A stretch of 64,000 nt of DNA from Acidilobaceae archaeon (GTDB lineage: Archaea; Thermoproteota; Thermoprotei_A; Sulfolobales; Acidilobaceae): contig JALVZQ010000003.1 of NCBI GenBank assembly GCA_027037535.1, forward strand, positions 1 through 64,000. Reading direction: 5' to 3'. A program made the translations under genes and the position numbers. The notes below the pieces were generated by a model. The model was given only the letters and a program-made list of their open reading frames with translations. It ran no database searches and was not told the DNA's origin. Every line of letters begins with the position of its first letter. The stretch's first letter is position 1. Below are positions 1 through 64,000 of the stretch, in pieces.

Positions 1-517
<517 letters not shown>

Positions 518-922
518 GGGTGCTCACCCTGGGGCGGGCTGCACGACAGTATAACGGTGTGGCCCGCTGGGCCCCCAGTAAGGGCCCCTTATGGAGCCAT
601 GGCCCCTGCGAGGCCCACACGGACGCGGGAGAAGACGCCCTGTTGTAGAGGCGTTGGCAAGAATGGGCATCAGCCTATACACGGCGCATATCCCGGAGGC
701 CCAGCTTCTTGGCTGGCTTCGTCTTCTCAGCGTACCCTATATTGCTCTCTAAGCTGTACGGGTGCTCTAGATTGTAAACGTTCAGGTGATTTTAGGGAAT
801 TCTTAGTGGCAAGGTCATAGTCTTGATCTTCCTTGATTTAATATATAGTTCTGTCTAGAATACAATACTTATTTATATTAATGTTCTAGGTTTCCTACTA
901 TATTGAATAGTAATACCGTATA
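518..922 (+). other. Post-23S spacer and upstream region of the next gene
   Basis: No protein gene is supported here. Bases 518-720 remain GC-rich with several short inverted repeats, for example CCAGC/GCTGG around 701-717. This looks like transcribed trailer or processing sequence of the rRNA precursor. No 5S rRNA or tRNA is recognisable. After about 740 the sequence turns AT-rich; TTTATATTA near 872-880 is a plausible TATA box for the following gene. Confidence 0.5.
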
Positions 923-934
923 ATGGTGGAGAAC

Positions 935-3133
935 ATGAAGCTTACAAGGATAATTGCATCGATCCTCCTATTGGCAGTTCTATCAGTGATGCCTGTAGCA
1001 GGCGCATCGGCGTACAATCAGTCTAGTAGTGTTGAGGGAACAATAACGTTCTCTCCAGACTCTACTAGCATGGACATCTACCTCTATACAAGCGTTGATT
1101 CAAGTAACCTAACATTATTCCAGGCAGAGCTCAACTATACATTGAACCCAGCAGTGTGCTCAGCCGAAGTGTTCGGCAACCTATACTTAGAGTCTCCCCA
1201 ACTACAAGGAGTAAATCTTCAGGCAAACTACGATAGCAGAGGACAAGTACAAGTAAACGGGACAGAGGCTAGGAGCTCCAGTACTGACATATTATTCCTA
1301 CAAGGAGAGGCTATCAATGGCTCCAACTACTACTCGATAAACCTCAACTATGAAAAACAAAGCAATAAAACCTACCAGCTAGAGACGTACTCCTACGTAG
1401 GACAACAAAGCTCACTACTAAACCTGTCAATAACATACATGAATACAACCTCGACCATATCCCTGGAACTAAACCTGTCTTCGACTTCACAAGCCCAAGG
1501 AGACGCTAATATGACCACCGGTTCAGGACAAATAACAGGGCCAGTAATATTCCAGCAGGACACGTACCAATTATCAATGAACGTAGACATATCCTACGAG
1601 TACACAGTATACGCTGAGAACAATACCATCCAGATAACAGCAACCACAAACCTAGAATTCCAAGACTATCTGACCGCCTTCCAAGCATACATGATGCTCA
1701 GCTATCTAGTCTTATACCTAAACCTCGGAGACAACCTAACCCTAGTACCCCCAACAACAACTAATCCAGTAGTATCGATAATAGTAGAATACCAAGGTAA
1801 TCTAACAAAAATAGTTAACACGACAATGCCTTTGCCAGGTATGCCAAATAGTCCAATGATGCCCGGTAGAATAAATGCATCCATGATGATGCCAGTCATC
1901 ATGCCATCACAGCCACCGGCAGGAAACATCTCATACACTGCCGTACTAGACCTCGTGATAAACGACGGCGATCTCGCCGCAAACCTCCAAGGAAACGCTA
2001 CCCTACCTCCTGAAGCCTGCAGTCTCGGATACTTGCCAACAAATCTCCAAATATACTCTAATCTAAACACGACGACCAGCACAATAGAAACACATATAAC
2101 CGGAGACCTCAAAACCCCAGAACCCTTCACACCATTCGCTATCATAAAGAAAATACTCATGAAAACAGGAGAACGGTCACACAATACAACAATAAACCTT
2201 ACACTCGAGGGATCAAACGGAGTATCCTTCATATACAACGGACAAATAATGAACACGATACAAATAACCAACGAAAACATAGACTCTCTAGAAGACCTAG
2301 GAATAATATATAACGGGACAACATACTATGGATTCAATAAGCCAACAGAGATAACACAAGAAAACGCAAAAGTTATGATATCACCGTTCACAAACAACAT
2401 AACACTAAAGAACGTGAATACAGCGACAATAATACTGCCCTTCGAGCAACCAAAGCTCGCAGACGAGTTATCGATAACAGTTGAATCCAATTCAGAAACA
2501 GCCGCATCAATCACACTTCACAAAGACACCATGATACAAGGAGATCTACAAGTATCATACCACAGCCCTGACCTAGTAACAATACCAAGCGAACTAGACG
2601 TACAAGCGATAGGAAACGCGCTAACAATCAAAAACGCTACAGGAACAGCACTCGTAAAAATAAAGGTAGACTCACAGACAGGAACCATAGGACTCCTAAT
2701 AATACATGACAACGGAACATACGAGCTCCTAACAAACGTAACATTAGACAACGGATACATTACAGCGGAGGTATCGACCCAGAGCACATATCTACCCGTA
2801 CAAATAGTATCAACACCACCAACAGAGAACACAACTACGACTACAACTTCAACCACCACAACCACGACCGGGGCTGAATCAACTTCAACCACGACCACCG
2901 AAACAACAACTCAAACATCCACCAACACCGGGACCGGGGTAACTTCAACTACGACTACAACTTCAACCACCACGACAACAGAAACAACGCAGTCACCGAC
3001 ATCTACCACCGGAGAGGAACAAACCACCACTACAACAAAGGAAACAACTCAAGGAACAAACAACATGCTCATGGCAGGAATAGTAGTTGCCATAATAGTA
3101 CTAGCAGCCCTCGCATGGAAGTTCACACGATAA
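935..3133 (+). CDS. Secreted, Thr-rich, membrane-anchored surface protein
   Basis: Unrecognised protein of about 732 residues with the architecture of an archaeal cell-surface protein. It has an N-terminal signal peptide (MKLTRI then a hydrophobic run ending PVAGASA), a long beta-rich ectodomain with very many N-x-S/T glycosylation sequons, and a Met/Pro-rich patch near residues 295-320. A Thr/Ser stalk of about 75 residues precedes the C terminus, where one transmembrane helix (MLMAGIVVAIIVLAALAW) is followed by a short basic tail. An in-frame ATG also exists at 923. I chose 935 because GGTG sits 6 bases upstream and the signal peptide then begins properly. The function is unknown; an S-layer-associated or substrate-binding role is only inference. 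Confidence 0.8.
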   Translation: MKLTRIIASILLLAVLSVMPVAGASAYNQSSSVEGTITFSPDSTSMDIYLYTSVDSSNLTLFQAELNYTLNPAVCSAEVFGNLYLESPQLQGVNLQANYDSRGQVQVNGTEARSSSTDILFLQGEAINGSNYYSINLNYEKQSNKTYQLETYSYVGQQSSLLNLSITYMNTTSTISLELNLSSTSQAQGDANMTTGSGQITGPVIFQQDTYQLSMNVDISYEYTVYAENNTIQITATTNLEFQDYLTAFQAYMMLSYLVLYLNLGDNLTLVPPTTTNPVVSIIVEYQGNLTKIVNTTMPLPGMPNSPMMPGRINASMMMPVIMPSQPPAGNISYTAVLDLVINDGDLAANLQGNATLPPEACSLGYLPTNLQIYSNLNTTTSTIETHITGDLKTPEPFTPFAIIKKILMKTGERSHNTTINLTLEGSNGVSFIYNGQIMNTIQITNENIDSLEDLGIIYNGTTYYGFNKPTEITQENAKVMISPFTNNITLKNVNTATIILPFEQPKLADELSITVESNSETAASITLHKDTMIQGDLQVSYHSPDLVTIPSELDVQAIGNALTIKNATGTALVKIKVDSQTGTIGLLIIHDNGTYELLTNVTLDNGYITAEVSTQSTYLPVQIVSTPPTENTTTTTTSTTTTTTGAESTSTTTTETTTQTSTNTGTGVTSTTTTTSTTTTTETTQSPTSTTGEEQTTTTTKETTQGTNNMLMAGIVVAIIVLAALAWKFTR

Positions 3134-3161
3134 TTGGAGAGAAACAAATAACTCGACGCCT

Positions 3162-3842
3162 TCAAATATACATCGACTCACCCATTTTTCCTTTATCTTG
3201 TTCAGACTCTCCAGATAACTTATAGATAGAATCAACTATCTCCTCGGCTTGTCCACGCTCAACACCAGACTCGACAAGATACTCTATTATCTCCTCCTTA
3301 GACGCGCCTTTCCGAATATAATTAATGACTAATTTTGCAAGCATCACTAGCTCTTCTCTCCGCAAGTATCTTGTAAATGCTTCATTATCCCTAAGATAAA
3401 GATACGCTGCCATAAGCATTGCAAGAGCATCATTGAACTCGGCTTTAGATAGACTTTTCAAGTCTAGGTCAACGGCTATTCCGATAAAATGGTGCTCGCC
3501 ATAGATATAGAATTTTACTAGTGGAAGTCTCGATGAAGATAGAAGATCTCTATAAACGAAGAGTTTCTCGTGTAGATCTAGGTCAACAGTAGGGATATCT
3601 GTCTCGATGACAAGCCTAATAGTCTGTATGACGCCGGCCTCAGCAAGTCTCTGCGGCGAAAGCAAGAGGATGAGGAGGTTTATGGGCAAACTTGGATGTG
3701 AAGCGCGTAGGTTTACAAGCCTTCCCTGCTCCCGTTTCTCCTCTATAATTGCCCATTTAAGATCGACGAGAGTGTCAGGATTATCTTTACCTTCTTCAAG
3801 CCATTCCTTAATAGTTTCTAGGTCCACCTGGCTAGAGGACAT
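3162..3842 (-). CDS. Hypothetical protein, largely helical
   Basis: A cytosolic-looking protein of about 226 residues with no signal peptide or membrane helix. I recognise no family. The N-terminal half mixes helix and strand. The C-terminal 60 residues (around KGASKEEIIEYLVESGVERGQ) look like a small UBA/HTH-like helical bundle. A TTG at 3848 is in frame, but GGAGGTG lies 8 bases before the ATG at 3842 and almost touches the TTG, so ATG 3842 is the likely start. The gene is convergent with the surface-protein gene and divergent from the protease gene. Confidence 0.75.
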   Translation of the reverse strand: MSSSQVDLETIKEWLEEGKDNPDTLVDLKWAIIEEKREQGRLVNLRASHPSLPINLLILLLSPQRLAEAGVIQTIRLVIETDIPTVDLDLHEKLFVYRDLLSSSRLPLVKFYIYGEHHFIGIAVDLDLKSLSKAEFNDALAMLMAAYLYLRDNEAFTRYLRREELVMLAKLVINYIRKGASKEEIIEYLVESGVERGQAEEIVDSIYKLSGESEQDKGKMGESMYI

Positions 3843-3954
3843 GTACAATACACCTCCCGCAAGCTAATAATATGAATAAGTAATTGTTGGAAAAATAAAT
3901 CATAGCGTTGGGGACTCCGCCACGATCGTAAAAGGTCTTCAATATTTATTTTAT

Positions 3955-4049
3955 AGCTATATAAAGCCGTGTTTTAATAGAAAAACATAAGTATTTGTAC
4001 GTGTAATATTTGTTCCCACTGACATCCCAAGATATGAGGGTGGGATAGA
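3955..4049 (+). promoter_or_regulatory. TATA box and leader hairpin of the subtilisin-like protease gene
   Basis: A good archaeal TATA box (CTATATAAAG) ends near 3966, giving a start of transcription near 3985-3992. The leader contains the inverted repeat TCCCAC (4014-4019) / GTGGGA (4040-4045). The right arm overlaps the GGTG ribosome-binding sequence just before ATG 4050, so folding would hide the ribosome site. The hairpin is seen in the sequence; a regulatory role is inference. Confidence 0.45.
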
Positions 4050-6521
4050 ATGGACAAAAAGACGATTTTAGCCGCAGTGCTCCTAATAACCCTAATGCTA
4101 GGATCAACGATAGCTTTTGCGATAAACATATCCTTTAAACCGACAACTTATAATGCGATAAATCTCATCCAAGGATCTCTACAAGTAGCAAAGAAGGTAG
4201 ACACACAGGTTATCCAAGACTTATCGGACGACGGAAAAGCAACATTCTTCGTAATACTAGACCAGCAACCTATACAGGCAAACGACCCCTATACCTTCAC
4301 AAAACTAGCACAGACTTATACTAAGATCTCACAAGCAAGCATAACACAGCTAATAGCATCAAACAATGGCAAGGTACTCAGATCATTCTGGATAATAAAC
4401 GCAGTCCTAGTAGAAGGAGACGCTAAACTAGTCGCAGCACTCGCAAAACTACCACAAGTAAAAGCAATAATACCCAACTTCCCAGTCCACGCACTAGACC
4501 TCGAACAGGAAGCCACAACAATAACGCCGCAGGCAACAGTAGAAGACTGGGGAATATACAAGATAGGAGCAGACCAAGTATGGAGCACATACAATGACAT
4601 GGGGCAAGGAGTAAGAGTAGCAGTCCTAGACACAGGAGTCGACATAAGTCACCCCGCACTACAAGGAAAAATGTTCACAGTAAACCCATCTGACCCCAAC
4701 TATCCAGGAGGATGGATAGAATTCGACTCGAACGGCAACCCAGTATGTAGCCAGCCACACGATACAGACCAACACGGAACACACGTAAGCGGAACAGTAC
4801 TAGGAGGAGACGGAGTAGACATCGTAATAGGAGTAGCCCCACAAGCACAACTCATGCACGCACTAGTACTCCCCAGCGGATCAGGAAGCTTCGCAAGCGT
4901 ACTAGCCGGAATAGAATGGGCAGTCTCACCATACGACTGTAACGGAAACCCAACAAACGCACCAGCACACGTAATATCCATGAGCCTAGGAGCCTCCGGA
5001 TACTACGGAGACTACCTACTCGACGCAGTAAGTGCCGCACTACAAGCCAACATCATAATAGTAGCAGCAATAGGAAACGAGGGACAAGGAACCAGTAGCA
5101 ACCCAGGAAACATATGGGGAGTAATAGGAGTAGGCGCAACAGACCAGAACGACGTAGTAGCATCATTCTCCAGCGGAGAAGTCGTAAACTACCAATCAAT
5201 ACCGTCAAGCTGGCCATTCTACGATACATACCCGAGCAGCTACATTAAACCAGACGTATCAGCCCCAGGCGTAAGCATAGTAAGCTCGGTTCCAGGCGGA
5301 GGATACTCAGCATTCGACGGCACAAGCATGGCAACACCACATGTCGCAGGAACAGTAGCACTCGTCCTCTCAGCCCTAGGATGGACAAACTGGGACGTGC
5401 CAGACACCCCAGAAAAAATCTACGAAGCACTGATAAACACCGCAGTAGATCTAGGAAGCCAAGGACAAGACACAGAGTACGGATACGGAAGAATAGACGC
5501 ATACGCAGCAGTAACATATGCCCTACAAAACTATGGTGGTGGACAGCAACCATCACAAGGAGTACTCTACGGCTACGTAACAGACGCGTCAACGGGAGCC
5601 CCAATAGCAGGAGCACTTGTACAAGTAGAAGGCGTGACCTCAGTCTACACCGACTCCCAGGGATATTATGAGGTAACACTATCACCCGGAACATACCAGG
5701 TAACAGCGTCAGCCTCAGGCTACCAGTCACAAACACAAACCGCAACAATACAGGATGGGGCACAGACCAGACTAGACTTCCAGCTCCAGCCAGTACCAAC
5801 TACAACGCCAAAAGTAGCGGTAATAGGCGATCCATACGGAGAGATATCAACACTACTAGAACAGGCAGGATTCACAGTCGTCACTTACACAAGTGTACCA
5901 GACTACATGGCTAACCCGGATCCAGCAGTAAGAGTAGTAGTTGTAGACCACTGGGACGCAAGCAACACAGACCTAACACCGAGTTCAGCCGAACTAGTAA
6001 ACTTCCTCAAATATCTAGACTCAAACGACATAGGACTAGTAGCACTAGACGGAGCATACGAAGGAAGTGGAACAATGGGACTAATAATGTATAACTACAA
6101 CAGCGACGTAGAAGCAGCAGGCTATGCGGCCCCAGACAGCAGAAGCTATGGTTACACATATGACACATACGTGGCAGTATACATACCAGACACCACGAAC
6201 CCGATATTCGACGGAATAAGCGGAAGCTACTACCTAGCAGACACCTCACAAAGCTCATATGCAGACTACGTATACGCCGACTTCTCAGACGACACAGGTG
6301 TAACAATACTAGCATATACCGCAGTCAAATCATGGTGGAACTGGTACGTGAAAGGACCGATACTAGCAGTCTACGATGCACCCGGCCAAGAGTCATGGGT
6401 ATTCATCTTCCAAGGAGTAGACGGCTACTGGATGAGATACAACACTCCTGGAGCAGACGGACTCTACAGCCAATCACACCACCAGCTACTAATAAACGCA
6501 GTCTCCTATGCAATGCCATAA
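4050..6521 (+). CDS. Subtilisin-like serine protease (S8) with peptidase-associated C-terminal domains
   Basis: Exported endoprotease of 823 residues. An N-terminal signal peptide (hydrophobic residues about 5-24) is followed by an I9-like propeptide to about residue 150. The S8 catalytic domain has Asp194 (VAVLDTGVD), His242 (HGTHVSG), oxyanion Asn343 (GNEG) and Ser426 (GTSMATPHVAG), all intact. Residues about 505-580 form a carboxypeptidase-regulatory-like beta sandwich (YGYVTDASTGAPIAGALV), and the last 230 residues form an alpha/beta domain of unknown role starting VAVIGDPYGE. The likely role is extracellular protein digestion feeding the fermentative enzymes elsewhere in the window. The start is well set by GGGTGGGA seven bases upstream. 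Confidence 0.95.
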   Translation: MDKKTILAAVLLITLMLGSTIAFAINISFKPTTYNAINLIQGSLQVAKKVDTQVIQDLSDDGKATFFVILDQQPIQANDPYTFTKLAQTYTKISQASITQLIASNNGKVLRSFWIINAVLVEGDAKLVAALAKLPQVKAIIPNFPVHALDLEQEATTITPQATVEDWGIYKIGADQVWSTYNDMGQGVRVAVLDTGVDISHPALQGKMFTVNPSDPNYPGGWIEFDSNGNPVCSQPHDTDQHGTHVSGTVLGGDGVDIVIGVAPQAQLMHALVLPSGSGSFASVLAGIEWAVSPYDCNGNPTNAPAHVISMSLGASGYYGDYLLDAVSAALQANIIIVAAIGNEGQGTSSNPGNIWGVIGVGATDQNDVVASFSSGEVVNYQSIPSSWPFYDTYPSSYIKPDVSAPGVSIVSSVPGGGYSAFDGTSMATPHVAGTVALVLSALGWTNWDVPDTPEKIYEALINTAVDLGSQGQDTEYGYGRIDAYAAVTYALQNYGGGQQPSQGVLYGYVTDASTGAPIAGALVQVEGVTSVYTDSQGYYEVTLSPGTYQVTASASGYQSQTQTATIQDGAQTRLDFQLQPVPTTTPKVAVIGDPYGEISTLLEQAGFTVVTYTSVPDYMANPDPAVRVVVVDHWDASNTDLTPSSAELVNFLKYLDSNDIGLVALDGAYEGSGTMGLIMYNYNSDVEAAGYAAPDSRSYGYTYDTYVAVYIPDTTNPIFDGISGSYYLADTSQSSYADYVYADFSDDTGVTILAYTAVKSWWNWYVKGPILAVYDAPGQESWVFIFQGVDGYWMRYNTPGADGLYSQSHHQLLINAVSYAMP

Positions 6522-7408
6522 ATATAACCAGAATGTTCTCAGACATTTTTCCAAACTTAATCCTAAACTCCTTTACTAAATCCAAGTCCCTAAATCTCCT
6601 CACGCATAGTTTTCCTACTACAATCCTATTGCTTAAAATTAACAATCTTAGCGATAACTATACTAGACTAAAAATTGAGGATATTAGAAGTCCTAGCGCT
6701 GTTGCCATTATTTTAATTAATAATACTAACATAGAGTTCTACCACATAGAACATAATTAAAAATACGAATGCTTTTTCCAAAGATGGTTTTTGTCTCTCC
6801 ACTAAGTAAGCAAGACACAAAGTTTGACATATAATTATTCCAATTGAAGCAACAGATCCTGGACCTGAGTCAACAAGCAGAATATCAAGCAATAAATAGA
6901 GTACTAGCAGGAAAAACTCCCCAATTAGGACTAATTAAAACTAAACTACTAAAATGAACTGTAATAAAGAGGAGTCCACGACCCAAGAAAGCAATGTGTC
7001 TCCTCACGAAAAAGACGCTAATTAAAAATAAAGAAAAATAATTTGAATAAAAAGATTTATTCCTACCGGTTCAGCTTAAGCATCATAAAGTCAGTGAAAG
7101 ATGCGTCATCCAAGGCCAATTAATTTTTGTTCAAATAGAGATTTAAATGATGGGAAGAAATCTAGATTTAACGCTAGAATATGTGTTGTACAATATTGTC
7201 TAGAGTGAACAATGCCGGAAGCCTATTTGCGTAGCCTTTTCTCGATTTTCTCGACAAAGTTTATTAATTAAATTATAGTCGGTTACTAAAAGAATACACT
7301 AGAGCTTTCTCCACAAATAAAAATCTCTCCTAAAATGACCGGGATACAACTATTCGCTTATAGCTTAAAACGGGCCAACAAGTTCCTAGGATCATTTACA
7401 GTCACAGG
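6522..7408. other. AT-rich gene-poor stretch
   Basis: About 890 bases with no convincing gene on either strand. T-rich tracts just after the protease stop may end transcription. A short open segment around 6840-6957 reads like a coiled peptide ending in a stop but has no start or family match, so I treat it as a possible relic only. I found no tRNA, sRNA or repeat. Confidence 0.4.
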
Positions 7409-7732
7409 TCACGGGTTATCAGATTCACGTCTCGACTCCTCTGCTTTGCTAATAAGGCTTTTTAAGAGTACTGATAATTTCTCGTAAGCTTCCTCACCTT
7501 TCCTAGTTAACCTAAGCCGTGTACGCGGGCCTCTATCTGTCAGGATCTTCCTCACTTCTACAAGCCCATACTTAGACAGGATCCTAATATTAGAATCTAG
7601 GTCACCCCAGGAGAGCCCAGTGTACTTTCGGAGATCAGCCATAGTTAGCGCACCTCGAATATAGAGTACTGTCACAATAATGAAACGCTTAGCGCTAAAC
7701 AGCACCCTGACCTCTCGATCGTCTATATCCAT
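7409..7732 (-). CDS. Winged-helix transcriptional regulator
   Basis: Small regulator of 107 residues with a winged helix-turn-helix fold. A helical N terminus (AKRFIIVTVLYIRGALTMADL) is followed by a recognition segment (TGLSWGDLDSNIRILSKYGLV) and a basic wing (GPRTRLRLTRKGEEAYEKL), then a charged tail. This resembles the PF13601-like (HTH_34) single-domain archaeal regulators. It lies 17 bases downstream of a membrane-protein gene on the same strand, so the two are probably one operon; such regulators often control their own operon with a membrane partner. Confidence 0.82.
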   Translation of the reverse strand: MDIDDREVRVLFSAKRFIIVTVLYIRGALTMADLRKYTGLSWGDLDSNIRILSKYGLVEVRKILTDRGPRTRLRLTRKGEEAYEKLSVLLKSLISKAEESRRESDNP

Positions 7733-7749
7733 ACGCCTTGGCCTCCAGC

Positions 7750-8388
7750 CTAGGATTCTTCCTCAAACGTCTTCACTGCTTTGTGAAGACTGTAGACTCC
7801 CGCTACATAATAGGCTAGAAGCAGCCCGCCCCATGCTAATTGTTGTGACCCATAAACAATTACTAGAGGTACAATAGGTAGCATTATGATGCCCGCTAGG
7901 AAGTGTGGAAATAGTAATTCATCCTGCTTGGCCAAGTAGAAGACTATAAACATTAACGAGAGGCCGGGAAACCACACTACACTAAGAGCCTTCGGGTTAA
8001 CATACTCGACAATACCTACTACCGAGATCCATGAGGCGAAGGCCAGGAGGTTATATCTCACTATCTCTTCAAAGCTGGAGAAGAGACGTTTATACTTGTT
8101 ACCGGTAAACTGGAAAATCTTCCTGGCATAAACAATATATACTAGGCCCGAGAGTATTAGTCCAACCAGTCCTCCAATAGACGCCAGCATGCTAGCAGGG
8201 AGACCTAGCACTTCGCCTAGCCCAATAGTGAACTCTGAAACAGCAATAATACCTATCATAAATGCCAGAAATAAGTACGCGCTCTCGATATGCTCTAAAA
8301 ATCTCCTCAACTTCACTGCCATTAATGATACGCGAGCAAGATCTTCTAAGTCGAGGCGCTCATTATCTCTACTATTCTCCCGCTTCAC
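7750..8388 (-). CDS. Multi-pass membrane protein, partner of wHTH regulator
   Basis: A 212-residue protein with a charged N terminus and about five to six hydrophobic helices (for example AYLFLAFMIGIIAVSEF, LVGLILSGLVYIVYA, LFPHFLAGIIMLPIVPLVIV). No catalytic motif is visible and the family is not recognised. The start is GTG, with GGGGAT a few bases upstream. It is the first gene of a two-gene minus-strand unit with the winged-helix regulator. The pairing suggests membrane-linked signalling or self-regulated expression, which is inference. Confidence 0.78.
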   Translation of the reverse strand: MKRENSRDNERLDLEDLARVSLMAVKLRRFLEHIESAYLFLAFMIGIIAVSEFTIGLGEVLGLPASMLASIGGLVGLILSGLVYIVYARKIFQFTGNKYKRLFSSFEEIVRYNLLAFASWISVVGIVEYVNPKALSVVWFPGLSLMFIVFYLAKQDELLFPHFLAGIIMLPIVPLVIVYGSQQLAWGGLLLAYYVAGVYSLHKAVKTFEEES

Positions 8389-8776
8389 TTTCTATCCCCA
8401 TTAGAATAAAGCGGAAAATAAGGTCAAAAACTCATATTAAACTCTCAATTTCAGAGTAAACATGATTAACTACTAGTAAGCATGGCTCTATAATCAAGAA
8501 ATTCCACTCTCAAGATCACGTTACCGTTTAGGCAGGAACAGAGTCACGGGGAAGCAAAGAAATCATTAAGCTAGGTCTCGCACAATTAATGCTTCTGTAA
8601 GCGTTTTCTGATTTCTGACTAGTTACCGGAATGGCCGCATGGAGCGACTATAGCCAGTGAAGAAGGGGGATAAGAAGCACGTGATACCCTAACGGTGTCT
8701 TAAAAGTAATGAAGGAGCTTCGAGAGAAACTAGTTACAAGCTATTCAACAGATTTTTATCGAAAGACATGATCATA
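8389..8776. other. Intergenic region at the left edge of the accessory island
   Basis: No gene is supported in these 388 bases. The right end leads directly into the leftmost degenerate tRNA-Arg fragment. AT-rich promoter-like sequence for the divergent minus-strand operon lies just right of 8388. Confidence 0.4.
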
Positions 8777-8825
8777 GCGGGCCCTCCGGGAACTCTAATC
8801 CGGGATGATGCGACTCCGAAGGCCG
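8777..8825 (-). repeat. tRNA-Arg(CCG) 3' fragment, copy 1 (most degenerate)
   Basis: It aligns with the acceptor/T-arm and anticodon-arm half of the intact tRNA-Arg: GCGGGCCCTCCGGGA, then CCGGGAT, then ACTCCGAAGGCCGACAC. It carries more changes than any other copy. Its right end (GGCCGACACTT) is shared with copy 7 at 17476, not with the others. Confidence 0.75.
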
Positions 8826-8840
8826 ACACTTTAAAACTAT

Positions 8841-8870
8841 TGTCCCATACTTCTCCATTACTTTGGGACA
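8841..8870. promoter_or_regulatory. GTCCCA-N16-TGGGAC inverted repeat, copy 1
   Basis: A perfect 7-base inverted repeat, TGTCCCA (8841-8847) and TGGGACA (8864-8870), separated by 16 bases. The same arms with the same 16-base gap recur at 11809-11838 and 17544-17571, each just after a tRNA-Arg fragment and before a TA operon not of the AF2212 class. It is a probable repressor operator. The first open gene here, the Csx1-like one, begins about 300 bases further on, and nothing convincing is coded between. Confidence 0.7.
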
Positions 8871-9167
8871 GTTTCCGACACTTTACTATCATGCCGCCCG
8901 CGTACCACAAGGAAACCCCTGGCCTGGGCCTAAGGGCCAGCATGCCGAGAGCCCTGCCGCTGATGGGCAGCTGCCAAAACCGGTGTTACCATTACCAATG
9001 GCTCGCTAGAGATTTTGTGCAAATGCCCACGTTGTAAGTACTGCAGAAATATTTCACAGGTGTAAAAGCTTGAGGCCTATCTGTAGGTCTACCTAGTTCA
9101 GGATCTCGACGATTGTGGTATTATATTAAATCGTGATGTAACGTTCAGGAATAGGGATTGGTAGGGG

Positions 9168-10772
9168 TTGGCGGTACACGAAGATTATGCAGGCTTGTAT
9201 TTGATTGTGGCCGGCGTGTGGGGTGATCCCTCCCGGTGGAACGAGGTCCCATATAAGGTGGAGCTCGTGTGGGAGGGCAAGCGTAAAGTAGTGCCTGAGA
9301 GCGGAGCCTTTACTAGCTCGTCGTCCACGTTAGCGCTTTGGGAGTTTGCTAGGAGCTTCTTCAATGGTAAGCGAGACAGATGTGAAGGAGTTAAGGCTAA
9401 GGTTAAGATTTACGGGTTATCAAGTCTAGCCCTCAAGCTCTTGAGTAGTAAATGCAGCTCGGCGAACGACTTTGGCCGCTTGGTGTCCGAGTGCGGCGTC
9501 GAGGTTGTAAGAAGCTACCTTCGAGGATACGCCGAGACACGCATGAATTCGCGGGAGGCCTCCTTGGATGTGGAGGTCGTCCCCACGGCCTTAACCCAGG
9601 TCGTGACTTGTAAGGGTGCTAGATTAGTGGCTAGCATGAGGGGCGGCGGAGGCGCTTTCGAGCCGGCCAAGACGACCATCCTAGCCGGGCTTACACGGGA
9701 TCTACTGGATGCCGTGTGCGATGTCAAGCCAAACGGGAGGGTGATCTTCATAGCCGACACCACCCACGGCGTCAACTATACAACTATAGCCTTCTACGAA
9801 GCCGCAAAGCTAAGCGCTCGCCTAGCGGCACTACTCGCACCCATCCTATGCAAAAGGGAGTCGCCTCCTGGCATAGAGTTAATGGTGTACAATAGCGACC
9901 CTGTGTTCTTTCCCGTACTACAACCCGACGGCCAGGAGGCCTACAAGATCCACCTAGTCCAAACAAGCACCCTCGAGGGACGAGGTCTCGGCCACGGCCA
10001 GAGCCTAGCCTCTAAGGTCATCGAAGACTCTTCATGCAACAACATTAGGTGCCTCGAGGACAAGTTGAAGGGAGAGCTTAAAACGCTCCCTAACACTACA
10101 AGGAAAGACTCCCTTGACCCCAGCGCAGTAAAAGACCTAGCCCACATGCTAGCCGCCCTCGCAGGAGGCGTACTGCCCTACAGCCTCTGCCTGGCCAAGC
10201 GCCTTGAAGACAGAATCCTCACGGTACAGAGCCCTAGACAGCTAATCAAGGAGCTCGCACGACTTTACAATGAGTACACGATAGACCATAGAGTTCGTAA
10301 CAGCACCGTATTATTCAACATTAACGTAAGCGCCCCAAAGGAATCATGGGCGCTAACAGCCCTCTACCTATTACTACTGCTCCAGAGAATAGCTAGTCTA
10401 TGCAGGGTATCCGTCAACGACAACACATGCGCAATCCCCCTCGACTGCCTCAAGACATACTCGTACCTGCTGTCAGAGCCGGCCAAGGCACTTTTAGACC
10501 ATGAAGCAAACGAACTAGAACGCCGCACCAAGGAGTTAAAAAACGGAGACTGCAAGGAATGGGAGAAGGCCAAGGGAAAGCTTGACCTAAGGGTATTCCA
10601 AGCACACGCGGGGCTACCTGGCAGAATAATACGTGTATGCTGTGGAGAGCCCGTACAAGGCGAAGGGCCCGGCTCCCTCTACGTGGAAATCCAACTGAAC
10701 ACAACAATTGAAGGCCTCCTTAACGAGAAGCTCAACCGCCTACTCAAACTCACACAGACCGAGCATATGTGA
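9168..10772 (+). CDS. Csx1-like CARF-HEPN protein (predicted cyclic-oligoadenylate-activated RNase)
   Basis: A 534-residue protein. Residues 1-240 fit a CARF sensor of the Csx1 family, with the signature D197-T-T-H-G-V-N203 (ADTTHGVNY). The C-terminal part is helical and has an intact HEPN ribonuclease motif R-x4-H at Arg475-His480 (RVFQAHAGLPGR), as in Csx1. In type III CRISPR systems such proteins bind cyclic oligoadenylate and cut RNA. No CRISPR array, cas10 or other cas gene is in this window, so it is an orphan here. It starts with TTG; a TATA-like TTATATTAAA lies at 9121-9130. It sits in its own segment of the tRNA-Arg fragment array beside PIN-type RNase toxins. Confidence 0.85.
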   Translation: MAVHEDYAGLYLIVAGVWGDPSRWNEVPYKVELVWEGKRKVVPESGAFTSSSSTLALWEFARSFFNGKRDRCEGVKAKVKIYGLSSLALKLLSSKCSSANDFGRLVSECGVEVVRSYLRGYAETRMNSREASLDVEVVPTALTQVVTCKGARLVASMRGGGGAFEPAKTTILAGLTRDLLDAVCDVKPNGRVIFIADTTHGVNYTTIAFYEAAKLSARLAALLAPILCKRESPPGIELMVYNSDPVFFPVLQPDGQEAYKIHLVQTSTLEGRGLGHGQSLASKVIEDSSCNNIRCLEDKLKGELKTLPNTTRKDSLDPSAVKDLAHMLAALAGGVLPYSLCLAKRLEDRILTVQSPRQLIKELARLYNEYTIDHRVRNSTVLFNINVSAPKESWALTALYLLLLLQRIASLCRVSVNDNTCAIPLDCLKTYSYLLSEPAKALLDHEANELERRTKELKNGDCKEWEKAKGKLDLRVFQAHAGLPGRIIRVCCGEPVQGEGPGSLYVEIQLNTTIEGLLNEKLNRLLKLTQTEHM

Positions 10773-10836
10773 ACAATATAGTGAGGCTTCAGCAGTCAAC
10801 CTCGACATCCTCTCAGTTCAATCCTTAAGTCCTAGG

Positions 10837-10890
10837 TGGCGGGCCCGCCGGGATTCATGGATCCGGGAGCCTCTGGCTCCGTAGACCTGC
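10837..10890 (-). repeat. tRNA-Arg(CCG) 3' fragment, copy 2
   Basis: It begins with the complement of the CCA end (TGG) and matches the acceptor, T-stem and anticodon-arm half of tRNA-Arg. It carries the derived T-loop change ATTCATGGATCC, shared with copies at 13714 and 17476. Similarity ends where the D arm should begin and a TATA box takes over. Confidence 0.85.
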
Positions 10891-10987
10891 GCTATAAATA
10901 CCAAGGTTGCATGATTTCATGAGAGAATGCAACTCGCACTCATACGTGATAAGCCCTTATGAATCCCGGGTCTGATAAGAATGCAAC
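10891..10987 (+). promoter_or_regulatory. vapBC-1 promoter and three-half-site operator
   Basis: The TATA box GCTATAAATA (10891-10900) abuts the tRNA fragment. GTTGCAT (10906-10912) and ATGCAAC (10927-10933) form an inverted repeat with a 14-base gap across the expected transcription start. A third site, ATGCAAC (10981-10987), follows after exactly 47 bases. The same spacings occur before three other vapB genes. Binding by the VapBC complex is inferred from how such operons are usually autoregulated. Confidence 0.75.
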
Positions 10988-11043
10988 GCTCGAGGGTAAA
11001 GGCTTAGAGGCCTCGGGCATCAACATGTTAGTGGGGATACGTG

Positions 11044-11247
11044 TTGTCTAAGGTGATAAGGGTTAGGTATGAGAAGGGTGTGCTTAAACCCTTGGAGCCA
11101 TTAGAGTTTAGGGAGGGAGAGGAGGTACTCGTCAAGGTTATAGCGGTCGAGGACAGGAGGAGGCTCCTCAGGAGGCATAGGGGGGCTCTGGGCCCTGCTC
11201 CTAAGGATGTTCTCGATAGGTTCATGTTGGAGGCTGAGGAGCAGTAA
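11044..11247 (+). CDS. vapB: VapB antitoxin, AF2212-like (DUF104)
   Basis: A 67-residue antitoxin with the AF2212-like signature SKVIRVRYEKGVLKPLEPL then FREGEEV, and a charged C-terminal toxin-binding tail. It should neutralise the VapC directly downstream and repress the operon. I chose the TTG at 11044 over the GTG at 11041 because all the sister antitoxins begin at this codon and GGGGAT precedes it. Its stop overlaps the vapC start (TAATG). Confidence 0.9.
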   Translation: MSKVIRVRYEKGVLKPLEPLEFREGEEVLVKVIAVEDRRRLLRRHRGALGPAPKDVLDRFMLEAEEQ

Positions 11248-11696
11248 TGTTATTCCTAGATACTAACGCAATAATCTATTATCTCCACGATGTTAAACCC
11301 TACTCTCAGGCAGTAGAGGACATAATCTCGAGTGAGGATGAGTTGTACACTAGTATTCGTGTAATAGACGAGGCAATGTTCACAATCGTGAGGACTAAGG
11401 CATTGTTAAAGCTAGGGATACGACGTATAGAGAAGCTGAGGGAACACACCAAGACCCACGGCTATGGTATTTTCGAAGTGGAACTAAACGAGCTAACCAC
11501 GCTACTAAAAGACGCGAAAGTGACTGTACTAGAGGATAAAGCGACAACCCAAGAACTCATTAATACAGCCAGAAAGTATCACTTACTACCCGCAGACGCT
11601 CTAATAGCCTTGACCTGCAGACACTATGGCATAGAGAGGATCCTAACGTTTGGCGAAGACTTCAAACGAGTTCCCTGGCTAACCGTCATCCCCTAA
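11247..11696 (+). CDS. vapC: VapC toxin, PIN-domain ribonuclease
   Basis: A 149-residue PIN-domain endoribonuclease. Acidic metal-site residues are visible: Asp5 (LFLDTN), Glu42 (VIDEAMF) and Asp117 (LPADALIALT), with a further acidic site at FGEDF. VapC proteins cut tRNA or rRNA when freed from their antitoxin. It overlaps vapB by one base. Its C terminus (EDFKRVPWLTVIP) closely resembles that of the VapC at 14148, so these two are near relatives within the array. Confidence 0.92.
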   Translation: MLFLDTNAIIYYLHDVKPYSQAVEDIISSEDELYTSIRVIDEAMFTIVRTKALLKLGIRRIEKLREHTKTHGYGIFEVELNELTTLLKDAKVTVLEDKATTQELINTARKYHLLPADALIALTCRHYGIERILTFGEDFKRVPWLTVIP

Positions 11697-11742
11697 GGCA
11701 GAGCAGCAACAAGGTAACCTCTAGTATTCCTCTAATATAAAG

Positions 11743-11796
11743 TGGCGGGCCCGCGGGGATTTGAACCCTGGGATCTCCGGCTCCGGAGACTCGCGC
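11743..11796 (-). repeat. tRNA-Arg(CCG) 3' fragment, copy 3
   Basis: It starts at the CCA complement and keeps the T-loop sequence GATTTGAACCC of the intact tRNA, making it the least diverged copy in that part. The anticodon arm CTCCGGCTCCGGAG is intact. It ends at TCGCGC where a TATA box follows. Confidence 0.85.
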
Positions 11797-11885
11797 TATA
11801 AATACTATCGTCCCATAGCTCTCCAATATTTTGGGACGCTTCTCTAACTCATTTATACTCGATAGGGTAATGTTTGGGACGCTTC
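11797..11885 (+). promoter_or_regulatory. Promoter and GTCCCA-N16-TGGGAC operator, copy 2
   Basis: The TATA-like CTATAAATAC is at 11797-11806. CGTCCCA (11809-11815) and TGGGACG (11832-11838) form a perfect inverted repeat with a 16-base gap. A second TATA-like CATTTATAC follows near 11850. A third half-site, TTTGGGACGCTTC (11873-11885), repeats 11830-11842 almost exactly. This is the promoter of the UPF0175/DUF3368 pair. Confidence 0.7.
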
Positions 11886-11950
11886 ATTCAGGATAGCTAG
11901 GCTTTAAGGACTTAAGGGTTATGATGTATAAGTTGTAGCGGGGGGATGGG

Positions 11951-12188
11951 TTGTCTCGTGAGGTGTTTGTTAGGGTTAGGGTGCCCTCTCACTATGTTGG
12001 TGATGTTGAGAGAGGTTAGGCTGGCCTTTGCTGTCGATCTATTCCTTCGGGGTGTTGTTAGTGTTGAGCGTGCAGCCGAGCTAGCCGGGATGAGCCTATA
12101 TGACTTCCTAGTAGAGCTTCGTAGGAGGGGGCTACAAGCCTACCCTTATAGTGATGAGGAGATCCGGGATGAGCTGGGATTTGAATAG
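11951..12188 (+). pseudogene. UPF0175-family antitoxin, apparently frameshifted
   Basis: The C-terminal part, readable from about 12000 (VRLAFAVDLFLRGVVSVERA then AELAGMSLYDF), matches the UPF0175 antitoxin at 16536. The expected N-terminal strand (SREVFVRVRVPSHYVGDVE) begins at TTG 11951 but is in another frame and stops around 12017. About ten residues present in the homologue are also missing at the junction. Either the gene is broken or translation begins at an internal ATG (11994 or 12003) and yields a short protein. Its partner toxin is also frameshifted. Confidence 0.6.
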
Positions 12189-12688
12189 CCAGGCTAGCCA
12201 ATGCCTAGTGCTAAATTCTAGTGTCATAATAGCTCTTGCAGAGATAAACATGGCGAACATTATTGAAGTGATTGGTATGGAGATAATCGTGCCTCAAGCG
12301 GTCTATGAGGAGGTCGTAGTTAAGGGCCGCGACAGGCCTGGCTCAGGAGAGTTAGAAGATCTCGCACGCCAAGGTAAGGTAAAGGTTTTAGCGGCACGAG
12401 ATAGAGCGCTGGTAGAGGCTCTCCACGATCCTCTAGGTATGGGTGAGTCGGAGGCAATAGCCCTAGCAGTTGAGCATGGCTGCACGGTAATCCTAGATGA
12501 TAGAATTGCAAGACTTAAAGCAAGATCCATGGGGCCTAGCAGTCAAGGGAACAATAGGCCTCCTACGACTAGCCTACGATAAAGGCATCATAGACAAAGA
12601 CAAACTAATCCGAGCTCTAAGAGAACTAAAAGAACACGGGTTCCGGGTATCTAATATTATAATAAACGAGATTCTAAAGAAATTATAG
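12169..12688 (+). pseudogene. DUF3368 PIN-like toxin, frameshifted in a G run
   Basis: The N-terminal frame (LVLNSSVIIALAEINMANII to DDRIARLKARSMG) and a C-terminal frame (LAVKGTIGLLRLAYDKGI to the stop at 12688) together make one complete DUF3368 protein. They align with the toxin at 16774. The break is at ATGGGGCC around 12529-12537, where deleting one G restores the frame. The first frame ends at 12582. The start ATG 12169 overlaps the antitoxin end. As read, the toxin would be truncated and probably inactive, unless the shift is a sequencing error or a slippage site. Confidence 0.75.
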
Positions 12689-12701
12689 AATTAAAGAATA
12701 G

Positions 12702-12757
12702 TGACGGGCTCGCCGTGGGTTTGAGCCGGGGGACCCCGTGGCTCCGGAGACCTGTGA
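12702..12757 (-). repeat. tRNA-Arg(CCG) 3' fragment, copy 4
   Basis: It matches the 3' half of tRNA-Arg with T-loop variant GGGTTTGAGCC and right end GACCTGTGATATATAAAC. Both features are shared with copy 6 at 15353, so these two copies form a subfamily. Confidence 0.8.
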
Positions 12758-12852
12758 TATATAAACTGAGGTTGCATGAGTTCGTGAGAGAGTACAACAT
12801 ACACTCCAGCAGGATAAGCACGTGGGAGGTTCACTCCCGATAGTAATGCAAC
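12756..12852 (+). promoter_or_regulatory. vapBC-3 promoter and three-half-site operator
   Basis: TATA box GATATATAAAC is at 12756-12766. GTTGCAT (12771-12777), GTACAAC (12792-12798, imperfect) and ATGCAAC (12846-12852) are spaced 14 and 47 bases apart, as in the other copies. The motif AAAGGCTTAGAGCC follows about 11 bases later, as before the other vapB genes. Confidence 0.72.
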
Positions 12853-12909
12853 ACTTGCGGAGTAAAGGCTTAGAGCCTCCGCTGGCTATATTGAGGAGGG
12901 GGAGGAATC

Positions 12910-13113
12910 CTGTCCAAGGTCATCAGGGTCAGATATGAGAAAGGAGTGCTTAAGCCCCTGGAGCCTTTAGAGCTTCGAGAAGGCGAGGAAGTTAGGATTC
13001 AAGTATTACCGGAGGAGTTTCCAGAATTAGTAGATAAGGTAAGCGTAGAGGCTAGCGGGGACGTCGATAAGACTCTTAGGGAAGCCCGTGAGCGTTGGAA
13101 GAGGTGGTATTAG
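12910..13113 (+). CDS. vapB: VapB antitoxin, AF2212-like, with CTG start
   Basis: A 67-residue antitoxin (SKVIRVRYEKGVLKPLEPL, then LREGEEVRIQVL) that is easily missed because it has no ATG, GTG or TTG at its N terminus. The codon at the position where sister genes have TTG is CTG (12910-12912), behind a strong GGAGG. Homology covers the entire length, so a CTG start, or a recent TTG-to-CTG change that weakens expression, is the simplest reading. It overlaps vapC by 19 bases. Confidence 0.8.
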   Translation: MSKVIRVRYEKGVLKPLEPLELREGEEVRIQVLPEEFPELVDKVSVEASGDVDKTLREARERWKRWY

Positions 13114-13577
13114 ACTCCAGTGTTATAATCAAGAGCATTCTGAAGCCAGGCCGTTGGCTACATAAGGAAGTTTACAAAAGAGAGCTGGAAACTCATTTTA
13201 AGGCAAGGACGTTTGTGAAGAAGCTTAAGTCTAGCGATATAACTGTCCTCATCCCGTATCCAGTAATAGTAGAGGTCGGAGCCGTCATAGCAAGGCTTGT
13301 GAGCCGAGAGCTAGCGGAGAGGGTAGTTGAATCTCTTAGAACAACCAAGAATTATACTGTCGTATACGAGGAAGAGTATAGGGATAAGGCGTTGAAAGTT
13401 GCCCTACTCACGGGCTCTTCAGGATTTGACGCTTATGTCATAGGCCTAGCCTGGAACCGTAACGCCCTCCTCATTACTGACGATAAACCTATGAGCAGGC
13501 ATGCGGAGACACTAGGAGTAAAAGTATTTCTACTACGTGACACTGACGTCGAAGATATAATGAAACAACTCCATTAA
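13095..13577 (+). CDS. vapC: VapC toxin, PIN-domain ribonuclease
   Basis: A 160-residue PIN toxin with Asp7 (EVVLDSSVI), Asp112 (GFDAYVIGLA) and Asp129 (ITDDKPM); a Glu near residue 57 (VEVGAVIAR) completes the usual acidic quartet. It is of the same subtype as the VapC at 15754 (GSxGxDxYxIGLA) and differs from those at 11247 and 14148. The start TTG overlaps the upstream CTG-started antitoxin, consistent with translational coupling. Confidence 0.9.
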   Translation: MEEVVLDSSVIIKSILKPGRWLHKEVYKRELETHFKARTFVKKLKSSDITVLIPYPVIVEVGAVIARLVSRELAERVVESLRTTKNYTVVYEEEYRDKALKVALLTGSSGFDAYVIGLAWNRNALLITDDKPMSRHAETLGVKVFLLRDTDVEDIMKQLH

Positions 13578-13639
13578 ATAAATTAATTATTAAATTATTC
13601 TATATTATGCAAACATAGCTATCGAGCCTAAGAGGGGCG

Positions 13640-13690
13640 TCGGCTACGTTTTGCGGTCTCAACTATCGATGCATTCAACACTAAGGGGTT
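13640..13690. repeat. Conserved block upstream of a tRNA-Arg fragment, copy 1
   Basis: The segment containing ACGTTTTGCGGTCTC, then ATCGATGCATTCAACAC, matches the block at 15278-15325. It also matches the partial one at 16290-16335. It lies about 25-30 bases before a tRNA-Arg fragment. The role is unknown. Confidence 0.6.
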
Positions 13691-13713
13691 TATGTTGGAT
13701 TTGCTGGGTTTGG

Positions 13714-13769
13714 TGGCGGGCTCTCCGGGATTCATGGATCCGGGGACCCCGCGGCTCCGGAGACCCGCG
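13714..13769 (-). repeat. tRNA-Arg(CCG) 3' fragment, copy 5
   Basis: It starts at the CCA complement and carries the derived ATTCATGGATCC T-loop shared with copies 2 and 7. The anticodon arm is CCCGCGGCTCCGGAGACC. It ends at CGCGCC before TATA box ATAAATACC. Confidence 0.83.
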
Positions 13770-13865
13770 CCATAAATACCCAGGTTGCACAATTCCGTGA
13801 GAGAATGCGACACACACGCACACGTAATAAGCCGCCTCGAATCTTGGGTCCGATAAGAATGCAAC
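13770..13865 (+). promoter_or_regulatory. vapBC-4 promoter and three-half-site operator
   Basis: The TATA box CCATAAATAC is at 13770-13779. GTTGCAC (13784-13790), ATGCGAC (13805-13811) and ATGCAAC (13859-13865) keep the 14- and 47-base gaps of the family. AAAGCTTAGAGGCTC follows near 13900. Confidence 0.72.
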
Positions 13866-13948
13866 GTACGAAGAGGCATAACTGTAAATACAGAGAGATA
13901 AAGCTTAGAGGCTCCGAAGTACAGCTATACTAATGGGGGTTACCGGGG

Positions 13949-14206
13949 TTGTCCAAAGTCGTCCGGGTCAAGTATGAGAAGGGGGTACTCAAGCCTCTTG
14001 AGCCCCTAAACCTCGAGGAAGGCGAGGAGGTTCAGATAGTCATACAGCCAAGCGAATCTATAGCCGAGAAGTTCTATGGCATTGCCAGGAAGCACAGGCC
14101 GGGTCTCGATAAGGAGGATTTCTTAGAGGTTCTAGAGGAGGTAGAGGATGAGGGTCTTCGTGGACACTACCGTCATACTAGCATTCCTCGCAGGCCAAGA
14201 CGATAG
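13949..14206 (+). CDS. vapB: VapB antitoxin, AF2212-like
   Basis: An 85-residue antitoxin beginning SKVVRVKYEKGVLKPLEPL, then NLEEGEEVQI. The TTG start is homologous to the other vapB starts. It is about 18 residues longer than its sisters because it reads 59 bases into vapC; the extra basic tail (GHYRHTSIPRRPRR) is coded by vapC sequence in another frame and may be a recent read-through extension. Confidence 0.87.
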   Translation: MSKVVRVKYEKGVLKPLEPLNLEEGEEVQIVIQPSESIAEKFYGIARKHRPGLDKEDFLEVLEEVEDEGLRGHYRHTSIPRRPRR

Positions 14207-14582
14207 AGCGCTGGAAATCGTTAGGAGGGTCGAGAGGCGCGAGATCACCGGCTATATTAATCCCTTAGTGATCGACGAGGTCATCTACGGGTATCTACGC
14301 CTGGCCACCGGGCATAGCGCTAGGAGAATAAGGAAGCTACTGGCAAGGAGGGATGAGAGGCTTATAAGAATGATTAAAGATGAAGTCCATCCCCTACTAA
14401 AACTATTCACAACACTACCGCTAGTCGCAGGACCCGGTGAAGTAACAGGGCTCATAGAGGAGTACGGCCTGATGCCTGCAGACGCCCTTATAGCATTGAC
14501 TTGCAGGCAACACGAGATAAGCGTTATTGCAACTCTAGACGAAGACTTCAAACGAATACCATGGCTGAAAGTAATCCCCTAG
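14148..14582 (+). CDS. vapC: VapC toxin, PIN-domain ribonuclease
   Basis: A 144-residue PIN toxin with Asp6 (VFVDTTVI), Glu44 (VIDEVIYG) and Asp112 (MPADALIALT), plus DEDF near the C terminus. It is close to the VapC at 11247, sharing PADALIALTCR and EDFKR-PWL-VIP. The ATG start lies within the end of vapB; such a long overlap suggests coupled translation. Confidence 0.92.
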   Translation: MRVFVDTTVILAFLAGQDDRALEIVRRVERREITGYINPLVIDEVIYGYLRLATGHSARRIRKLLARRDERLIRMIKDEVHPLLKLFTTLPLVAGPGEVTGLIEEYGLMPADALIALTCRQHEISVIATLDEDFKRIPWLKVIP

Positions 14583-14671
14583 TACCCCTATGATATCCAC
14601 TCAGGGACACATTCCTGCCAAGCAAACGCCGTGGGACTACCAGGCATGACAACGCGATGAGATGACCAGTA

Positions 14672-15196
14672 TTGGATGAGCTGATCTCTGCAGCTCTGAA
14701 GTTAAAGAGGATCCTCGACCGGCACGGCATCGGTTTCATAGTCGTTGGGAGTCTTGCTGATTACCTCCTCGGGCTGGACTTTGTGCGCCCTCGTGACATA
14801 GACGTATTGGTTGGTCATACCGACGCCGAGAGAATTATTAGAGCAATCCGGGAGGAGGGCGATGCCAAAATCATAGTTCCGATGGGGTACCGTGAAGGTG
14901 ATAATATTCGGGGGCTCTACGGGAGAGTCCAAGTTGAAACTGTTAACGTAGATATACTGGCAGATGTAAAGCTGAGGTACAGAGGCAAGTGGCTACACCT
15001 CACATATGAGAACCTAACCCCGTGCACAATAGAAGTAGCACTAACCGATGAAATACCCGTTAGAGTACCCTGTCTCGAGATACAAGCAGTAGCGGATGAA
15101 GCACTAGGACGTGCAGAGAGGGCGCGAGTCCTTAAGAAACTAGATGCGAGACTCACCTGTGGAAAAGAGCTATGTCAACTCATTATAACAAGTTAA
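14672..15196 (+). CDS. Nucleotidyltransferase-fold protein
   Basis: A 174-residue protein with a nucleotidyltransferase core near residues 23-52: hhVGS-x-A-D (IVVGSLADYLLGL), then RPRDIDVLV giving the D-x-D pair. A later VNVDILAD could supply the third acidic residue. Proteins of this type occur as MNT antitoxins paired with HEPN toxins, as AbiEii-like toxins, or as free NTases. No HEPN partner is adjacent. It lies 90 bases after vapC on the same strand, so it may be a third gene of that cassette. It starts with TTG. Confidence 0.75.
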   Translation: MDELISAALKLKRILDRHGIGFIVVGSLADYLLGLDFVRPRDIDVLVGHTDAERIIRAIREEGDAKIIVPMGYREGDNIRGLYGRVQVETVNVDILADVKLRYRGKWLHLTYENLTPCTIEVALTDEIPVRVPCLEIQAVADEALGRAERARVLKKLDARLTCGKELCQLIITS

Positions 15197-15277
15197 TCCG
15201 CTATTTTATCATAAAAATAATGATATATTTCCAAATATATGTTGAAAAGATTATCAGTTCTGAGAAGAACCTGGAGA

Positions 15278-15325
15278 AACCTCGGCCACGTTTTGCGGTC
15301 TCGATAATCGACACATTCAACACCG
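15278..15325. repeat. Conserved block upstream of a tRNA-Arg fragment, copy 2
   Basis: It contains CACGTTTTGCGGTCTCGATA, then ATCGACACATTCAACACC. It is nearly identical to 13640-13690 and to the left part of 16290-16335. It lies about 28 bases before tRNA fragment copy 6. An 11-base core (GCGGTCTCGAT) also occurs near 47636, next to the tRNA-Leu-integrated element. Confidence 0.6.
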
Positions 15326-15352
15326 GGGTTAATGATGATTTGGATGGGTTTG

Positions 15353-15408
15353 TGGCGGGCCCGCCGCGGGTTTGAGCCCGGGAGCCTCCGGCTCCGGAGA
15401 CCTGTGAT
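15353..15408 (-). repeat. tRNA-Arg(CCG) 3' fragment, copy 6
   Basis: It starts at the CCA complement. The acceptor and anticodon arms match tRNA-Arg well, with T-loop variant GGGTTTGAGCCCGGG. It shares the right end GACCTGTGATATATAAAC with copy 4 at 12702. Confidence 0.85.
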
Positions 15409-15502
15409 ATATAAACTGATGTTGCATGAATTCATGAAGAAATGCATCATTCACTCAGATATGATAATCCGCTCTGATTCTTAAGTTTAATAATAATGTA
15501 AC
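15404..15502 (+). promoter_or_regulatory. vapBC-5 promoter and three-half-site operator
   Basis: TATA box GATATATAAAC (15406-15416) is followed by GTTGCAT (15421-15427), ATGCATC (15442-15448) and ATGTAAC (15496-15502). The gaps are again 14 and 47 bases, although the sequence between has diverged. AAAAGCTTAGAGGCTC follows. Confidence 0.7.
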
Positions 15503-15559
15503 ATTCTAGAGAGAAAAGCTTAGAGGCTCTATCAGTCACGTGTATAGACGGGGATAGTG

Positions 15560-15766
15560 TTGTCTAAGGCTATACGCGTTAAGTATGAAAATGGTGTACT
15601 GAAGCCTCTTGAGCCTCTAGGGCTCGAGGAGGGTGAAGAGGTGATTGTGGTCTTGAAGGAGGATTTGGTGAGGTATGCCCGCCGTGTTCGCCATAGCCTA
15701 GCAGGCCGAGGGGAGCCTAGCGAGGTCCTCTCTCGGGAAAGGGGTAGGCTAGGGTGGAGAAGCTAG
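15560..15766 (+). CDS. vapB: VapB antitoxin, AF2212-like
   Basis: A 68-residue antitoxin beginning SKAIRVKYENGVLKPLEPL, then LEEGEEVIVVL, with a basic C-terminal tail. I chose TTG 15560 over GTG 15557 by alignment with the other copies and because GGGGAT lies upstream. It overlaps vapC by 13 bases. Confidence 0.9.
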   Translation: MSKAIRVKYENGVLKPLEPLGLEEGEEVIVVLKEDLVRYARRVRHSLAGRGEPSEVLSRERGRLGWRS

Positions 15767-16215
15767 TAATCGACGCTTCAGTCGCCATAGACCTCTTCGC
15801 TGGCAGGGAGGAGCTTCGCATAGTGTCGGCTGAGAAGGTGTTTGAGTGTGTAACGAAGCAGGGTATAGGTGTTTACGCTCCTCGCCTATTCCTAACGGAG
15901 GTTGCGGGGGTTCTTGTTAGATTTCTCTCGCCCAATATAGTTAGGGGTATAGTCGAGAGGCTGAGAGACGAGGTAACTCTTGTCGGAGACGACCTCTACT
16001 TCACGGAGGCGGTGGAGATAGCCCTGACTACTGGCTCTAGGGGCACTGACTCCTACTACATCGGCTTAGCTAAGACCCTAAACGCGCCTCTAGTAACAAG
16101 CGATAAAGTACAAGCACTTAATGCTAAAAAGTCTAAGATCAGGTCGTTCTTCATCTTAAATAAGCATGACCTAGAAAACCTACTCGATATCCTAAAATGT
16201 AAAAAGATAATTTAA
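15754..16215 (+). CDS. vapC: VapC toxin, PIN-domain ribonuclease
   Basis: A 153-residue PIN toxin with GTG start. Asp7 (LVIDASVAIDLF), Glu near residue 49 (LTEVAGVLVRF), Asp99 (GTDSYYIGLA) and Asp117 (TSDKV) form the metal site. It is the same subtype as the VapC at 13095. It forms an operon with the overlapping vapB under a GTTGCAT-type operator. Confidence 0.92.
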   Translation: MEKLVIDASVAIDLFAGREELRIVSAEKVFECVTKQGIGVYAPRLFLTEVAGVLVRFLSPNIVRGIVERLRDEVTLVGDDLYFTEAVEIALTTGSRGTDSYYIGLAKTLNAPLVTSDKVQALNAKKSKIRSFFILNKHDLENLLDILKCKKII

Positions 16216-16289
16216 TAAACTATATTTAAAATCATTAAGTTTAACGATGAGAGAATAATCGATCACGTTAGATGATTATCAGACCTGCT

Positions 16290-16395
16290 AGGAGCCTCGG
16301 CAACTTTTGCGGTCTCGATAATCGACACATTCTACGCCAAGATACTCGCAGCTGATAAGTACGCAACATCTAGCCTGGAAGCTTAGAGATCATTT
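16290..16395. repeat. Collapsed cassette boundary (relic without tRNA fragment)
   Basis: The left part (CAACTTTTGCGGTCTCGATA, then ATCGACACATTC) is the conserved upstream block. The right part (GATAAGTACGCAAC at 16354-16367, then GGAAGCTTAGAG) is the tail of the vapB leader module. The tRNA fragment, TATA box and inverted repeat that normally lie between are missing. This looks like a deletion that fused two modules. It now precedes a UPF0175/DUF3368 pair, which elsewhere has the GTCCCA-type operator. Confidence 0.6.
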
Positions 16396-16535
16396 ATAGA
16401 TGGGTCGTACAACATAGTATATGTTGGGTATGTTAATTCTTAGCGGTTAGGCGAGGCCGTATTGGATGGCTACGCCCACGAGCCAGGGCTTTATAGCCTG
16501 CCACGGGCCCTTTAGAGGATTAGGTGATATGATAA
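16396..16535 (+). other. Leader region of the UPF0175/DUF3368 pair
   Basis: A non-coding stretch with a TATA-like CATTTATAG (16391-16399) and a GC-rich segment. GGTGAT, 7 bases before TTG 16536, sets the antitoxin start. No inverted-repeat operator of either class is seen. Confidence 0.5.
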
Positions 16536-16799
16536 TTGACTAAGGACAGGTTTATAGTGATACGCGTTCCAAGAGACGTTGTTGAGGGCGCTCGTATTCC
16601 AGAGGATGAGTTTGAGAGAATAGCTAGGATAGAGTTAGCAGTAGCTCTCTACGCCCGGGGGATACTTAGCCTTGGCCAGGCTCGCCGTCTAGCCGGGATA
16701 TCTAAGTGGGAGTTCCTGGAGGAGCTAGCCAGGAAGGGTGTTGAGAGGCACTATACGCGGGAGGAGCTAGAAGATGACATCGCCTTCGCAGAAGAATAG
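16536..16799 (+). CDS. UPF0175-family antitoxin
   Basis: An 87-residue UPF0175 protein. A short beta strand (FIVIRVPRDVV) is followed by a helix-turn-helix-like core (LAVALYARGILSLGQARRLA, then GISKWEFLEELARKG) and an acidic tail. UPF0175 proteins are antitoxins of DUF3368 PIN-like toxins. The TTG start follows a clear GGTGAT. It overlaps the downstream toxin by 26 bases. Confidence 0.87.
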   Translation: MTKDRFIVIRVPRDVVEGARIPEDEFERIARIELAVALYARGILSLGQARRLAGISKWEFLEELARKGVERHYTREELEDDIAFAEE

Positions 16800-17281
16800 A
16801 ATAGTAGTCTCTGACTCAAGCCCGCTGATACACCTCTCACAGATAGGGCGTCTCAACCTCCTGAAAGAATTCTTCGGTGAACTCTTAATTCCTCCTGCCG
16901 TATACCGTGAGGTCGTGATTGGGGGGAGGACGCCCGGGTTCAGAAGAGGTTAGAGAGGCCTCCTGGATTAGAGTAGTAGAGATAAGGGATAAACACTTGA
17001 AGAGACTCCTTCAATTCCTATTAGACGAAGGGGAGTCAGAAGTAATAGTACTGGCATTGGAGGTTAAAGCTAGCTTAGTCCTACTCGATGACCGAGAGGC
17101 CCGGCTACAGGCTAAGAGGCTAGGACTCAGGGTAACTGGTACCCTAGGCGTACTACTGAGAGCCAAGAAGCTAGGGCTAATAAAGAGCCTAAGAGATGAA
17201 CTCAATAAGCTCAAAGAGACTGGATTTCGCATATCCAAGAGCCTCGAGGAGGAGATACTCAACGCAGCAGGTGAGAGCTAA
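16774..17281 (+). pseudogene. DUF3368 PIN-like toxin, frameshifted in a G6 run
   Basis: The first frame from ATG 16774 reads NRIVVSDSSPLIHLSQIGRL to AVYREVVIGG and stops at 16953. The remaining DUF3368 sequence (GRPGSEEVREASW, then SEVIVLALEVKASLVLLDD, to the stop at 17281) continues in another frame. The break is at the G6 run 16921-16926. The catalytic first Asp (VSDSS) is in one part and the LLDDREARL motif in the other. As read, the toxin is split. The sister toxin at 12169 is also broken at a G run. Confidence 0.78.
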
Positions 17282-17475
17282 AATATCTAAAAATTCTAAA
17301 TTTAAATAATAAAATATGAAAAACAGAAGGCCCAGAGAGCTTATATATAATATTGATAATCTAATTCGAGTTATGACTGTTCCTTCGACAATAACATCGA
17401 GAGTAATCGAGAATAGTATTTAATAATAAACTAACTATTATGGCTACTATAAGTTCTCCTGGTAGTCTGTAAGGG

Positions 17476-17529
17476 TGGCGGGCCCGCCGGGATTCATGGA
17501 TCCGGGAGCCTCCGGCTCCGGAGGCCGAC
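17476..17529 (-). repeat. tRNA-Arg(CCG) 3' fragment, copy 7 (mosaic)
   Basis: The left part is nearly identical to copy 2 (ATTCATGGATCCGGGAGCCT). The right part (GGAGGCCGACACTTATAAG) matches copy 1 at 8777 rather than copies 2 or 5. It is closest to the intact tRNA in the anticodon arm. Confidence 0.87.
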
Positions 17530-17571
17530 ACTTATAAGCGAGTGTCCCAGAAGCTGATGGCAATTTGGGAC
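17530..17571 (+). promoter_or_regulatory. Promoter and GTCCCA-N16-TGGGAC operator, copy 3
   Basis: The TATA-like CTTATAAG is at 17531-17538. GTCCCA (17544-17549) and TGGGAC (17566-17571) are separated by 16 bases. Downstream sequence (TTCCTAATCCATTTATACCC) resembles 11840-11860, so the whole module is homologous to that of the UPF0175 pair although the genes differ. Confidence 0.7.
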
Positions 17572-17733
17572 GATTCCTAATCCATTTATACCCTGTAGGA
17601 TAATGCATGAGACACCCATGTTATCGAGATTGTTTCTCTATTAAATTCTATTTATATTTGAGCTCTTTTATCGTGTGGAATCTTAGAGAGATAAAGATAT
17701 TGCACCGTAATACCATCTAGGTAAGATGAGAGC

Positions 17734-17991
17734 GTGGAGGTATCCAAGGAAATGGTGGTACTACCAGGATACAAGTGGCTTGAAGTAGTGCCAGGAAAGC
17801 GTGGTGGCAGACCAACCATTAAAGGAACTCGCATAACAGTTGACGACATACTAGACATGCTTGCTGCTGGCTGGAAACCCAAAGAGGTTGCTGAGGAATT
17901 TGATATACCGTTGGAAGCCGTATATGAGGCATTGAGGTTTGCATCTAAGACGCTAAAGAGGGTTAGAGTTGTTACTGAAGCTTCTAGCTGA
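17734..17991 (+). CDS. DUF433-family antitoxin
   Basis: An 85-residue protein with the DUF433 signature (GRPTIKGTRITVDDILDMLA, then GWKPKEVAEEF), which forms a small helix-turn-helix. DUF433 proteins pair with DUF5615 PIN-like toxins. The start is GTG 17734, with ATG 17752 as an alternative. It overlaps the toxin by 23 bases. It lies under the third GTCCCA-type operator, next to the intact tRNA-Arg. Confidence 0.9.
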   Translation: MEVSKEMVVLPGYKWLEVVPGKRGGRPTIKGTRITVDDILDMLAAGWKPKEVAEEFDIPLEAVYEALRFASKTLKRVRVVTEASS

Positions 17992-18325
17992 TGAAAATAT
18001 ACCTAAAAAGCTGGTAACCTTTTTGAGACAGTATGGCGTAGATGTTACTCGTTTACAAGACTTAGGTATCCGGGGTATTAGCGACAGAGAGTTAGCCAAT
18101 ATAGCAAACGAACTTGAGCGAATAGTATTGACAAGAGACGCCGATTTTACAGTACCAAGCCTCTTATCCCTGATAAGATATGGAGTAATCTACATTTCCT
18201 ACCAGCCTTCTAAGAACGAAATACAAAGACTAGCCGAGAGAATAGCTTCAATGGCCAACCAACTAGAGCCTAAGCCTGGGCTACTTGTAATTATAGAGCA
18301 TGAATACATAGAGATCTATGATTAG
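17969..18325 (+). CDS. DUF5615 PIN-like toxin
   Basis: A 118-residue PIN-like (Mut7-C/DUF5615) protein. The motif LLADENIP near residues 6-13 gives the first acidic residues, and LTRDADF near 54-60 the second pair, as expected for this RNase family. It starts with TTG inside the antitoxin gene. It is the last cassette before the intact tRNA. Confidence 0.88.
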   Translation: MLLKLLADENIPKKLVTFLRQYGVDVTRLQDLGIRGISDRELANIANELERIVLTRDADFTVPSLLSLIRYGVIYISYQPSKNEIQRLAERIASMANQLEPKPGLLVIIEHEYIEIYD

Positions 18326-18420
18326 CATTTTACATCACTAGTTTATAACAATGTCTAAGTTTTGGAGTCCGAATTTAGAAAATTCAATGTATGAACTAAT
18401 CAATAATCAATGCAAATAAT

Positions 18421-18449
18421 ATGACTTCATAGTAAAAACTATGAGTCAT
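18421..18449 (+). terminator. Hairpin downstream of the DUF433/DUF5615 pair
   Basis: ATGACTTCATAGT and ACTATGAGTCAT form a stem of about 12 base pairs with one bulged base and an AAAA loop. It lies 95 bases after the toxin stop. It may end transcription or protect the mRNA 3' end; archaeal terminators usually rely on T-runs, so this is tentative. Confidence 0.4.
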
Positions 18450-18549
18450 TGATCACAAACAACCATACACGACATATCACAATAAATTAAGAGTTACCAA
18501 ATAACTCATTTAAAATAATGGAAAACGTATTAGAAATAGAGTTTATATG

Positions 18550-18627
18550 TGGCGGGCCCGCCGGGATTTGAACCCGGGACCTCCGGCTCCGGAGGCCGGC
18601 GCCCTATCCTGGCTAGGCTACGGGCCC
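18550..18627 (-). tRNA. tRNA-Arg(CCG)
   Basis: Read on the minus strand it folds as a full cloverleaf. The acceptor stem is GGGCCCG/CGGGCCC. The anticodon stem CCGGC/GCCGG has loop CTCCGGA, giving anticodon CCG. The T arm is CCGGGTTCAAATCCCGG. The discriminator is G and the CCA is encoded. No intron is present. It is the intact parent of the seven 3' fragments to its left. Confidence 0.95.
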
Positions 18628-18764
18628 TATGGTACGTCTCCGTTAGTTGTGTTCTTAGTATCGGGATCCTTCTTATTTGTTGCATTGTCGATATATGCTT
18701 GTAGTTTTATAAGGGGGCTCGTACGGGTGTATTATTATGAGTCTTGTTTGTGGGTGTATGAACA

Positions 18765-21700
18765 GTGGGTTCACGTTATCAGGCACTAGCGGCGCTACTA
18801 CTCGTTGTCGTGATGCTTGCTAGCACGGTATCATATGCGCTACCTATGCCAGGAGCCGCTCAAGCACCGGTTCCTAGTACTCAGAGTCTTCCATCGGCTA
18901 AAGACTCGTGGAAGAGCAAGGTTGATCCTTATCTTCTATCGGAGGCCGCGTATAATAGGGAAACACTACTTCCAATACCCGACAATATAATTGCTCCATT
19001 AGACACTGTGAAGTCACTTGTAGCTACGAAGCTACCAAGCCCGATAGACGGTAAGGCCAGGATAGTCGTATTCTTCCAGGGTGGAGAGGAAGCCATCAAC
19101 GCTATCAAGAACATAGTAACCTTAGCGAGCGGAGTGAAGTTCGAGAACGCTGGCTCAGGAATGCTCATAGCATGGGCCGACAGGAGCCAAGTCCAGGAAT
19201 TAGCAATGCTCCCCTATGTAACCTATATTTCGGCAGACAAGCAGATGCCCGTACCCAGCGTTAAAAGCGACGCATCATTTGAAACAACAGAATACGCTGG
19301 AGGATTTGAACCCGACATATACGGAGCAGTCGAAATAATGGGTGCAACATACGCATGGTCACTAGGATACAACGGGTCAGGAGTAAAAGTAGCAGTAGTA
19401 GACACAGGAGTAGACATGGGAGAAACAGACCTCGGAGAAGAAGCACTAGCAAGAGACGCATTCGGTAGACCACTCCTATTTGATGCGGACGAAATAGGAC
19501 TCGTACTAACCATAAACCCAACATATTATGACGAAGCAAATTCTACTATAACGGTTCTCCCCTATGGAAGCTATAATGGTGTAATATTCTACGACGGCTA
19601 CGACGGCGGAATTTATCTAACTGACTCCATGATAGTATATGTAGCTGACTTCTCTTCGGGAACTTTTACATATTACACGGAGCCAGTCCTTAACCAGACA
19701 TTCAAAGTACCAGGAGAAATAACAGCAAATTCGACCGTATACTTTGGTCTAATAAGCCAGAACCTCTACGTTGGCTCCTTCTTCGTATGGTACCTGGTAC
19801 CAACAATAATGGTCGACTATAACGGGGACGGAGTCTTCGACGCTGCATACGCTGACCTCTCAACAGTATACTACTACTTCCTCCTAGCTCTATATGATCT
19901 CGGCTACACGGATACACCACCAGACCCAGCGCTGCTAGACTTTAGCTTTACCGATGAAACACCCTTCAACTACACGCATCCAATCGTGGCAAGAGACTTC
20001 ACCGGAGACGGCGTAAACGACTTCAGCCTTGGAGCAGTAGCGGGAGCATTCAACGACGCAAACAGTGTATTCGCTGCAAACTATACATTTGACTGGCTAA
20101 ACGATTGGGAGAACACAGGATACATACTACCAGGATTCCACAGCGGAGGAGTATTCTATGACCTCGTATTCGACTTCCACAGCCACGGAACATACTGTGC
20201 ACATGTAATAGCCGGTAGAGGCAAGGTTCCAAGACCACTAGGCTACGGAGACATCTACTACAACCTAACGGGAGTAGCGCCAGGAGCAAAGATAGGTGGA
20301 GCACCAGCACTATGGAATGGTAACGTTATAATAGCAGAACTCTATCTATCAGGCTACTATCTACTAGATCCAGCAAACTTCACCTGGACATACACAGGCT
20401 GGACACAGGCAGATGTAATAAGCAACAGCTGGGGAAGCAGCTACCTACTCTACAACGGATATGCAAGCGACGCAGATCCAACCTCAATCTACGAGGACTT
20501 CATTACCCTGACAACAGGAACAGTAATAGTACATGCAGCAGGTAACGGAGGCCCAGGCTTCGGAAGCGTAACAATGCCAGGTGCCGCAACAGCGGTCATA
20601 ACAGTAGGAGCAAGCACCGAGTTCTACTACAGACCACTGTACGGATACCTACCCGGCGGCTACGACCAGGTAGTAAGCTGGAGCGACAGAGGACCGACAC
20701 AGTTTGCATATCCTAAGCCCGACGTAGTAAACATTGGTAGCTTCGCATGGAGCGTAGGAAGAGTAATAGACGGTCTAGGAAACGGAGTGTACGCCTTTGA
20801 TCTATTCGGAGGCACAAGCGAAGCAACACCAATGACAGCAGGAGCAGTAGCAATAATTATACAGGCCCTAAGAGACAACGGATATCCGACTCCACCCGCA
20901 CTTGTGAAGACCATACTAAAGTCCTCGGCAAAGGACCTAGGTTATGACCCCTTCAGCCAGGGATCAGGCCACGTTGACCTAGTTAACGCGATAAACACGA
21001 TACTAGGAAGCGGACTAATAGCGATGAGCGATGCTCCACTACAGGTCTCACAATACTACATATCAACAATGGCGGCGATAACAGGCTACGACTACGCCAC
21101 ACTCTATAGCCTATGGTCTAACTATGCAGACACCGCACTCTACTTTGGAGTGGTAAAGCCCGGAGAATCATCAACTACAAGCCTAGCAGTATACGGCGTA
21201 GATAATCCTGAGAACCTTACAATAAAAACAGTACAACTAGTAAAAGACTCATCATATAAGTTATACTCAATAATGAACTCAGACATGGCAGTACTCTACG
21301 TACCAGGAGAAGGATTCCTACCACTCCCCAACAAGTACGTCGCAGTAGTAGGAGACTACATATTCGTAAGAGCAAGCCAGCTACTACCAGGAGCAAGACT
21401 CCTCATACCAGTGCAGGAGAACGCGTTCAATGGAGACCTAACAGAGATAAACGTATACTATCCATACAGATACTTCGACCCATACGGAAGAGCAGGAGAC
21501 TACAACTATTACAACTTCTACATGGGAGTAGAACTCAGCTACTGGATAGACTACAACAACTATGGAATACCTGTACCATGGGAGACAGCAAGAATGCAAT
21601 ATGATATAAGAGCAGGCAACTCGTTCCACGTACAATTAGGCAATCCAGCAGAAGCATTCAACATCACAAAGACGACCGCCCTCCAATACCTACAAGAATA

Positions 21701-22859
21701 CTATGGCATAAACGCCTCAGACTCTCTAATGATGCCAGTACTAGACATAAGATTCTTCATAAACAGCTACTATGGAGCAAACACAAACGTAGTAATACCG
21801 CTAAAAGTAGAATTCATAAACTACAAGTACGAGGACTGGTCCTGGATATCCGCCGAATACTCGCCACTCACCGGAACAGTCAATGTCACAGCAACTGTCC
21901 CAACAGACGCGAAGCCCGGAGTATATGAGGGATACCTAAGACTATGCTACAATGGCCAGAAAGTAAACGTACCGCTAACTATCGCAGTTCCATTCGTCGT
22001 CGAACCTGGCAGAACAGTCATAGGCTATGGACAAGAACAAGGCCTATTCTACGACAACTATGTCTACAAGGGAGCACTAGATCAATCATGGAGACCAGAA
22101 GTAGGAGACTGGAGAGTCTTCCCAATAGTGTTAGACAACGATAATGGTAGAATAATAGGACTACAAGTAAGGGTATCATGGGGCAGTACACAGACAAGTT
22201 TCGACGTAGGATTAATAGGTCCAGGGTATAACTTCTGGGGAGTCGGCGACTTCAACTATACAACATGGATCGACGCAGCCGTAGTAGGAGCCAAGCTCAG
22301 TGGACTATCAAGATTTGTTGGAGCAAAGGGAGTATACACATACTTTGACTGGCCATCGCAGAGATCAGCCCAGATACTGGCACCAGTCGCATCAACATTA
22401 ATCGATCCACAAGCATCAACATACTGGCTAGTAGTACACCAGGTATTCACAGGCTACGGCAAGGACCGGCCACTGATAACAATATCACCTGTCACAGTCT
22501 ATAACAACATAGTATACATGAGTTCCGACAGCGTAAAGATAAAAGTAACCAGCATATGGAGCCAGCAAATGGGCTCAGCAACACTATCAGACCCAATAAT
22601 CATACCACTATCGGGTGGAAGCCCCGGAGACCTAACAGTAACAATATTCAACCCATCTCTCTCACCAGCGACAGTAAAAAGAGTACTAGTAGCGTTCAAT
22701 GCATCAAGCACCGCGACAGGCTACTACCTGGTACTTGTACCAATAACAGGATCGTATCCATCAATAATATGGGGCTACAATGCACAAGGATCAAGCGGAG
22801 TATTAGCCTACATACCATACATGTCATTCATGTACTACATAGTTTACGTAGCACCCTAA
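18765..22859 (+). CDS. Giant subtilisin-like serine protease (pyrolysin / tripeptidyl-peptidase II-like)
   Basis: A secreted S8 protease of 1364 residues. It starts with GTG and has a signal peptide (LAALLLVVVMLASTVSYA) and a propeptide to about residue 200. The catalytic residues are intact: Asp213 (VAVVDTGVD), His474 (HSHGTYCAH), Asn594 (AAGNGGPGF) and Ser685 (GGTSEATPMTAG). About 260 residues separate Asp and His. This insert holds two Ca-loop-like motifs (DYNGDGVFD and DFTGDGVND). The C-terminal 650 residues are beta-rich, Tyr/Asn-rich and have no obvious membrane anchor. The long Asp-His insert is typical of tripeptidyl-peptidase II and pyrolysin relatives. The likely role is extracellular protein breakdown at high temperature. 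Confidence 0.94.
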   Translation: MGSRYQALAALLLVVVMLASTVSYALPMPGAAQAPVPSTQSLPSAKDSWKSKVDPYLLSEAAYNRETLLPIPDNIIAPLDTVKSLVATKLPSPIDGKARIVVFFQGGEEAINAIKNIVTLASGVKFENAGSGMLIAWADRSQVQELAMLPYVTYISADKQMPVPSVKSDASFETTEYAGGFEPDIYGAVEIMGATYAWSLGYNGSGVKVAVVDTGVDMGETDLGEEALARDAFGRPLLFDADEIGLVLTINPTYYDEANSTITVLPYGSYNGVIFYDGYDGGIYLTDSMIVYVADFSSGTFTYYTEPVLNQTFKVPGEITANSTVYFGLISQNLYVGSFFVWYLVPTIMVDYNGDGVFDAAYADLSTVYYYFLLALYDLGYTDTPPDPALLDFSFTDETPFNYTHPIVARDFTGDGVNDFSLGAVAGAFNDANSVFAANYTFDWLNDWENTGYILPGFHSGGVFYDLVFDFHSHGTYCAHVIAGRGKVPRPLGYGDIYYNLTGVAPGAKIGGAPALWNGNVIIAELYLSGYYLLDPANFTWTYTGWTQADVISNSWGSSYLLYNGYASDADPTSIYEDFITLTTGTVIVHAAGNGGPGFGSVTMPGAATAVITVGASTEFYYRPLYGYLPGGYDQVVSWSDRGPTQFAYPKPDVVNIGSFAWSVGRVIDGLGNGVYAFDLFGGTSEATPMTAGAVAIIIQALRDNGYPTPPALVKTILKSSAKDLGYDPFSQGSGHVDLVNAINTILGSGLIAMSDAPLQVSQYYISTMAAITGYDYATLYSLWSNYADTALYFGVVKPGESSTTSLAVYGVDNPENLTIKTVQLVKDSSYKLYSIMNSDMAVLYVPGEGFLPLPNKYVAVVGDYIFVRASQLLPGARLLIPVQENAFNGDLTEINVYYPYRYFDPYGRAGDYNYYNFYMGVELSYWIDYNNYGIPVPWETARMQYDIRAGNSFHVQLGNPAEAFNITKTTALQYLQEYYGINASDSLMMPVLDIRFFINSYYGANTNVVIPLKVEFINYKYEDWSWISAEYSPLTGTVNVTATVPTDAKPGVYEGYLRLCYNGQKVNVPLTIAVPFVVEPGRTVIGYGQEQGLFYDNYVYKGALDQSWRPEVGDWRVFPIVLDNDNGRIIGLQVRVSWGSTQTSFDVGLIGPGYNFWGVGDFNYTTWIDAAVVGAKLSGLSRFVGAKGVYTYFDWPSQRSAQILAPVASTLIDPQASTYWLVVHQVFTGYGKDRPLITISPVTVYNNIVYMSSDSVKIKVTSIWSQQMGSATLSDPIIIPLSGGSPGDLTVTIFNPSLSPATVKRVLVAFNASSTATGYYLVLVPITGSYPSIIWGYNAQGSSGVLAYIPYMSFMYYIVYVAP

Positions 22860-22949
22860 TCCTAGTCCATATTCACACAATCTTTTTCCTATAGCACAAC
22901 TCTAATTAACATTCTTCACAGTTGTTTCCCTTTTTCCAATTATAAATTC

Positions 22950-23012
22950 GTATTGTGATGAGGATCGCCGGCACCGAGTATAGATGATGAAGAGCAGGCT
23001 AAACACTGATAA
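22950..23012 (+). ncRNA. Probable C/D-box guide sRNA
   Basis: Box C GTGATGA (22955-22961) is followed by a 12-base guide and box D' CCGA (22974-22977). Box C' ATGATGA (22984-22990) is followed by 15 bases and box D CTGA (23006-23009). The C-to-D' spacing is canonical; the C'-to-D spacing is longer than the usual 10-12. The terminal stem is weak. Targets are not assigned. It lies between the protease and thiolase genes. Confidence 0.55.
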
Positions 23013-23089
23013 ATGTTGAGTGAATATTATCTTTTTATTTCAAAAACTTAATGAACACAAAACCATACATCTAGCATGGTGTAGTAGTA

Positions 23090-24298
23090 ATGACAAATGC
23101 AAAGGCTCATGTTCTCGCTAAAGAGATTTTTATAATAGACGGTGTTAGAACACCGATAGGTAAATTCGGTAGAAGTCTGAAAAATATACCGGCAGTAGAT
23201 CTAGCTAAGCTTACAGCAGAAAATCTCTTCGAAAAAACAGGGATAGGAAAAGACCTAGTGGACTTCGTTGTCTACGGCCATGTAATAAGGGCAGGAACAG
23301 GCATGGATACTGCACGCCAAGTTGCATTAAAGGCAGGCCTACCAGTAGGAGTAGATGCTATGACTGTAGACATGGTTTGTGCAAGTGGAATGTCTGCAAT
23401 TATAACGGGAGCAATGTATATCCATAGCGGAGCATATAACCTTGTCTTAGCAGGCGGAATGGAGTCTATGAGCCAAGCACCATTTATTATAACTCCTGGG
23501 ATTAGATGGGGGGTCAAACTAGTATACAAAGGATATCTACCCGTGAAGGACGCTATGGTGCATGAAGGCCTATACGATCCTCTGAACCAAATGGTTATGG
23601 GCGAAGAAGCAGACGAGACGGCAGAAGAACATGGAGCCAGGAAAGAGGAATTAGACTGGATAGGATATGAAAGTCATAGGAGAGCCGCGAAGGCTTGGGA
23701 TGAAGGATTATTCAAACACTATGTTGTGCCGGTAGAAGTTGGAGGCAAAACACTCTTAGAGACAGACGAGGGAATACGAAGAGACACGTCTCTGGAAAAG
23801 ATAAATAGTCTAAAACCAGCATTCAAGCCTAACGGATACCATACAGCGGCAACAAGTAGCCAGCTCAGTGATGGAGCGGCATCCTTACTAGTTGCATCAA
23901 AAGAAATCGCAGAAGAATTAGGTCTCAAGCCCAAAGCCAGAATACTCGGCTGGTCATATGCAGCAGTGAACCCTACCAGGTTCCCATATGCACCTATAGA
24001 AGCCGTGAAAGCACTCCTTAAAGAACTAGGCTGGAAACCAGAAGACGTCGACTACTGGGAGAACAATGAAGCTTTTGCAGTCAATAGTTTCCTCCTCCAC
24101 AAATATCTAGGTGTGCCATATGAAAGGATGAATGTACATGGAGGAGCTATAGCGCTGGGGCACCCGCTCGGCATGAGTGGAGCGAGAATAACTCTCGAGC
24201 TAATAAACGTCTTAGAGAAGCATGGAGGAAGGAAAGGAATAGCGGCGATATGCCATGGGCTCGGCGGAGCGGCAGCTATAGCTGTAGAGCTAGTCTAG
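23090..24298 (+). CDS. Acetyl-CoA acetyltransferase (thiolase)
   Basis: A 402-residue thiolase catalysing acetoacetyl-CoA formation or cleavage. The nucleophile is Cys97 (MVCASGMSAI), His358 lies in GGAIALGHPLGMSGAR, and the second catalytic Cys388 is in ICHGLGGA. Length and motifs match full biosynthetic/degradative thiolases rather than the shorter archaeal thiolase paired with an OB-fold protein. The start ATG 23090 follows GGTG. It stands alone, convergent with the ABC transporter, and could serve mevalonate synthesis or beta-oxidation-like degradation. Confidence 0.93.
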   Translation: MTNAKAHVLAKEIFIIDGVRTPIGKFGRSLKNIPAVDLAKLTAENLFEKTGIGKDLVDFVVYGHVIRAGTGMDTARQVALKAGLPVGVDAMTVDMVCASGMSAIITGAMYIHSGAYNLVLAGGMESMSQAPFIITPGIRWGVKLVYKGYLPVKDAMVHEGLYDPLNQMVMGEEADETAEEHGARKEELDWIGYESHRRAAKAWDEGLFKHYVVPVEVGGKTLLETDEGIRRDTSLEKINSLKPAFKPNGYHTAATSSQLSDGAASLLVASKEIAEELGLKPKARILGWSYAAVNPTRFPYAPIEAVKALLKELGWKPEDVDYWENNEAFAVNSFLLHKYLGVPYERMNVHGGAIALGHPLGMSGARITLELINVLEKHGGRKGIAAICHGLGGAAAIAVELV

Positions 24299-24318
24299 GA
24301 TATAGTAAGAGCGTAAAT

Positions 24319-25167
24319 CTATCTATTATTCATCCATCTCAAACTAGCCCAACCACTAACAACCAGCATAACTAATGCTATTACAACAAGCTTTACCAAC
24401 TCGGCAGTATAGTCGCCTACAGGTCTACCTATTAGATGGTATCTCACTAGATCGGCAGCAAACGTTACTGGGTTCGCGCTTGCCAGTTTCTGAAGCCAAT
24501 CAGGCATTTGTTCAACTGGGAACATGGCGCTACTGGTAAACATTAGTGGTAGGTTAAGAAGGTTCCCCGCTGCGAATACTATTTCTTGGTTATCCGCATA
24601 GAAGCTTAGGAGAGCGTAGAGTGATGCTATGGTCATTGCCAGGAGGATTATGTAGCTCCATGACGCTAGCAGGTCTATGACGCCTACTCCTTCTTTGAGA
24701 TTCATTCCAAGTAATAATGATACGGCTAATAATAGTAGAGATAATAGTGTAACTCTCACGGCAACTGCTAGTATTTTCGAAAGCCATATGCTTAACCTAG
24801 GTATAGGTGCTACTAGTAGCCTATCCATGTATCCGAGGCGTTTATCGAATATTATGCTTATCCCACTGAACATTCCTTGGAAGACCGCGAATACAACTAA
24901 CATACCGCTACTCATATATGTGAAGTAGTCTGTTGTGCCAAACAACTCTATTAGCCTGGCAGTAACCATCTGTTGAAGGACCTTCATCATTTCTGGGCTT
25001 ATCCCTTCAAGAGATCCTGGAGGCATTAGCATATTGGTTAAATTAAGGCTTTTTCCAAACAAGGCTATCCAGAGCACAGGTGTTAGGAGGCTCATAACTA
25101 GGACCGGTTTCCTACCGAACCATTTCTTTAACTCTCTAACGAGTAGTACAAGTGTAGCTCTCATCAT
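24319..25167 (-). CDS. ABC-2 type transporter permease
   Basis: A 282-residue membrane protein with six hydrophobic segments and the ABC-2 pattern (FQGMFSGISIIFDKRLGYMD then RLLVAPIPRLSIWLSK). It forms the membrane part of an efflux-type transporter with the ATPase encoded just upstream. Its ATG overlaps the ATPase stop by one base (TAATG), with GGTGAGGAG as ribosome site inside the ATPase gene. The substrate is unknown; relatives export drugs or lipids. Confidence 0.92.
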   Translation of the reverse strand: MMRATLVLLVRELKKWFGRKPVLVMSLLTPVLWIALFGKSLNLTNMLMPPGSLEGISPEMMKVLQQMVTARLIELFGTTDYFTYMSSGMLVVFAVFQGMFSGISIIFDKRLGYMDRLLVAPIPRLSIWLSKILAVAVRVTLLSLLLLAVSLLLGMNLKEGVGVIDLLASWSYIILLAMTIASLYALLSFYADNQEIVFAAGNLLNLPLMFTSSAMFPVEQMPDWLQKLASANPVTFAADLVRYHLIGRPVGDYTAELVKLVVIALVMLVVSGWASLRWMNNR

Positions 25168-26162
25168 TATCTCCTCACCCTCATACTGTGAATCCTATAT
25201 CTGAAGCTATCCAAGGGCTCCTCCTCCCTGAGCTTTCTTCCTGTAAGTTCTAGAAACACGTCTTCTAGGTTAGGTTTAGATATCCGCAAGGAAGAGATCT
25301 TCAAATCTCTAAGAAGATTTATTATATCAAACAAGGAGTCCTCGGCTTTCTTAACCTTTACTATGACTTCACCGTTAAGAATAGATACTTCATATCCTTT
25401 GCTTACAAGCTTCTCCTTAATAAGTGAAAGATCTTGATTTAATGCAGGTCTGATATAGATTCTATCGCCACCTAATCGCGCTTTGAGCTCCTCTGGAGAA
25501 CCGAGAGCAACGACCTTACCTAGATCAATAATAGCTATTCGATCTGATAATGTGTCGGCTTCCTCCATATAATGCGTCGTGAGTAAGATCGTTGTCCCTT
25601 CTCTTTTCAGTTTCCTTATCAGATCCCATAAATGACGCCTACTCTGGACGTCTAGCCCTAGAGTCGGCTCATCTAGGAAAAGGATTTGTGGGCTGTGAAC
25701 GAGGCTCATGGCTATTTCGAGACGTTTTCTCATACCGCCGCTGTATGTTCGTGCTTTTCTGTTTGCGGCTTCTAGGAGTCCCATGAATTCGAGGACTTCT
25801 TTTGTCTTCTTCTTCGCCTCATTTCGCGAGAGCCCGTGGAGTCGTGCTTGAACGTATACGTTGTCATATCCGGTCATCTCATCGTCTGCTGTGAGGTCTT
25901 GAGGTACTATTCCAATAATTCTTCTGACATTTGAACTTTCCTCTACAACATTATAGCCTCCGACATAAGCTGTTCCACCGCTCGGCTTAATTAGTGTAGA
26001 TAGGATCTTTACGGTGGTGGTCTTGCCTGCTCCATTTGGTCCAAGTAGGGAGAAAATTTCTCCCCTTTGTATGCAGAACGATACACCTTTTAGTGCTTTT
26101 ACACCATTCTTATAGGTTTTCTCTAAGTCTATTGCTTCAACTGCACATGTCTCATGTCTCAA
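25167..26162 (-). CDS. ABC transporter ATP-binding protein (DrrA-like)
   Basis: A 331-residue ATPase: Walker A GPNGAGKTT (residues about 39-47), signature YSGGMRKRLEIA (about 140-151), Walker B ILFLDEP and switch His in TTHYMEEAD. A C-terminal extension of about 90 residues is typical of the DrrA/CcmA-type ABC-2 partners. It starts with TTG 26162. It is the first gene of the two-gene export operon. Confidence 0.93.
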   Translation of the reverse strand: MRHETCAVEAIDLEKTYKNGVKALKGVSFCIQRGEIFSLLGPNGAGKTTTVKILSTLIKPSGGTAYVGGYNVVEESSNVRRIIGIVPQDLTADDEMTGYDNVYVQARLHGLSRNEAKKKTKEVLEFMGLLEAANRKARTYSGGMRKRLEIAMSLVHSPQILFLDEPTLGLDVQSRRHLWDLIRKLKREGTTILLTTHYMEEADTLSDRIAIIDLGKVVALGSPEELKARLGGDRIYIRPALNQDLSLIKEKLVSKGYEVSILNGEVIVKVKKAEDSLFDIINLLRDLKISSLRISKPNLEDVFLELTGRKLREEEPLDSFRYRIHSMRVRR

Positions 26163-26270
26163 TGTATATCACTAATTCGAGGATTATATCGACTAAAAAT
26201 ATAAGTCTTTAACCGATACATTATCAATTCAACTATAGAAATACCATAATAATGATTATCAAACCTCTAA

Positions 26271-26343
26271 CCTAGGAGGGATGAGGACGAACCCGGAACC
26301 GAGAGATAAAAATGAGGACGGTTGGCGTCACTGACCTCCTATG
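26271..26343 (+). ncRNA. C/D-box guide sRNA
   Basis: Terminal stem TAGGAGG (26273-26279) / CCTCCTA (26335-26341) encloses box C ATGAGGA (26281-26287), an 11-base guide, box D' CCGA (26299-26302), box C' ATGAGGA (26312-26318), a 12-base guide and box D CTGA (26331-26334). Both C boxes carry U-to-G at the position that is flipped out of the kink-turn, a tolerated change. The D' guide is complementary to a tRNA T-arm type sequence (TTCCGGGTTCG). The 3' end overlaps the stop of the convergent asnS gene. Confidence 0.75.
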
Positions 26344-27646
26344 GATATATTCTATCCCTAAACCTAGGGAATGGTATCGTGTCCCTAATGTGGTCTAGGC
26401 CGGCTATCCACATAATTAGTCTCTCAACTCCCAGACCAAACCCACTGTGCGGGACGCTACCATAGCGCCGTAGATCCAGATACCAATTATAGTCTTCTAC
26501 GTTGTAGCCCCTAGATATAATACGGTTCTTTAACTTCTCGTAGTCGTCCTCTCTCTCACTGCCGCCAACTATTTCCCCGACTCCTTCAGGAGCAAGCAAG
26601 TCAAAAGCAAGTGCTAGACCTGGATTGCTCTCGTCCTCTTTCATGTAGAATGATTTAAGCTCAAGCGGGAAGAGGGTTATATAGAATGGTGTCTCGAATT
26701 CTGATGTAAGTACACGCTCTTCGTCTGCACCGAGATCGTCGCCATATTTAACATCTACGCCTTTCCTCTTGAGGATATCTATAGCCTCTTCATACATTAT
26801 CCTAGGATATGCAGGCTTTCTTGCCGGCTCAAGTAGTTCAGTATTTCTACCTAGAATCGAGAGCTCCTCTTGGGAGGTCTCTAGTACTCTATTAACAGTA
26901 TAGGCGACGAGTCTCGAGACAAGATCCATCATATCATCCATCCTAGACCATGCCGCCTCGGCCTCGAGATGCCAGTACTCGTAGAGATGTCGCCTAGTCC
27001 TGCTCCTCTCAGCTCTAAAGCTAGGCGCAAGAGTCCAGACTTTTTCCAGGCTAAATATCATTACTTCAAGGTAGAACTGGGCGCTCTGTGTAAGGTAGGC
27101 TGGTCTCCCGAAGAAGTCCACTTTGAACAGTGTCGCGCCTCCCTCAACAGCAGCTTGTGTAAGCATGGGTGGGCTTACTTCAAAGTATCCTTCTTTATGG
27201 AAGAATTCTCTGAACGCGTTGAACAGGTTTTGTCTGAGTCTCCAGACTGCTGTCAAACGCCGGCTCCTTATCCATAGATGTCTATTATCGAGGAGAAAGT
27301 CAATGCCTTCACCCCCCTTAATAGGGAATTCCTCAGCCTTATGCACCAAATTAATCTTCTTAGCCCGTATCTCTACGCCTCCAGGAGCCCTCTTATCACG
27401 TCTAACGATGCCTTCTACAATCACACTGCTTTCTATACTTGCTTCTCTAGCCACTTTAAAACTCATAGAATCAGTATAATCTTTGCTCGCAACAACTTGG
27501 ACAATGCCATACGCATCTCGTACAACAATAAAGACTCGCTTACCCAGGTCTCTCCATCTATAAACCCAACCACGAACTACTACCTCTTCTCCTTCGGATA
27601 GATCTCTCAACTCTCGAGTATTCACTAATCTCCCCACTCCCAACAC
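26339..27646 (-). CDS. asnS: Asparaginyl-tRNA synthetase (or AsnRS-related asparagine synthetase)
   Basis: A class IIb synthetase of 435 residues. The N-terminal OB fold (VVVRGWVYRWRDLGKRVFIV) binds the anticodon. The catalytic core has motif 2 (PSFRAERSRTRRHLYEYWHL), EIVGGSERE and motif 3 (GFGLGVERLIMWIAGL). SQFYLE-like (QSAQFYLE) and GSVPHSGFG features favour AsnRS over AspRS. A paralogue used to make asparagine from aspartate cannot be excluded. The GTG at 27646 is one possible start; GTG 27625 behind GGGGAG is another. Confidence 0.85.
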   Translation of the reverse strand: MLGVGRLVNTRELRDLSEGEEVVVRGWVYRWRDLGKRVFIVVRDAYGIVQVVASKDYTDSMSFKVAREASIESSVIVEGIVRRDKRAPGGVEIRAKKINLVHKAEEFPIKGGEGIDFLLDNRHLWIRSRRLTAVWRLRQNLFNAFREFFHKEGYFEVSPPMLTQAAVEGGATLFKVDFFGRPAYLTQSAQFYLEVMIFSLEKVWTLAPSFRAERSRTRRHLYEYWHLEAEAAWSRMDDMMDLVSRLVAYTVNRVLETSQEELSILGRNTELLEPARKPAYPRIMYEEAIDILKRKGVDVKYGDDLGADEERVLTSEFETPFYITLFPLELKSFYMKEDESNPGLALAFDLLAPEGVGEIVGGSEREDDYEKLKNRIISRGYNVEDYNWYLDLRRYGSVPHSGFGLGVERLIMWIAGLDHIRDTIPFPRFRDRIYP

Positions 27647-27740
27647 CAGATCTCATAGGATACGCTGATGGGTCAATAACGATTTTGCTAGTAAGTATAA
27701 GATCCTAGCGATCATATTGATTAACAAGGGTAATCCAGAT

Positions 27741-29834
27741 ATGAGAGAAACTAACAGGCCCTCGCCAGGAAAAGGAATCGAGGTCTTCTTTAAACCGAAA
27801 AGTATCGCGGTTGTAGGAGCCTCTAATAGGAAGGGATCTATAGGATATGCGATAACGTGGAACCTTATCAATAGCTATAGTGGTAAAATATTCCCAGTAA
27901 ATCCTAAATATAGAGAAATACTCGGACTCGATGCTTATAGTTCTCTTCTCGACCTGCCTGAAGCCCCGGATCTCGTAGTAATAACGGTCAAGGCCGAGCT
28001 AGTTCCGCCCATTGCAGAGGAGGCAGGAAAGAAAGGCGCAAAGGGAATTATTGTTGTTGCAGGAGGATTCTCCGAGGCAGGAGAGGAAGGAAAAAGATTA
28101 GAGGAGGACCTCGTAAAAATAGTGAGAAAATACGATATGAGGCTGATAGGTCCTAACTGTATAGGGGTCTATGATGCTGACACAGGAGTCGACACCTTCT
28201 TCATCCCACATAACAGGATGAGAAGACCTCCTAAAGGAAATATCGCCGTTATAAGCCAGAGCGGGGCTTTTCTAACAACCTTCATGGACTACATAGCGAC
28301 AGAGGGAGTAGGAATCATAAAAGCAGTAAACTTCGGAAACAAAGCCGACGTTGATGAAGTCGACCTACTGGCATATCTCGCGCATGAACCAGACGTCAAT
28401 ACTATCATGATGTATCTCGAAGATATTAAGCCAGGCAGAGGCAGGGAATTAATGAACATAGCACTTGAAGCAAAACTAAAGTACGGAAAGAAGATAGTGG
28501 CGTTAAAAGGAGGAAAATCTGAGAGCGGTAAAAGAGCCGCATCAAGCCATACAGCCGCTCTAGCAGGCGACTATAGGGTTCTGAGTTCAGCATTTAGGCA
28601 AGCAGGAATAGTAGAGGTATCTACACCACTAGAATTCCTAGACGCGGCAAAAGCACTTTCAATGAGCACTCTGGCTCGAGGAAACAAGACCTTAGTATTA
28701 ACACATGCTGGTGGTCCAGGAGTTATAACCACAGATCTACTAGAGGCGAACGGTTTAAGGGTTCCAAGACTTTCCAAGGAACTAGTAAAGAGACTGGAGT
28801 CAGTATTTCCGAGACGAGTGGCTAAAACGAATCCAATTGACTTAACAGGAGACGCATCCGAGGAAGACTATAGGAAGGCATTAGAGGTCCTCAGAGATAA
28901 CGAGGAATTCGATATATACATTGTTATAGCCTATATTCAGCCTCCGACTATAACTAATAGTGTCGGTAATGTTATCATAGACTTCTCTAAAAAGACGGGT
29001 AAACCGGTAATTGTAGTGACTGGTGCCAGCCCTGAAGGAGACCAACTGCTCCGATATCTAGATGAAAACAAGATACCAAGCTATAATCTACCAGAACGGG
29101 CGGTACACGCAGCAAAAGCACTAACTATAGCTGGCCAGAGAATATGCATGGATAAGCTGCCCCTAACCGAATACAATAACACAGAATCCTGTACAAAACA
29201 AAAAGTATCCGAAGTCGAAGCCCTTCGCCTGGCCGAAGAAGTAGGAATTAAGACTCCTAGATATTGTTTCGCGGAATCGATTAACGATGCTAGAGAGTGC
29301 TATAATAGGCTTTCTAAGCCTCTAGTAGCAAAACTTGTCGCAAAGGATCTCGTACATAAAAGCGATATTGGAGGAGTGGTACTAGGTATAGAAAGTGTTG
29401 AGGAAGCGGTCGAAACCTACAACAAATTGAAAAAACTAGGCGTAGAATACGGATTCAAAGGTGTACTATTCCAGGAACAAGTAGAAGGAGGCATCGAGGT
29501 ATTCGTCGGAGGAAAGAAAGATCCCGTATTTGGCCCAGTTGTCCTATTTGGGGCTGGAGGAACGCTTGTTGAAGTTTACAACGACGTATCAATTAGGGTA
29601 GCGCCATTAAACAGATGTGAGGCTGAAAAGATGATAGATGAAACAGAGATATCAAAAGTCCTCCGGGGATACAGAGGGTTCAGGGCAGATATCGATTCAC
29701 TAATAGATTTAGTGTATAGGGCCTCAGAGCTCCTCAATAGAAAGGGCATAGTGGAGTTCGATCTAAACCCGATTATTGTTAATAGAGATGGAGCTTATGC
29801 GGTAGACGTAAGAATCGTAAGATGTGATGGTTAG
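27741..29834 (+). CDS. Acyl-CoA synthetase (ADP-forming), fused alpha-beta subunits
   Basis: A 697-residue enzyme converting acyl-CoA, ADP and phosphate to the acid, ATP and CoA, the main substrate-level ATP step of peptide-fermenting archaea. The CoA-binding Rossmann domain (IAVVGASNRKGSIG) is followed by succinyl-CoA-ligase-like domains. The phosphorylated His is in ASSHTAALAG (about residue 270). The C-terminal 220 residues form the ATP-grasp beta part (KLVAKDLVHKSDIGGVVLGI, FGAGGTLVE). An upstream TTG at 27717 is in frame; ATG 27741 gives the usual N terminus. Its likely partners are the ferredoxin oxidoreductases nearby. Confidence 0.93.
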   Translation: MRETNRPSPGKGIEVFFKPKSIAVVGASNRKGSIGYAITWNLINSYSGKIFPVNPKYREILGLDAYSSLLDLPEAPDLVVITVKAELVPPIAEEAGKKGAKGIIVVAGGFSEAGEEGKRLEEDLVKIVRKYDMRLIGPNCIGVYDADTGVDTFFIPHNRMRRPPKGNIAVISQSGAFLTTFMDYIATEGVGIIKAVNFGNKADVDEVDLLAYLAHEPDVNTIMMYLEDIKPGRGRELMNIALEAKLKYGKKIVALKGGKSESGKRAASSHTAALAGDYRVLSSAFRQAGIVEVSTPLEFLDAAKALSMSTLARGNKTLVLTHAGGPGVITTDLLEANGLRVPRLSKELVKRLESVFPRRVAKTNPIDLTGDASEEDYRKALEVLRDNEEFDIYIVIAYIQPPTITNSVGNVIIDFSKKTGKPVIVVTGASPEGDQLLRYLDENKIPSYNLPERAVHAAKALTIAGQRICMDKLPLTEYNNTESCTKQKVSEVEALRLAEEVGIKTPRYCFAESINDARECYNRLSKPLVAKLVAKDLVHKSDIGGVVLGIESVEEAVETYNKLKKLGVEYGFKGVLFQEQVEGGIEVFVGGKKDPVFGPVVLFGAGGTLVEVYNDVSIRVAPLNRCEAEKMIDETEISKVLRGYRGFRADIDSLIDLVYRASELLNRKGIVEFDLNPIIVNRDGAYAVDVRIVRCDG

Positions 29835-29859
29835 ATGAGAAAAAGATTATAGGGCTATA

Positions 29860-30453
29860 TTATCTGGTTAATCTTTCTTCGGCCCATTTTTTGCCTCTTT
29901 TGAACACTTCTATGTTTTTCTCGGGTTTCTTTAGGTTCTTTCTAATAGCGTCTATAATGGCTTCTTCATTAATGTATTCTTTCAGGATACCAGTTTGGTA
30001 TGATGCCCCTAACAGGAATATGTTTGCTCCAAGAGGGTTTCCTGCTTTCTTAGCTTCATCGACTGCTGGTACGACGATGATATCGAATCCCTCTTTCTCT
30101 AGGGATTCGACTATCTCGTCTAGTGATGGTATTTTTATTCCAGGAAGAGGTGGAGGAGTTATGTTATTGTCTACAAAGATCATTGAACCTTTTTTCAGAT
30201 AAACAGAGTATCGCGCTGCTTCAATAGGATCAAGGCTAAGCATAAGGTCTCCGTTACCTGGTGGAATTAATGGAGCTTCTACGTCGCCGATTCTTACATG
30301 GACTATGACTGAGCCCCCTCGCTGGCTAAGTCCGTGTGTTTCTGCTACGATTACTTTTCCTCCTGACTCCAGAACAGCGTTGGCTATCACGTTAGCTAGA
30401 GAGATTATTCCTTGCCCGCCTACACCGGAGAGTACTATATTGAGAGACTTCAT
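29860..30453 (-). CDS. iorB: Indolepyruvate:ferredoxin oxidoreductase, beta subunit
   Basis: A 197-residue gamma-type domain (LSGVGGQGIISLANVIANAV, ETHGLSQRGGSVIVHVRIG) of the two-subunit indolepyruvate oxidoreductase. With IorA it oxidises aryl pyruvates from aromatic amino acids to aryl-acetyl-CoA and reduces ferredoxin. It lies 21 bases after iorA in one operon. Confidence 0.95.
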   Translation of the reverse strand: MKSLNIVLSGVGGQGIISLANVIANAVLESGGKVIVAETHGLSQRGGSVIVHVRIGDVEAPLIPPGNGDLMLSLDPIEAARYSVYLKKGSMIFVDNNITPPPLPGIKIPSLDEIVESLEKEGFDIIVVPAVDEAKKAGNPLGANIFLLGASYQTGILKEYINEEAIIDAIRKNLKKPEKNIEVFKRGKKWAEERLTR

Positions 30454-30474
30454 GATTCAACACCTCCCTTTATT

Positions 30475-32424
30475 CTAAGTAGGTTTCGCCTCCCGCATGA
30501 GGCGAAGCCATTCTGGTGGGACCTCGTCGACTGGTTCAAAGGCGTCGAATGGACAAATCTGGGCACATTCTCCGCATCCAGTACAGAGAAGCTCGTTAAT
30601 GTATGCTTTACCATCATCTTTAGAGTAGATTGCTGGACAGTTGAAAGCTTTGTAGCATAGCCCGCAGGCCGTACACTTGTCATCGTCTACTCTATATACG
30701 ATTGGATAGACTCCTATTCTTCTACCAGCTGCAAGTGCCAAGAGTATGCATGCTCCCTTCGCCACTATTAGTGCAGGTTTCCTTTCTTTCTTCACGTATT
30801 CTAAGGCTTCATAGAATTCTTTTTCTCCTTCTGCAATGTTAAACGCGTCGATTACCTTCACGTATTCTACTCCAAGACCTTTTGCAGCATCAACTATAGA
30901 TAGCTCTGTTCCTTCAACTCCTCTAGCTGTAACCCCTATACCTGGGTGAGGCTGGTGTCCGGTCATTGCTGTTGTGCGGTTGTCGAGGACGACCACTAGC
31001 ATGGGGCTCCTATTATATACTGCGTTAGCTAGTCCAGGTAGTCCAGCGTGGAAGAATGTTGAATCTCCTATTATGGCTATAGGTACCTTATCATCTTGCG
31101 CGTGTGCCATTCCATTGGCTAGGCCTATGCTACCTCCCATCTCCACAATAGTGTCTTGCATCTGGAACGGTGGGTTCACACCGAGACTATAGCATCCAAT
31201 GTCTCCGTTATAAATGGGCCGTATTCTTGCTTTACCGACTGCTCTTCGCAGCGCATAGAATACTGCTCTATAGGGACATCCAGGGCATAATACAGGGGGC
31301 CGTGGAGGCAGTTTTATATCGGGCTTTATCATGGCATGGCTGAAATAGGTTTTTTCAAGCTCCAATGCTTTGGCTAGAAGTTTTTCTACATGGTGTAGTT
31401 CGAGCTCGCCTGTCTTCTTGAGGTGCCCGGTGCCTTTCCCATAGATTTCAGCTCTTACATTGTAATCATAGAATAATGCTTTTGAAAGGGTTTCTATCAC
31501 AGGGTCGCCTTCCTCTACAAATATTATTTTTTCACGTCCTTCGGCCTCGTTCAGGAGAAGACTCTTCGGGAGAGGTACTGGAGCACTTAGTTTCAGTAAT
31601 CTTACGTTGTCTAGTAGGCCGTGGGCTGCAAGGATTTCTTTTGCATATCTATATCCTAGTCCTATGGCTACAACTAGGGTTTCTGAATCAGGGTTTCCTT
31701 CTGCGTGGTTAAGTACCTGGTTCTGTGAGAGGTCGTTTGATATCTTTTCCCATTTTTCAACGAGTTCTTCTCGTAACCTGCGTGCATGTACGGGAACTAG
31801 AGTATATTTTTCTGGATTCTTCACGAATGTTCCTTTTCTCTTAATCTTAGCTATATCTATCTCGCCGGCCTCGACTATAACCCTTGTGTGTGATACTCTT
31901 GTAGTCGTCCTCAATATTACAGGATGTTTCCACTTTTCGCTTAACTTGAATGCCTCGATGATAGCTGTTTTTGCTTCTTGGGCCCCCGCAGGTTCCACTA
32001 CCGGGATATAGGCATGGATACCATACCATCTGTTATCTTGCTCGTTCTGGCTACTCCACATGCCTGGATCATCTGCTGATACAATAACGAGGGCACCTTC
32101 TACCCCCATGTAGGCGGAGCTAAACAATGGATCTGCCGCAACGTTTACTCCTACATGTTTCATAGAGGCTAGAGCAGGAATACCGGTAAGAGCAGCTCCT
32201 ATTGCTGCTTCCAAGGCTACCTTCTCATTAGCGCTCCACTCCACATAGGGTCCGCCGAGAATCCTAGAAGCGTATGAGAGAGCCTCTGTAATCTCTGTAG
32301 AAGGAGTTCCAGGATACGCTGAAGCAAAACTTACACCGTATTCTAATGCTCCTCGTGCAAAGGCTACGTTGCCAAGCATAACTACTCTTGAGCCTGGCTC
32401 AGCCAGAACTTCCCTATGAGCCAA
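30475..32424 (-). CDS. iorA: Indolepyruvate:ferredoxin oxidoreductase, alpha subunit
   Basis: About 649 residues. The N-terminal pyrimidine-binding domain (SAYPGTPSTEITEAL) is followed by the TPP domain (NGDIGCYSLG, GDSTFFHAGL). A C-terminal double 4Fe-4S ferredoxin domain has CTACGLCYKAFNCPA and CTGCGECAQICPF. This is the complete IorA plan. A GTG at 32433 is in frame, but GGAGGGTG overlaps it. The TTG at 32424 is 6 bases downstream of that ribosome site and is the better start. Confidence 0.95.
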   Translation of the reverse strand: MAHREVLAEPGSRVVMLGNVAFARGALEYGVSFASAYPGTPSTEITEALSYASRILGGPYVEWSANEKVALEAAIGAALTGIPALASMKHVGVNVAADPLFSSAYMGVEGALVIVSADDPGMWSSQNEQDNRWYGIHAYIPVVEPAGAQEAKTAIIEAFKLSEKWKHPVILRTTTRVSHTRVIVEAGEIDIAKIKRKGTFVKNPEKYTLVPVHARRLREELVEKWEKISNDLSQNQVLNHAEGNPDSETLVVAIGLGYRYAKEILAAHGLLDNVRLLKLSAPVPLPKSLLLNEAEGREKIIFVEEGDPVIETLSKALFYDYNVRAEIYGKGTGHLKKTGELELHHVEKLLAKALELEKTYFSHAMIKPDIKLPPRPPVLCPGCPYRAVFYALRRAVGKARIRPIYNGDIGCYSLGVNPPFQMQDTIVEMGGSIGLANGMAHAQDDKVPIAIIGDSTFFHAGLPGLANAVYNRSPMLVVVLDNRTTAMTGHQPHPGIGVTARGVEGTELSIVDAAKGLGVEYVKVIDAFNIAEGEKEFYEALEYVKKERKPALIVAKGACILLALAAGRRIGVYPIVYRVDDDKCTACGLCYKAFNCPAIYSKDDGKAYINELLCTGCGECAQICPFDAFEPVDEVPPEWLRLMREAKPT

Positions 32425-32626
32425 GATATGCACCCTCCATTTAACATGGTAAAGGTTAAGGGATAATAATAGGATCTCATAATACTTAAGGGTCTCTCTG
32501 GGACGATTCTATCATTGAATACTAATGAATAGTTAGGATCATAAATAACTATATTGACACAGGATTTCATGGCTAGGATATATTAGATCAGACACCACCA
32601 CTAAATAATACCTAGGTGAAACAAAC

Positions 32627-33076
32627 TTGACGTATAGAAGATTTGTCATACTAGGAATATTGACGATTCTAGCCTTCTCAGTGGCCCTCGTTGTAAACGC
32701 CCAAGAATTAAACGAGACTACCACGGCAAATGCCACTGACACCGGTATAGCAGGCATAGTGGGAACTATTATGACTAATCCTCAGACCGGAACAGTAATG
32801 CTAATAGAATTCTTGCTAGGTTTCGGATTGGGATACACGGCGGTGAAAGCATTAAGATATATTCTAGCGTTTATAGGCATACTTCTCCTCGGATCTGCTC
32901 TTTCAGTGTGGAGTATAGGAGCAAATAGTGCAGAGATCGCAGAGAAAATAGGTATGGAAGTAAAACAGCTTCTACCACTGTTGAAAGGTCTCATGACTGT
33001 ATTTGGAACTATTGTTGTGGGTCCAGCGAGCGTTGGAGTTCTAGTTGGAATTATAGTTGCAAGTATAAAGAAGTAG
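32627..33076 (+). CDS. Small membrane protein with signal-like N terminus
   Basis: A 149-residue protein of unknown family. A hydrophobic signal or anchor (FVILGILTILAFSVALVVNA) is followed by an Asn/Thr-rich segment with sequons, then three more hydrophobic helices (IEFLLGFGLGYTAVKALRY, ILAFIGILLLGSALSVWSI, VFGTIVVGPASVGVLVGIIV). It starts with TTG. It is divergent from iorAB and convergent with the UspA gene. Confidence 0.75.
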   Translation: MTYRRFVILGILTILAFSVALVVNAQELNETTTANATDTGIAGIVGTIMTNPQTGTVMLIEFLLGFGLGYTAVKALRYILAFIGILLLGSALSVWSIGANSAEIAEKIGMEVKQLLPLLKGLMTVFGTIVVGPASVGVLVGIIVASIKK

Positions 33077-33189
33077 AGCATCTATTTCTGAATATTTTTA
33101 ATAAATAATAACGTGGTCTCATATTTTTGTCTCAGTGCTTGCACCCATCTTCATTGGGGATACCCTCAGTAATTCGCTAGTAAGAAACG

Positions 33190-34092
33190 TTATTCTTCAC
33201 CGACATTTATCGGGTATACAATCATGGGTATATCAATATATGCGATTAAACGCCATAAAGTTGTTCCCGTGATGTATTCATGCAGCCTCTTCTTCTTCAA
33301 GGTTTTTCCAACCAATAGACCAGTGACATTTAGTTGGTCTATCGCCGAGATAATCGCTTTTGAGGGTTTCCCTTCCAGTATCATTGTCTTAGCTTCAATA
33401 CCGTACTCCTTTAATATGGAGACAGCGCGAGTAACTAGTTTCTTCGAGTCCGCTTCGCTCTCTCCCGATTCTATAACATGGACTACGTATGCTTCTCCTG
33501 GTTCTCGTCTCCAAGCAGTTATAAGTAGCGATCCAAAGTATCGAATCATATCATCGCTCATATTGTCATCAACACCTATTAGGACACGTTTCAAGAAGTC
33601 TTGTTTTGCAGTATTCTCACGGTAGAGTATAGAGACTTTTTCTTCTTCTGCTTTAACCTTCAAAAGGATAACAGGTGTTCTTGACAGATTGATTACGCTT
33701 AGAGCTGTGCTTCCTATAGGGAATATTTTGAGTAGGCCTCGTCCTTTGTGTCCTATTAGTATTTCAGTGGCTCCTTCTTCGCTTGCTGCTTTGCATATAG
33801 CCTGGGCAGGATCCATTGGTGTATCGTTTATTACATAATATGCGTCTACTCCTTTAGTCTTCAAGAACTCCACTTTTTGTTCAAAGTATTCTTTTGCTTT
33901 TTTCACATATTCAGAGATTATCGCGTTTGGATCGAAGCCAGCAGCTGGATGATCTACTAGAGAGTCTTCTATTGCATAAAACAATACTAGTTCAGACCCA
34001 TATTTTTCGGCTATAGAGTATGCGAAATCTATTATGGCGTCACTCGCCTTGCTTAGGTCGACGGCTACGAGGAGCTTGTTTAAAGGTTTCAT
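33190..34092 (-). CDS. Universal stress protein, tandem UspA domains
   Basis: About 300 residues forming two UspA folds. The first domain (LLVAVDLSKASDAIIDFAYS) has the ATP-type loop GHKGRGLLKIFPIGSTALSV. The second (RVLIGVDDNMSDDMIRYFGS) has a less canonical loop, GKTLKKKRLHEYITGTTL. GGGTGAC just upstream selects ATG 34092 rather than ATG 34107. It is 30 bases after the DUF1646 transporter gene and probably co-transcribed, which suggests regulation of that transporter. Confidence 0.9.
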   Translation of the reverse strand: MKPLNKLLVAVDLSKASDAIIDFAYSIAEKYGSELVLFYAIEDSLVDHPAAGFDPNAIISEYVKKAKEYFEQKVEFLKTKGVDAYYVINDTPMDPAQAICKAASEEGATEILIGHKGRGLLKIFPIGSTALSVINLSRTPVILLKVKAEEEKVSILYRENTAKQDFLKRVLIGVDDNMSDDMIRYFGSLLITAWRREPGEAYVVHVIESGESEADSKKLVTRAVSILKEYGIEAKTMILEGKPSKAIISAIDQLNVTGLLVGKTLKKKRLHEYITGTTLWRLIAYIDIPMIVYPINVGEE

Positions 34093-34122
34093 GGTTATGT
34101 CACCCATTTATTTTATTTCTTG

Positions 34123-35229
34123 TTAGATTGTTATGTGTATGCCTGCTACTTCTACTAATATGAAGTATATCATTAGAACTACTACTCCGAATGGAACGCC
34201 TATGCGCGCCCACTCCTTGCTAGTTATCTTTAGTCTTCCGGCAGCTACAATGTTTGGTATATTGCCAGGGATCAGCATGCCTCCCGATATGAGTAGAGAT
34301 AGAAGGGCACTCCTAATCTGTTCCTCTGTTAGCACAGGACTAATTTCAGCAGCAGTTAAGGTTGCGTTATCAACAACGGCTGAAATAGTGTTCAGCCAGT
34401 AGAGCTGCCATGCCTCTAGCTTACTAAAGTACCATGCTACCAGTGGTGTGAAGCTATGTCCTAATAGTTCTAGTGCTGCAATGAATATGAATACTCTAAT
34501 GGTTCTATCTATGATGTTTCTCATAGTTTCGTTGTACTCTGCTTCTACTCCCTCGACATGAACTCCTTCTCTTTTCAACCGGATCGTTGTATACGCCGCT
34601 ATACCTATGATACCGGGTATAATGTACACGCCTAAGAGACGGAATAAGTAGTCAAATGATGCTCCAAGTTTGCTTATCGCTATGGTAGATAATGGTTCTC
34701 CAATAGGTGTGAGTGCTGCTCCAAGACCAACAGCGAAGGCGGTTAGTACGACGAACTCGATTTTTCTTTCCTTCGACATTTTGAGAGCGGCCGCTATCTC
34801 GGATAAGATTACTGCGGTAACAATAACACTGATTATGCTAGATATGAGGCCTAGTATAACGATGAATACGAATGCGAACATGTAGAAGCCCAATCTTTCT
34901 ATCAGGTTATTTATGAATCTATAGATGGGTTTGTGATAGTAGAGGAATATGAGTCCAAATATGAATACAACCTGCGTTATGCCTATTGGGAGTCCAGAGA
35001 CGGATACGGGGGTTGTCAATGCTTTTTTAGCTAGGGCAACTAGTTCCTCGTGGTTAAGTATATCATAGTGATAGTTTAGTGCTACCCCTACTAGTCCCAT
35101 GAGTAGGAAGAACGGTTCTAGGTTTTCTTCGATTTTCTTAGATACGAATGGCAAGAATAGTACTAAGAATAGTATAGCGAAGAGCCCTAGTGTAAGCCCG
35201 AGTATCGGCTCTCCCACGGTTGATTCCAT
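34123..35229 (-). CDS. DUF1646-family predicted cation transporter
   Basis: About 368 residues with ten or so membrane helices. It has the DUF1646 features GLGAALTPIGEPLSTIAISK and, near the C terminus, SAVVDNATLTAAEISP and GGMLIPGNIPNIVAAGRLKI. These are the two inverted-repeat hairpin motifs of the ion-transporter superfamily. GGTGGG before ATG 35229 marks the start; ATG 35250 is an alternative. It forms an operon with the tandem UspA gene. Confidence 0.87.
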   Translation of the reverse strand: MESTVGEPILGLTLGLFAILFLVLFLPFVSKKIEENLEPFFLLMGLVGVALNYHYDILNHEELVALAKKALTTPVSVSGLPIGITQVVFIFGLIFLYYHKPIYRFINNLIERLGFYMFAFVFIVILGLISSIISVIVTAVILSEIAAALKMSKERKIEFVVLTAFAVGLGAALTPIGEPLSTIAISKLGASFDYLFRLLGVYIIPGIIGIAAYTTIRLKREGVHVEGVEAEYNETMRNIIDRTIRVFIFIAALELLGHSFTPLVAWYFSKLEAWQLYWLNTISAVVDNATLTAAEISPVLTEEQIRSALLSLLISGGMLIPGNIPNIVAAGRLKITSKEWARIGVPFGVVVLMIYFILVEVAGIHITI

Positions 35230-35385
35230 GGTAACCCACCGTACAACCATGCAGATCTAGGAACATAGTTTGTATATAACGATGTAGTCATTACGTTTTC
35301 TAATGAAGGAGAAATACTGGCTATCTTATCTACATGCTTATGAATAATGTGGTATTGTGGGTAAAAATATAGTTCTTTAAATAAT

Positions 35386-36300
35386 TTATTTTCCTTTCTT
35401 CTCTTCAAGTTTCTTTATAAGCACAGGTAGGAACTGGTATAGGTCGGCTACTACTCCGTAGTCGGCTAGCTTGAATATTGGGGCGCTCTTGTCTTTGTTA
35501 ATTGCTACTATTATTTTTGAGTTATTTACTCCTGCCATGTGCTGTGGAGCACCGCTAATACCAACGGCAATATATAGTTTTGGCGCCACTCTCTTGCCGC
35601 TTATTCCGATCCAAGCGTCTTCTGGAAGCCACTTATAGTCTGCCGCTATAGGTCTGCTGGCTCCTACTTGTCCGCCGAGTAGTTCTGCTAGCTTGAATGC
35701 GAGCTCTAAGTCTTCCTTCTTCTTGAATCCTCTTCCTACACCTACTATTATCTCTGCATCTTCTAAGTTGATTCCACTTAGCTGTTTCGGTTTTATTTCT
35801 AGTAGTTTTACGCTGTCTTCTTCTATGGTTATCTCTTCTATGTTGCCTGAGCCTTCTCTTTGAACTGGTTCGAATACTTTTGCGTTGACTAATATGATGG
35901 CTGGATATGGGATTTTTTCTGTGGCGATTGCTCTTTCGCTGAGGAATCCACGTTTGTATATTATGTGGTCGTCTTTGAACTCTACACCTATTACGTCTGT
36001 GGCCATTGGAAGGTCATAGGTTCCTGCAAGTCTTGAGAGCGCGTCTCTGTTGTTCTTTGTACCGTATCCTACTATTACTTTGGGTTTTTTCTCATCATAT
36101 AATTTCTTGACAGCGTTGAATAATGCGCCGGGATGCTGGCTTTTTAAAACGTATACTTTTACGCCTAGCTTGGCCACTTCAGCAGCGTTGTCAGTGTTCT
36201 TGCCATAGAATAGAACTTCCACGTCTCCAAGGCTGGAGACAGCTGAAAGCGATTCTTTTACTTCCTGGACACTGCTTGCCACAATTATTGCATCGACCAT
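35386..36300 (-). CDS. etfA: Electron transfer flavoprotein, alpha subunit
   Basis: A 304-residue FixB/EtfA. The C-terminal FAD domain is clear: VGVGRGFKKKEDLELAFKLA, GASRPIAADYKWLPEDAWIG, KLYIAVGISGAPQHMAGV and INKDKSAPIFKLADYG. With EtfB it shuttles electrons between dehydrogenases and the quinone pool or ferredoxin. No EtfQO or FixCX genes are in this window. It follows etfB by 13 bases. Confidence 0.93.
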   Translation of the reverse strand: MVDAIIVASSVQEVKESLSAVSSLGDVEVLFYGKNTDNAAEVAKLGVKVYVLKSQHPGALFNAVKKLYDEKKPKVIVGYGTKNNRDALSRLAGTYDLPMATDVIGVEFKDDHIIYKRGFLSERAIATEKIPYPAIILVNAKVFEPVQREGSGNIEEITIEEDSVKLLEIKPKQLSGINLEDAEIIVGVGRGFKKKEDLELAFKLAELLGGQVGASRPIAADYKWLPEDAWIGISGKRVAPKLYIAVGISGAPQHMAGVNNSKIIVAINKDKSAPIFKLADYGVVADLYQFLPVLIKKLEEKKGK

Positions 36301-36313
36301 TCCTATTCACCCC

Positions 36314-37117
36314 CTAGAGAACTCCCTCCTTCTCGAGGGCTTCTATAAGCTTCTCAGCGATCTCTTCAAGCGTATCGCCCTCTATGATGATTTGTTTTCT
36401 GCTTACGGTCAGTATCTTGTACTCTACCGGTTCCTTCTTTCTTTCCGGTATCGGTTCGACGTCGGCCGCGCTTAGTGTTTTCTGAGGCTTTTTCCCTGCT
36501 CTCCTAATCTGTAATAGTGTAGGCGGCCTGGGCTCGTTAATCTCCTGGGTTACGCTTACTACTGCGGGGAGCGAGGCTTCCATTACCTCTATATGGTCTT
36601 CTACGTCTCTCTCAGCAACTATTTTGTCTCCGTTGATAGTGATCTTTCTCGCGTAGCTGATGAAGGGGAGTCCGAGTTTGGCTGCTACTCTTCCTGCAAT
36701 CTGTCCCGTTGTCTGGTCTATTGAGGCCTCTGCTACGAGGACTAGACTGGCGTTTGGTGCGTATTTCTTAATTGCGTTGGATAGGACTGTTGCTGTTATG
36801 ATGGGGTCGCCGGGTAGGAGTTTTTCGTCTGATACTATGTATGCTTCGTCAGCTCCCCTAGCGAGGGCTTCCTGGGTAACCATCTTTAATTCTCTTGTCC
36901 TCTTCTGTACTGGTCCCCATGGTAGTAGTAGTAGGGCAATGATTTTTCCTCCAAGCGTGTTTTTGAGTTCTTTTGCTGCCTCTAGCGCGTTTGCGTCAAT
37001 ATCGTCTAGTTTCAAGGGGATCGCGTCGAGATCCACTGTCCCATCGGGTTTTGAACGTGTCATGTCTGGATTGAGGGAGGGTTTGACAAGTACTACAATG
37101 TCTCCCATATTTAACAC
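36314..37117 (-). CDS. etfB: Electron transfer flavoprotein, beta subunit
   Basis: A 267-residue FixA/EtfB: VLVKPSLNPDMTRSKPDGTV at the N terminus, ALARGADEAYIVSDEKLLPG and ASIDQTTGQIAGRVAAKLGL in the core. This is the adenine-nucleotide or FAD-binding partner of EtfA. A C-terminal extension of about 40 residues follows the basic recognition segment (RRAGKKPQKTLS). The likely start is ATG 37108 or 37117; CACCC-complement GGGTG precedes it. Confidence 0.93.
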   Translation of the reverse strand: MLNMGDIVVLVKPSLNPDMTRSKPDGTVDLDAIPLKLDDIDANALEAAKELKNTLGGKIIALLLLPWGPVQKRTRELKMVTQEALARGADEAYIVSDEKLLPGDPIITATVLSNAIKKYAPNASLVLVAEASIDQTTGQIAGRVAAKLGLPFISYARKITINGDKIVAERDVEDHIEVMEASLPAVVSVTQEINEPRPPTLLQIRRAGKKPQKTLSAADVEPIPERKKEPVEYKILTVSRKQIIIEGDTLEEIAEKLIEALEKEGVL

Positions 37118-37257
37118 CCTTTAATTCGTATAGAGCCTTAGCTCCAGGTTAAGGATTTGTGTGTGCAAATCACCTTTATTTTAACAATATGGATTTGAAT
37201 CATATGAAGCTCGTCCCTAAGGATAAAAACCCCTTAAGGAAATCACCGGGGACTCGA

Positions 37258-37557
37258 CTACATCTTATAAACATGGGCGTGCGGGACATTCTTTACATAT
37301 AATACTGCCTCGGGATGAACCAGCCCCAGTTTTACCGCTATCTCGACGGTTTTCTTTCCTGTCAGGACTAATACTGAGGCTTCATACATTAATTTTACTA
37401 GATCAGCCTCTTCAACTAATTTATCTCCGTAGAGCTTCTCGGAGACTAATAGCGCGATTTTACGATCTTCATCATAGAATGCCTTTCCTACGAGTTCTTC
37501 GTCGGCAGCGAAGAGCATAGTTCCGTAAGGCGTTTTATATATTGATATGTGAAACAT
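37258..37557 (-). CDS. DUF424 family protein
   Basis: A 99-residue protein with the archaeal DUF424 pattern: YKTPYGTMLFAADEELVGKA, then AVKLGLVHPEAVLYVKNVPH at the C terminus. The family is conserved in archaea and its function is not established. It is monocistronic, on the same strand as etfBA but 140 bases upstream. Confidence 0.88.
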   Translation of the reverse strand: MFHISIYKTPYGTMLFAADEELVGKAFYDEDRKIALLVSEKLYGDKLVEEADLVKLMYEASVLVLTGKKTVEIAVKLGLVHPEAVLYVKNVPHAHVYKM

Positions 37558-37728
37558 GTTTCTTATTCACCGGTCCTAAGAGAATTATAATAGGGACACA
37601 TTAATGTTAACTATCCTTTTCAACGTCTATGAGATAAGATCTAATATAATGTTTGTAGAACCGAGCGTTGGAATGATATTTTAGATGGGAAAAAACAGTT
37701 CTTGAGCTAACTGTTATTTCGGGGGATT

Positions 37729-38661
37729 TTAGGGTTTTACTACTTTGTCCGTGAATAGTATCCATGGATCTACCAGTGTTTTTCCTTTTGCACTCACTGG
37801 CCTCTTGGCTGGTGGGTATTCTCTGTAGGTTGGTATGACTTTTTCAAGTCTCTGTTCAAACGTGTCTTTTGCTAGATTCACATAGAATACTCCAAGAGGT
37901 ATTTTGTCTCCCCATTCTAGCATCTTCTCGAGTATTGTCCCCATTTTGTTCTTGAAGTCGTCTATTGATGCTACTTGTGGGTCCCAGTTTGGATCCTCTT
38001 GGTCCAAGTAATATATTCTCTCCTCGTACCAGTCTTTGGTCATTATATTGTTGTATGTTGGACATGGTTGGAGTATCTGTACGAGGCTTGTGCCTTTGTG
38101 CTCGATTGCTTTCTTGATTAGTTCTTTTGTTTCCTTGACGTGGTATGCGTAGCCACGTGCTATGTACGTGTATCCGCTTGCTAGTGCTAGGAGCAGAGGG
38201 TTTAGGTTGTCGTGTAGGTTTGGTCCTGGGAGCGCTTTGGTTTGCCACCAGCTTGGGAGCGTTGGTCCTGCTTGGCCCTTGGTTAGTCCATATACTGCGT
38301 TGTCGTGGACGATGACCGTTATGTCGAGGTTTCTTCGTCCGATGGAGACGAAGTGCTCTACGCCTATTCCAAGCATGTCACCGTCTCCGCCTTCTGCTAT
38401 GACTGTGAGCTCGGGGTTTGCAATCTTGATTCCTGTTGCCGTAGGTATAGCTCTGCCATGGAGTACATGTATGGTGTTTCCTTTAATGTAGTAACAGGAT
38501 CTTCCGCTACATCCTATTCCCGTTACGACGACAAGGTTGCTTGGATCAATGTCTAGCTCTGCGAGCGCTCGATGTAATGCGTTGAGTATACCGAAGTTTC
38601 CACATCCAGGGCACCACTGTACCCAGGCATCCGTCTTATAGTCTAGCCAGCTACGCGCCAC
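37729..38661 (-). CDS. 2-oxoacid:ferredoxin oxidoreductase, beta subunit
   Basis: A 310-residue TPP-binding subunit. WCPGCGNFGILNALHRAL and GIGCSGRSCYYI give the cluster-ligating cysteines, and AEGGDGDMLGIGVEHF the Mg-TPP site. With the alpha subunit upstream it oxidises 2-oxoacids to acyl-CoA and CO2, reducing ferredoxin. The two genes overlap by 11 bases. Substrate range (pyruvate, 2-oxoglutarate or broad, as in Sulfolobus OFOR) cannot be told from sequence. Confidence 0.94.
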   Translation of the reverse strand: MARSWLDYKTDAWVQWCPGCGNFGILNALHRALAELDIDPSNLVVVTGIGCSGRSCYYIKGNTIHVLHGRAIPTATGIKIANPELTVIAEGGDGDMLGIGVEHFVSIGRRNLDITVIVHDNAVYGLTKGQAGPTLPSWWQTKALPGPNLHDNLNPLLLALASGYTYIARGYAYHVKETKELIKKAIEHKGTSLVQILQPCPTYNNIMTKDWYEERIYYLDQEDPNWDPQVASIDDFKNKMGTILEKMLEWGDKIPLGVFYVNLAKDTFEQRLEKVIPTYREYPPAKRPVSAKGKTLVDPWILFTDKVVKP

Positions 38662-40591
38662 CGCTCACCACCACCTCTTTCTCTCCTGTCTCGACTATGC
38701 GTTTAACTGCATGGGCTACCTCTGTATCCCAGAGGGCCCTGCCCGTGAGCTTCTTGACGAAATGCTCTATTGTGAATCCTGTATAGCCGCGTATGAGGAA
38801 TGCGGCTTGAGCGAGGTCGTTCTGTTCTATGTCTATTACTAGTTCAGCGTTTGTTAGCACGTCGAGCACAGGTTTTACCGGGAACGGATAGAATAGTCTA
38901 AGCTGTAGGAAGTTTACTTTTATCCCGTCTTTTTCTAGAAGCTTCATTGCTTCAAGTATTATTGGCTTTGTGGATCCCCAGCTTACTAGTGTTATCTTGG
39001 CATCAGGGTCTCCATGGAGCACTACTTTTTCAGAGTCAGGTATCTCTCTTGCTATGGTCTCGAACTTTCTTCTCCTCTTAGCCATCATTTGGTCTCTAAC
39101 TATAGGATCTTCTGTGGGCATACCGTCCTCGGTATGTTCTAAGCCTGTCCATGTTAGTGGAACTTTGCCCATTGGAGCACGTGGACTTATTCCGTCTTCG
39201 GTAATCTTGTATCGCAGGTAGTCTTTTCCAGGGTTCTCCACGAATTTGCCTCTTTCGATCGCGGCTTTTAGTGGATTGATATCTTCTCTATGTAGGCTTG
39301 TTATTGTTGACGCAAGGTATTTGTCTACTAGATGTATTACGGGTGTCTGGTATTTCTCCGCCCAGTTGAGGGCCTTAATGGCGTCGTAGTACGCTTCTAT
39401 GTGGTCTCCGCTGGCGACGACGATCTTTGGATTATCGCCGTGTCCTGAGAAGAGCGTGTGTAGAAGGTCTTGTTGTCCCTCCCTAGTTGGCAGTCCTGTG
39501 CTCGGTCCTCCTCTCTGCCAAACTGTTATTACTACAGGGATCTCTGCCATTATCGCTAGGCTAATTGCCTCGTTCATAAGGGCGAAGCCAGGACCGCTTG
39601 TGGATGTCGAGGTTCTGGCTCCCGCTACAGCCGCGCCGAGAGCGGACATTATTGCTGATAGCTCGTCTTCTGTCTGGAGAACTACCGCGCCGAGCTTCTT
39701 TAGCCCGAGTACTTCTTCTGCCCAAGGAGCAAGTTCAAAGTTTCTGTGGCCTTCTAGGAAGAGTGCCTCGTCGCTAGCAGGCGTTATCGGATAGTATGTC
39801 TGCATTGTTAGGCCGCCAACCACCTTGCCCATTGCTACTATTTCGTTGCCTGTCGCTAGCATGGTTTCTTTTCCTAGATGCGGTCCTTCTGGTAGGAAAC
39901 AGCAGGGTCCTCCGTAGTTTTCGTCGACGTATTCGATTGCTATACGTGCTGCTAGAATGTTCATATCTACTACCTTCTTCTTTGCGGCGAAATGCGTTGC
40001 TATCGCTTTCTCGATCCAGTTAGGCTCTACTCCTAGGAGGTATAGTGTTGTGGCTAGACCTATGGTGTTTAGTGTTTTCGAGACTCTGCTTAGAGGAGCG
40101 TTTGTTGCTGAGGCTACTTTTCTTATTAAGTCTCTCATTGGGAGACCTATCGTTTTTACGCCATTTTCTTCAGCTACCTTCACCGCGCTCTCTGCTGTGG
40201 GCTCCATTCCTCTTTCTTCGAAGAACTTAATTAGCCGCTCTTTAAGTGGCTTAGGCATAGGCGCGATCGTTTTTATTTTCGTTTTTCTCGTTGAGGAATC
40301 GTATACTATGAAGCCGTCTTTCTTAACATCGGTGAAGTGGGTGAGAACGCTCTCCGCGTCGAGGACGGTTGCAGCGTCTACAGGGAAGTTAATGGCACCA
40401 GGTCTCTCTGGCTTTACTCTTATTGTAAAATAGCTGTGTGCACCCATGATGTTGCTTTGGTATTCTCTTGTTCCTATTACCTGGTAGCCTTTGAGGACGA
40501 ATGTTTTCAGGGCTATTTGACCGGCGGACTCGATGCCCCCTCCTTGGGGGCCGCCGATGAGGAATTTCAGGTCTATGCTGCTGTTACTCAC
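38651..40591 (-). CDS. 2-oxoacid:ferredoxin oxidoreductase, fused gamma-alpha subunit
   Basis: About 646 residues: an N-terminal gamma domain (LIGGPQGGGIESAGQIALKT) fused to the alpha domain, which carries the YYPITPASDEALFLEGH motif (YPITP) of two-subunit crenarchaeal oxidoreductases, then TSTSGPGFALMNEAISLAIM and the C-terminal domain. The start is set at GTG 40591 because GGGGTG lies 6 bases upstream; a TTG at 40615 is in frame. It is probably co-transcribed with the Zn-protein gene just upstream. Confidence 0.93.
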   Translation of the reverse strand: MSNSSIDLKFLIGGPQGGGIESAGQIALKTFVLKGYQVIGTREYQSNIMGAHSYFTIRVKPERPGAINFPVDAATVLDAESVLTHFTDVKKDGFIVYDSSTRKTKIKTIAPMPKPLKERLIKFFEERGMEPTAESAVKVAEENGVKTIGLPMRDLIRKVASATNAPLSRVSKTLNTIGLATTLYLLGVEPNWIEKAIATHFAAKKKVVDMNILAARIAIEYVDENYGGPCCFLPEGPHLGKETMLATGNEIVAMGKVVGGLTMQTYYPITPASDEALFLEGHRNFELAPWAEEVLGLKKLGAVVLQTEDELSAIMSALGAAVAGARTSTSTSGPGFALMNEAISLAIMAEIPVVITVWQRGGPSTGLPTREGQQDLLHTLFSGHGDNPKIVVASGDHIEAYYDAIKALNWAEKYQTPVIHLVDKYLASTITSLHREDINPLKAAIERGKFVENPGKDYLRYKITEDGISPRAPMGKVPLTWTGLEHTEDGMPTEDPIVRDQMMAKRRRKFETIAREIPDSEKVVLHGDPDAKITLVSWGSTKPIILEAMKLLEKDGIKVNFLQLRLFYPFPVKPVLDVLTNAELVIDIEQNDLAQAAFLIRGYTGFTIEHFVKKLTGRALWDTEVAHAVKRIVETGEKEVVVSGGA

Positions 40592-40611
40592 CCCGTGCAC
40601 CCCATTCTTTC

Positions 40612-40968
40612 TCAAAAGACACTATATAGTTCCTCCTTAATATCTGGGTCGACATAGGCCCCTCTATGCACCCTATGTCCTTCTTTCACGTGTTGGAGGG
40701 CCTCATAGCCAGTTATCCTTGTTTTACACGTAGAGCACCAATATAGTTTGTTTTCATTTATTTTTAAAGGTTCAAAAAAGCTACATGTATCTATATCTAA
40801 AGTATACTTGTTATGGCGTTCACAATATCCGATAAAGCTATAGAACACGTTTGGGCGCCAGTAATTACAGAAAGCGCATTTTTTCTCGATCCTAGAGATA
40901 CGATCTATTCTGATACCCGATTCCACGTCACTTTTTTCCTGTTTCATGCTCAATGTTTCATCATCCAA
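40612..40968 (-). CDS. Small Cys-rich, probable zinc-binding protein
   Basis: A 118-residue protein of unknown function. It has a C-x2-C...C-x-x-H region (CAFCNYWRP, GYCERHNKYTLD) and a classical C-x2-C...H-x4-H finger (WCSTCKTRITGYEALQHVKE, GHRVH). It may bind nucleic acid or protein. It ends 20 bases before the oxidoreductase start on the same strand, so an operon is likely. Confidence 0.72.
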   Translation of the reverse strand: MDDETLSMKQEKSDVESGIRIDRISRIEKKCAFCNYWRPNVFYSFIGYCERHNKYTLDIDTCSFFEPLKINENKLYWCSTCKTRITGYEALQHVKEGHRVHRGAYVDPDIKEELYSVF

Positions 40969-41101
40969 GCTTAGAATTCAGTATCCTGTTAGTGGATAAA
41001 TGAGTGAAGAAGTAGTTACGTCATAACTTGTGAAGGTTAAGTGGAATAATTACTTGGATCCTTGGCTGGATAGGGGAAAATGAGAGACTAATGAGGCTTG
41101 T

Positions 41102-43558
41102 TTAGAGGTTCCGCAGTTTTTCTAGCATTATCTTCTTTTCGATGCTTGCTACTCTTCTCCTTGTTGAGACGACGGCGTCTGGGTTTACGCTGATGGAATC
41201 TATCCCGTTCCTGACGAGGAATTCAACGAGTTCTGGATATACGCTGGGTGCTTGTCCGCATATGCTGGCGGTTACTCCGTTTTTGTGTGCTGCGTCTATT
41301 ATCATTTTGATGGCCTTGAGTACTGCAGGGTCTCTCTCGTCGAAGTAGCCCATTCTCGCCAATAATCCGCTGTCTCTGTCTACTCCTAGTACCAGCTGGG
41401 TTAGATCGTTGCTACCGATGCTGAATCCGTCTATTAATTTTGCGAACTCGTCTGCTAGTAGGACTGTGCTTGGTACTTCGACCATTATCCATACCTTGAA
41501 GTCCCTTCCTCTTTCGAGGCCCTCGTCAGCCATTATTTGGAGGGCTTTCTTTAGTTCCCACGTTGTCCTCACGAAGGGGAACATTACCCATACGTTCTTT
41601 AGGCCCCATTCGTCTCTGACCTTCTTTATTGCTCTAAGCTCGAGCCTGAAAGCGGGCTCGAATTTTGGCGTTATATATCGTGATACTCCTCTCCATCCAA
41701 TCATTGGGTTTCTCTCATCGATATCCTCGTATTTCTCGCCTCCTCTGAGGCGCCTGTATTCGTTGGATTTGAAGTCGCTGAATCTGACTACTACGGGTCT
41801 CGGATATATTGCTGATGCTACTTTGGCTATTCCTTCGGCTAGCTTGTCTACGAAGTAGACTCCTCTTCCCTGGTCTACTAGGTAGAGTGGATGGTATCCG
41901 ATCCAGCTCGAGATTATGAATTCTATTCTCATTAGTCCTATTCCGTCGAAGGGCAAGTTCTTGTACCTGTCGATTTCGTCTGGTTGTCCTAGGTTCATAT
42001 AGATTTTAGTAGCGGTTACAGGATAGAGCTCCATTACTAGCTCGGCTGGGACGCCTGTGGGTCCTGCTTCTTCTTTTTCGGGCTTCTCTTCGATGATTTT
42101 TCCACTATATACTACGCCTCTGCTACCGTCGACGGTGACGAGCATTCCGTCCTTTAGGACCTCTGTGGCATTACCTGTACCTACTACGGCCGGTATACCT
42201 AGCTCTCTTGCTACGATTGCTGCGTGAGCAGTCATTCCTCCTTCATCAGTTACTATTGCAGCGGCCATTTTCATATAGGGTACCCAGTCTGGATCCGTCA
42301 TCTTTGTAACTAGTATGTCTCCTTTCTTCATTTTCTTGGCGGCTTCCTCTACGCTGAGGGCTACTTTGACTATTCCGGCTGCTTGTCCTGGGCTTGCAGG
42401 AACTCCGCGTACGAGTACTTCGCCTTTTTTAATCTGGGCTTCTTCTGTTTCTTTTGGTGCCTCTACCTTTCGCTTTTGGCTCCATACGGTTTCCGGCCTT
42501 GCCTGTACTAGGAAGAGGTTGTCCGGAGGCTCTATTTCTGAGTCTATTGCCCATTCTATATCCATGTGGTGGCCGAAGTGTTGTTCTACTTTTAGAGCTA
42601 CCTCGGCTAGCTTTCTGACTTCTTCGTCGCTTAGAGAGGGCTTATCCGGCCTGATATCGTATTTTTCTATTATCAGTGCTATCTCTGGGTGTATCTTCTT
42701 TAGTTCTTCTAGCTCCTCTTGGCTTTCGGGTATTTTTATTTCGACGTTCTGTCGCCTCCTTGGGTCATAGAATAATGCCTTTGTCTTCGGCGAGATTCTT
42801 CTCTCGACTATTTCTAGGGTTTCTTTGTCTACGACGAAGGAGTCGGGGGTTACTTTTCCTCCTACTATGTATTCTCCGAGGCCCCAGATGCTTTCGATTA
42901 CTATTTTTGATTCGTCGCCTGTTACGGGGTGTAGTGTGAACATGACACCGCTACTTCTGCTTGACACCATTTTCTGGACTACTACGGCCATGTAGGCGTT
43001 CTCGTGGGAGACGTTGAGAGAGTCTCTATAGCTTAGGGCTCTCGCGGTCCATAGGCTTGCCCACGCCTTCTTTACGTGTTCGATTACCTCATCTACTCCT
43101 GATACGTTTAGGTATGTGTCTTGCTGGCCGGCGAAGCTCGCCTCCGGCAGGTCTTCCACGGTAGCACTGCTTCTTACTGCTACTCGTGGGTTTTCTACTC
43201 CTATTTTCTCGGCTAGTTTAAGGTATGCTTGTGCTATTGCATCTCTAAGTCGTTTAGGCATTGGTGTTCTAACGAACTTTGATCGGATCATTTGGCTTGC
43301 TTTTTCGTATTCTTCCGGTTTACCGCTAATTATAACTTCCTCTAGGACATATTTTATGAAGCCAGAGATCCCTGTCTCGAGAATGAATTGTTTGTATGCT
43401 TCGCTGGTTACTACGAATCCAGGTGGTACTGGTATTCCTGCTTTCATCATTTCTCCGAGGCCAACTGCTTTGCCTCCTACGAGATCATGATGTGTGTTGT
43501 CTACTTCTTCTAGCCATAGGATATACTTCTTGTCTCTGTAGGACAAAATTCTCACCAT
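41102..43558 (-). CDS. ppsA: Phosphoenolpyruvate synthase
   Basis: An 818-residue enzyme making PEP from pyruvate and ATP for gluconeogenesis. The N-terminal ATP-grasp domain ([40 protein letters not shown]) is followed by the central swivelling domain with the phosphorylated His in [14 protein letters not shown]. The C-terminal TIM barrel carries the Cys in SICGQAPS and [19 protein letters not shown]. Full length, single gene. Confidence 0.96.
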
Positions 43559-43618
43559 GTAAAATAAAGGGTTTTCCGCAAGTTTTAAATGTTAATTTTG
43601 GATGATGGGAATTGAAAA

Positions 43619-44935
43619 CTAACAATTACTGAGAAGCTCTCTAGCCCGCTCAACTACATCGTCTAGCTTTACGGTAAATCTCTCGCCACACTTGACACTG
43701 TACAAGGTAACAGTACCCGATTCTACTTCTCTTCCACCTATGAATGCCAGCACCGGTATAGAGAGTCTCTGGGCCTTCTTCCTCTGCTTTCTCTCATTAA
43801 CTCTTCCTAAATCTATCCTTGTACTAATCCCTCCTTGTCTTAGTAGATCCGTTACTTTCCAAGCATAATGGAAGAAGTCATGCTTCATTACTATTACTTG
43901 GACTTCTGTTACAGTCCTTCTATTAAGATCATATATTCCCAGTTCTAATCCAGCATCAATTATACGCTCGAGCCCTATACTAACACCAGTAGCAGGAATA
44001 GACTCACCTATGAAGAGACCAATAAGATTATCGTACCTTCCTCCACCCGCTACACTACCTATCCTGGGCTTATCCAACACGATCTCCAGTATGGGTCCCG
44101 TATAATAGTCCAGACCCCTGACAAGGCTCATATCTATCTTAATCTTATCAGATTCTATTATAAGCGAACTCATCTCTCCTAAGTGAGCAACTGCAGCTGA
44201 TACGTTAGAGTTATTAGAATACTTTTTGCTGATCTCTTCTAGTATATCGTTAGGCGAGCCTGATATTGATATTATGTCAAGTATCTTTTCTATGGTTCCT
44301 TGAGCTAGTCCTAGCTTTTCCAGCTCCTTTCTCACTCCATCTATACCGATTTTGTCCAGTTTATCGATTGCTCTGTAGACGGGGACTATGTTTGATAATC
44401 CGAGTTCTTCCTCGAATATGCCTTTGAGAAGTCTTCTATCGTTTAATCGTATTGTGTATCCAGTGCTGAATCCAAGTGCTTTCAATGAGTCTATCGCGAG
44501 ATTAACTATTTCCGCATCGGCCTCTGGATGCGGGCTTCCAACTATATCAGCGTCGCACTGATAGAATTCCCTGTATCTACCTTTTTGGGGCTCTTCATGC
44601 CTCCATACCGGAGCAATGTGGTATCGTTTGAACGGCATCACTATATTTCTATTAGTAGCGACAAACCGTGCAAGCGGGACTGTGAGATCGTATCTGAGCG
44701 CGTACTCGCGTTTGCTCCAGGGATCCTTGAATCTCCATATAAGCCTGTTCTCGGCTTCCTCGCCGTACTTACCTGCCAGTATCTCCCAGTATTCGAGTAC
44801 TGGTGTATCTATTGGGTCGAACCCGTATCTCTGGAATACATTTTCAAGTCGTGAAATGAGCTCTTTTCTGAGAAGCATAATGTCGGGTGGAAAATCGCGG
44901 AAGCCTCTTGGCGGCCTTATATTGCGGGGCTTCAA
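43619..44935 (-). CDS. hisS: Histidyl-tRNA synthetase
   Basis: A 438-residue class II synthetase. Motif 1 region PPRGFRDFPP, motif 2 (RYHIAPVWRHEEPQKGRYRE), His-binding GLDYYTGPILEI and motif 3 region GGGRYDNLIG are all present. A C-terminal anticodon-binding domain follows (IDLGRVNERKQRKKAQRLSI). The start ATG overlaps the stop of the preceding small gene (ATGA). Confidence 0.96.
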   Translation of the reverse strand: MKPRNIRPPRGFRDFPPDIMLLRKELISRLENVFQRYGFDPIDTPVLEYWEILAGKYGEEAENRLIWRFKDPWSKREYALRYDLTVPLARFVATNRNIVMPFKRYHIAPVWRHEEPQKGRYREFYQCDADIVGSPHPEADAEIVNLAIDSLKALGFSTGYTIRLNDRRLLKGIFEEELGLSNIVPVYRAIDKLDKIGIDGVRKELEKLGLAQGTIEKILDIISISGSPNDILEEISKKYSNNSNVSAAVAHLGEMSSLIIESDKIKIDMSLVRGLDYYTGPILEIVLDKPRIGSVAGGGRYDNLIGLFIGESIPATGVSIGLERIIDAGLELGIYDLNRRTVTEVQVIVMKHDFFHYAWKVTDLLRQGGISTRIDLGRVNERKQRKKAQRLSIPVLAFIGGREVESGTVTLYSVKCGERFTVKLDDVVERARELLSNC

Positions 44936-45237
44936 TTCTCTTCCCTCTTTTCTTTTTCCATTTCCTCTATTCTCCTAGCTATGGTCTCCAGATACATAGA
45001 GTATATTTCTGTGGCAATTCTAACAGTTGCATAAACCCTTCCTGGAAGGGAAAACTTATCACATTCCTCGCTCCATATGCTTTCGATAAGCTCGCTTAGT
45101 TTTGTTTTTTCTCCTAGGATCTTCTCGATGAAGTCGTCTACAAGGTCTTTTTCATCATCACCGATGCCGAGCGCCTTATAGAGTTCTCCTTCATCGTGAT
45201 TGAATAATCCTTTGTCTATGCAACAGTTTTCCTCCAA
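44932..45237 (-). CDS. Hypothetical small acidic helical protein
   Basis: A 101-residue protein, mostly charged helices (LVDDFIEKILGEKTKLSELI, TIARRIEEMEKEKREEN), with no recognised family. It overlaps hisS by four bases, so the pair is translationally coupled. A link to tRNA charging is suggested only by context. Confidence 0.7.
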   Translation of the reverse strand: MEENCCIDKGLFNHDEGELYKALGIGDDEKDLVDDFIEKILGEKTKLSELIESIWSEECDKFSLPGRVYATVRIATEIYSMYLETIARRIEEMEKEKREEN

Positions 45238-45303
45238 GTCTAATCACCGAACTACGTTAATACGGCTATATCTAATTATGTGATTCCCGTGTTTTAAACC
45301 GGG

Positions 45304-46296
45304 TCATCTCTGGCATGGTTCCTCTCTCACAATCGGCCTCCTGGATCTAGTAGGATAGGCCTCGATTAGGGTAGAACCAGGCATGCACTCGTGGCTGACG
45401 GGAAAGCATGTGTTGTTCGCATCTATTGAGTAGTATAGGAGTGTTCCGTCACGTGTTACACTTTCACACCATCTTCTGTCGAGAACCGCGGTGTTTCTTA
45501 GTCGGTTTCTTGTCTGTATTTTATCTTTAAATGTGGCGGGACAGAAGTGGACGGGTATTGATACGTTTTCACGTGCCCATTCGACGATTCTTATTGCTGC
45601 CTCTAGGGCTCCTTCAACTGTAAATGGGCGTTTTTTACTTTCTCTATATCCCCTTATCATGAGTTGTCTTGCGTTTGGAGAAACAAATTCTAGCTCGTTC
45701 AAGTTCACGAACTCTGCTCCTACCTTATCCGCGTAAAGTATTATCTTCTTTGCCCATTCTAGGAGGCCGGGAGCAATAGGGATCTCGACTCCTGTACTAA
45801 TAGATGTGTAACTGACTGCTAGTTTGATTTTCTCGAGGAAAGAGTCATGTGTAGGATGGAACCGTATTTCGTCGAGGCCAATTTGGTCAAGTCTCGATAA
45901 AACGTTCCTAGTAGCATATCTTCCACTTGTATAGAGATGTATATGGAAACTGTATCCAAAGTTCTCCTTTAGGGATTTTATAACGTGGAATACTCTATGT
46001 GGGACGGTTAAAGGATCTCCTCCTGTGATACTGGCTCCGCTGGCACCACTCCTTGCGACCTCGAGTATAATGTCATCGATTCTATAAACAGGTTCTTCGT
46101 TCACAAAGATCACGTCATGCCCAAGTTTCTCACGGCTAACGGGGCAGTAGAAGCACCCGTCATCGCATAATCCTGTGATGAATATAACTGCCTTTAACCC
46201 ACCGAAGCAGAGATTACATCCCTGCGCCATATAGGGCCTAGAGAGTAGTGCTCTATCCGGTGCGCCCAATCTTAGCATCCGTGATAACCTATTCAT
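45304..46296 (-). CDS. Radical SAM protein
   Basis: A 330-residue protein with a radical SAM core: CDDGCFYCP (Cys-x3-Cys-x2-Cys, near residues 44-51) binds the 4Fe-4S cluster, and GASITGGDPL is the SAM-binding GGE-like loop. An upstream CNLC (residues 27-30) and C-terminal Cys residues (HFCPATF, CFPVSHEC) may bind another metal. It resembles archaeal radical SAM proteins of the pyruvate formate-lyase-activating type. The substrate is unknown. Confidence 0.85.
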   Translation of the reverse strand: MNRLSRMLRLGAPDRALLSRPYMAQGCNLCFGGLKAVIFITGLCDDGCFYCPVSREKLGHDVIFVNEEPVYRIDDIILEVARSGASGASITGGDPLTVPHRVFHVIKSLKENFGYSFHIHLYTSGRYATRNVLSRLDQIGLDEIRFHPTHDSFLEKIKLAVSYTSISTGVEIPIAPGLLEWAKKIILYADKVGAEFVNLNELEFVSPNARQLMIRGYRESKKRPFTVEGALEAAIRIVEWARENVSIPVHFCPATFKDKIQTRNRLRNTAVLDRRWCESVTRDGTLLYYSIDANNTCFPVSHECMPGSTLIEAYPTRSRRPIVREEPCQR

Positions 46297-46411
46297 GCAA
46301 TAATATGGCGGAGCTTAATATGGAAAAAACACATACACTCCCACACATCTAGGCCTAAAGAAAATCCTAGAACACTTCAACTATGAGATAAATGATAAGA
46401 CTGTCACCTCA

Positions 46412-46465
46412 TGGTGCGGTGATTCGAACCCACGCAGGCCCACGCCATCGGGTCCTAAGCCCGAC
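46412..46465 (-). repeat. tRNA-Leu 3' fragment (distal attachment site)
   Basis: It begins with the CCA complement and contains GATTCGAACCCACGCAGG, then CCATCGGGTCCTAAGCCCGA. This matches the T arm, variable arm and anticodon arm of the Leu tRNAs at 47979 and 56016, with a 4-base deletion in the acceptor part. Its anticodon reads TAG, like the gene at 56016. It ends at the anticodon stem. Confidence 0.83.
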
Positions 46466-46935
46466 ATGGAAGAGGCACCTATTATTCCGAGCAACACAAG
46501 GTAATCATGACAATACATTATTTTTGAAGCAGAAACTAGGAATAAATGTTTCTCAAAAATGCTAAGATATCGGTTTCTCTAGTATACTGATCTAGGTCTA
46601 CTAGTCCTCGAGGCGACACATCACAGCCTATAAGCGGCTGGCTAAAATGCTTTGTGGAGAATAATAATAGTGCCTGCGAGGAATTCAACTATATGAAAAG
46701 TAAGAAGAGTAGAAAAGATGCCCACGTCCCAGGAGACAACGAGATAAAAACGGGCCTCACAAGGCCTATTAAAGAGCAGAGTTCAATTGGCATAAAGGGA
46801 AACAAACACATCTTCTGGTACACTTCCTCGAGAAACCCGAAGAGAAAACAGTAAACCTTTCGGGAAGCTACAAGAGACAAGAAAAGCTCTGGGCCTAGCA
46901 GGCTTCAAATATATGATGAAATACGTGGCCACTAA
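46466..46935. other. Left interior of the tRNA-Leu element, no clear gene
   Basis: After a 12-residue continuation of the integrase-like frame (MEEAPIIPSNTR, stop at 46504), no gene with recognisable homology is seen. A 66-codon open frame at 46654-46854 is lysine-rich and unconvincing. The region may hold the decayed C-terminal part of the integrase. Confidence 0.4.
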
Positions 46936-47145
46936 ATGCTAGAACTAGGCGTGCCAGTAGTAATCACCTCATACAAAGTCAGAATACCCCCAAAGCAATA
47001 CAGGCTAATAGCTTTCGTCGATGCCCGTAACGGTGTCCCGAGCCTCGTAGTAAACATCCTTAAGAGAAGCAACGTAGAGGTACACGTGGACAGTATAGAA
47101 CTGGCTCCCCAGCAGGCGAATGGGGCCTGGTTCGAGTGGGGGTAG
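46936..47145 (+). CDS. Small hypothetical protein of the tRNA-Leu element
   Basis: A 69-residue protein (VPVVITSYKVRIPPKQYRLI, then SLVVNILKRSNVEVHVDSIE). Its strand-rich composition and good codon use suggest it is real; no family is recognised. It is followed after five bases by a one-helix membrane peptide on the same strand. Confidence 0.5.
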   Translation: MLELGVPVVITSYKVRIPPKQYRLIAFVDARNGVPSLVVNILKRSNVEVHVDSIELAPQQANGAWFEWG

Positions 47146-47150
47146 AAGGC

Positions 47151-47255
47151 TTGTGGTACCAGGATCCCCTAATGTTCGTAATGATAATGTTCGTGGCGAG
47201 CGGAATGATATACCTAGGCTATAGGCTAGTAAAGACTATCCTCGACCATCTCTAG
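47151..47255 (+). CDS. Single-helix membrane peptide of the tRNA-Leu element
   Basis: A 34-residue open frame starting with TTG: WYQDPL, then a hydrophobic helix (MFVMIMFVASGMIYLGYRLV) and a short polar tail. It is below usual gene-calling size limits. Spacing to the preceding gene suggests co-expression. Small one-helix proteins are common in archaeal viruses and plasmids. The 3' end overlaps the opposite-strand gene by 20 bases. Confidence 0.4.
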   Translation: MWYQDPLMFVMIMFVASGMIYLGYRLVKTILDHL

Positions 47256-47454
47256 CTATTATTCTTTTGAGCCCTGAAACTAGCTCGCTTGTCGAGAGTT
47301 TTCCGCTGGCCCATTCATCAAGCATATTCTCCACGACCCTTTCCCCAGCCTTCTCCGCGGCCCTCTCAGCGAGATCATGTATTCTTGCCAGCCTTCTCCT
47401 CATTTCGACGACTCTAGGATTAGGCATGTTCCTCACCAGTCCTATGGTTAACAC
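47236..47454 (-). CDS. Small basic helical protein of the tRNA-Leu element
   Basis: A 72-residue protein rich in Arg, Ala and Glu (RVVEMRRRLARIHDLAERAA, then LDEWASGKLSTSELVSGLKR). It is predicted to be two or three helices. No family is recognised. Its composition differs from the flanking core genes. It is convergent with the two small plus-strand genes. Confidence 0.5.
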   Translation of the reverse strand: MLTIGLVRNMPNPRVVEMRRRLARIHDLAERAAEKAGERVVENMLDEWASGKLSTSELVSGLKRIIARDGRG

Positions 47455-47822
47455 ACGGGATGCCTAGCCTTATAGCTTTTGTTCGGCTATTGCTGCTGCT
47501 TCTGCTAACGTGTCCATGCCTGGCTTTCTTGCCCGCTTAACGTTGAGTGAATCCCCTGCTACTGCTACTTGCCAATCTGTTTGCTGGCTAGATCATCTGG
47601 TTGCTCGCTAAGAGAGTAGAACCGCCTTACTAGCGGTCTCGATTCTATACATACAGGCGATCCTCGCAAACACCTATAATCTGCTTCAAGGTGACCTAGC
47701 CAGGTTTTTGAAGTCGAGTCTAGCAAAAACCCTTTGAAGCAAGCGTTTTAGAGGGTGTTAATACCGTGCATAACAGGTTAGATAGAGGCATTCTAGGAAG
47801 TTCTCAAACAGGCGACTTCAAA

Positions 47823-48110
47823 ATGTATGTCTACATTAAGCGTACAAAGACAAACAACTGGACGTACTATTATCTCGTCATAGAAGAATACCTCGGCAAT
47901 GGTAAAAGGAGACAGATCGCACACATACCACTCAAGAAAATACTAGAACAATTCAATGTTAACGCCGAAGACGTTAGATGGTGCGGGGGGTGGGATTTGA
48001 ACCCACGCAGGCCTACGCCATCGGGTCCTGAGCCCGACCCCTTTGACCAGGCTCGGGCACCCCCGCGTCCTCGCCAATTATACGTGTCTAATTCAATCAC
48101 AGGTTATTAA
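47823..48110 (+). pseudogene. Integrase N-terminal fragment, int(N), running into tRNA-Leu
   Basis: The frame opens with MYVYIKRTKTNNWTYYYLVI, then EYLGNGKRRQIAHIPLKK, the usual N terminus of archaeal tyrosine recombinases. It then reads RWCGGWDLNPRRPTPSGPEP through the antisense strand of the tRNA-Leu gene and ends at 48110. In SSV-type elements the attachment site lies inside int, so integration leaves such an N-terminal piece beside the intact tRNA. The tyrosine catalytic domain is absent. A GTG at 47766 is in frame, but ATG 47823 fits the family. Confidence 0.75.
47979..48066 (-). tRNA. tRNA-Leu(CAG)
   Basis: The minus-strand cloverleaf has acceptor GCGGGGG/CCCCCGC, anticodon stem TCGGG/CCCGA with loop CTCAGGA (anticodon CAG), a long variable arm (GATGGCGTAGGCC region), a T arm with GGGTTCAAATCCC, discriminator A and encoded CCA. 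No intron. It hosts the integrated element to its left. Confidence 0.95.
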
Positions 48111-48207
48111 GAATATTTCGAATCCCGGGGTTACTCATTTATTTCCCCGAGAGGCATCCAAGGTCTACAAGGCGGTTTCCAGGGAATCGACGATTAGGTG
48201 AATCAAT

Positions 48208-49575
48208 GTGGGCGTACTGGATATACTTGCAGCAATTGCTGACAGATTTCCTACAATAGAGAAACCAGTGCCGAAACCTTCATTGTATAGAAGACTTGCG
48301 TGGACGGGTGTTGTCCTCGTATTATACCTTATTATGACTAATATTCCGCTCTATGGGATACCTGAGCAGGTCACTGGATCTACTATTACTCTTCAACAGA
48401 TTATCTTTGCCAGTAGCGCGGGCACATTAATGGAGCTTGGTATCGGCCCCATTGTCACGGCAGGACTCATACTACAGGTGCTTGCAGGTGCGAAAATAAT
48501 TGATATCGATCTATCGGACCCAGATGCAAGAAAAACATTCACCGCCGCTCAGAAAAGCCTAGCCATATTCTTCGCAATCTTTGAAGCTACAATGTATGTC
48601 CTCGGGAACAAGTATTGGGCCGGAACCAACATAACCCCCTCATGGGAAATAAAGATCATTGTTATCGCACAGCTATCGCTAGCAGCATTTATAGTTATTC
48701 TTATGGACGAGATGCTTCAGAAGGGTTGGGGTATAGGAAGCGCGATAAGCCTCTTTATCCTGGCAGGAGTAGCATATCAGGTAATGTGGAGCTTCCTAGG
48801 ATATATCCCCCAAGTAGCAGAAACCTATGGATTCATACCTGCACTAGTACAGAATCCTTCTCCCATGATAATTGCTAGGCCAGGAGGGTATCCTGACCTC
48901 ACAGGCCTCGTGGCAACACTAGCAATAATACTCTTCCTAGTATACGTCCAAGCGATGAGAGTAGAGATCCCAGTTACTTCTCCAAGGATGAGAGGTATAA
49001 GGTCAAAGGTACCATTACAGTTCATGTATGTGACAAACATACCCATACTACTAGTCGGTATACTAGTAGCAGACCTCCAACTCTTCAGAGGAATAATAGG
49101 AAACTTCCTAGGAAATACGCACCCGATATATCAAGCATATGACCAGTTTGTCTATTATATCAGTCCGCCGAGGGGAATAATTACTGCTGTCTCAGACCCG
49201 ATTAGGACAGTGACATTCGTGATTAGCTGGACGATAATGTCAATTATATTCGGATACATGTGGGTAGAACTAGCAGGCCTAAACCCCTCAGAACAAGCGG
49301 ATAGACTAATAAAAAGCGGCCTCGAGATACCTGGAATGAGGAGAAACCCGAAGATCCTAGAGTCAATTCTATCCAAATACATCTATCCACTTACACTGTT
49401 AAGCAGCATAATCGTGGCTATAATTACTGTTGTAGCAGACATATTTGGAGCATATGGTACGGGGACAGGAATACTTCTCGCGGTAGGTATTATAAACCAG
49501 TACTATACAATGATAAGCTACGAGAGAGCCCTAGAGACATTCCCGCTGCTGAGGAAGCTGCTAGGCGAGGGATAA
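48208..49575 (+). CDS. secY: Protein translocase subunit SecY
   Basis: A 455-residue membrane channel with ten transmembrane helices: plug region QVTGSTITLQQIIFASSAGT, helix 5 region MDEMLQKGWGIGSAISLFIL, and cytosolic loop RVEIPVTSPRMRGIRSKVPL. It is the central pore of the Sec61/SecY translocon in the cytoplasmic membrane. It starts with GTG. It is followed after three bases by adkA, as is common in archaeal ribosomal-protein clusters. Confidence 0.97.
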   Translation: MGVLDILAAIADRFPTIEKPVPKPSLYRRLAWTGVVLVLYLIMTNIPLYGIPEQVTGSTITLQQIIFASSAGTLMELGIGPIVTAGLILQVLAGAKIIDIDLSDPDARKTFTAAQKSLAIFFAIFEATMYVLGNKYWAGTNITPSWEIKIIVIAQLSLAAFIVILMDEMLQKGWGIGSAISLFILAGVAYQVMWSFLGYIPQVAETYGFIPALVQNPSPMIIARPGGYPDLTGLVATLAIILFLVYVQAMRVEIPVTSPRMRGIRSKVPLQFMYVTNIPILLVGILVADLQLFRGIIGNFLGNTHPIYQAYDQFVYYISPPRGIITAVSDPIRTVTFVISWTIMSIIFGYMWVELAGLNPSEQADRLIKSGLEIPGMRRNPKILESILSKYIYPLTLLSSIIVAIITVVADIFGAYGTGTGILLAVGIINQYYTMISYERALETFPLLRKLLGEG

Positions 49576-50184
<609 letters not shown>

Positions 50185-50234
50185 AACTATAATTTCTTTT
50201 CCTGTTTCTATAATGTTCTCCTCGCCGGGAGTGA

Positions 50235-50744
50235 GTGGTAACGATACTAAAAAGCAAATTAAATTATTTCAAAGAGATAATATACCCTCGGGTTAGTGGA
50301 GGAAAAAGGGGAATGAATCCGTTACCGCTAATCATCGTGATTCTACCAATGCTGCTCGTTTATAGTACTGCCATGATATACAGGAGCATATATCCACGAG
50401 AAGCAATAGAGAGAGCTATCGAGGTCATCTCACAGTATCGGGTTCTTAAGAACGAGTCTAGGAAAAGCAAGAGGGTATTGAAGAAGCTCAGGGCAATGGA
50501 TTCTGAGTATAAAAAAGCAAAAAGAATAATGACGAGAAGCATCATAGTAAAAATGCTCTTATTAATGGCGAGCTATATCTCGGGAAGCGTAATATTTTTC
50601 TATATCGTCCCGGTTCTTCCCGCTCCATACTATATTCCATTAATCTCGATAGAGTCAGACTTCGGCCTTGTTATTCCGTCATTCCTATTATACTTTATAT
50701 CATATATGGTCTTCTATCTGGCAATACGCGATACCTTCTTATAG
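50235..50744 (+). CDS. DUF106 / EMC3-like (YidC/Oxa1-related) membrane protein
   Basis: A 169-residue protein with three membrane helices and a charged coiled-coil hairpin between helices 1 and 2 (SQYRVLKNESRKSKRVLKKL). This is the plan of archaeal DUF106 proteins related to YidC, Get1 and EMC3 insertases. Its position between secY-adkA and ribosomal genes is the conserved archaeal location. The true start may be internal (ATG at residue 27, before PLPLIIVILPMLLVY). Confidence 0.88.
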   Translation: MVTILKSKLNYFKEIIYPRVSGGKRGMNPLPLIIVILPMLLVYSTAMIYRSIYPREAIERAIEVISQYRVLKNESRKSKRVLKKLRAMDSEYKKAKRIMTRSIIVKMLLLMASYISGSVIFFYIVPVLPAPYYIPLISIESDFGLVIPSFLLYFISYMVFYLAIRDTFL

Positions 50745-50796
50745 CGCCTCACCAATATCATCCGATATTGGCGGACCATCACGGAGGTGGACAAAC

Positions 50797-51069
50797 GTGG
50801 TGAGGCCCGCCTATAGAAGCAGGAGCCTACGAAGAGTCAGCGTTAGGCTCCCAGGCGGACGCACCACGGTTCACTTCGAGAAGAGGAAACCCAGCCCAGC
50901 GCGATGCGCTAGGTGCGGGCGTCCATTAAATGCTGTACCAAGGCTCCGTCCCAACAAGCTAAAGCATCTAAGCAAAACCGGTAAGAGACCAGAGAGGCCA
51001 TATGGTGGTGTACTCTGCCCGAAGTGTCTAGCGGAACTACTAAGATTATCCATAGTAAGGGGCCAGTAA
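50797..51069 (+). CDS. rpl34e: 50S ribosomal protein L34e
   Basis: A 90-residue protein: VRPAYRSRSLRRVSVRLPGG and a zinc ribbon with CARCGRPLNAVP and LCPKCLAELLRL. The start GTG 50797 lies 7 bases after GGAGGTG. A longer open frame upstream is not supported. The gene lies in the translation cluster and its end overlaps cmk by 46 bases. Confidence 0.95.
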   Translation: MVRPAYRSRSLRRVSVRLPGGRTTVHFEKRKPSPARCARCGRPLNAVPRLRPNKLKHLSKTGKRPERPYGGVLCPKCLAELLRLSIVRGQ

Positions 51070-51605
51070 TAGTAGTATCCGGCCCCCCAGGCTCAGGCAA
51101 AACAACATATGCTAAGAGGCTAAGCAAGGATTTTGGACTAGAATACTATACTACAGGCCAGATATTCAGGGAACTCGCTAAGAAGCTAGGCTACACTCTA
51201 GAGGAATTTAGCAGACTAGCCGAGAAAGATCCAAAGATAGATTTCCTCATAGACTCGACCACTCTCGAATATGCTAGAAAAGGAGGAGTAGTTATTGATA
51301 GTCATCTTGCAGCCTGGGTACTAGCTGGAATCGCCGATATAAGTATACTCGTAAAAGCCCATCCACTAATACGAGCACAGAGAATAGTTTCAAGAGAACA
51401 GAAAGATAAGTGGACTACAATAAGGGAAACCTTTACAAGAGAGCTGAGCCAATATAAGAGATTTAGAGAATACTATGGATTCGATTTATTAGATTATTCC
51501 CTGTTCGATATTGTAGTAGATACAAGCGTGCTAGGAGTGGATGAAGTATATCACGTTATCGAGTCCTTCGTTAGGTTAAAGCTCAAGAAACTAGGCTTCT
51601 TGTAA
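51024..51605 (+). CDS. cmk: Cytidylate kinase
   Basis: A 193-residue archaeal CMP kinase: P-loop VVSGPPGSGKTTYAKRLS, YYTTGQIFRELAKKLG and SREQKDKWTTIRETFTRE. It phosphorylates CMP and dCMP. The GTG start inside L34e leaves a long 46-base overlap. No better start exists before the P-loop, so the overlap is probably real. Confidence 0.93.
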   Translation: MSSGTTKIIHSKGPVIVVSGPPGSGKTTYAKRLSKDFGLEYYTTGQIFRELAKKLGYTLEEFSRLAEKDPKIDFLIDSTTLEYARKGGVVIDSHLAAWVLAGIADISILVKAHPLIRAQRIVSREQKDKWTTIRETFTRELSQYKRFREYYGFDLLDYSLFDIVVDTSVLGVDEVYHVIESFVRLKLKKLGFL

Positions 51606-51675
51606 GATTTCCTGAAAGAATCATATTTATATCGGGATAGCCTTCTAGAGACGAATCCGGTGTATGGAGGGAGAC

Positions 51676-51966
51676 ATGATGCCAGCAATAGAAGTAGGAA
51701 GGCTGTGTGTAAAAGTATACGGGAGAGAGGCCGGTAGAAAATGTGTTATCGTTGATATTATAGATGAGAACTTTGTCTTAGTAACTGGCCCTAAGCAGCT
51801 TACAGGCGTAAGAAGGAGGCGTGCCAACATCGATCATATAGAGCCTCTCGATAAAAAGATAGAAATCAGTAAAGGAGCCTCCGATGAGGAGGTTCTCAAT
51901 GCGATAACCAGTGCTGGTCTCGTAGATTTCATGAGGGAAAGAGTCAAACCAGCACCGGTTATATAA
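51676..51966 (+). CDS. rpl14e: 50S ribosomal protein L14e
   Basis: About 96 residues with the KOW-type L14e pattern: [39 protein letters not shown] and [12 protein letters not shown]. The start is ATG 51676 or 51679, both placed behind GGAGGGAG; the ATG at 51664 contains that ribosome site and is less likely. Followed by cbf5, as in other crenarchaea. Confidence 0.95.
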
Positions 51967-52112
51967 GTTTAATAGTTTTAATAATTGTTTTCACAATAAA
52001 CACTATATATTAGATTATCCTTGGCATCATTCCGGAAGAATACAAGTCGATTTCTCAAGATATAATAGATCCTCTTGGATGAGAATAACTAGAACTAGGA
52101 GGAGAGAAAAGA

Positions 52113-53195
52113 ATGGACATAGACGTAACTCAGAAAGGCCGAGAGTTCATTAATTCATTAAACGAATTCTGCGGATACAAAGCTAACTGGCTTATTAAAA
52201 TAGACGAGCCAACGAGCCCCGAATGGGGCTGGCTCCCCTACGAGCGACCACTCGAGAAATACGTAGAATACGGTGTGATTAACCTCGACAAGCCTCCAGG
52301 ACCAACAAGCCACGAGGTAGTTGCATGGATAAAGAAAATGTTCAATATGAAGCGGGCAGGGCATGGGGGCACCCTAGAGCCCTAGGTCTGTACCGGACCA
52401 GGGCGGGGACACCCTAAGGTAACGGGAGTATTGCCCGTTGCCCTCGCCCGCATGACAAGAGTAGTCGGAAACATTATACACTCAAGTAAAGAATACATCT
52501 GCGTCATGCAACTCCACAGCCCCGTTCTCGAAGAGCGGCTAAGAGAGGTACTAGAAGAATTTACAGGGGTCATATATCAGAGGCCGCCGTTAAGAAGCAG
52601 TGTTAAAAGAGCATTGCGGAAAAAACGTATCAATGAAATAGAGCTCATCGAATATACCGGGAAATATGCTCTCCTCAGAATAGATTGCGAAGCAGGAACC
52701 TACATGCGTAAATTGTGCTGGGACGTAGGACTAGTCCTAGGCGTAGGAGCCCATATGAGAGAACTACGCAGAATAAGAACAGGCCCCTTCCATGAAGACA
52801 AGAACCTGGTCAGAATGCATGATGTTGCAATGGCACTTATACGACTCCGCCTCGAAGGGAAAGAGGATCTTCTACGGAGAGTAGTTCTACCAGGAGAATA
52901 CTCGGTATGCCATATACCGAAAGTAGTAGTGAGAGATAGTGCAGTGGAAAGCATTGTGCACGGAGCAAGTCTTGCAGTACCCGGAATTGTCATGGTGCAG
53001 AACACGATAAAGAAAGGCGAGACAGTAGCTATGCTCACAGGAAAAGGAGAGCTCATAGGCCTAGGCGTTGCAGAGATGAATGCAGAAACAATTATCCAGT
53101 CAGAGAAAGGAATAGCTGTGAAGCCAAAGAGAATCATAATGGAACCAGGAATCTATCCGAGGATGTGGAGGAGACAGGGCCAGGACAGCCAATAG
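52113..53195 (+). CDS. cbf5: tRNA/rRNA pseudouridine synthase Cbf5, split by a 33-base intron
   Basis: The catalytic subunit of H/ACA RNPs, also acting on tRNA U55. Exon 1 is 52113-52377 and exon 2 is 52411-53195; joined they give 349 residues. Exon 1 ends RAGHGGTL and exon 2 goes on [20 protein letters not shown]. The splice restores the catalytic motif HGGTLDPKVTG with Asp89, whose GAC codon is divided by the intron. Without splicing the frame meets TAG at 52383. The C-terminal third is the PUA domain ([20 protein letters not shown]). Introns in crenarchaeal cbf5 are an established phenomenon. Confidence 0.95.
52378..52410 (+). other. Archaeal bulge-helix-bulge intron of cbf5 pre-mRNA
   Basis: Exon-side CCCT (52372-52375, allowing a U-G pair) pairs with intron GGGG (52405-52408). 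The bulges are AGA (52376-52378 region) and ACA (52409-52411), each 3 bases. The internal helix is GCCCT/AGGGC (52379-52383 with 52400-52404). Cutting each bulge after its second base removes 33 bases and restores the reading frame. The outer helix is imperfect. The splice sites are inferred from structure and reading frame. Confidence 0.85.
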
Positions 53196-53202
53196 TCCCC
53201 CA

Positions 53203-53291
53203 TGGCGCCGGGGGCGGGATTCGAACCCGCGCCCCCCGTGTGGGGGAACGGGTCTCAAGCCCGTCCCCTTGGTCCGCTCGGGCACCCCGGC
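53203..53291 (-). tRNA. tRNA-Ser(TGA)
   Basis: A type II tRNA on the minus strand. Acceptor GCCGGGG/CCCCGGC, anticodon stem ACGGG/CCCGT with loop CTTGAGA (anticodon TGA), long variable arm CCCCCACACGGGGG, T arm GCGGGTTCGAATCCCGC, discriminator G and encoded CCA. No intron. It lies 7 bases after cbf5, convergent with it. Confidence 0.95.
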
Positions 53292-53355
53292 ACTCCCGAG
53301 CCAACAAATAATGTTAGCATAGGAGGGTTATTTAGGTATCACGATAGGTCTCCTG

Positions 53356-53787
53356 CTAGATAACCACTAATACGTCTGTGTGTGTTCTTTCAAGTACTTT
53401 CTTGGTTACGCTTCCGATAAATAGTCTCTCTAGCCGGCTTAGACCTCTTCTACCGACAACGATAAGATCGACGCCTTCCTGAATAGCTATATCAGCAATT
53501 TGATCGCCAGGATCTCCTATAGCGACAATTGTTTGAGCCTCTATTCCATATTCGGAAGTGATTGTTTCCTTGAGTTTCGAAAGAGCCTTTTCTGCAGCTT
53601 CTTTTAAAGGACGGGTGTCGACTACCTCCGGGACTAGTAGTTCGCCTAGGAGAACAGTTGGAGGCGGGACTATGGATACAAGCAAGAGGCTTGATCCCAT
53701 ACTCTTAGCGATTTCAGCCGCCCTTCGAGCAGCCTTGAGAGAAGCTTCAGAACCGTCGATTCCCACAAGAATTTTCTTGTATACCAT
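53356..53787 (-). CDS. Universal stress protein UspA
   Basis: A 143-residue single UspA domain: KKILVGIDGSEASLKAARRA at the N terminus and the nucleotide-binding loop VGRRGLSRLERLFIGSVT (G-x2-G-x9-G-S type), so it probably binds ATP. An upstream GTG at 53796 is in frame; ATG 53787, preceded by GTGAT, is preferred. Confidence 0.92.
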   Translation of the reverse strand: MVYKKILVGIDGSEASLKAARRAAEIAKSMGSSLLLVSIVPPPTVLLGELLVPEVVDTRPLKEAAEKALSKLKETITSEYGIEAQTIVAIGDPGDQIADIAIQEGVDLIVVGRRGLSRLERLFIGSVTKKVLERTHTDVLVVI

Positions 53788-53796
53788 AACTATCAC

Positions 53797-54018
53797 GCTC
53801 CCGTTCCCGGCTATCTAAATTATTATTGTTAATCCAAAATGTATATAAAATGGCCCGATGAGGAACGCCACGCGAATGACCTCTCCGACGAAATTGGAAT
53901 GAATTCGGCCTGTGTTACCGAGGGCATAGAATAGACTTTGATTTGTTTTCCTATTATAGTTGCCGCTTTCTAGACGAGTCAAACAATATAGCTCACCGCT
54001 TCACAATATGTTGATAAT
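53797..54018. other. Intergenic region with a strong TATA box
   Basis: GTATATAAAA at 53841-53850 is a strong plus-strand TATA box. A GC-rich segment (53858-53940) follows that is probably transcribed. I tested it as a C/D RNA (GATGAGG near 53857) but found no matching D boxes. It may be the leader of the downstream guide RNA. Confidence 0.35.
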
Positions 54019-54081
54019 TGTGGGATGATGATATCGAGGTAAACCGAACCCCTGTGTGGACGTTATCCCCGTCTGACCCCT
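54019..54081 (+). ncRNA. C/D-box guide sRNA targeting the 23S peptidyl-transferase region
   Basis: Box C ATGATGA (54025-54031), a 12-base guide, D' CCGA (54044-54047), C' GTGTGGA (54054-54060, degenerate), a 12-base guide and D CTGA (54073-54076), with GGG/CCC closing the ends. The D' guide pairs with 23S bases 99-107 of this window and places C101 (E. coli C2498) opposite the fifth base before D'. The D guide pairs over 10 bases with 46-55 and places G49 (E. coli G2446) at that position. Both spacings and both matches support a real double-guide methylation sRNA. Confidence 0.85.
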
Positions 54082-54102
54082 CCAAGATACGGTGAACGAG
54101 AA

Positions 54103-54624
54103 ATGAAGTGCAAGGATACCGTTATCGTAGTAATATATGTGCCTTTGGAAAAAAGCCTACCAATAGTAGTCCAAGAAATAAAAAACTGTAAAGGACGTAT
54201 ACTAAGCTTAAACGAAGAAAGCAGAAGAATAGTGTTTGCCACAACTAGGAAAAGTTTGACTGGTACCATATGTAGAAGACTAATAGAAGGGCTTGGAACG
54301 GCGAGAATTGAACTATCCATCAAGTGTAAGTTATCGGGTCGTCGTAGGGCGGAAAAATTAATTAATAGTCTGAAAAAACTAGGATTTAAGAAATATACAG
54401 GTCCCCGCAGGAACCGTTACTTTGTCGGGATCCTCTGTTCTAGAATAGTAGCGTTCGAAATAGAGGTCGAGAAGTCGAGGCTACGGTTAAAACCTGGAAA
54501 ATACACTTGGGGGAAAAGGATTATTAGTCCTCCTCTTCCCTCACAGTTAGAATTAGACCTAGACGATGTAGACAAAGCCTACGAGGAATGCTTGAGAGAA
54601 CTCGCAGAGTTAACTAAAAGGTGA
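54103..54624 (+). CDS. Hypothetical protein, basic
   Basis: A 173-residue protein, basic and Cys-containing (KCKDTVIVVIYVPLEKSLPI, CKLSGRRRAEKLINSLKKLG, FKKYTGPRRNRYFVGILCSR). The basic centre might contact RNA or DNA. No family is recognised. It starts 21 bases after the guide sRNA and ends 6 bases before the MgtC-like gene, so the latter two probably form an operon. Confidence 0.72.
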   Translation: MKCKDTVIVVIYVPLEKSLPIVVQEIKNCKGRILSLNEESRRIVFATTRKSLTGTICRRLIEGLGTARIELSIKCKLSGRRRAEKLINSLKKLGFKKYTGPRRNRYFVGILCSRIVAFEIEVEKSRLRLKPGKYTWGKRIISPPLPSQLELDLDDVDKAYEECLRELAELTKR

Positions 54625-54630
54625 TGACTT

Positions 54631-55950
54631 ATGATGACGCCTGCTGATTTCTTGATACGGATGCTGATAGCTCTTCTAGGAGGAATGTTGATAGGTTTAG
54701 AGAGGGAAAGGGCCCAGGCTAGCTCTATCACTAGAGAGAAAGGAAGTATTCCTGGGCTAAGGAGCTTTGGCTTGCTGAGCCTGTTCGGAGGTCTTATAGG
54801 TTATCTCTCAATGGCTCAGGGAGATCAGAGAGTCGACGTTTCTCTTGTCGCAGTAAGTTATTTAGCCTTATCGGCGCTCGTAATTCTCTACGCTTATTCC
54901 AGAATGGTTAAAAGAGGAGTCTCGGGGATAACAACTTACATCGTTATGTTCACAACATTTGTCATAGGATTCCTCTCCGGAATAGGACTCGTACTAGAAT
55001 CGGCGGCGTCAAGCGTGATAGTAACTCTTGTTCTAGCACTCAAGAACCCGGCGGAGAGAATAGCAATGACACTTAACTATGACGAGTTACTAGCAATGCT
55101 AGAAGTAGCCGCATTAGCACTAGTGTTCGGGCCCTTAATACAGTCATATGCTGAGCAGAGCGGTCTAAGCATTGTTTTTAAGATATACTTGTTCTTCACG
55201 ATTATATTGATGATATCTTTTGCAAGCTATATGACGGCCAAGGCCTGGGGAGCAAAGGGATTATTTTATGCCGCGCTACTGGGATCCCTCGTTAACAGTG
55301 AGGCGACGGCTAGTAGCACAGCTCTTGTTGTATCTCGGATAGGTAATCTAGTGGATAGAAAACGATTATTGGGGAGCTTGATCCCTTTGATAATAGCTAC
55401 CGCTCAAGCGAAGCTTGCTATTCTAGGCATAATCGGAACCTATCTATTTGCAGACATAATATATGGAGACGTAGTATTAGCAGGGCTCCTAATAGTTCTC
55501 GTAGCAGTAGTTATAGGCTACATATCAGCGGCAAAAACCTCAACATATACCTCTACCCTGCAACAAGTGGAGATCCAGAGCCCACTCTCGTGGAGCACGG
55601 CTCTCAAAGGAGCAGTAGCGTATGGAGTACTGACTGGCCTATTTTTCATACTCCCGAAAACAAGTATAGGAAGCTGGTACGGTATGCCCCTTCTCCTATC
55701 CTTCATAGGCGGGCTCGTTAATGCAACAGCAGTAATCCTCTCCATAGGCACAAGTGTGGCATCCCTCACCCATTGTCAAATCATTTCATCAATTCTACTT
55801 ACAATAAGCGCAGCCTCGCTAAACAAGATCCTCTACATAAACACAGCACGTCTTTCAAGAGAAGAACTCAAGACCATAATAGCGTGGAGCATAATAATGT
55901 CCCTTGTCCCAATAATCATCCTATTAGCTGTGGCATCAAACTGTTTCTAG
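54631..55950 (+). CDS. MgtC/SapB family membrane protein with DUF4010 domain
   Basis: A 439-residue protein with about twelve membrane helices. The N-terminal MgtC/SapB region (MLIGLERERAQASS, GLRSFGLLSLFGGLIGYLS) is fused to a C-terminal DUF4010 region (GLLGSLVNSEATASSTALVV-like, AALLGSLVNSEATASSTALV). This fused form is common in archaea and deep-branching bacteria. A role in divalent cation homeostasis is inferred from MgtC. Confidence 0.9.
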   Translation: MMTPADFLIRMLIALLGGMLIGLERERAQASSITREKGSIPGLRSFGLLSLFGGLIGYLSMAQGDQRVDVSLVAVSYLALSALVILYAYSRMVKRGVSGITTYIVMFTTFVIGFLSGIGLVLESAASSVIVTLVLALKNPAERIAMTLNYDELLAMLEVAALALVFGPLIQSYAEQSGLSIVFKIYLFFTIILMISFASYMTAKAWGAKGLFYAALLGSLVNSEATASSTALVVSRIGNLVDRKRLLGSLIPLIIATAQAKLAILGIIGTYLFADIIYGDVVLAGLLIVLVAVVIGYISAAKTSTYTSTLQQVEIQSPLSWSTALKGAVAYGVLTGLFFILPKTSIGSWYGMPLLLSFIGGLVNATAVILSIGTSVASLTHCQIISSILLTISAASLNKILYINTARLSREELKTIIAWSIIMSLVPIIILLAVASNCF

Positions 55951-56015
55951 CTGCTATGCCTTTCGACAACACCTAAGTCTACCTGATTATTCTTCAAGTC
56001 GATGCAGAAATATCC

Positions 56016-56103
56016 TGGTGCGGGGGGTGGGATTTGAACCCACGCAGGCCTACGCCATCGGGTCCTAAGCCCGACCCCTTTGACCAGGCTCGGGCACCCC
56101 CGC
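56016..56103 (-). tRNA. tRNA-Leu(TAG)
   Basis: The same fold and nearly the same sequence as the Leu(CAG) gene at 47979: acceptor GCGGGGG/CCCCCGC, anticodon loop CTTAGGA (anticodon TAG), long variable arm, T arm GGGTTCAAATCCC, discriminator A, CCA encoded. No intron and no integrated element beside it. Confidence 0.95.
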
Positions 56104-56145
56104 ATCATCCTCTTGAGAAAAATGATATGTAGCATCTTATTAGGA

Positions 56146-56823
56146 TTACGATTCCTCTTCTTCCTCTTCTAGGCTTACGAGTGCTAATATCTCACGATAA
56201 ATTCTTTCGGCTATTCTTTTCTCAACGTCTTCGGCATCAGATAGAAGCGAGGACAGGTTATCTTCCAGGTAAGAACTTATATCACCGCTCACTTCGATTA
56301 TTTTCTTTTTAATAGCTTTCGGAGCCGGCGCTAGTACTGATGCTCTCACTATCGCCTGGCCATTTATAGGCGTTATCATTATTGCTCCCGCGTCCTGGCC
56401 CTGGTAAGTAAGCTTGAACACTATGTCTCCGGTGTCGGTTTCTCCGAGTTTCTCGAGTTGGTAACTCGGCTCTTCTTCTAGAACTTCCTCTGCTCTGGAT
56501 AAAACTGACTTAAGTTTAGATTCAACTTCTTCGTCTGACACTCTCTTCCATACTTGAACCGTTAACGTATCCAGTAGCCATTTTATATCTCCATCTTCTA
56601 TCTCGTAGTCTACACTTATCCTGACGACATCTCCCTTATCAACTTGTAGGTTAGTTACTAGAATCTCGAAAAGTAACCTGTTGAGCTCGCCAGCTGCCTG
56701 AGCGACCTTTTTCGCTTCTACTTCACCGTTCTTTATCTTATCCTTAAGCTGCGCGAAAAGGACTCTTCGAACCTTATCCGCATAGCCTCCTGCTATTACG
56801 AGCCCGCTCCTCAACGTAGGCAT
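56146..56823 (-). CDS. DUF2258-like conserved archaeal protein
   Basis: A 225-residue protein beginning PTLRSGLVIAGGYADKVRRV, then FAQLKDKIKNGEV, the pattern of crenarchaeal DUF2258 proteins. The middle is beta-rich (ISVDYEIEDGDIKWLLDTLT) and the C terminus is acidic (EEEEEES). Some crenarchaeal proteins of this sort bind single-stranded DNA (ThermoDBP-related), but that link is tentative. Monocistronic. Confidence 0.72.
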   Translation of the reverse strand: MPTLRSGLVIAGGYADKVRRVLFAQLKDKIKNGEVEAKKVAQAAGELNRLLFEILVTNLQVDKGDVVRISVDYEIEDGDIKWLLDTLTVQVWKRVSDEEVESKLKSVLSRAEEVLEEEPSYQLEKLGETDTGDIVFKLTYQGQDAGAIMITPINGQAIVRASVLAPAPKAIKKKIIEVSGDISSYLEDNLSSLLSDAEDVEKRIAERIYREILALVSLEEEEEES

Positions 56824-57007
56824 AGCTCTCGCCTCTTTTATCTCACATTTATTAATAATATATTGTTTCGATAAATGATAAATGAATATGCTCGATAAAA
56901 CACTTACTTTGCTAGTATCAAATTATAATCCCACAGTTATACAATGAACAAGTCGAGTGCCGACTCAGAATAGTAATGAAGGGTATGAGGAGCCGACCAC
57001 CGTAAGA

Positions 57008-57030
57008 CCCTGGTTCGATAACAGCCAGGG
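57008..57030. other. Hairpin in an intergenic region
   Basis: CCCTGG (57008-57013) and CCAGGG (57025-57030) form a perfect six-base-pair stem with an 11-base loop, in a GC-rich island of the otherwise AT-rich 56824-57060 gap. It follows the stop of the minus-strand gene at 57061. It could be a terminator-like structure or part of a small RNA; no C/D or H/ACA boxes are convincing. Confidence 0.3.
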
Positions 57031-57060
57031 GATGATAAGCGATAGTTCAAGGGAGGTATT

Positions 57061-57585
57061 TCACTTGAGATAACTGTAGTCGATGGATTCCTCCTCTTCC
57101 ACGGAGTAGCTTCCTGTATTTTCTAAGTGCCATATTATCTCGACTACTTCGTCTGGAGCTCCATTCACGAAGAGGATTCCGACTCCATGATTCTCTATAA
57201 CATTACCAAGATAGAGATACGCAGTCTTTGACAAATTGCCTTTTTTCGAATAAAATATTAGCAGGGGCTTCTTCCCTAGCTCCTTTATTTTCTCCAAGTA
57301 GGGAATAAGCCCTGTAATAATCCTATACGATTCTCTTCCTGTGAGTAGATACCCGGGGCTAAGCACTACGATATAGGCGATGAATTTCGAGCCTCGAACT
57401 ATGATGACAGGTGGTAACTCGTTATCGAAGTCTGCTTTATTTGCATCGAACCCCTTAAGTTGATCAAGTAGCTTCAAGGCTTCTTCCTTAGCAGCATTTA
57501 TGTCGAGAACGATTCTAGGATCGTTTATCCCTTTCTTCACGATTTTGTCTATTAGCGTTTCCTCTGCCAGCGAGATCATCGCCAT
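57061..57585 (-). CDS. Hypothetical alpha/beta protein
   Basis: A 174-residue cytosolic-looking protein with alternating strands and helices (PPVIIVRGSKFIAYIVVLSP, KKPLLIFYSKKGNLSKTAYL, HGVGILFVNGAPDEVVEIIW) and an acidic tail. Its alternation suggests a Rossmann-like or nuclease-like fold, but no catalytic signature is clear and no family is recognised. The start may be ATG 57585 or ATG 57579. Confidence 0.72.
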   Translation of the reverse strand: MAMISLAEETLIDKIVKKGINDPRIVLDINAAKEEALKLLDQLKGFDANKADFDNELPPVIIVRGSKFIAYIVVLSPGYLLTGRESYRIITGLIPYLEKIKELGKKPLLIFYSKKGNLSKTAYLYLGNVIENHGVGILFVNGAPDEVVEIIWHLENTGSYSVEEEESIDYSYLK

Positions 57586-57722
57586 TTCCCATCAACTTGT
57601 TTCTCTGTCTACTCATATCCTGGATACTATACTAGTAGTTCAACAATATAATAATCTGGATAGTAGGCTAGCTCATTTTTAACCACACGCATAGTCTGTA
57701 ATCTTATCGAGAGGGACCTCTG

Positions 57723-59018
57723 TTGGCGCGGATAAAAATGCTACTGATCATGATTATTATAATAGCTTTGATACTTAGTATGATAAACGTATCAATAGTG
57801 TATGTCTCGGCTGAAGAAAGCACTGTCTCCGCCAATTTAATCTATAATGGACGAGTATTCCTCGAAGAACAGGTATGTTGCCGGGGGATTCCAGTATCAA
57901 TAACTATCATTGGAGGTAAAGTAGGTGTAATGGTATATTATAGCGGAAACCATACAGCCAACCTATATATCGTCGATAAGGCTTCAAATGATATAATCGA
58001 TAAACGAACATTTAAAGAAAGCCGACCTCTCTGCATGGAAAAAATCTCGAACACCCTTCTAGACCTGGTCTTATATAAGGGATCAATTATAGAAGAATAT
58101 ATCTACGATATTGCAGAGTCCCGGCTAATCCCCGGGTTTAGGTATCCAGCCCCTTCCGGATCAGTAATAAATGGATGTATAATAAGTAATGGAAACTATA
58201 TAATATACGGCTCTAAAATAGACCCCGTAAATGGTTACCAGAACTTATTAGTCGTATTGGGATCTACCGGAAACAGAATAAGCGAACTTGTCTGGGGCTC
58301 GGTAGGAGATGAGGCAATTCTGGACGCGAAAGCCTCGACAGAAACAATATATGTATTATCGCTAAACGCTACTAGTGGTAGTAATCTTACATTATACTCG
58401 GTAGATAGTCTTCAGGGTCCTCCTAGACAACTTACAACTATCCTGGGCTTTAGGCCCATAGGACTCGACACCAACAATAATGGTATAGTTATCATACTGG
58501 GGAGAACAATGAAAAACACTCCAGGATTCATAGTCTACAACGCTAGTGGACAAAGATTAGTCGAGATAAATCAGACAAGTATAGTTTTCTTAAGCTCTGT
58601 ATTCATAGATAAGGATCTTTTGCTCGTAGCGGGATACATGTACAATCAGACAACTCATGTTACAGACGGAATATTATTATTAGAACCTATCACAAAGATT
58701 CCAACATACACAGACGTGACTCCTATACTAATAACCGGAAAAGACAACATATCCATAACATCTCTCACTATCGATCAAGACACCCTGATAGTTGGAGGCC
58801 TACAGGGATACGTTCCCTTTATAGCATTCTATAATACTATAATCCAGGAACCAATTACAGAAACTACTACGACAAGGAGCAACAACACCACGCCGCCAGA
58901 ACAAAACAACATAGGACAACTTTTAGTTGCATCATTATTACTAGGACTAATCGGGATCATAACCCTAACATATGTCTTAAAGAAAAGACACACCTCAAAG
59001 CATACTGGGAGAGGATAA
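57723..59018 (+). CDS. Exported beta-propeller-like protein with C-terminal anchor
   Basis: A 431-residue protein: signal peptide (MLLIMIIIIALILSMINVSI) from residue 6 onward, a repetitive beta-rich ectodomain with many N-x-S/T sites, a Thr/Asn linker near residue 375 and a C-terminal transmembrane helix (LLVASLLLGLIGIITLTYVL) with a basic tail. The repeated hydrophobic-Gly-Gly patterns suggest a beta propeller. It is followed 99 bases later by the pilin-like gene on the same strand. Function unknown. Confidence 0.75.
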   Translation: MARIKMLLIMIIIIALILSMINVSIVYVSAEESTVSANLIYNGRVFLEEQVCCRGIPVSITIIGGKVGVMVYYSGNHTANLYIVDKASNDIIDKRTFKESRPLCMEKISNTLLDLVLYKGSIIEEYIYDIAESRLIPGFRYPAPSGSVINGCIISNGNYIIYGSKIDPVNGYQNLLVVLGSTGNRISELVWGSVGDEAILDAKASTETIYVLSLNATSGSNLTLYSVDSLQGPPRQLTTILGFRPIGLDTNNNGIVIILGRTMKNTPGFIVYNASGQRLVEINQTSIVFLSSVFIDKDLLLVAGYMYNQTTHVTDGILLLEPITKIPTYTDVTPILITGKDNISITSLTIDQDTLIVGGLQGYVPFIAFYNTIIQEPITETTTTRSNNTTPPEQNNIGQLLVASLLLGLIGIITLTYVLKKRHTSKHTGRG

Positions 59019-59117
59019 CTTAAACCATCACGATAGCGTCTATCAATTATAGGATTATATCCAACATGCTCCCTCTCCCATCAAAGCAGAAAATACCTAA
59101 GAATACCGGGGCACAGA

Positions 59118-60899
59118 ATGAGGAAAGGACTAAGCGAACTACTGGGAGCAATGATAATGACCATAATCGTATTATCACTCGCGGCCACATATACGCACGT
59201 GATCAATTCAGCTAACAAAAAACTTATTGAGCAAATAGAACAGAGAGAGCGAAGACTCGAAGTTCTAGAAGCACCCATAATAATACAGCCATATCCCACC
59301 AATACGGGGAGATTAAACCTAACGATAATCTCCCAAACAACTCTGTCGCCGCAATACATAATTATATCAGACGGAACAAACGGAACAATAAAAATAATCA
59401 AGACAGCGAACACAACGATAATGCCCGGCCATCCATATACAATATCAATAGATTACAACTACATGTGTCAACCAATAAAGATAACGATAATAGATAAGTC
59501 AGGAGCAATCATATCAAGAAGCTATTCATATCAGGACTGCATAAATTTACCGGAATCCCTAGCCCAATACTATAATCCAGTAACGAGAACAATATCAAGA
59601 ATCATAATGTATACTGGACAGCCAACAAACATAACACTATTAAATAATCCGCTCAGTATGAACTTATCTCTAGTCACCCCAGGATTCGTCATAACCAATT
59701 CATCGATGACATTCGACGTGTATCTCGAAAATACATACATAGGTAGGATATCTATAGGACAAGAAATACCAATTATGAATATAAATGGAACGACGGCATA
59801 TATTGGTGTAATGATATACAAAGACATATCAATACTATACATTAGGCTAGACTCAAACCATACAATAACACGATTCCTAGGAGACATCAACGCATCGATG
59901 AACCTAAAGGCAGTCTACTATGGGTTAAGTTTCAGACCCTCTGGAGGGCTACAAGATACCACGCTAATGATACCATATGGGACACGGATCGAGGGCTCAA
60001 TACACTACAGATTCACACGAAAGGTGGCCTCGGGGTCACTCACCTATACTTACATATACATAAACAATAATGCTTCTATAACTTTCTCAACAGACAACGT
60101 ACTCCTATTAGCATATGCTAGCCAAGACAAGCCAGTAGGAGGACAAATAGACCTAAACATTAAAATAAGAAAGATAACAGGAATAGATCCCTCCACACAG
60201 ACAATTTATTTAGGAAAAATAAACGGGCATACGATTATAAAAACAATCCATATAAAGCCCTACCCAGAGGATCAACCCGCTAAAGCATACATAGGCCTCC
60301 TCGAAAAGTTTCAGAAGCTCGCTCTGAACGTTGAGGCAAGAGACGGCGACACGCTAAGAGGAGTATGGAACCTGGCCACACAGAATGGAATTACACTGAC
60401 TACTAGCACACCAATAGACCTCTACCTAGCACTATCCATCCCACAAACACTCTATCAGAACACATCATACTACCTAGAAACAACAACCAGCTATACATCG
60501 AACACATATACGGTAGAAATCACCGGAATATCAAAACCACAACTACTACCACTACCATGGAGCATACCTATAACTATTACCGTAGACAATGAGACTCAGT
60601 CAATAACAATCACGATAACAAGAGAACAGGCTAATATCAATATAACAGGAACAACCCTAACCCCAACGACCACCGTATTTCCGCTCGATACTATTTATGC
60701 CGACACAATCTTTGCTATTAAACTAAATATAACAATGCTACAATACCCCTTCACAATACTATATAATGGAACAACTATATACGTGAAGAGCACTCAAACA
60801 ACAATAAAAGATCTCCAAGAGACACTACGATCAAATAATGTGCTAGTTTATACGGGCGAAGAATCAAAAGCACCAGTAATAATGATCATAAACGGATAA
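59118..60899 (+). CDS. Large type IV pilin-like secreted protein
   Basis: A 593-residue protein with a class III (type IV pilin-like) signal: MRKG then LSELLGAMIMTIIVLSLA. Cleavage would be after Gly4 and leave a hydrophobic helix, as in archaeal pilins and flagellins. The rest is a long Thr/Ile/Asn-rich beta domain with many glycosylation sequons. It is several times longer than ordinary pilins. The function may be an adhesin or pilus-associated surface structure (inference). It probably forms a unit with the preceding exported protein. Confidence 0.75.
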   Translation: MRKGLSELLGAMIMTIIVLSLAATYTHVINSANKKLIEQIEQRERRLEVLEAPIIIQPYPTNTGRLNLTIISQTTLSPQYIIISDGTNGTIKIIKTANTTIMPGHPYTISIDYNYMCQPIKITIIDKSGAIISRSYSYQDCINLPESLAQYYNPVTRTISRIIMYTGQPTNITLLNNPLSMNLSLVTPGFVITNSSMTFDVYLENTYIGRISIGQEIPIMNINGTTAYIGVMIYKDISILYIRLDSNHTITRFLGDINASMNLKAVYYGLSFRPSGGLQDTTLMIPYGTRIEGSIHYRFTRKVASGSLTYTYIYINNNASITFSTDNVLLLAYASQDKPVGGQIDLNIKIRKITGIDPSTQTIYLGKINGHTIIKTIHIKPYPEDQPAKAYIGLLEKFQKLALNVEARDGDTLRGVWNLATQNGITLTTSTPIDLYLALSIPQTLYQNTSYYLETTTSYTSNTYTVEITGISKPQLLPLPWSIPITITVDNETQSITITITREQANINITGTTLTPTTTVFPLDTIYADTIFAIKLNITMLQYPFTILYNGTTIYVKSTQTTIKDLQETLRSNNVLVYTGEESKAPVIMIING

Positions 60900-61008
60900 T
60901 ATAAAGCATCTATTCTTGCCTGTAATAACAACAATCTGGGCAGCCGGTATCCTAACAACATTTTAATAAGAGAAAGACAAATACCAGACACACCATAGGT
61001 GCACCACT

Positions 61009-62214
61009 TTGACCGTTAACCCCGACTATAATATAAGAGTAGACTTGTTCAAAGAGAGTCCGACGAGGAAAATCGACGTCATAAAGGAAAAACTACAGCG
61101 AGAAGGAAAAGACATTATACTCCTATCTACGGGGCAGCCAAGCATACCTCCACCTAAATGGGCTAGAGAAAAACTCTCTAGAGAACTTCTAGAGGAATCA
61201 ATGCGTCTCTACGCCTACACACCGACCCAAGGAAGAAAAACTGTACTTGAAGCCATAAAACAGGAGCTCGAAGAACACGAGGTAAAGCTAAGAGATAAAC
61301 AAATAACGCTAACAGCTGGGGGCCAGTCAGCACTATATGCAACAATCACGGTACTCTTCAATGAAGGTGACAATGTAGTAGTCTTCGACCCCATGTACTT
61401 TGGGTACTGGCCATTGCTAGACTACGCTGGAGTAAACGTAATAGACATTGTGGAAGACATTAAGCAAGGATTCAAGCCAGACCTAGATAAACTAGAAGAA
61501 ATAACAAGCAAAAAGAAGATAAAAGCAGTTATAATAGTCACACCAGACAATCCCACAGGACGAATACTAACACGAGATGAAGCAGAGAGACTTGCATCAC
61601 TCGCGGAAAAGCACGGATTCTACATAATAGTCGACGAAGCCTACAGAACACTAGTCTACGAAGGAGAACACCACTACTTATACAAATACGCTCCCGGGAG
61701 GGTAATAGCTCTCAACGCCTTCAGCAAGGATCCAGGGATACCAGGCTGGAGACTAGGATTCGCCTATGGACCCGAGTGGATAATACAAAGAGTAAAATTA
61801 GTAGTCCAGGAAACAGTCTACTGTACACCAGCAGTAGCACAGAGACTAGTAGAGATATACTTATCAGACAGAGAAAGACGACGGCAACACATCGAAAAAG
61901 TCAAACAAGTCTATAGGAGGAAGAGAGATACCATAATCGACGAAATAAACAAGACACTATCAAAAGCAGAATACACAAAGCCACATGGAGGAATGTTCCT
62001 CTTCCTAAACCTAGAAAAATACCTAGAGCCGAAATCAATAACCGCAGAGCAGCTAAGCCTGAAACTACTAGAAGAAAAAGGAGTGGCAACAGTACCAGGC
62101 TCATACTTTAGCAAACACTACAAACATGCACTCAGACTAAGCTTCGTGAGCGAAACACCGGAAAGGCTGAGAGAAGGAATACGCCGACTAGCACAATTAC
62201 TCGAAGAAATCTAA
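61009..62214 (+). CDS. PLP-dependent aminotransferase, class I/II
   Basis: A 401-residue fold type I aminotransferase. The PLP lysine is Lys240 (NAFSKDPGIPGWRLGFAYG). TAGGQSALYATITVL holds the phosphate-binding region, TPDNPTGRILTRDEAERL the Asn, and LRLSFVSETPERLREGI the substrate-carboxylate Arg. It transfers amino groups from amino acids to 2-oxoglutarate; exact specificity is unknown. In this genome it would feed 2-oxoacids to the ferredoxin oxidoreductases. It starts with TTG. Confidence 0.93.
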   Translation: MTVNPDYNIRVDLFKESPTRKIDVIKEKLQREGKDIILLSTGQPSIPPPKWAREKLSRELLEESMRLYAYTPTQGRKTVLEAIKQELEEHEVKLRDKQITLTAGGQSALYATITVLFNEGDNVVVFDPMYFGYWPLLDYAGVNVIDIVEDIKQGFKPDLDKLEEITSKKKIKAVIIVTPDNPTGRILTRDEAERLASLAEKHGFYIIVDEAYRTLVYEGEHHYLYKYAPGRVIALNAFSKDPGIPGWRLGFAYGPEWIIQRVKLVVQETVYCTPAVAQRLVEIYLSDRERRRQHIEKVKQVYRRKRDTIIDEINKTLSKAEYTKPHGGMFLFLNLEKYLEPKSITAEQLSLKLLEEKGVATVPGSYFSKHYKHALRLSFVSETPERLREGIRRLAQLLEEI

Positions 62215-62277
62215 TATTCACGACAAACAATACTCCATACATCTGAGAAGCCATCACCAATCGGAGGAGGAGAAACA

Positions 62278-62874
62278 ATGCCAACAATAGTATTGGATCC
62301 GACACCATACATAATGCTTTTCATAGTACTAGACCCAGTAGGAATAATCCCATACTACCAAGCAATAATAAGCAAAGTACCGCCATCATCACGCAAAGAA
62401 GTACTGCGAAGAGCCGTAATAGCAGCACTAGCCATGCTCCTAGGCTTCGCACTGCTAGGAGAATACCTCTTCGGAATACTAGGAGTCACAATAGGCGATT
62501 TCCAGATAGCGGCAGGACTCATCCTCCTAATATACGCTGTTTCAAGCATATTCGAAATAAACCTAGGCGCTACAGGTCAAGGCACTAGCGTAGCAATATT
62601 TCCCCTAGCAACACCCCTCCTAGCAGGGCCCGGATCCATCACTACACTCATCTACATCAAGTACATCTATGGGCTAGGAACCGCGATAGCCGCTACCATA
62701 ATCAACATAGCACTAGCATACCCTATCCTGGCATCCAGTAACCTTATACTAAGGTTCCTAGGCCGGCATGGCTCGCTATTCATAGACAAGTTTATGAGCC
62801 TAATATTAGCAGGATTCGCAATATCGATAATAAGAGAGGGAATCCAAGCACTAATCACTGGGTGGGCATCCTAG
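62278..62874 (+). CDS. MarC family membrane protein
   Basis: A 198-residue protein with six membrane helices and the MarC pattern: LDPVGIIPYYQAIISKVPPS, VTIGDFQIAAGLILLIYAVS, FPLATPLLAGPGSITTLIYI. Family function is not settled. A strong GGAGGAG lies just before ATG 62278. It is probably co-transcribed with the aminotransferase gene 60 bases upstream. Confidence 0.92.
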   Translation: MPTIVLDPTPYIMLFIVLDPVGIIPYYQAIISKVPPSSRKEVLRRAVIAALAMLLGFALLGEYLFGILGVTIGDFQIAAGLILLIYAVSSIFEINLGATGQGTSVAIFPLATPLLAGPGSITTLIYIKYIYGLGTAIAATIINIALAYPILASSNLILRFLGRHGSLFIDKFMSLILAGFAISIIREGIQALITGWAS

Positions 62875-62978
62875 GTACGCCCGCTTTAAACATGTTTTGA
62901 GGCGTTAAAACTATCTTCTAGGTTGGATCGTGGATAAATATTATGCCGGCTTACAGTTAGCTGACTCGGAGAACAAAG

Positions 62979-64000
62979 ATGGACATATGCAGGAACGCGC
63001 TGGGCCTTTTATCATTGCTAGTATCCGTAGACACCGTAAATAGTCCGGCCGAAGGTAAACTTGTAGGAATCAACGAGGCAAGAATTATAAGCGATATTCT
63101 TCATAAACATGGCTTCACCCATAATGTCGACGAGCACGCTCCAGTACCTATACTTTATGATATACGTGGAGAAGGTAGACCTGTAACTCTATGGCTTGCT
63201 CATTATGACGTAGTGCCTCCGGGCCCTGGCTGGACCAGGGATCCCTTCAAGCTAACAGTGGAAGACGGGAAAGCTTATGGAAGAGGGGCTACGGACGATA
63301 AGGGTAATGTTACTGCTCTAATAGAGGCCCTAGCTTCATACGAGCCGAAGCAAGGAACAATGATAATCGCCTTTACTGGAGACGAAGAAATAGGGGGCAA
63401 AAGCGCAGAATATCTAGCCGAGAAGCTAGGAGAAATAGGCCTGTTCCCTGATTATATGGTAAACGCTGACGGGGTACTATCAAAAGTTATAATCAGGAGA
63501 CGAGGAGGGTTCGGAGCCCGGATAAGAGTAAAATCCCGGAGGGAAATAGTAAAGGGACGTACACAGGAAAGAACATTCGAGACCAAGATCCTTCTGAGAG
63601 AAACAATGCATAGCGCATACTTCATACCGGGAATAGACACCCATGCGTTAGTCGCGGCAAGTCTCTGGGTAAGAGACAATAACATATCAGTCTCAAGCCT
63701 CTCTGGAGAATGGGTAAAAAGCAACGTTATACCGCGAAAAACTGTGGTAAGATACGTGGAGACAGGCGGAGACAAGCCTGTAGAAGTAGATATCGGGCTA
63801 ACGCAGCTTCTTAAAAGCATAGTACCTCTAGTCCGGGCACCGATTCCGACAGAAAAATACAGCGACTACGGAGTATCTATAAACCCAAACTACTATACTT
63901 TCAAGGGAGAATACCATGAACTAGTCCTAGATATAAGAGCAATGACGACAGACAAGGACAAAATACAAGAAATCCTGGAAGAAATACTAGAAAACAACCT
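62979..64000 (+). CDS. M20-family metallopeptidase, truncated by the window end
   Basis: The first 340 residues of an M20 peptidase or deacylase; no stop before base 64000. Metal-binding motifs are LAHYDVVPPGPGWTRDPF (His and Asp), YGRGATDDKGN (bridging Asp) and FTGDEEIGGKSAEYL (catalytic Glu-Glu). The dimerisation domain appears near residues 175-290. M20 enzymes include DapE, acetyl-lysine or acetylornithine deacetylases and carboxypeptidases; which one this is cannot be told. It would help finish peptide breakdown. Confidence 0.9.
   Translation, partial: MDICRNALGLLSLLVSVDTVNSPAEGKLVGINEARIISDILHKHGFTHNVDEHAPVPILYDIRGEGRPVTLWLAHYDVVPPGPGWTRDPFKLTVEDGKAYGRGATDDKGNVTALIEALASYEPKQGTMIIAFTGDEEIGGKSAEYLAEKLGEIGLFPDYMVNADGVLSKVIIRRRGGFGARIRVKSRREIVKGRTQERTFETKILLRETMHSAYFIPGIDTHALVAASLWVRDNNISVSSLSGEWVKSNVIPRKTVVRYVETGGDKPVEVDIGLTQLLKSIVPLVRAPIPTEKYSDYGVSINPNYYTFKGEYHELVLDIRAMTTDKDKIQEILEEILENN

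Follow-up and report, generated by a model that had tools for sequence, protein, structure and literature searches.

The question raised by this locus is what was inserted into a tRNA-Leu(CAG) gene, and how many times. The gene lies in a window of 64,000 nucleotides from an Acidilobaceae archaeon, the whole stretch of DNA that was analysed. An earlier note had described the place as the relic of one element whose integrase gene (int) was split at the tRNA into an N-terminal half, int(N), and a C-terminal half, int(C). The window is on contig C3 of the genome G000 (1.65 Mb in 8 contigs), and the comparison set consisted of 40 genomes of the family, G000 and 39 others. The contig of G002 in this set does not include the secY side. 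Several genomes are fragmented: in G032 and G006 there are pairs with the tRNA and 38 or 55 bp of its leader in common, and in G010 a contig ends at the tRNA/leader region. The features of the locus are collected in Table 1.

Table 1. Features of the insert in tRNA-Leu(CAG) and of its flanks (window positions)
Feature	Position	Strand	Remarks
Host flank, radical SAM protein gene	45304-46296	-	PF04055, E 9.4e-10; adjoins the empty site of G004, 93% identity
int(N) tail, from about residue 38	46337-46411	+	In frame with the tRNA fragment next to it
Left att, tRNA-Leu 3' fragment	46412-46465	-	TAG anticodon sequence; 6-bp deletion near acceptor end
int(C) ruin	46605-46936	+	tblastn with 9 int(C) relatives
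Putative remnant of a small element gene	47064-47252	+	Weak similarity (E 0.004) to part of the C7 element
Intact 72-aa ORF, cargo gene of tRNA-Leu elements	47236-47454	-	Homologues near tRNA-Leu with int(N)
Short ORF upstream of int(N)	47612-47734	+	Common to other elements (L153, L164, L092)
Right int(N), open frame antisense through the tRNA	47766-48110	+	GTG at 47766; alternative start ATG at 47823
tRNA-Leu(CAG), reconstituted target and right att	47979-48066	-	
Host flank, secY-like gene	48208-49575	+	Named by eye, no family scan; present in 39 of 40 family genomes

The extent of the insert was determined by comparison with G004, a genome of the same genus, in which the hisS-like, radical SAM, tRNA-Leu(CAG) and secY-like genes stand together without the insert and thus represent the empty site. 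A piece of the secY-like protein of G004 is 99% identical to that of G000. The colinear alignment between G004 and the window (about 91-92% identity) ends at 46336 and restarts at 47977, and this gap defines the insert as 46337-47976, about 1.64 kb, in keeping with the roughly 1.6 kb that the earlier note had given for the relic. At the itpa and acad tRNA-Leu loci G000 carries elements and G004 short gaps only, and no match to int was detected at these two loci of G004. When the left and right ends of the insert were aligned with each other, the score was 122, compared with 48 or less in 100 shuffles. A direct repeat of the 3' part of the tRNA is present at both borders, consisting of 45 bp at 93% identity and, past the 6-bp gap, the acceptor end. 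Relative to the local tRNA, the left copy has three substitutions and this gap; the tRNA-Leu 3' fragment recognized earlier does align with tRNA-Leu. Taken together, these results confirm that the segment 46337-47976 is what decay has left of an insertion of the SSV (split-integrase) type in tRNA-Leu(CAG).

The assignment to the SSV type, already proposed in the earlier note, follows from the way in which the gene is partitioned: int(N) reads into the tRNA, and a tRNA fragment precedes the int(C) ruin. The ruin matches int(C)s that in turn match 64 phage records, mostly of Sulfolobus spindle-shaped viruses. The int(C) family matches phrog_5127 (E 3.4e-62), and intact relatives align with PDB integrase domains over the catalytic Arg and Tyr segments. 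The nearest relatives are integrases that contain tRNA sequence. In all these respects the family resembles the class I 'suicidal' integrases (SSV1, SSV2, SSV4-SSV7), to which it is homologous and in which att also lies within the gene and the gene is split by insertion. As in the SSV fuselloviruses, the target is the 3' part of a tRNA and the anticodon loop is inside att. Unlike in those viruses, the target here is tRNA-Leu, in the form of several isoacceptors, the copy in the window is dead, and there is a second int(N) at the left border. Integrases of the pTN3 type also have a split gene and also target tRNA-Leu (PMC8371274), and it could be supposed that the enzyme is of this type or of the pNOB8 type, in which an intact int gene stands beside the tRNA and att is outside the gene. 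Taking into account that att in the window is inside the int frame, that the duplication comprises the 3' part of the tRNA and that the family is homologous to fusellovirus integrases, this assignment is very improbable.

The left border proved to be more complex than the right one. The earlier note had placed it at 46412; the tRNA fragment is indeed there, but the homology starts near 46340, because the fragment is preceded by an int(N) tail of about 24 codons. Behind att, the int(C) half that had been sought near 46466-46935 is present, but only as a ruin. Its pieces, at 46605-46661, 46648-46776 and 46865-46936, are collinear and spread over three frames; they gave 25-42 bits in the best relatives compared with 23.9 bits in the best of 200 shuffles, some of the nine relatives matching one or two pieces only. 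A weak additional piece is at 46524-46559 (E 0.047). By position, and with the assumed catalytic residues of int(C), the ruin passes over the part around the first catalytic Arg, and its end falls short of the Tyr segment, so the window int must be regarded as a dead remnant and not as a working member of the family. Judged from the order and state of these pieces, the left junction is a dead int gene of the form int(N)'-att-int(C).

The origin of the int(N) tail in this junction was studied by comparing it with other int(N)s. Without the tRNA sequence, the tail is 80% identical in DNA to the int(N) of contig C8 of the same genome over 55 bp (E 1e-10), and the DNA score of 57 compares with 27 or less in shuffles (0 of 1000 reach 57). 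The following DNA scores were obtained with eight int(N)s (source in parentheses): 57 (C8), 43 (G011), 39 (right-hand int(N) of the window), 35 (C4), 31 (G016 right), 19 (G032), 17 (C7) and 14 (G016 left). The protein local scores with seven int(N)s were 80 (C8), 77 (C4), 49 (G032), 48 (G016 right), 43 (right-hand), 26 (C7) and 26 (G016 left). A longer linker before the tRNA part is common to the left tail and the C8 int(N). These rankings suggest that the left tail belongs with C8 and C4, and that the right-hand int(N) is of a different kind. A view of the left tail as part of one tandem family was dropped after the int(N) alignments and the protein scores.

As the left tail is of another type than the right-hand int(N), and as int(C) lies behind att, we infer, with a probability of about 0.8, that two different SSV-type elements inserted successively into the tRNA-Leu beside the secY-like gene; either order fits. 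Two points that go against this reading are the shortness of the left tail and the DNA score of the right-hand int(N) to that tail (39), which is higher than that of C4 (35). The same score, which none of 1000 shuffles reached, can be taken in favour of a single insertion in which the left tail is a copy of the right int(N), made by local duplication, as a tandem of one element or by recombination, and tandem insertion at one locus does have a precedent (PMC8371274). In contrast, the left tail is closer to C8 than to the right-hand int(N) in both DNA and protein, and has the longer linker of C8, which makes a single insertion improbable. A further point against two elements is that an intermediate with a single insertion was found on no contig of the genomes compared. 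Of the single-element relic proposed earlier, the relic stands but the single element probably does not, since the left fragment belongs to a dead int gene whose int(N) tail is of another type, and two elements were probably involved.

What is seen directly is how the parts are ordered, that the two int(N)s differ, that there is a ruin, and that the sister site is empty; the course of events behind this may have been as follows. An integrase of this type has att, a copy of the 3' part of tRNA-Leu, within its own gene. Insertion therefore cuts the gene: int(N) then reads into the tRNA, and int(C) comes to lie at the far border, after the tRNA fragment that has been displaced. If an int(N) already resided beside att, the next insertion would create int(N)-att-int(C), a complete but mixed int gene, at the left border. 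The same arrangement would result whichever att of a resident element was used by the second insertion. Later deletions and frameshifts would then have removed nearly everything, including the front of the left int(N), and the same decay would have taken the first Arg region and the Tyr segment of int(C).

The right-hand int(N) is better preserved. The frame at 47823 that the earlier note had seen running antisense through the tRNA is open on the plus strand, and the 95-aa piece starting there matches phrog_5127 'integrase' (E 2.5e-4). Related int(N)s are homologous already upstream of 47823, which makes the earlier GTG start likely. Compared with the C7 element, this int(N) shows 76% DNA identity over 206 bp (47705-47906). 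A search of G000 with the 95-aa piece found itself and nine further places: three full-length int(N)s adjoining tRNA-Leu genes, the left fragment, three tRNA/att copies and two weak matches. A search of the genome with the Pfam integrase family yielded one other gene only.

Between the two borders, the 72-aa ORF has relatives in 5 of the 39 other genomes; the best two (72% in G024, contig C160, and 74% in G012, contig C28) both lie some 5 kb away from a tRNA-Leu gene that has an int(N). That this ORF is still open in an otherwise ruined element, with 72-74% identical copies in two other genera, was noticed separately, and it may be retained for some use. The short ORF upstream of int(N) is 70% identical to L153 and L164 over 23 residues and 40% identical to L092 (E 2e-5 to 2e-3). 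A Pfam scan of four small relic ORFs gave no match.

Related elements are found elsewhere in G000. Two-ended insertions are present on C7 (tRNA-Leu(CAA), about 12 kb) and on C8 (tRNA-Leu(TAA), about 10.5 kb). C4 has an int(N) at tRNA-Leu(GAG); int(C) was found only in C7, C8 and the ruin in the window. Between the C7 and C8 elements, att and int(C) are 95% identical in DNA over 855 bp (L010 4394-5248, L012 2921-3775). Outside this stretch, matches between the two elements are confined to the region of int(N) and tRNA (74% over 268 bp) and to the att copies, and their int(N)s are 44% identical. The difference between 95% for int(C) and 44% for int(N) indicates that each half of the gene has had a history of its own. 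The left att of C7 equals the tRNA of the G004 empty site in 62 of 62 bases, and the present tRNA of G000 at that place differs from it by one; on inserting at C7, the element seems to have exchanged the 3' part of the tRNA for its own version. It has been reported that att mismatches are inherited by rebuilt tRNA genes (PMC3293823). On C4, an exact direct repeat of 126 bp (L011 8086-8211 and 13037-13162, about 5 kb apart) lies on the 5' side of the tRNA. It contains the first 69 nt of tRNA-Leu(GAG) and the leader, with ABC-transporter-like genes between the copies, and could represent either a real insertion or an assembly effect.

The TAG anticodon sequence noticed earlier in the left att, unlike the CAG of the local tRNA, bears on where the element came from. 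The tRNA-Leu genes with CAG (47979) and TAG (56016) are one base apart, at the wobble position. Both the left att and the tRNA could be read in 10 places, among them G001, which was read across two contigs; the anticodons agree in eight and differ in two, the window (TAG/CAG) and the secY relic of G016 (GAG/CAG), and int(C) is ruined in both of the latter. Insertion across isoacceptors would leave an anticodon mismatch, and that of the window is as expected of it. The TAG might also be a random wobble mutation in a decaying CAG copy, uninformative on any other site. The left att is certainly decaying (three substitutions in 45 bp, two of them besides the wobble base, and a deletion), and this explanation is quite possible. 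On the other hand, the substitution is exactly at the wobble base in both mismatched places, for which the chance, reckoned post hoc, is about (3/45)x(3/61) = 0.003, and the TAG of the left att occurs together with its T-loop G in a genuine tRNA-Leu(TAG), that of G036. Most simply, the TAG would be the sequence of another Leu isoacceptor carried in by the element, so that the origin from another Leu site suggested in the earlier note is plausible but falls short of proof. The overlap region of IntSSV1 is the anticodon loop, and related integrases target two tRNA-Glu genes one base apart (PMC8371274). The window holds a fossil att with an anticodon other than that of its host tRNA.

The Leu anticodon also varies between genomes of the family at loci checked by their flanks (L010-L013, L076-L089, L126-L165). 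The tRNA-Leu loci compared were secY, atpE-like, NUDIX-like, acad and itpa. The secY/NUDIX-like loci have CAG/GAG in G000 and GAG/CAG in G011, and the secY/atpE-like loci have GAG/TAG in G029 and TAG/GAG in G036. At L141 of G011, a tRNA-Leu(TAA) lies between itpa- and cdc6-like genes, in the orientation opposite to that of the tRNA-Leu(CAA) found there in G000. Swapping of anticodons by the elements was not established: among the 14 secY loci with an adjacent tRNA-Leu in the orientation of the window, the presence of int(N) was unlinked to a changed anticodon (4 CAG and 2 GAG with int(N); 4 CAG, 1 GAG and 3 TAG without). As a control, the tRNA-Ser TGA and GGA genes were placed in seven genomes. 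They have exchanged places in G016 at L231 (C44) and L236 (C28), while the other placed genes agree at these loci, so swaps are not confined to tRNA-Leu. No swap was detected at five loci in the good genomes G017 and G025, at the secY locus and a GAG locus in G014, G023 and G031, or at the NUDIX-like locus in G023 and G031. Anticodon switching is reported for 1 of 40 archaeal species (PMC3868979).

Arrangements like the left junction of the window were found in relatives. An int(N) stands directly before att at 4 of the 15 checkable int(C) loci with a tRNA-Leu att, the 15 leaving out G007 C41, whose contig starts at att, and two int(C)s, in G012 and G016, without a tRNA-Leu att. The four loci are the window, G032 C155, G016 C10 and G007 C70. 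In G032 the frame across the junction is open (339 aa), and it matches phrog_5127 over nearly the whole model (3.6e-73) and three PDB 'Probable integrase' chains (about 1e-19), which we take to be the SSV1 enzyme. Its int(N) side adjoins a kinase-like gene and lipA (named by eye), and lipA is next to tRNA-Leu(TAA) in G016 and G039; the tRNA(TAA) of G032 is on another contig, so the right border of this insertion is not seen. The junction frame of G016 is also open (353 aa), and may belong to a tandem, as genes resembling those of mobile elements (by eye) are to its left. The contig of G007 C70, which may be an episome, ends within int(C).

Apparently, successive insertions can rebuild a complete integrase gene in the chromosome. 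Reportedly, Redder in 2009 and Krupovic in 2010 and 2019 (cited in PMC8371274) described tandem insertions at one tRNA. Several elements per site are present there, as here; what differs here is that no more than an int(N) stub is left of the first element. Chimeric split integrases in which an int(N) and an int(C) of different origin become one gene are known from the pT26-2 family (Badel et al. 2020, in PMC8371274). The route proposed for them is a homologous inversion between two inserted elements, whereas here site-specific insertions would have followed one another at a single tRNA. That a split integrase could be restored to full length by such successive events is not mentioned in sections 30-31 of PMC8371274, nor did a wider literature search, which did not extend to the older papers of She, Peng and Redder, find any mention of it.

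Most of the locus is ordinary and of a known kind; the full-length frames in the relatives are the part worth testing. Tentatively, and with some doubt, an int(N) stub could be viewed as a landing pad at which the next element rebuilds a full-length integrase of mixed origin without homologous recombination or outside help. By this means 'suicidal' integrases might regain an intact gene and swap their N-terminal part, and the rebuilt enzyme might excise elements and move anticodon-bearing 3' halves of tRNAs between Leu isoacceptor genes; in this view the cases in G032 (339 aa) and G016 (353 aa) would be alive and that in the window dead. How elements with an integrase broken by insertion persist and change their target is an open question (PMC8371274). 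The locus in the window and those in G032 and G016 point to one concrete way, in which elements insert one after another at a tRNA that bears a stub.

Follow-up and report, generated by a model that had tools for sequence, protein, structure and literature searches.

Does the intergenic gap between a UspA-type gene (53356–53796, minus strand) and a 173-aa ORF on the plus strand harbour the gene of a C/D box sRNA, and which rRNA nucleotides would such an RNA select for 2'-O-methylation? The question concerns a window of 64,000 nt, i.e. the whole stretch of DNA analysed here, the first 522 nt of which represent 23S rRNA, with the contig starting within the 23S gene. Double guides form a major part of the known archaeal repertoire: among 489 archaeal C/D sRNAs obtained by RNA-seq, Dennis 2015 (PMC4644070) classes 262 as double guides, their two targets being less than 100 nt apart, and also names helices 90–93 around the peptidyl-transferase centre as hotspots.

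Anatomy and surroundings of the locus

Direct reading and script scoring of positions 54025–54076 (plus strand) revealed the architecture of a C/D box sRNA, composed of ATGATGA, 12 nt, CCGA, 13 nt, 12 nt and CTGA (Table 1). Boxes C (RUGAUGA) and D (CUGA) near the ends, by which archaeal C/D box sRNAs are recognized, are present as ATGATGA and CTGA. The internal D' and C' boxes with guides of 10–12 nt, likewise characteristic of the class, were identified as CCGA and GTGTGGA; they are degenerate yet aligned among homologues, and GTGATGA occupies the C' position in some relatives. The canonical C-12-D' and C'-12-D layout described in the first-pass annotation holds with respect to the length of both guides (12 nt each), whereas D' (CCGA versus the consensus CUGA) and C' are non-canonical, as is usual for internal boxes of C/D sRNAs.

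Table 1 Features of the sRNA locus and its predicted targets (positions refer to the window)
Feature	Position	Strand	Basis	Remarks
23S target of D guide	46..55	+	complementarity	predicted Gm at 49
23S target of D' guide	99..108	+	complementarity	predicted Cm at 101
Terminal stem, 5' arm GGG	54022..54024	+	sequence	can pair with CCC at 54077–54079
Box C, ATGATGA	54025..54031	+	sequence	box C-like sequence at equal spacing in homologues
D' guide, tatcgaggtaaa	54032..54043	+		12 nt; pairs with 23S positions 99–108; N+5 = C101
Box D', CCGA	54044..54047	+	sequence	CTGA, CCGA, TCGA and similar in homologues; the GA was prescribed by the search pattern
Linker	54048..54060	+		last 7 nt represent the degenerate box C'
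Box C', GTGTGGA (degenerate)	54054..54060	+		TG columns invariant in the homologue alignment
D guide, cgttatccccgt	54061..54072	+		12 nt; pairs with 23S positions 46–55; N+5 = G49
Box D, CTGA	54073..54076	+	sequence	CTGA, CCGA or CAGA in relatives
173-aa ORF	54103..54624	+		starts 26 nt past box D; in relatives, its homologues lie behind the sRNA

Over 23 homologues, the GGG/CCC terminal stem pairs in 64 % of the cells, which is modestly above controls, with slid controls being about equally good; in one homologue the arms are swapped to CCC/GGG, but the controls are weak, and so is the covariation support for this short stem. Rfam searches yielded no family above the gathering threshold for the sRNA (best, SNORD53_SNORD92 with 14.2 bits versus 46; sR60 and sR7 also scored far below threshold) and no matches in the homologue loci. 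A TATA-box scan recognized no TATA-like promoter near the sRNA gene, and the location of archaeal sRNAs close to an ORF without a promoter of their own is a usual arrangement (PMC7994747).

In many relatives, the sRNA is surrounded by counterparts of the UspA-type gene and of the small ORF and by an MgtC-family gene, which usually lies beyond the ORF. The small ORF is without a Pfam match and shares about 26–31 % identity with its homologues outside the genus; an ORF of similar size begins 5–32 nt after box D in most loci inspected. The proteins required by the class, i.e. L7Ae, Nop5 and fibrillarin, are all encoded in the genome: the fibrillarin gene (E 7e-106) directly follows that of Nop5 (E 6e-79) on contig C8, and two L7Ae-family genes are located elsewhere. 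A model search for RlmM gave no match in this genome while detecting the E. coli positive control. Together, these gene inventories are consistent with the earlier proposal that an RNA guide would do the job of RlmM in this archaeon.

Complementarity to 23S rRNA

Script scoring agrees with the pairing and the methylation positions proposed in the first-pass annotation for both guides: the D' guide forms 9 Watson-Crick pairs with 23S positions 99–107, plus a G-U pair at 108, and places C101 at N+5; the D guide forms 10 Watson-Crick pairs with positions 46–55 and places G49 at N+5. By way of the universally conserved motifs ACCUCGAUGUC and GGGGAUAAC, C101 and G49 are taken to correspond to E. 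coli C2498 and G2446, respectively, and the two targets presumably flank helix 89, that of the D' guide on its 3' side and that of the D guide on its 5' side. The duplexes have energies of −14.7 and −18.6 kcal/mol, and both guides show what characterizes the class, complementarity to rRNA over at least 9 bp and Watson-Crick pairing at N+5. The distance between the targets, earlier estimated at about 50 bases, is 52 nt from C101 to G49, so that the RNA falls among double guides as delimited in PMC4644070 (D and D' targets less than 100 nt apart in one rRNA).

About 1 % of random 12-mers from the window reach 9 Watson-Crick pairs with N+5 in the 522-nt 23S piece, and two guides landing less than 100 nt apart by chance were obtained in 2 out of 60,000 trials with the spacing given. 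The composite motif has four matches in the window (three distinct places) versus 0.6 in shuffles, the only strong twin guide being that at 54025–54076; a comparable one was absent from 40 dinucleotide shuffles of the whole window.

Two further C/D-like elements were observed on the plus strand. A candidate C/D sRNA at 26281–26334 (ATGAGGA-CCGA-ATGAGGA-CTGA) is flanked by GGAGG and CCTCC arms and shows weak guide complementarity to the rRNA of a relative (7–8 Watson-Crick pairs). The other, a motif in an intergenic gap at 22955–23009 (GTGATGA...CCGA...ATGATGA...CTGA), has its sole strong match in a relative's rRNA operon outside the mature rRNA.

Conservation among relatives

BLAST searches with a 111-base query detected homologues in the same genus, family and order, with identities (plain BLAST) of 93 % within the genus and 73–81 % farther out in the family and order. 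The sRNA is nearly identical in a relative of the same genus (L002) and was also found in a record of an Acidilobaceae archaeon (L042). A genome collection was searched with a pattern that fixed nothing but the cores of both guides, box D and the GA within D'. Exact two-guide matches were found in 23 records, 20 of which are archaeal, all of them Thermoproteota-type MAGs named Desulfurococcales, Acidilobaceae, Pyrodictiaceae, Pyrolobus, Aeropyrum and similar. The three bacterial matches (Chitinophaga, Octadecabacter and Lewinellaceae) are devoid of box anatomy and were taken as chance. In the archaeal matches, a sequence resembling box C stands at the expected distance, even though the pattern does not require one. 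Since part of the invariance is imposed by the search pattern, the BLAST matches and this unrequired box C constitute the independent evidence.

Alignment of 23 distinct homologues revealed fixed guide cores and boxes next to linkers of 11 to 29 nt and variable flanks. Position −5 of the D' guide is G in all 23, and the N+5 base is Watson-Crick paired at both sites throughout. The guide nucleotide beside D (position −1), which adjoins the box and does not have to pair, varies among T, A, G and C, and several substitutions within the D' guide lead to G-U pairs. A sequence profile derived from the alignment had matches at E 1e-7 or better in 21 out of 137 genomes of the order, some of these matches being training rows of the alignment. 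Within a 398-genome sample of the phylum, the strict pattern was confined to the order, and the reversed control gave zero matches. A branch that is Sulfolobaceae-like by sequence possesses a relaxed homologue with one mismatch beside the D' N+5 pair and with G-U or shorter D pairing. Relaxed homologues with such a mismatch are L098, L099 and L102–L104; in L098, the sRNA appears to start at the stop codon of the preceding gene. That different families of the order have retained both guides, as apparent from the 23 distinct homologues, supports the proposed guide function and is the strongest argument against a chance motif.

Four loci near MgtC genes (L015, L019, L025 and L100) have kept the D guide TTATCCCCG beside unrelated D' guides, for which no convincing rRNA target was found. 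The D half therefore looks more constrained, with the D' guide apparently exchanged or lost in some lineages, and these loci are a natural record of guide exchange.

Competing interpretations, predicted function and known systems

A point overlooked in the first-pass annotation is that the D guide also fits helix 8 of 16S rRNA in the same N+5 register, with 9–11 bp in several relatives. The source assembly (1.65 Mb, 8 contigs) yielded neither 16S nor the remainder of 23S in Rfam SSU and LSU searches, the latter having missed even the 522-nt 23S end in the window, and 16S sequences were therefore taken from relatives. The pairing comprises 11 bp in G017, G025, G051 and G012, 10 bp in G038 and G044, and 9 bp in G040, G050 and G427; the D guide of the window itself would form nine contiguous pairs with 16S of the genus-mate G004. 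Guides with two targets are described in Table 3 of PMC4644070, and the main target of the D guide might accordingly be helix 8 of 16S (in relatives, ACGGGGAUAACC), either in place of G2446 or alongside it, in which case the RNA would serve both subunits and no longer count as a pure double guide. This reading is regarded as rather improbable, considering that the pairing is broken in G011 (16S CGGGGACAAC) and G241 (16S CUGGAUAAC), whereas the guides of both still fit 23S, that in those genomes where 16S reads AGGGGG (G040, G050, G427 and G004) the −2 G that all guides share can pair with the C of 23S only, and that the partner D' guide targets 23S 50 nt away. Because G011 and G241 keep the 23S fit and the −2 G fits the 23S C everywhere, 23S G2446 is favoured as the conserved target of the D guide, with 16S as a possible second one. 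A broader picture, in which an order-wide sRNA locus resides in the leader preceding the small ORF and the MgtC gene, with the D guide (G2446) as the stable element serving both subunits via 16S helix 8 and the D' guide (C2498) swapped in some lineages, is likewise held only tentatively and judged doubtful.

The remaining alternatives differ in what they deny. Targeting of 23S is retained, and methylation considered incidental or missing at one site, if the guides act chiefly as a folding chaperone. The two 23S targets are indeed mutually complementary (CGGGG with CCUCG, −7.8 kcal/mol) and a simple fold of the segment has them paired, capping of both could prevent this mispairing, and "hold and fold" chaperoning by double guides is a published idea (PMC7994747 and PMC4644070); the Watson-Crick pair at N+5 of both sites in all 23 homologues and a segment that folds no better than shuffles render a chiefly chaperoning role unlikely. 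A guide function altogether would be dispensable for a cis-regulatory, L7Ae-bound k-turn in the 5' leader ahead of the small ORF and the MgtC gene, in favour of which are the position of the end of box D in relatives (usually 5–32 nt ahead of the ORF start) and the proposed L7Ae regulation via mRNA k-turns (PMC5539422). Conservation extends to the guide sequences, however, and is not limited to the k-turn boxes, and the position of an sRNA shortly ahead of an ORF has precedents (PMC7994747); a k-turn acting in place of the guides is thus very unlikely, while k-turn regulation could be an addition to the guide role. Finally, the boxes are short and the window by itself is no proof of expression, as would suit a chance C/D-like motif without RNA product. 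Against it stand the rarity of guide pairs with neighbouring targets even with the spacing given, the conservation of guide cores but not of linkers, and the conservation across families of the order, which leave such a coincidence hardly credible.

The locus is very probably the gene of a C/D box sRNA serving as double guide for methylation of C2498 and G2446, to judge from the sequence features above, which support both methylations as predictions. The observed anatomy, complementarity, register, conservation and presence of protein genes point to an expressed sRNA that would assemble into an RNP. The sRNA is probably processed out of the downstream transcript's leader. L7Ae would bind to the k-turn formed by C/D and to the k-loop formed by C'/D', followed by recruitment of Nop5 and fibrillarin. 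Annealing of the D' guide to the 3' side of helix 89 would allow fibrillarin to methylate the 2'-O of C2498, and annealing of the D guide to the 5' side would lead to methylation of G2446. Binding of both segments, about 50 nt apart, may in addition block mispairing while the peptidyl-transferase loop forms: since the targets are complementary and paired in the simple fold, double annealing could hold them apart during folding, in agreement with the chaperone role proposed in PMC4644070.

Side observations on rRNA genes of relatives concern 23S genes interrupted by ~700–800 bp after the equivalent of window positions 137–148 in G011 (L069/L074) and G038 (L071/L075), and 16S and 23S genes that are ~700–900 bp too long in G017 (L077), which suggests rRNA introns. 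An apparent target of 12 nt for the D' guide, located within the 16S gene region of G017, was read as lying in an insert, not in mature rRNA, and was dropped.

Compared with the archaeal double-guide C/D sRNAs in the main text of PMC4644070, the present sRNA is alike in C/D'/C'/D anatomy, 12-nt guides and N+5 rule, and in having two targets less than 100 nt apart in a known hotspot, domain V of 23S rRNA; the site pair C2498 and G2446 is not named in that main text. The arrangement is standard for archaeal C/D sRNAs (PMC4644070, PMC7994747) and no surprise, RNA-guided methylation near the peptidyl-transferase centre is expected in hyperthermophiles, and the sRNA is an additional, sound but ordinary example of a well-known RNA class. 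A literature search at the level of article texts turned up no mention of Nm at C2498 in archaea, and PMC11542601 (Table 2) gives Cm2498 for E. coli only, with no counterpart for eukaryotes or archaea. E. coli RlmM produces the same predicted modification at the same nucleotide, but is a stand-alone protein enzyme, of which no homologue was detected in this genome. The G2446 site is equivalent to Gm2815 (yeast), Gm4392 (human) and Gm2816 (Arabidopsis), as follows from the 369-nt offset between yeast Um2921 and E. coli Um2552 (PMC11542601, Table 2); these are made by eukaryotic C/D snoRNPs, the equivalence being one of the sites and not demonstrably of the guide RNAs. If the predictions are true, ribose methylation of C2498 depends on a protein enzyme in E. 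coli and on an RNA guide in these archaea, and that of G2446 on RNA guides in archaea and eukaryotes alike, which would make this locus a tidy test case for the convergent placement of ribosome modifications.
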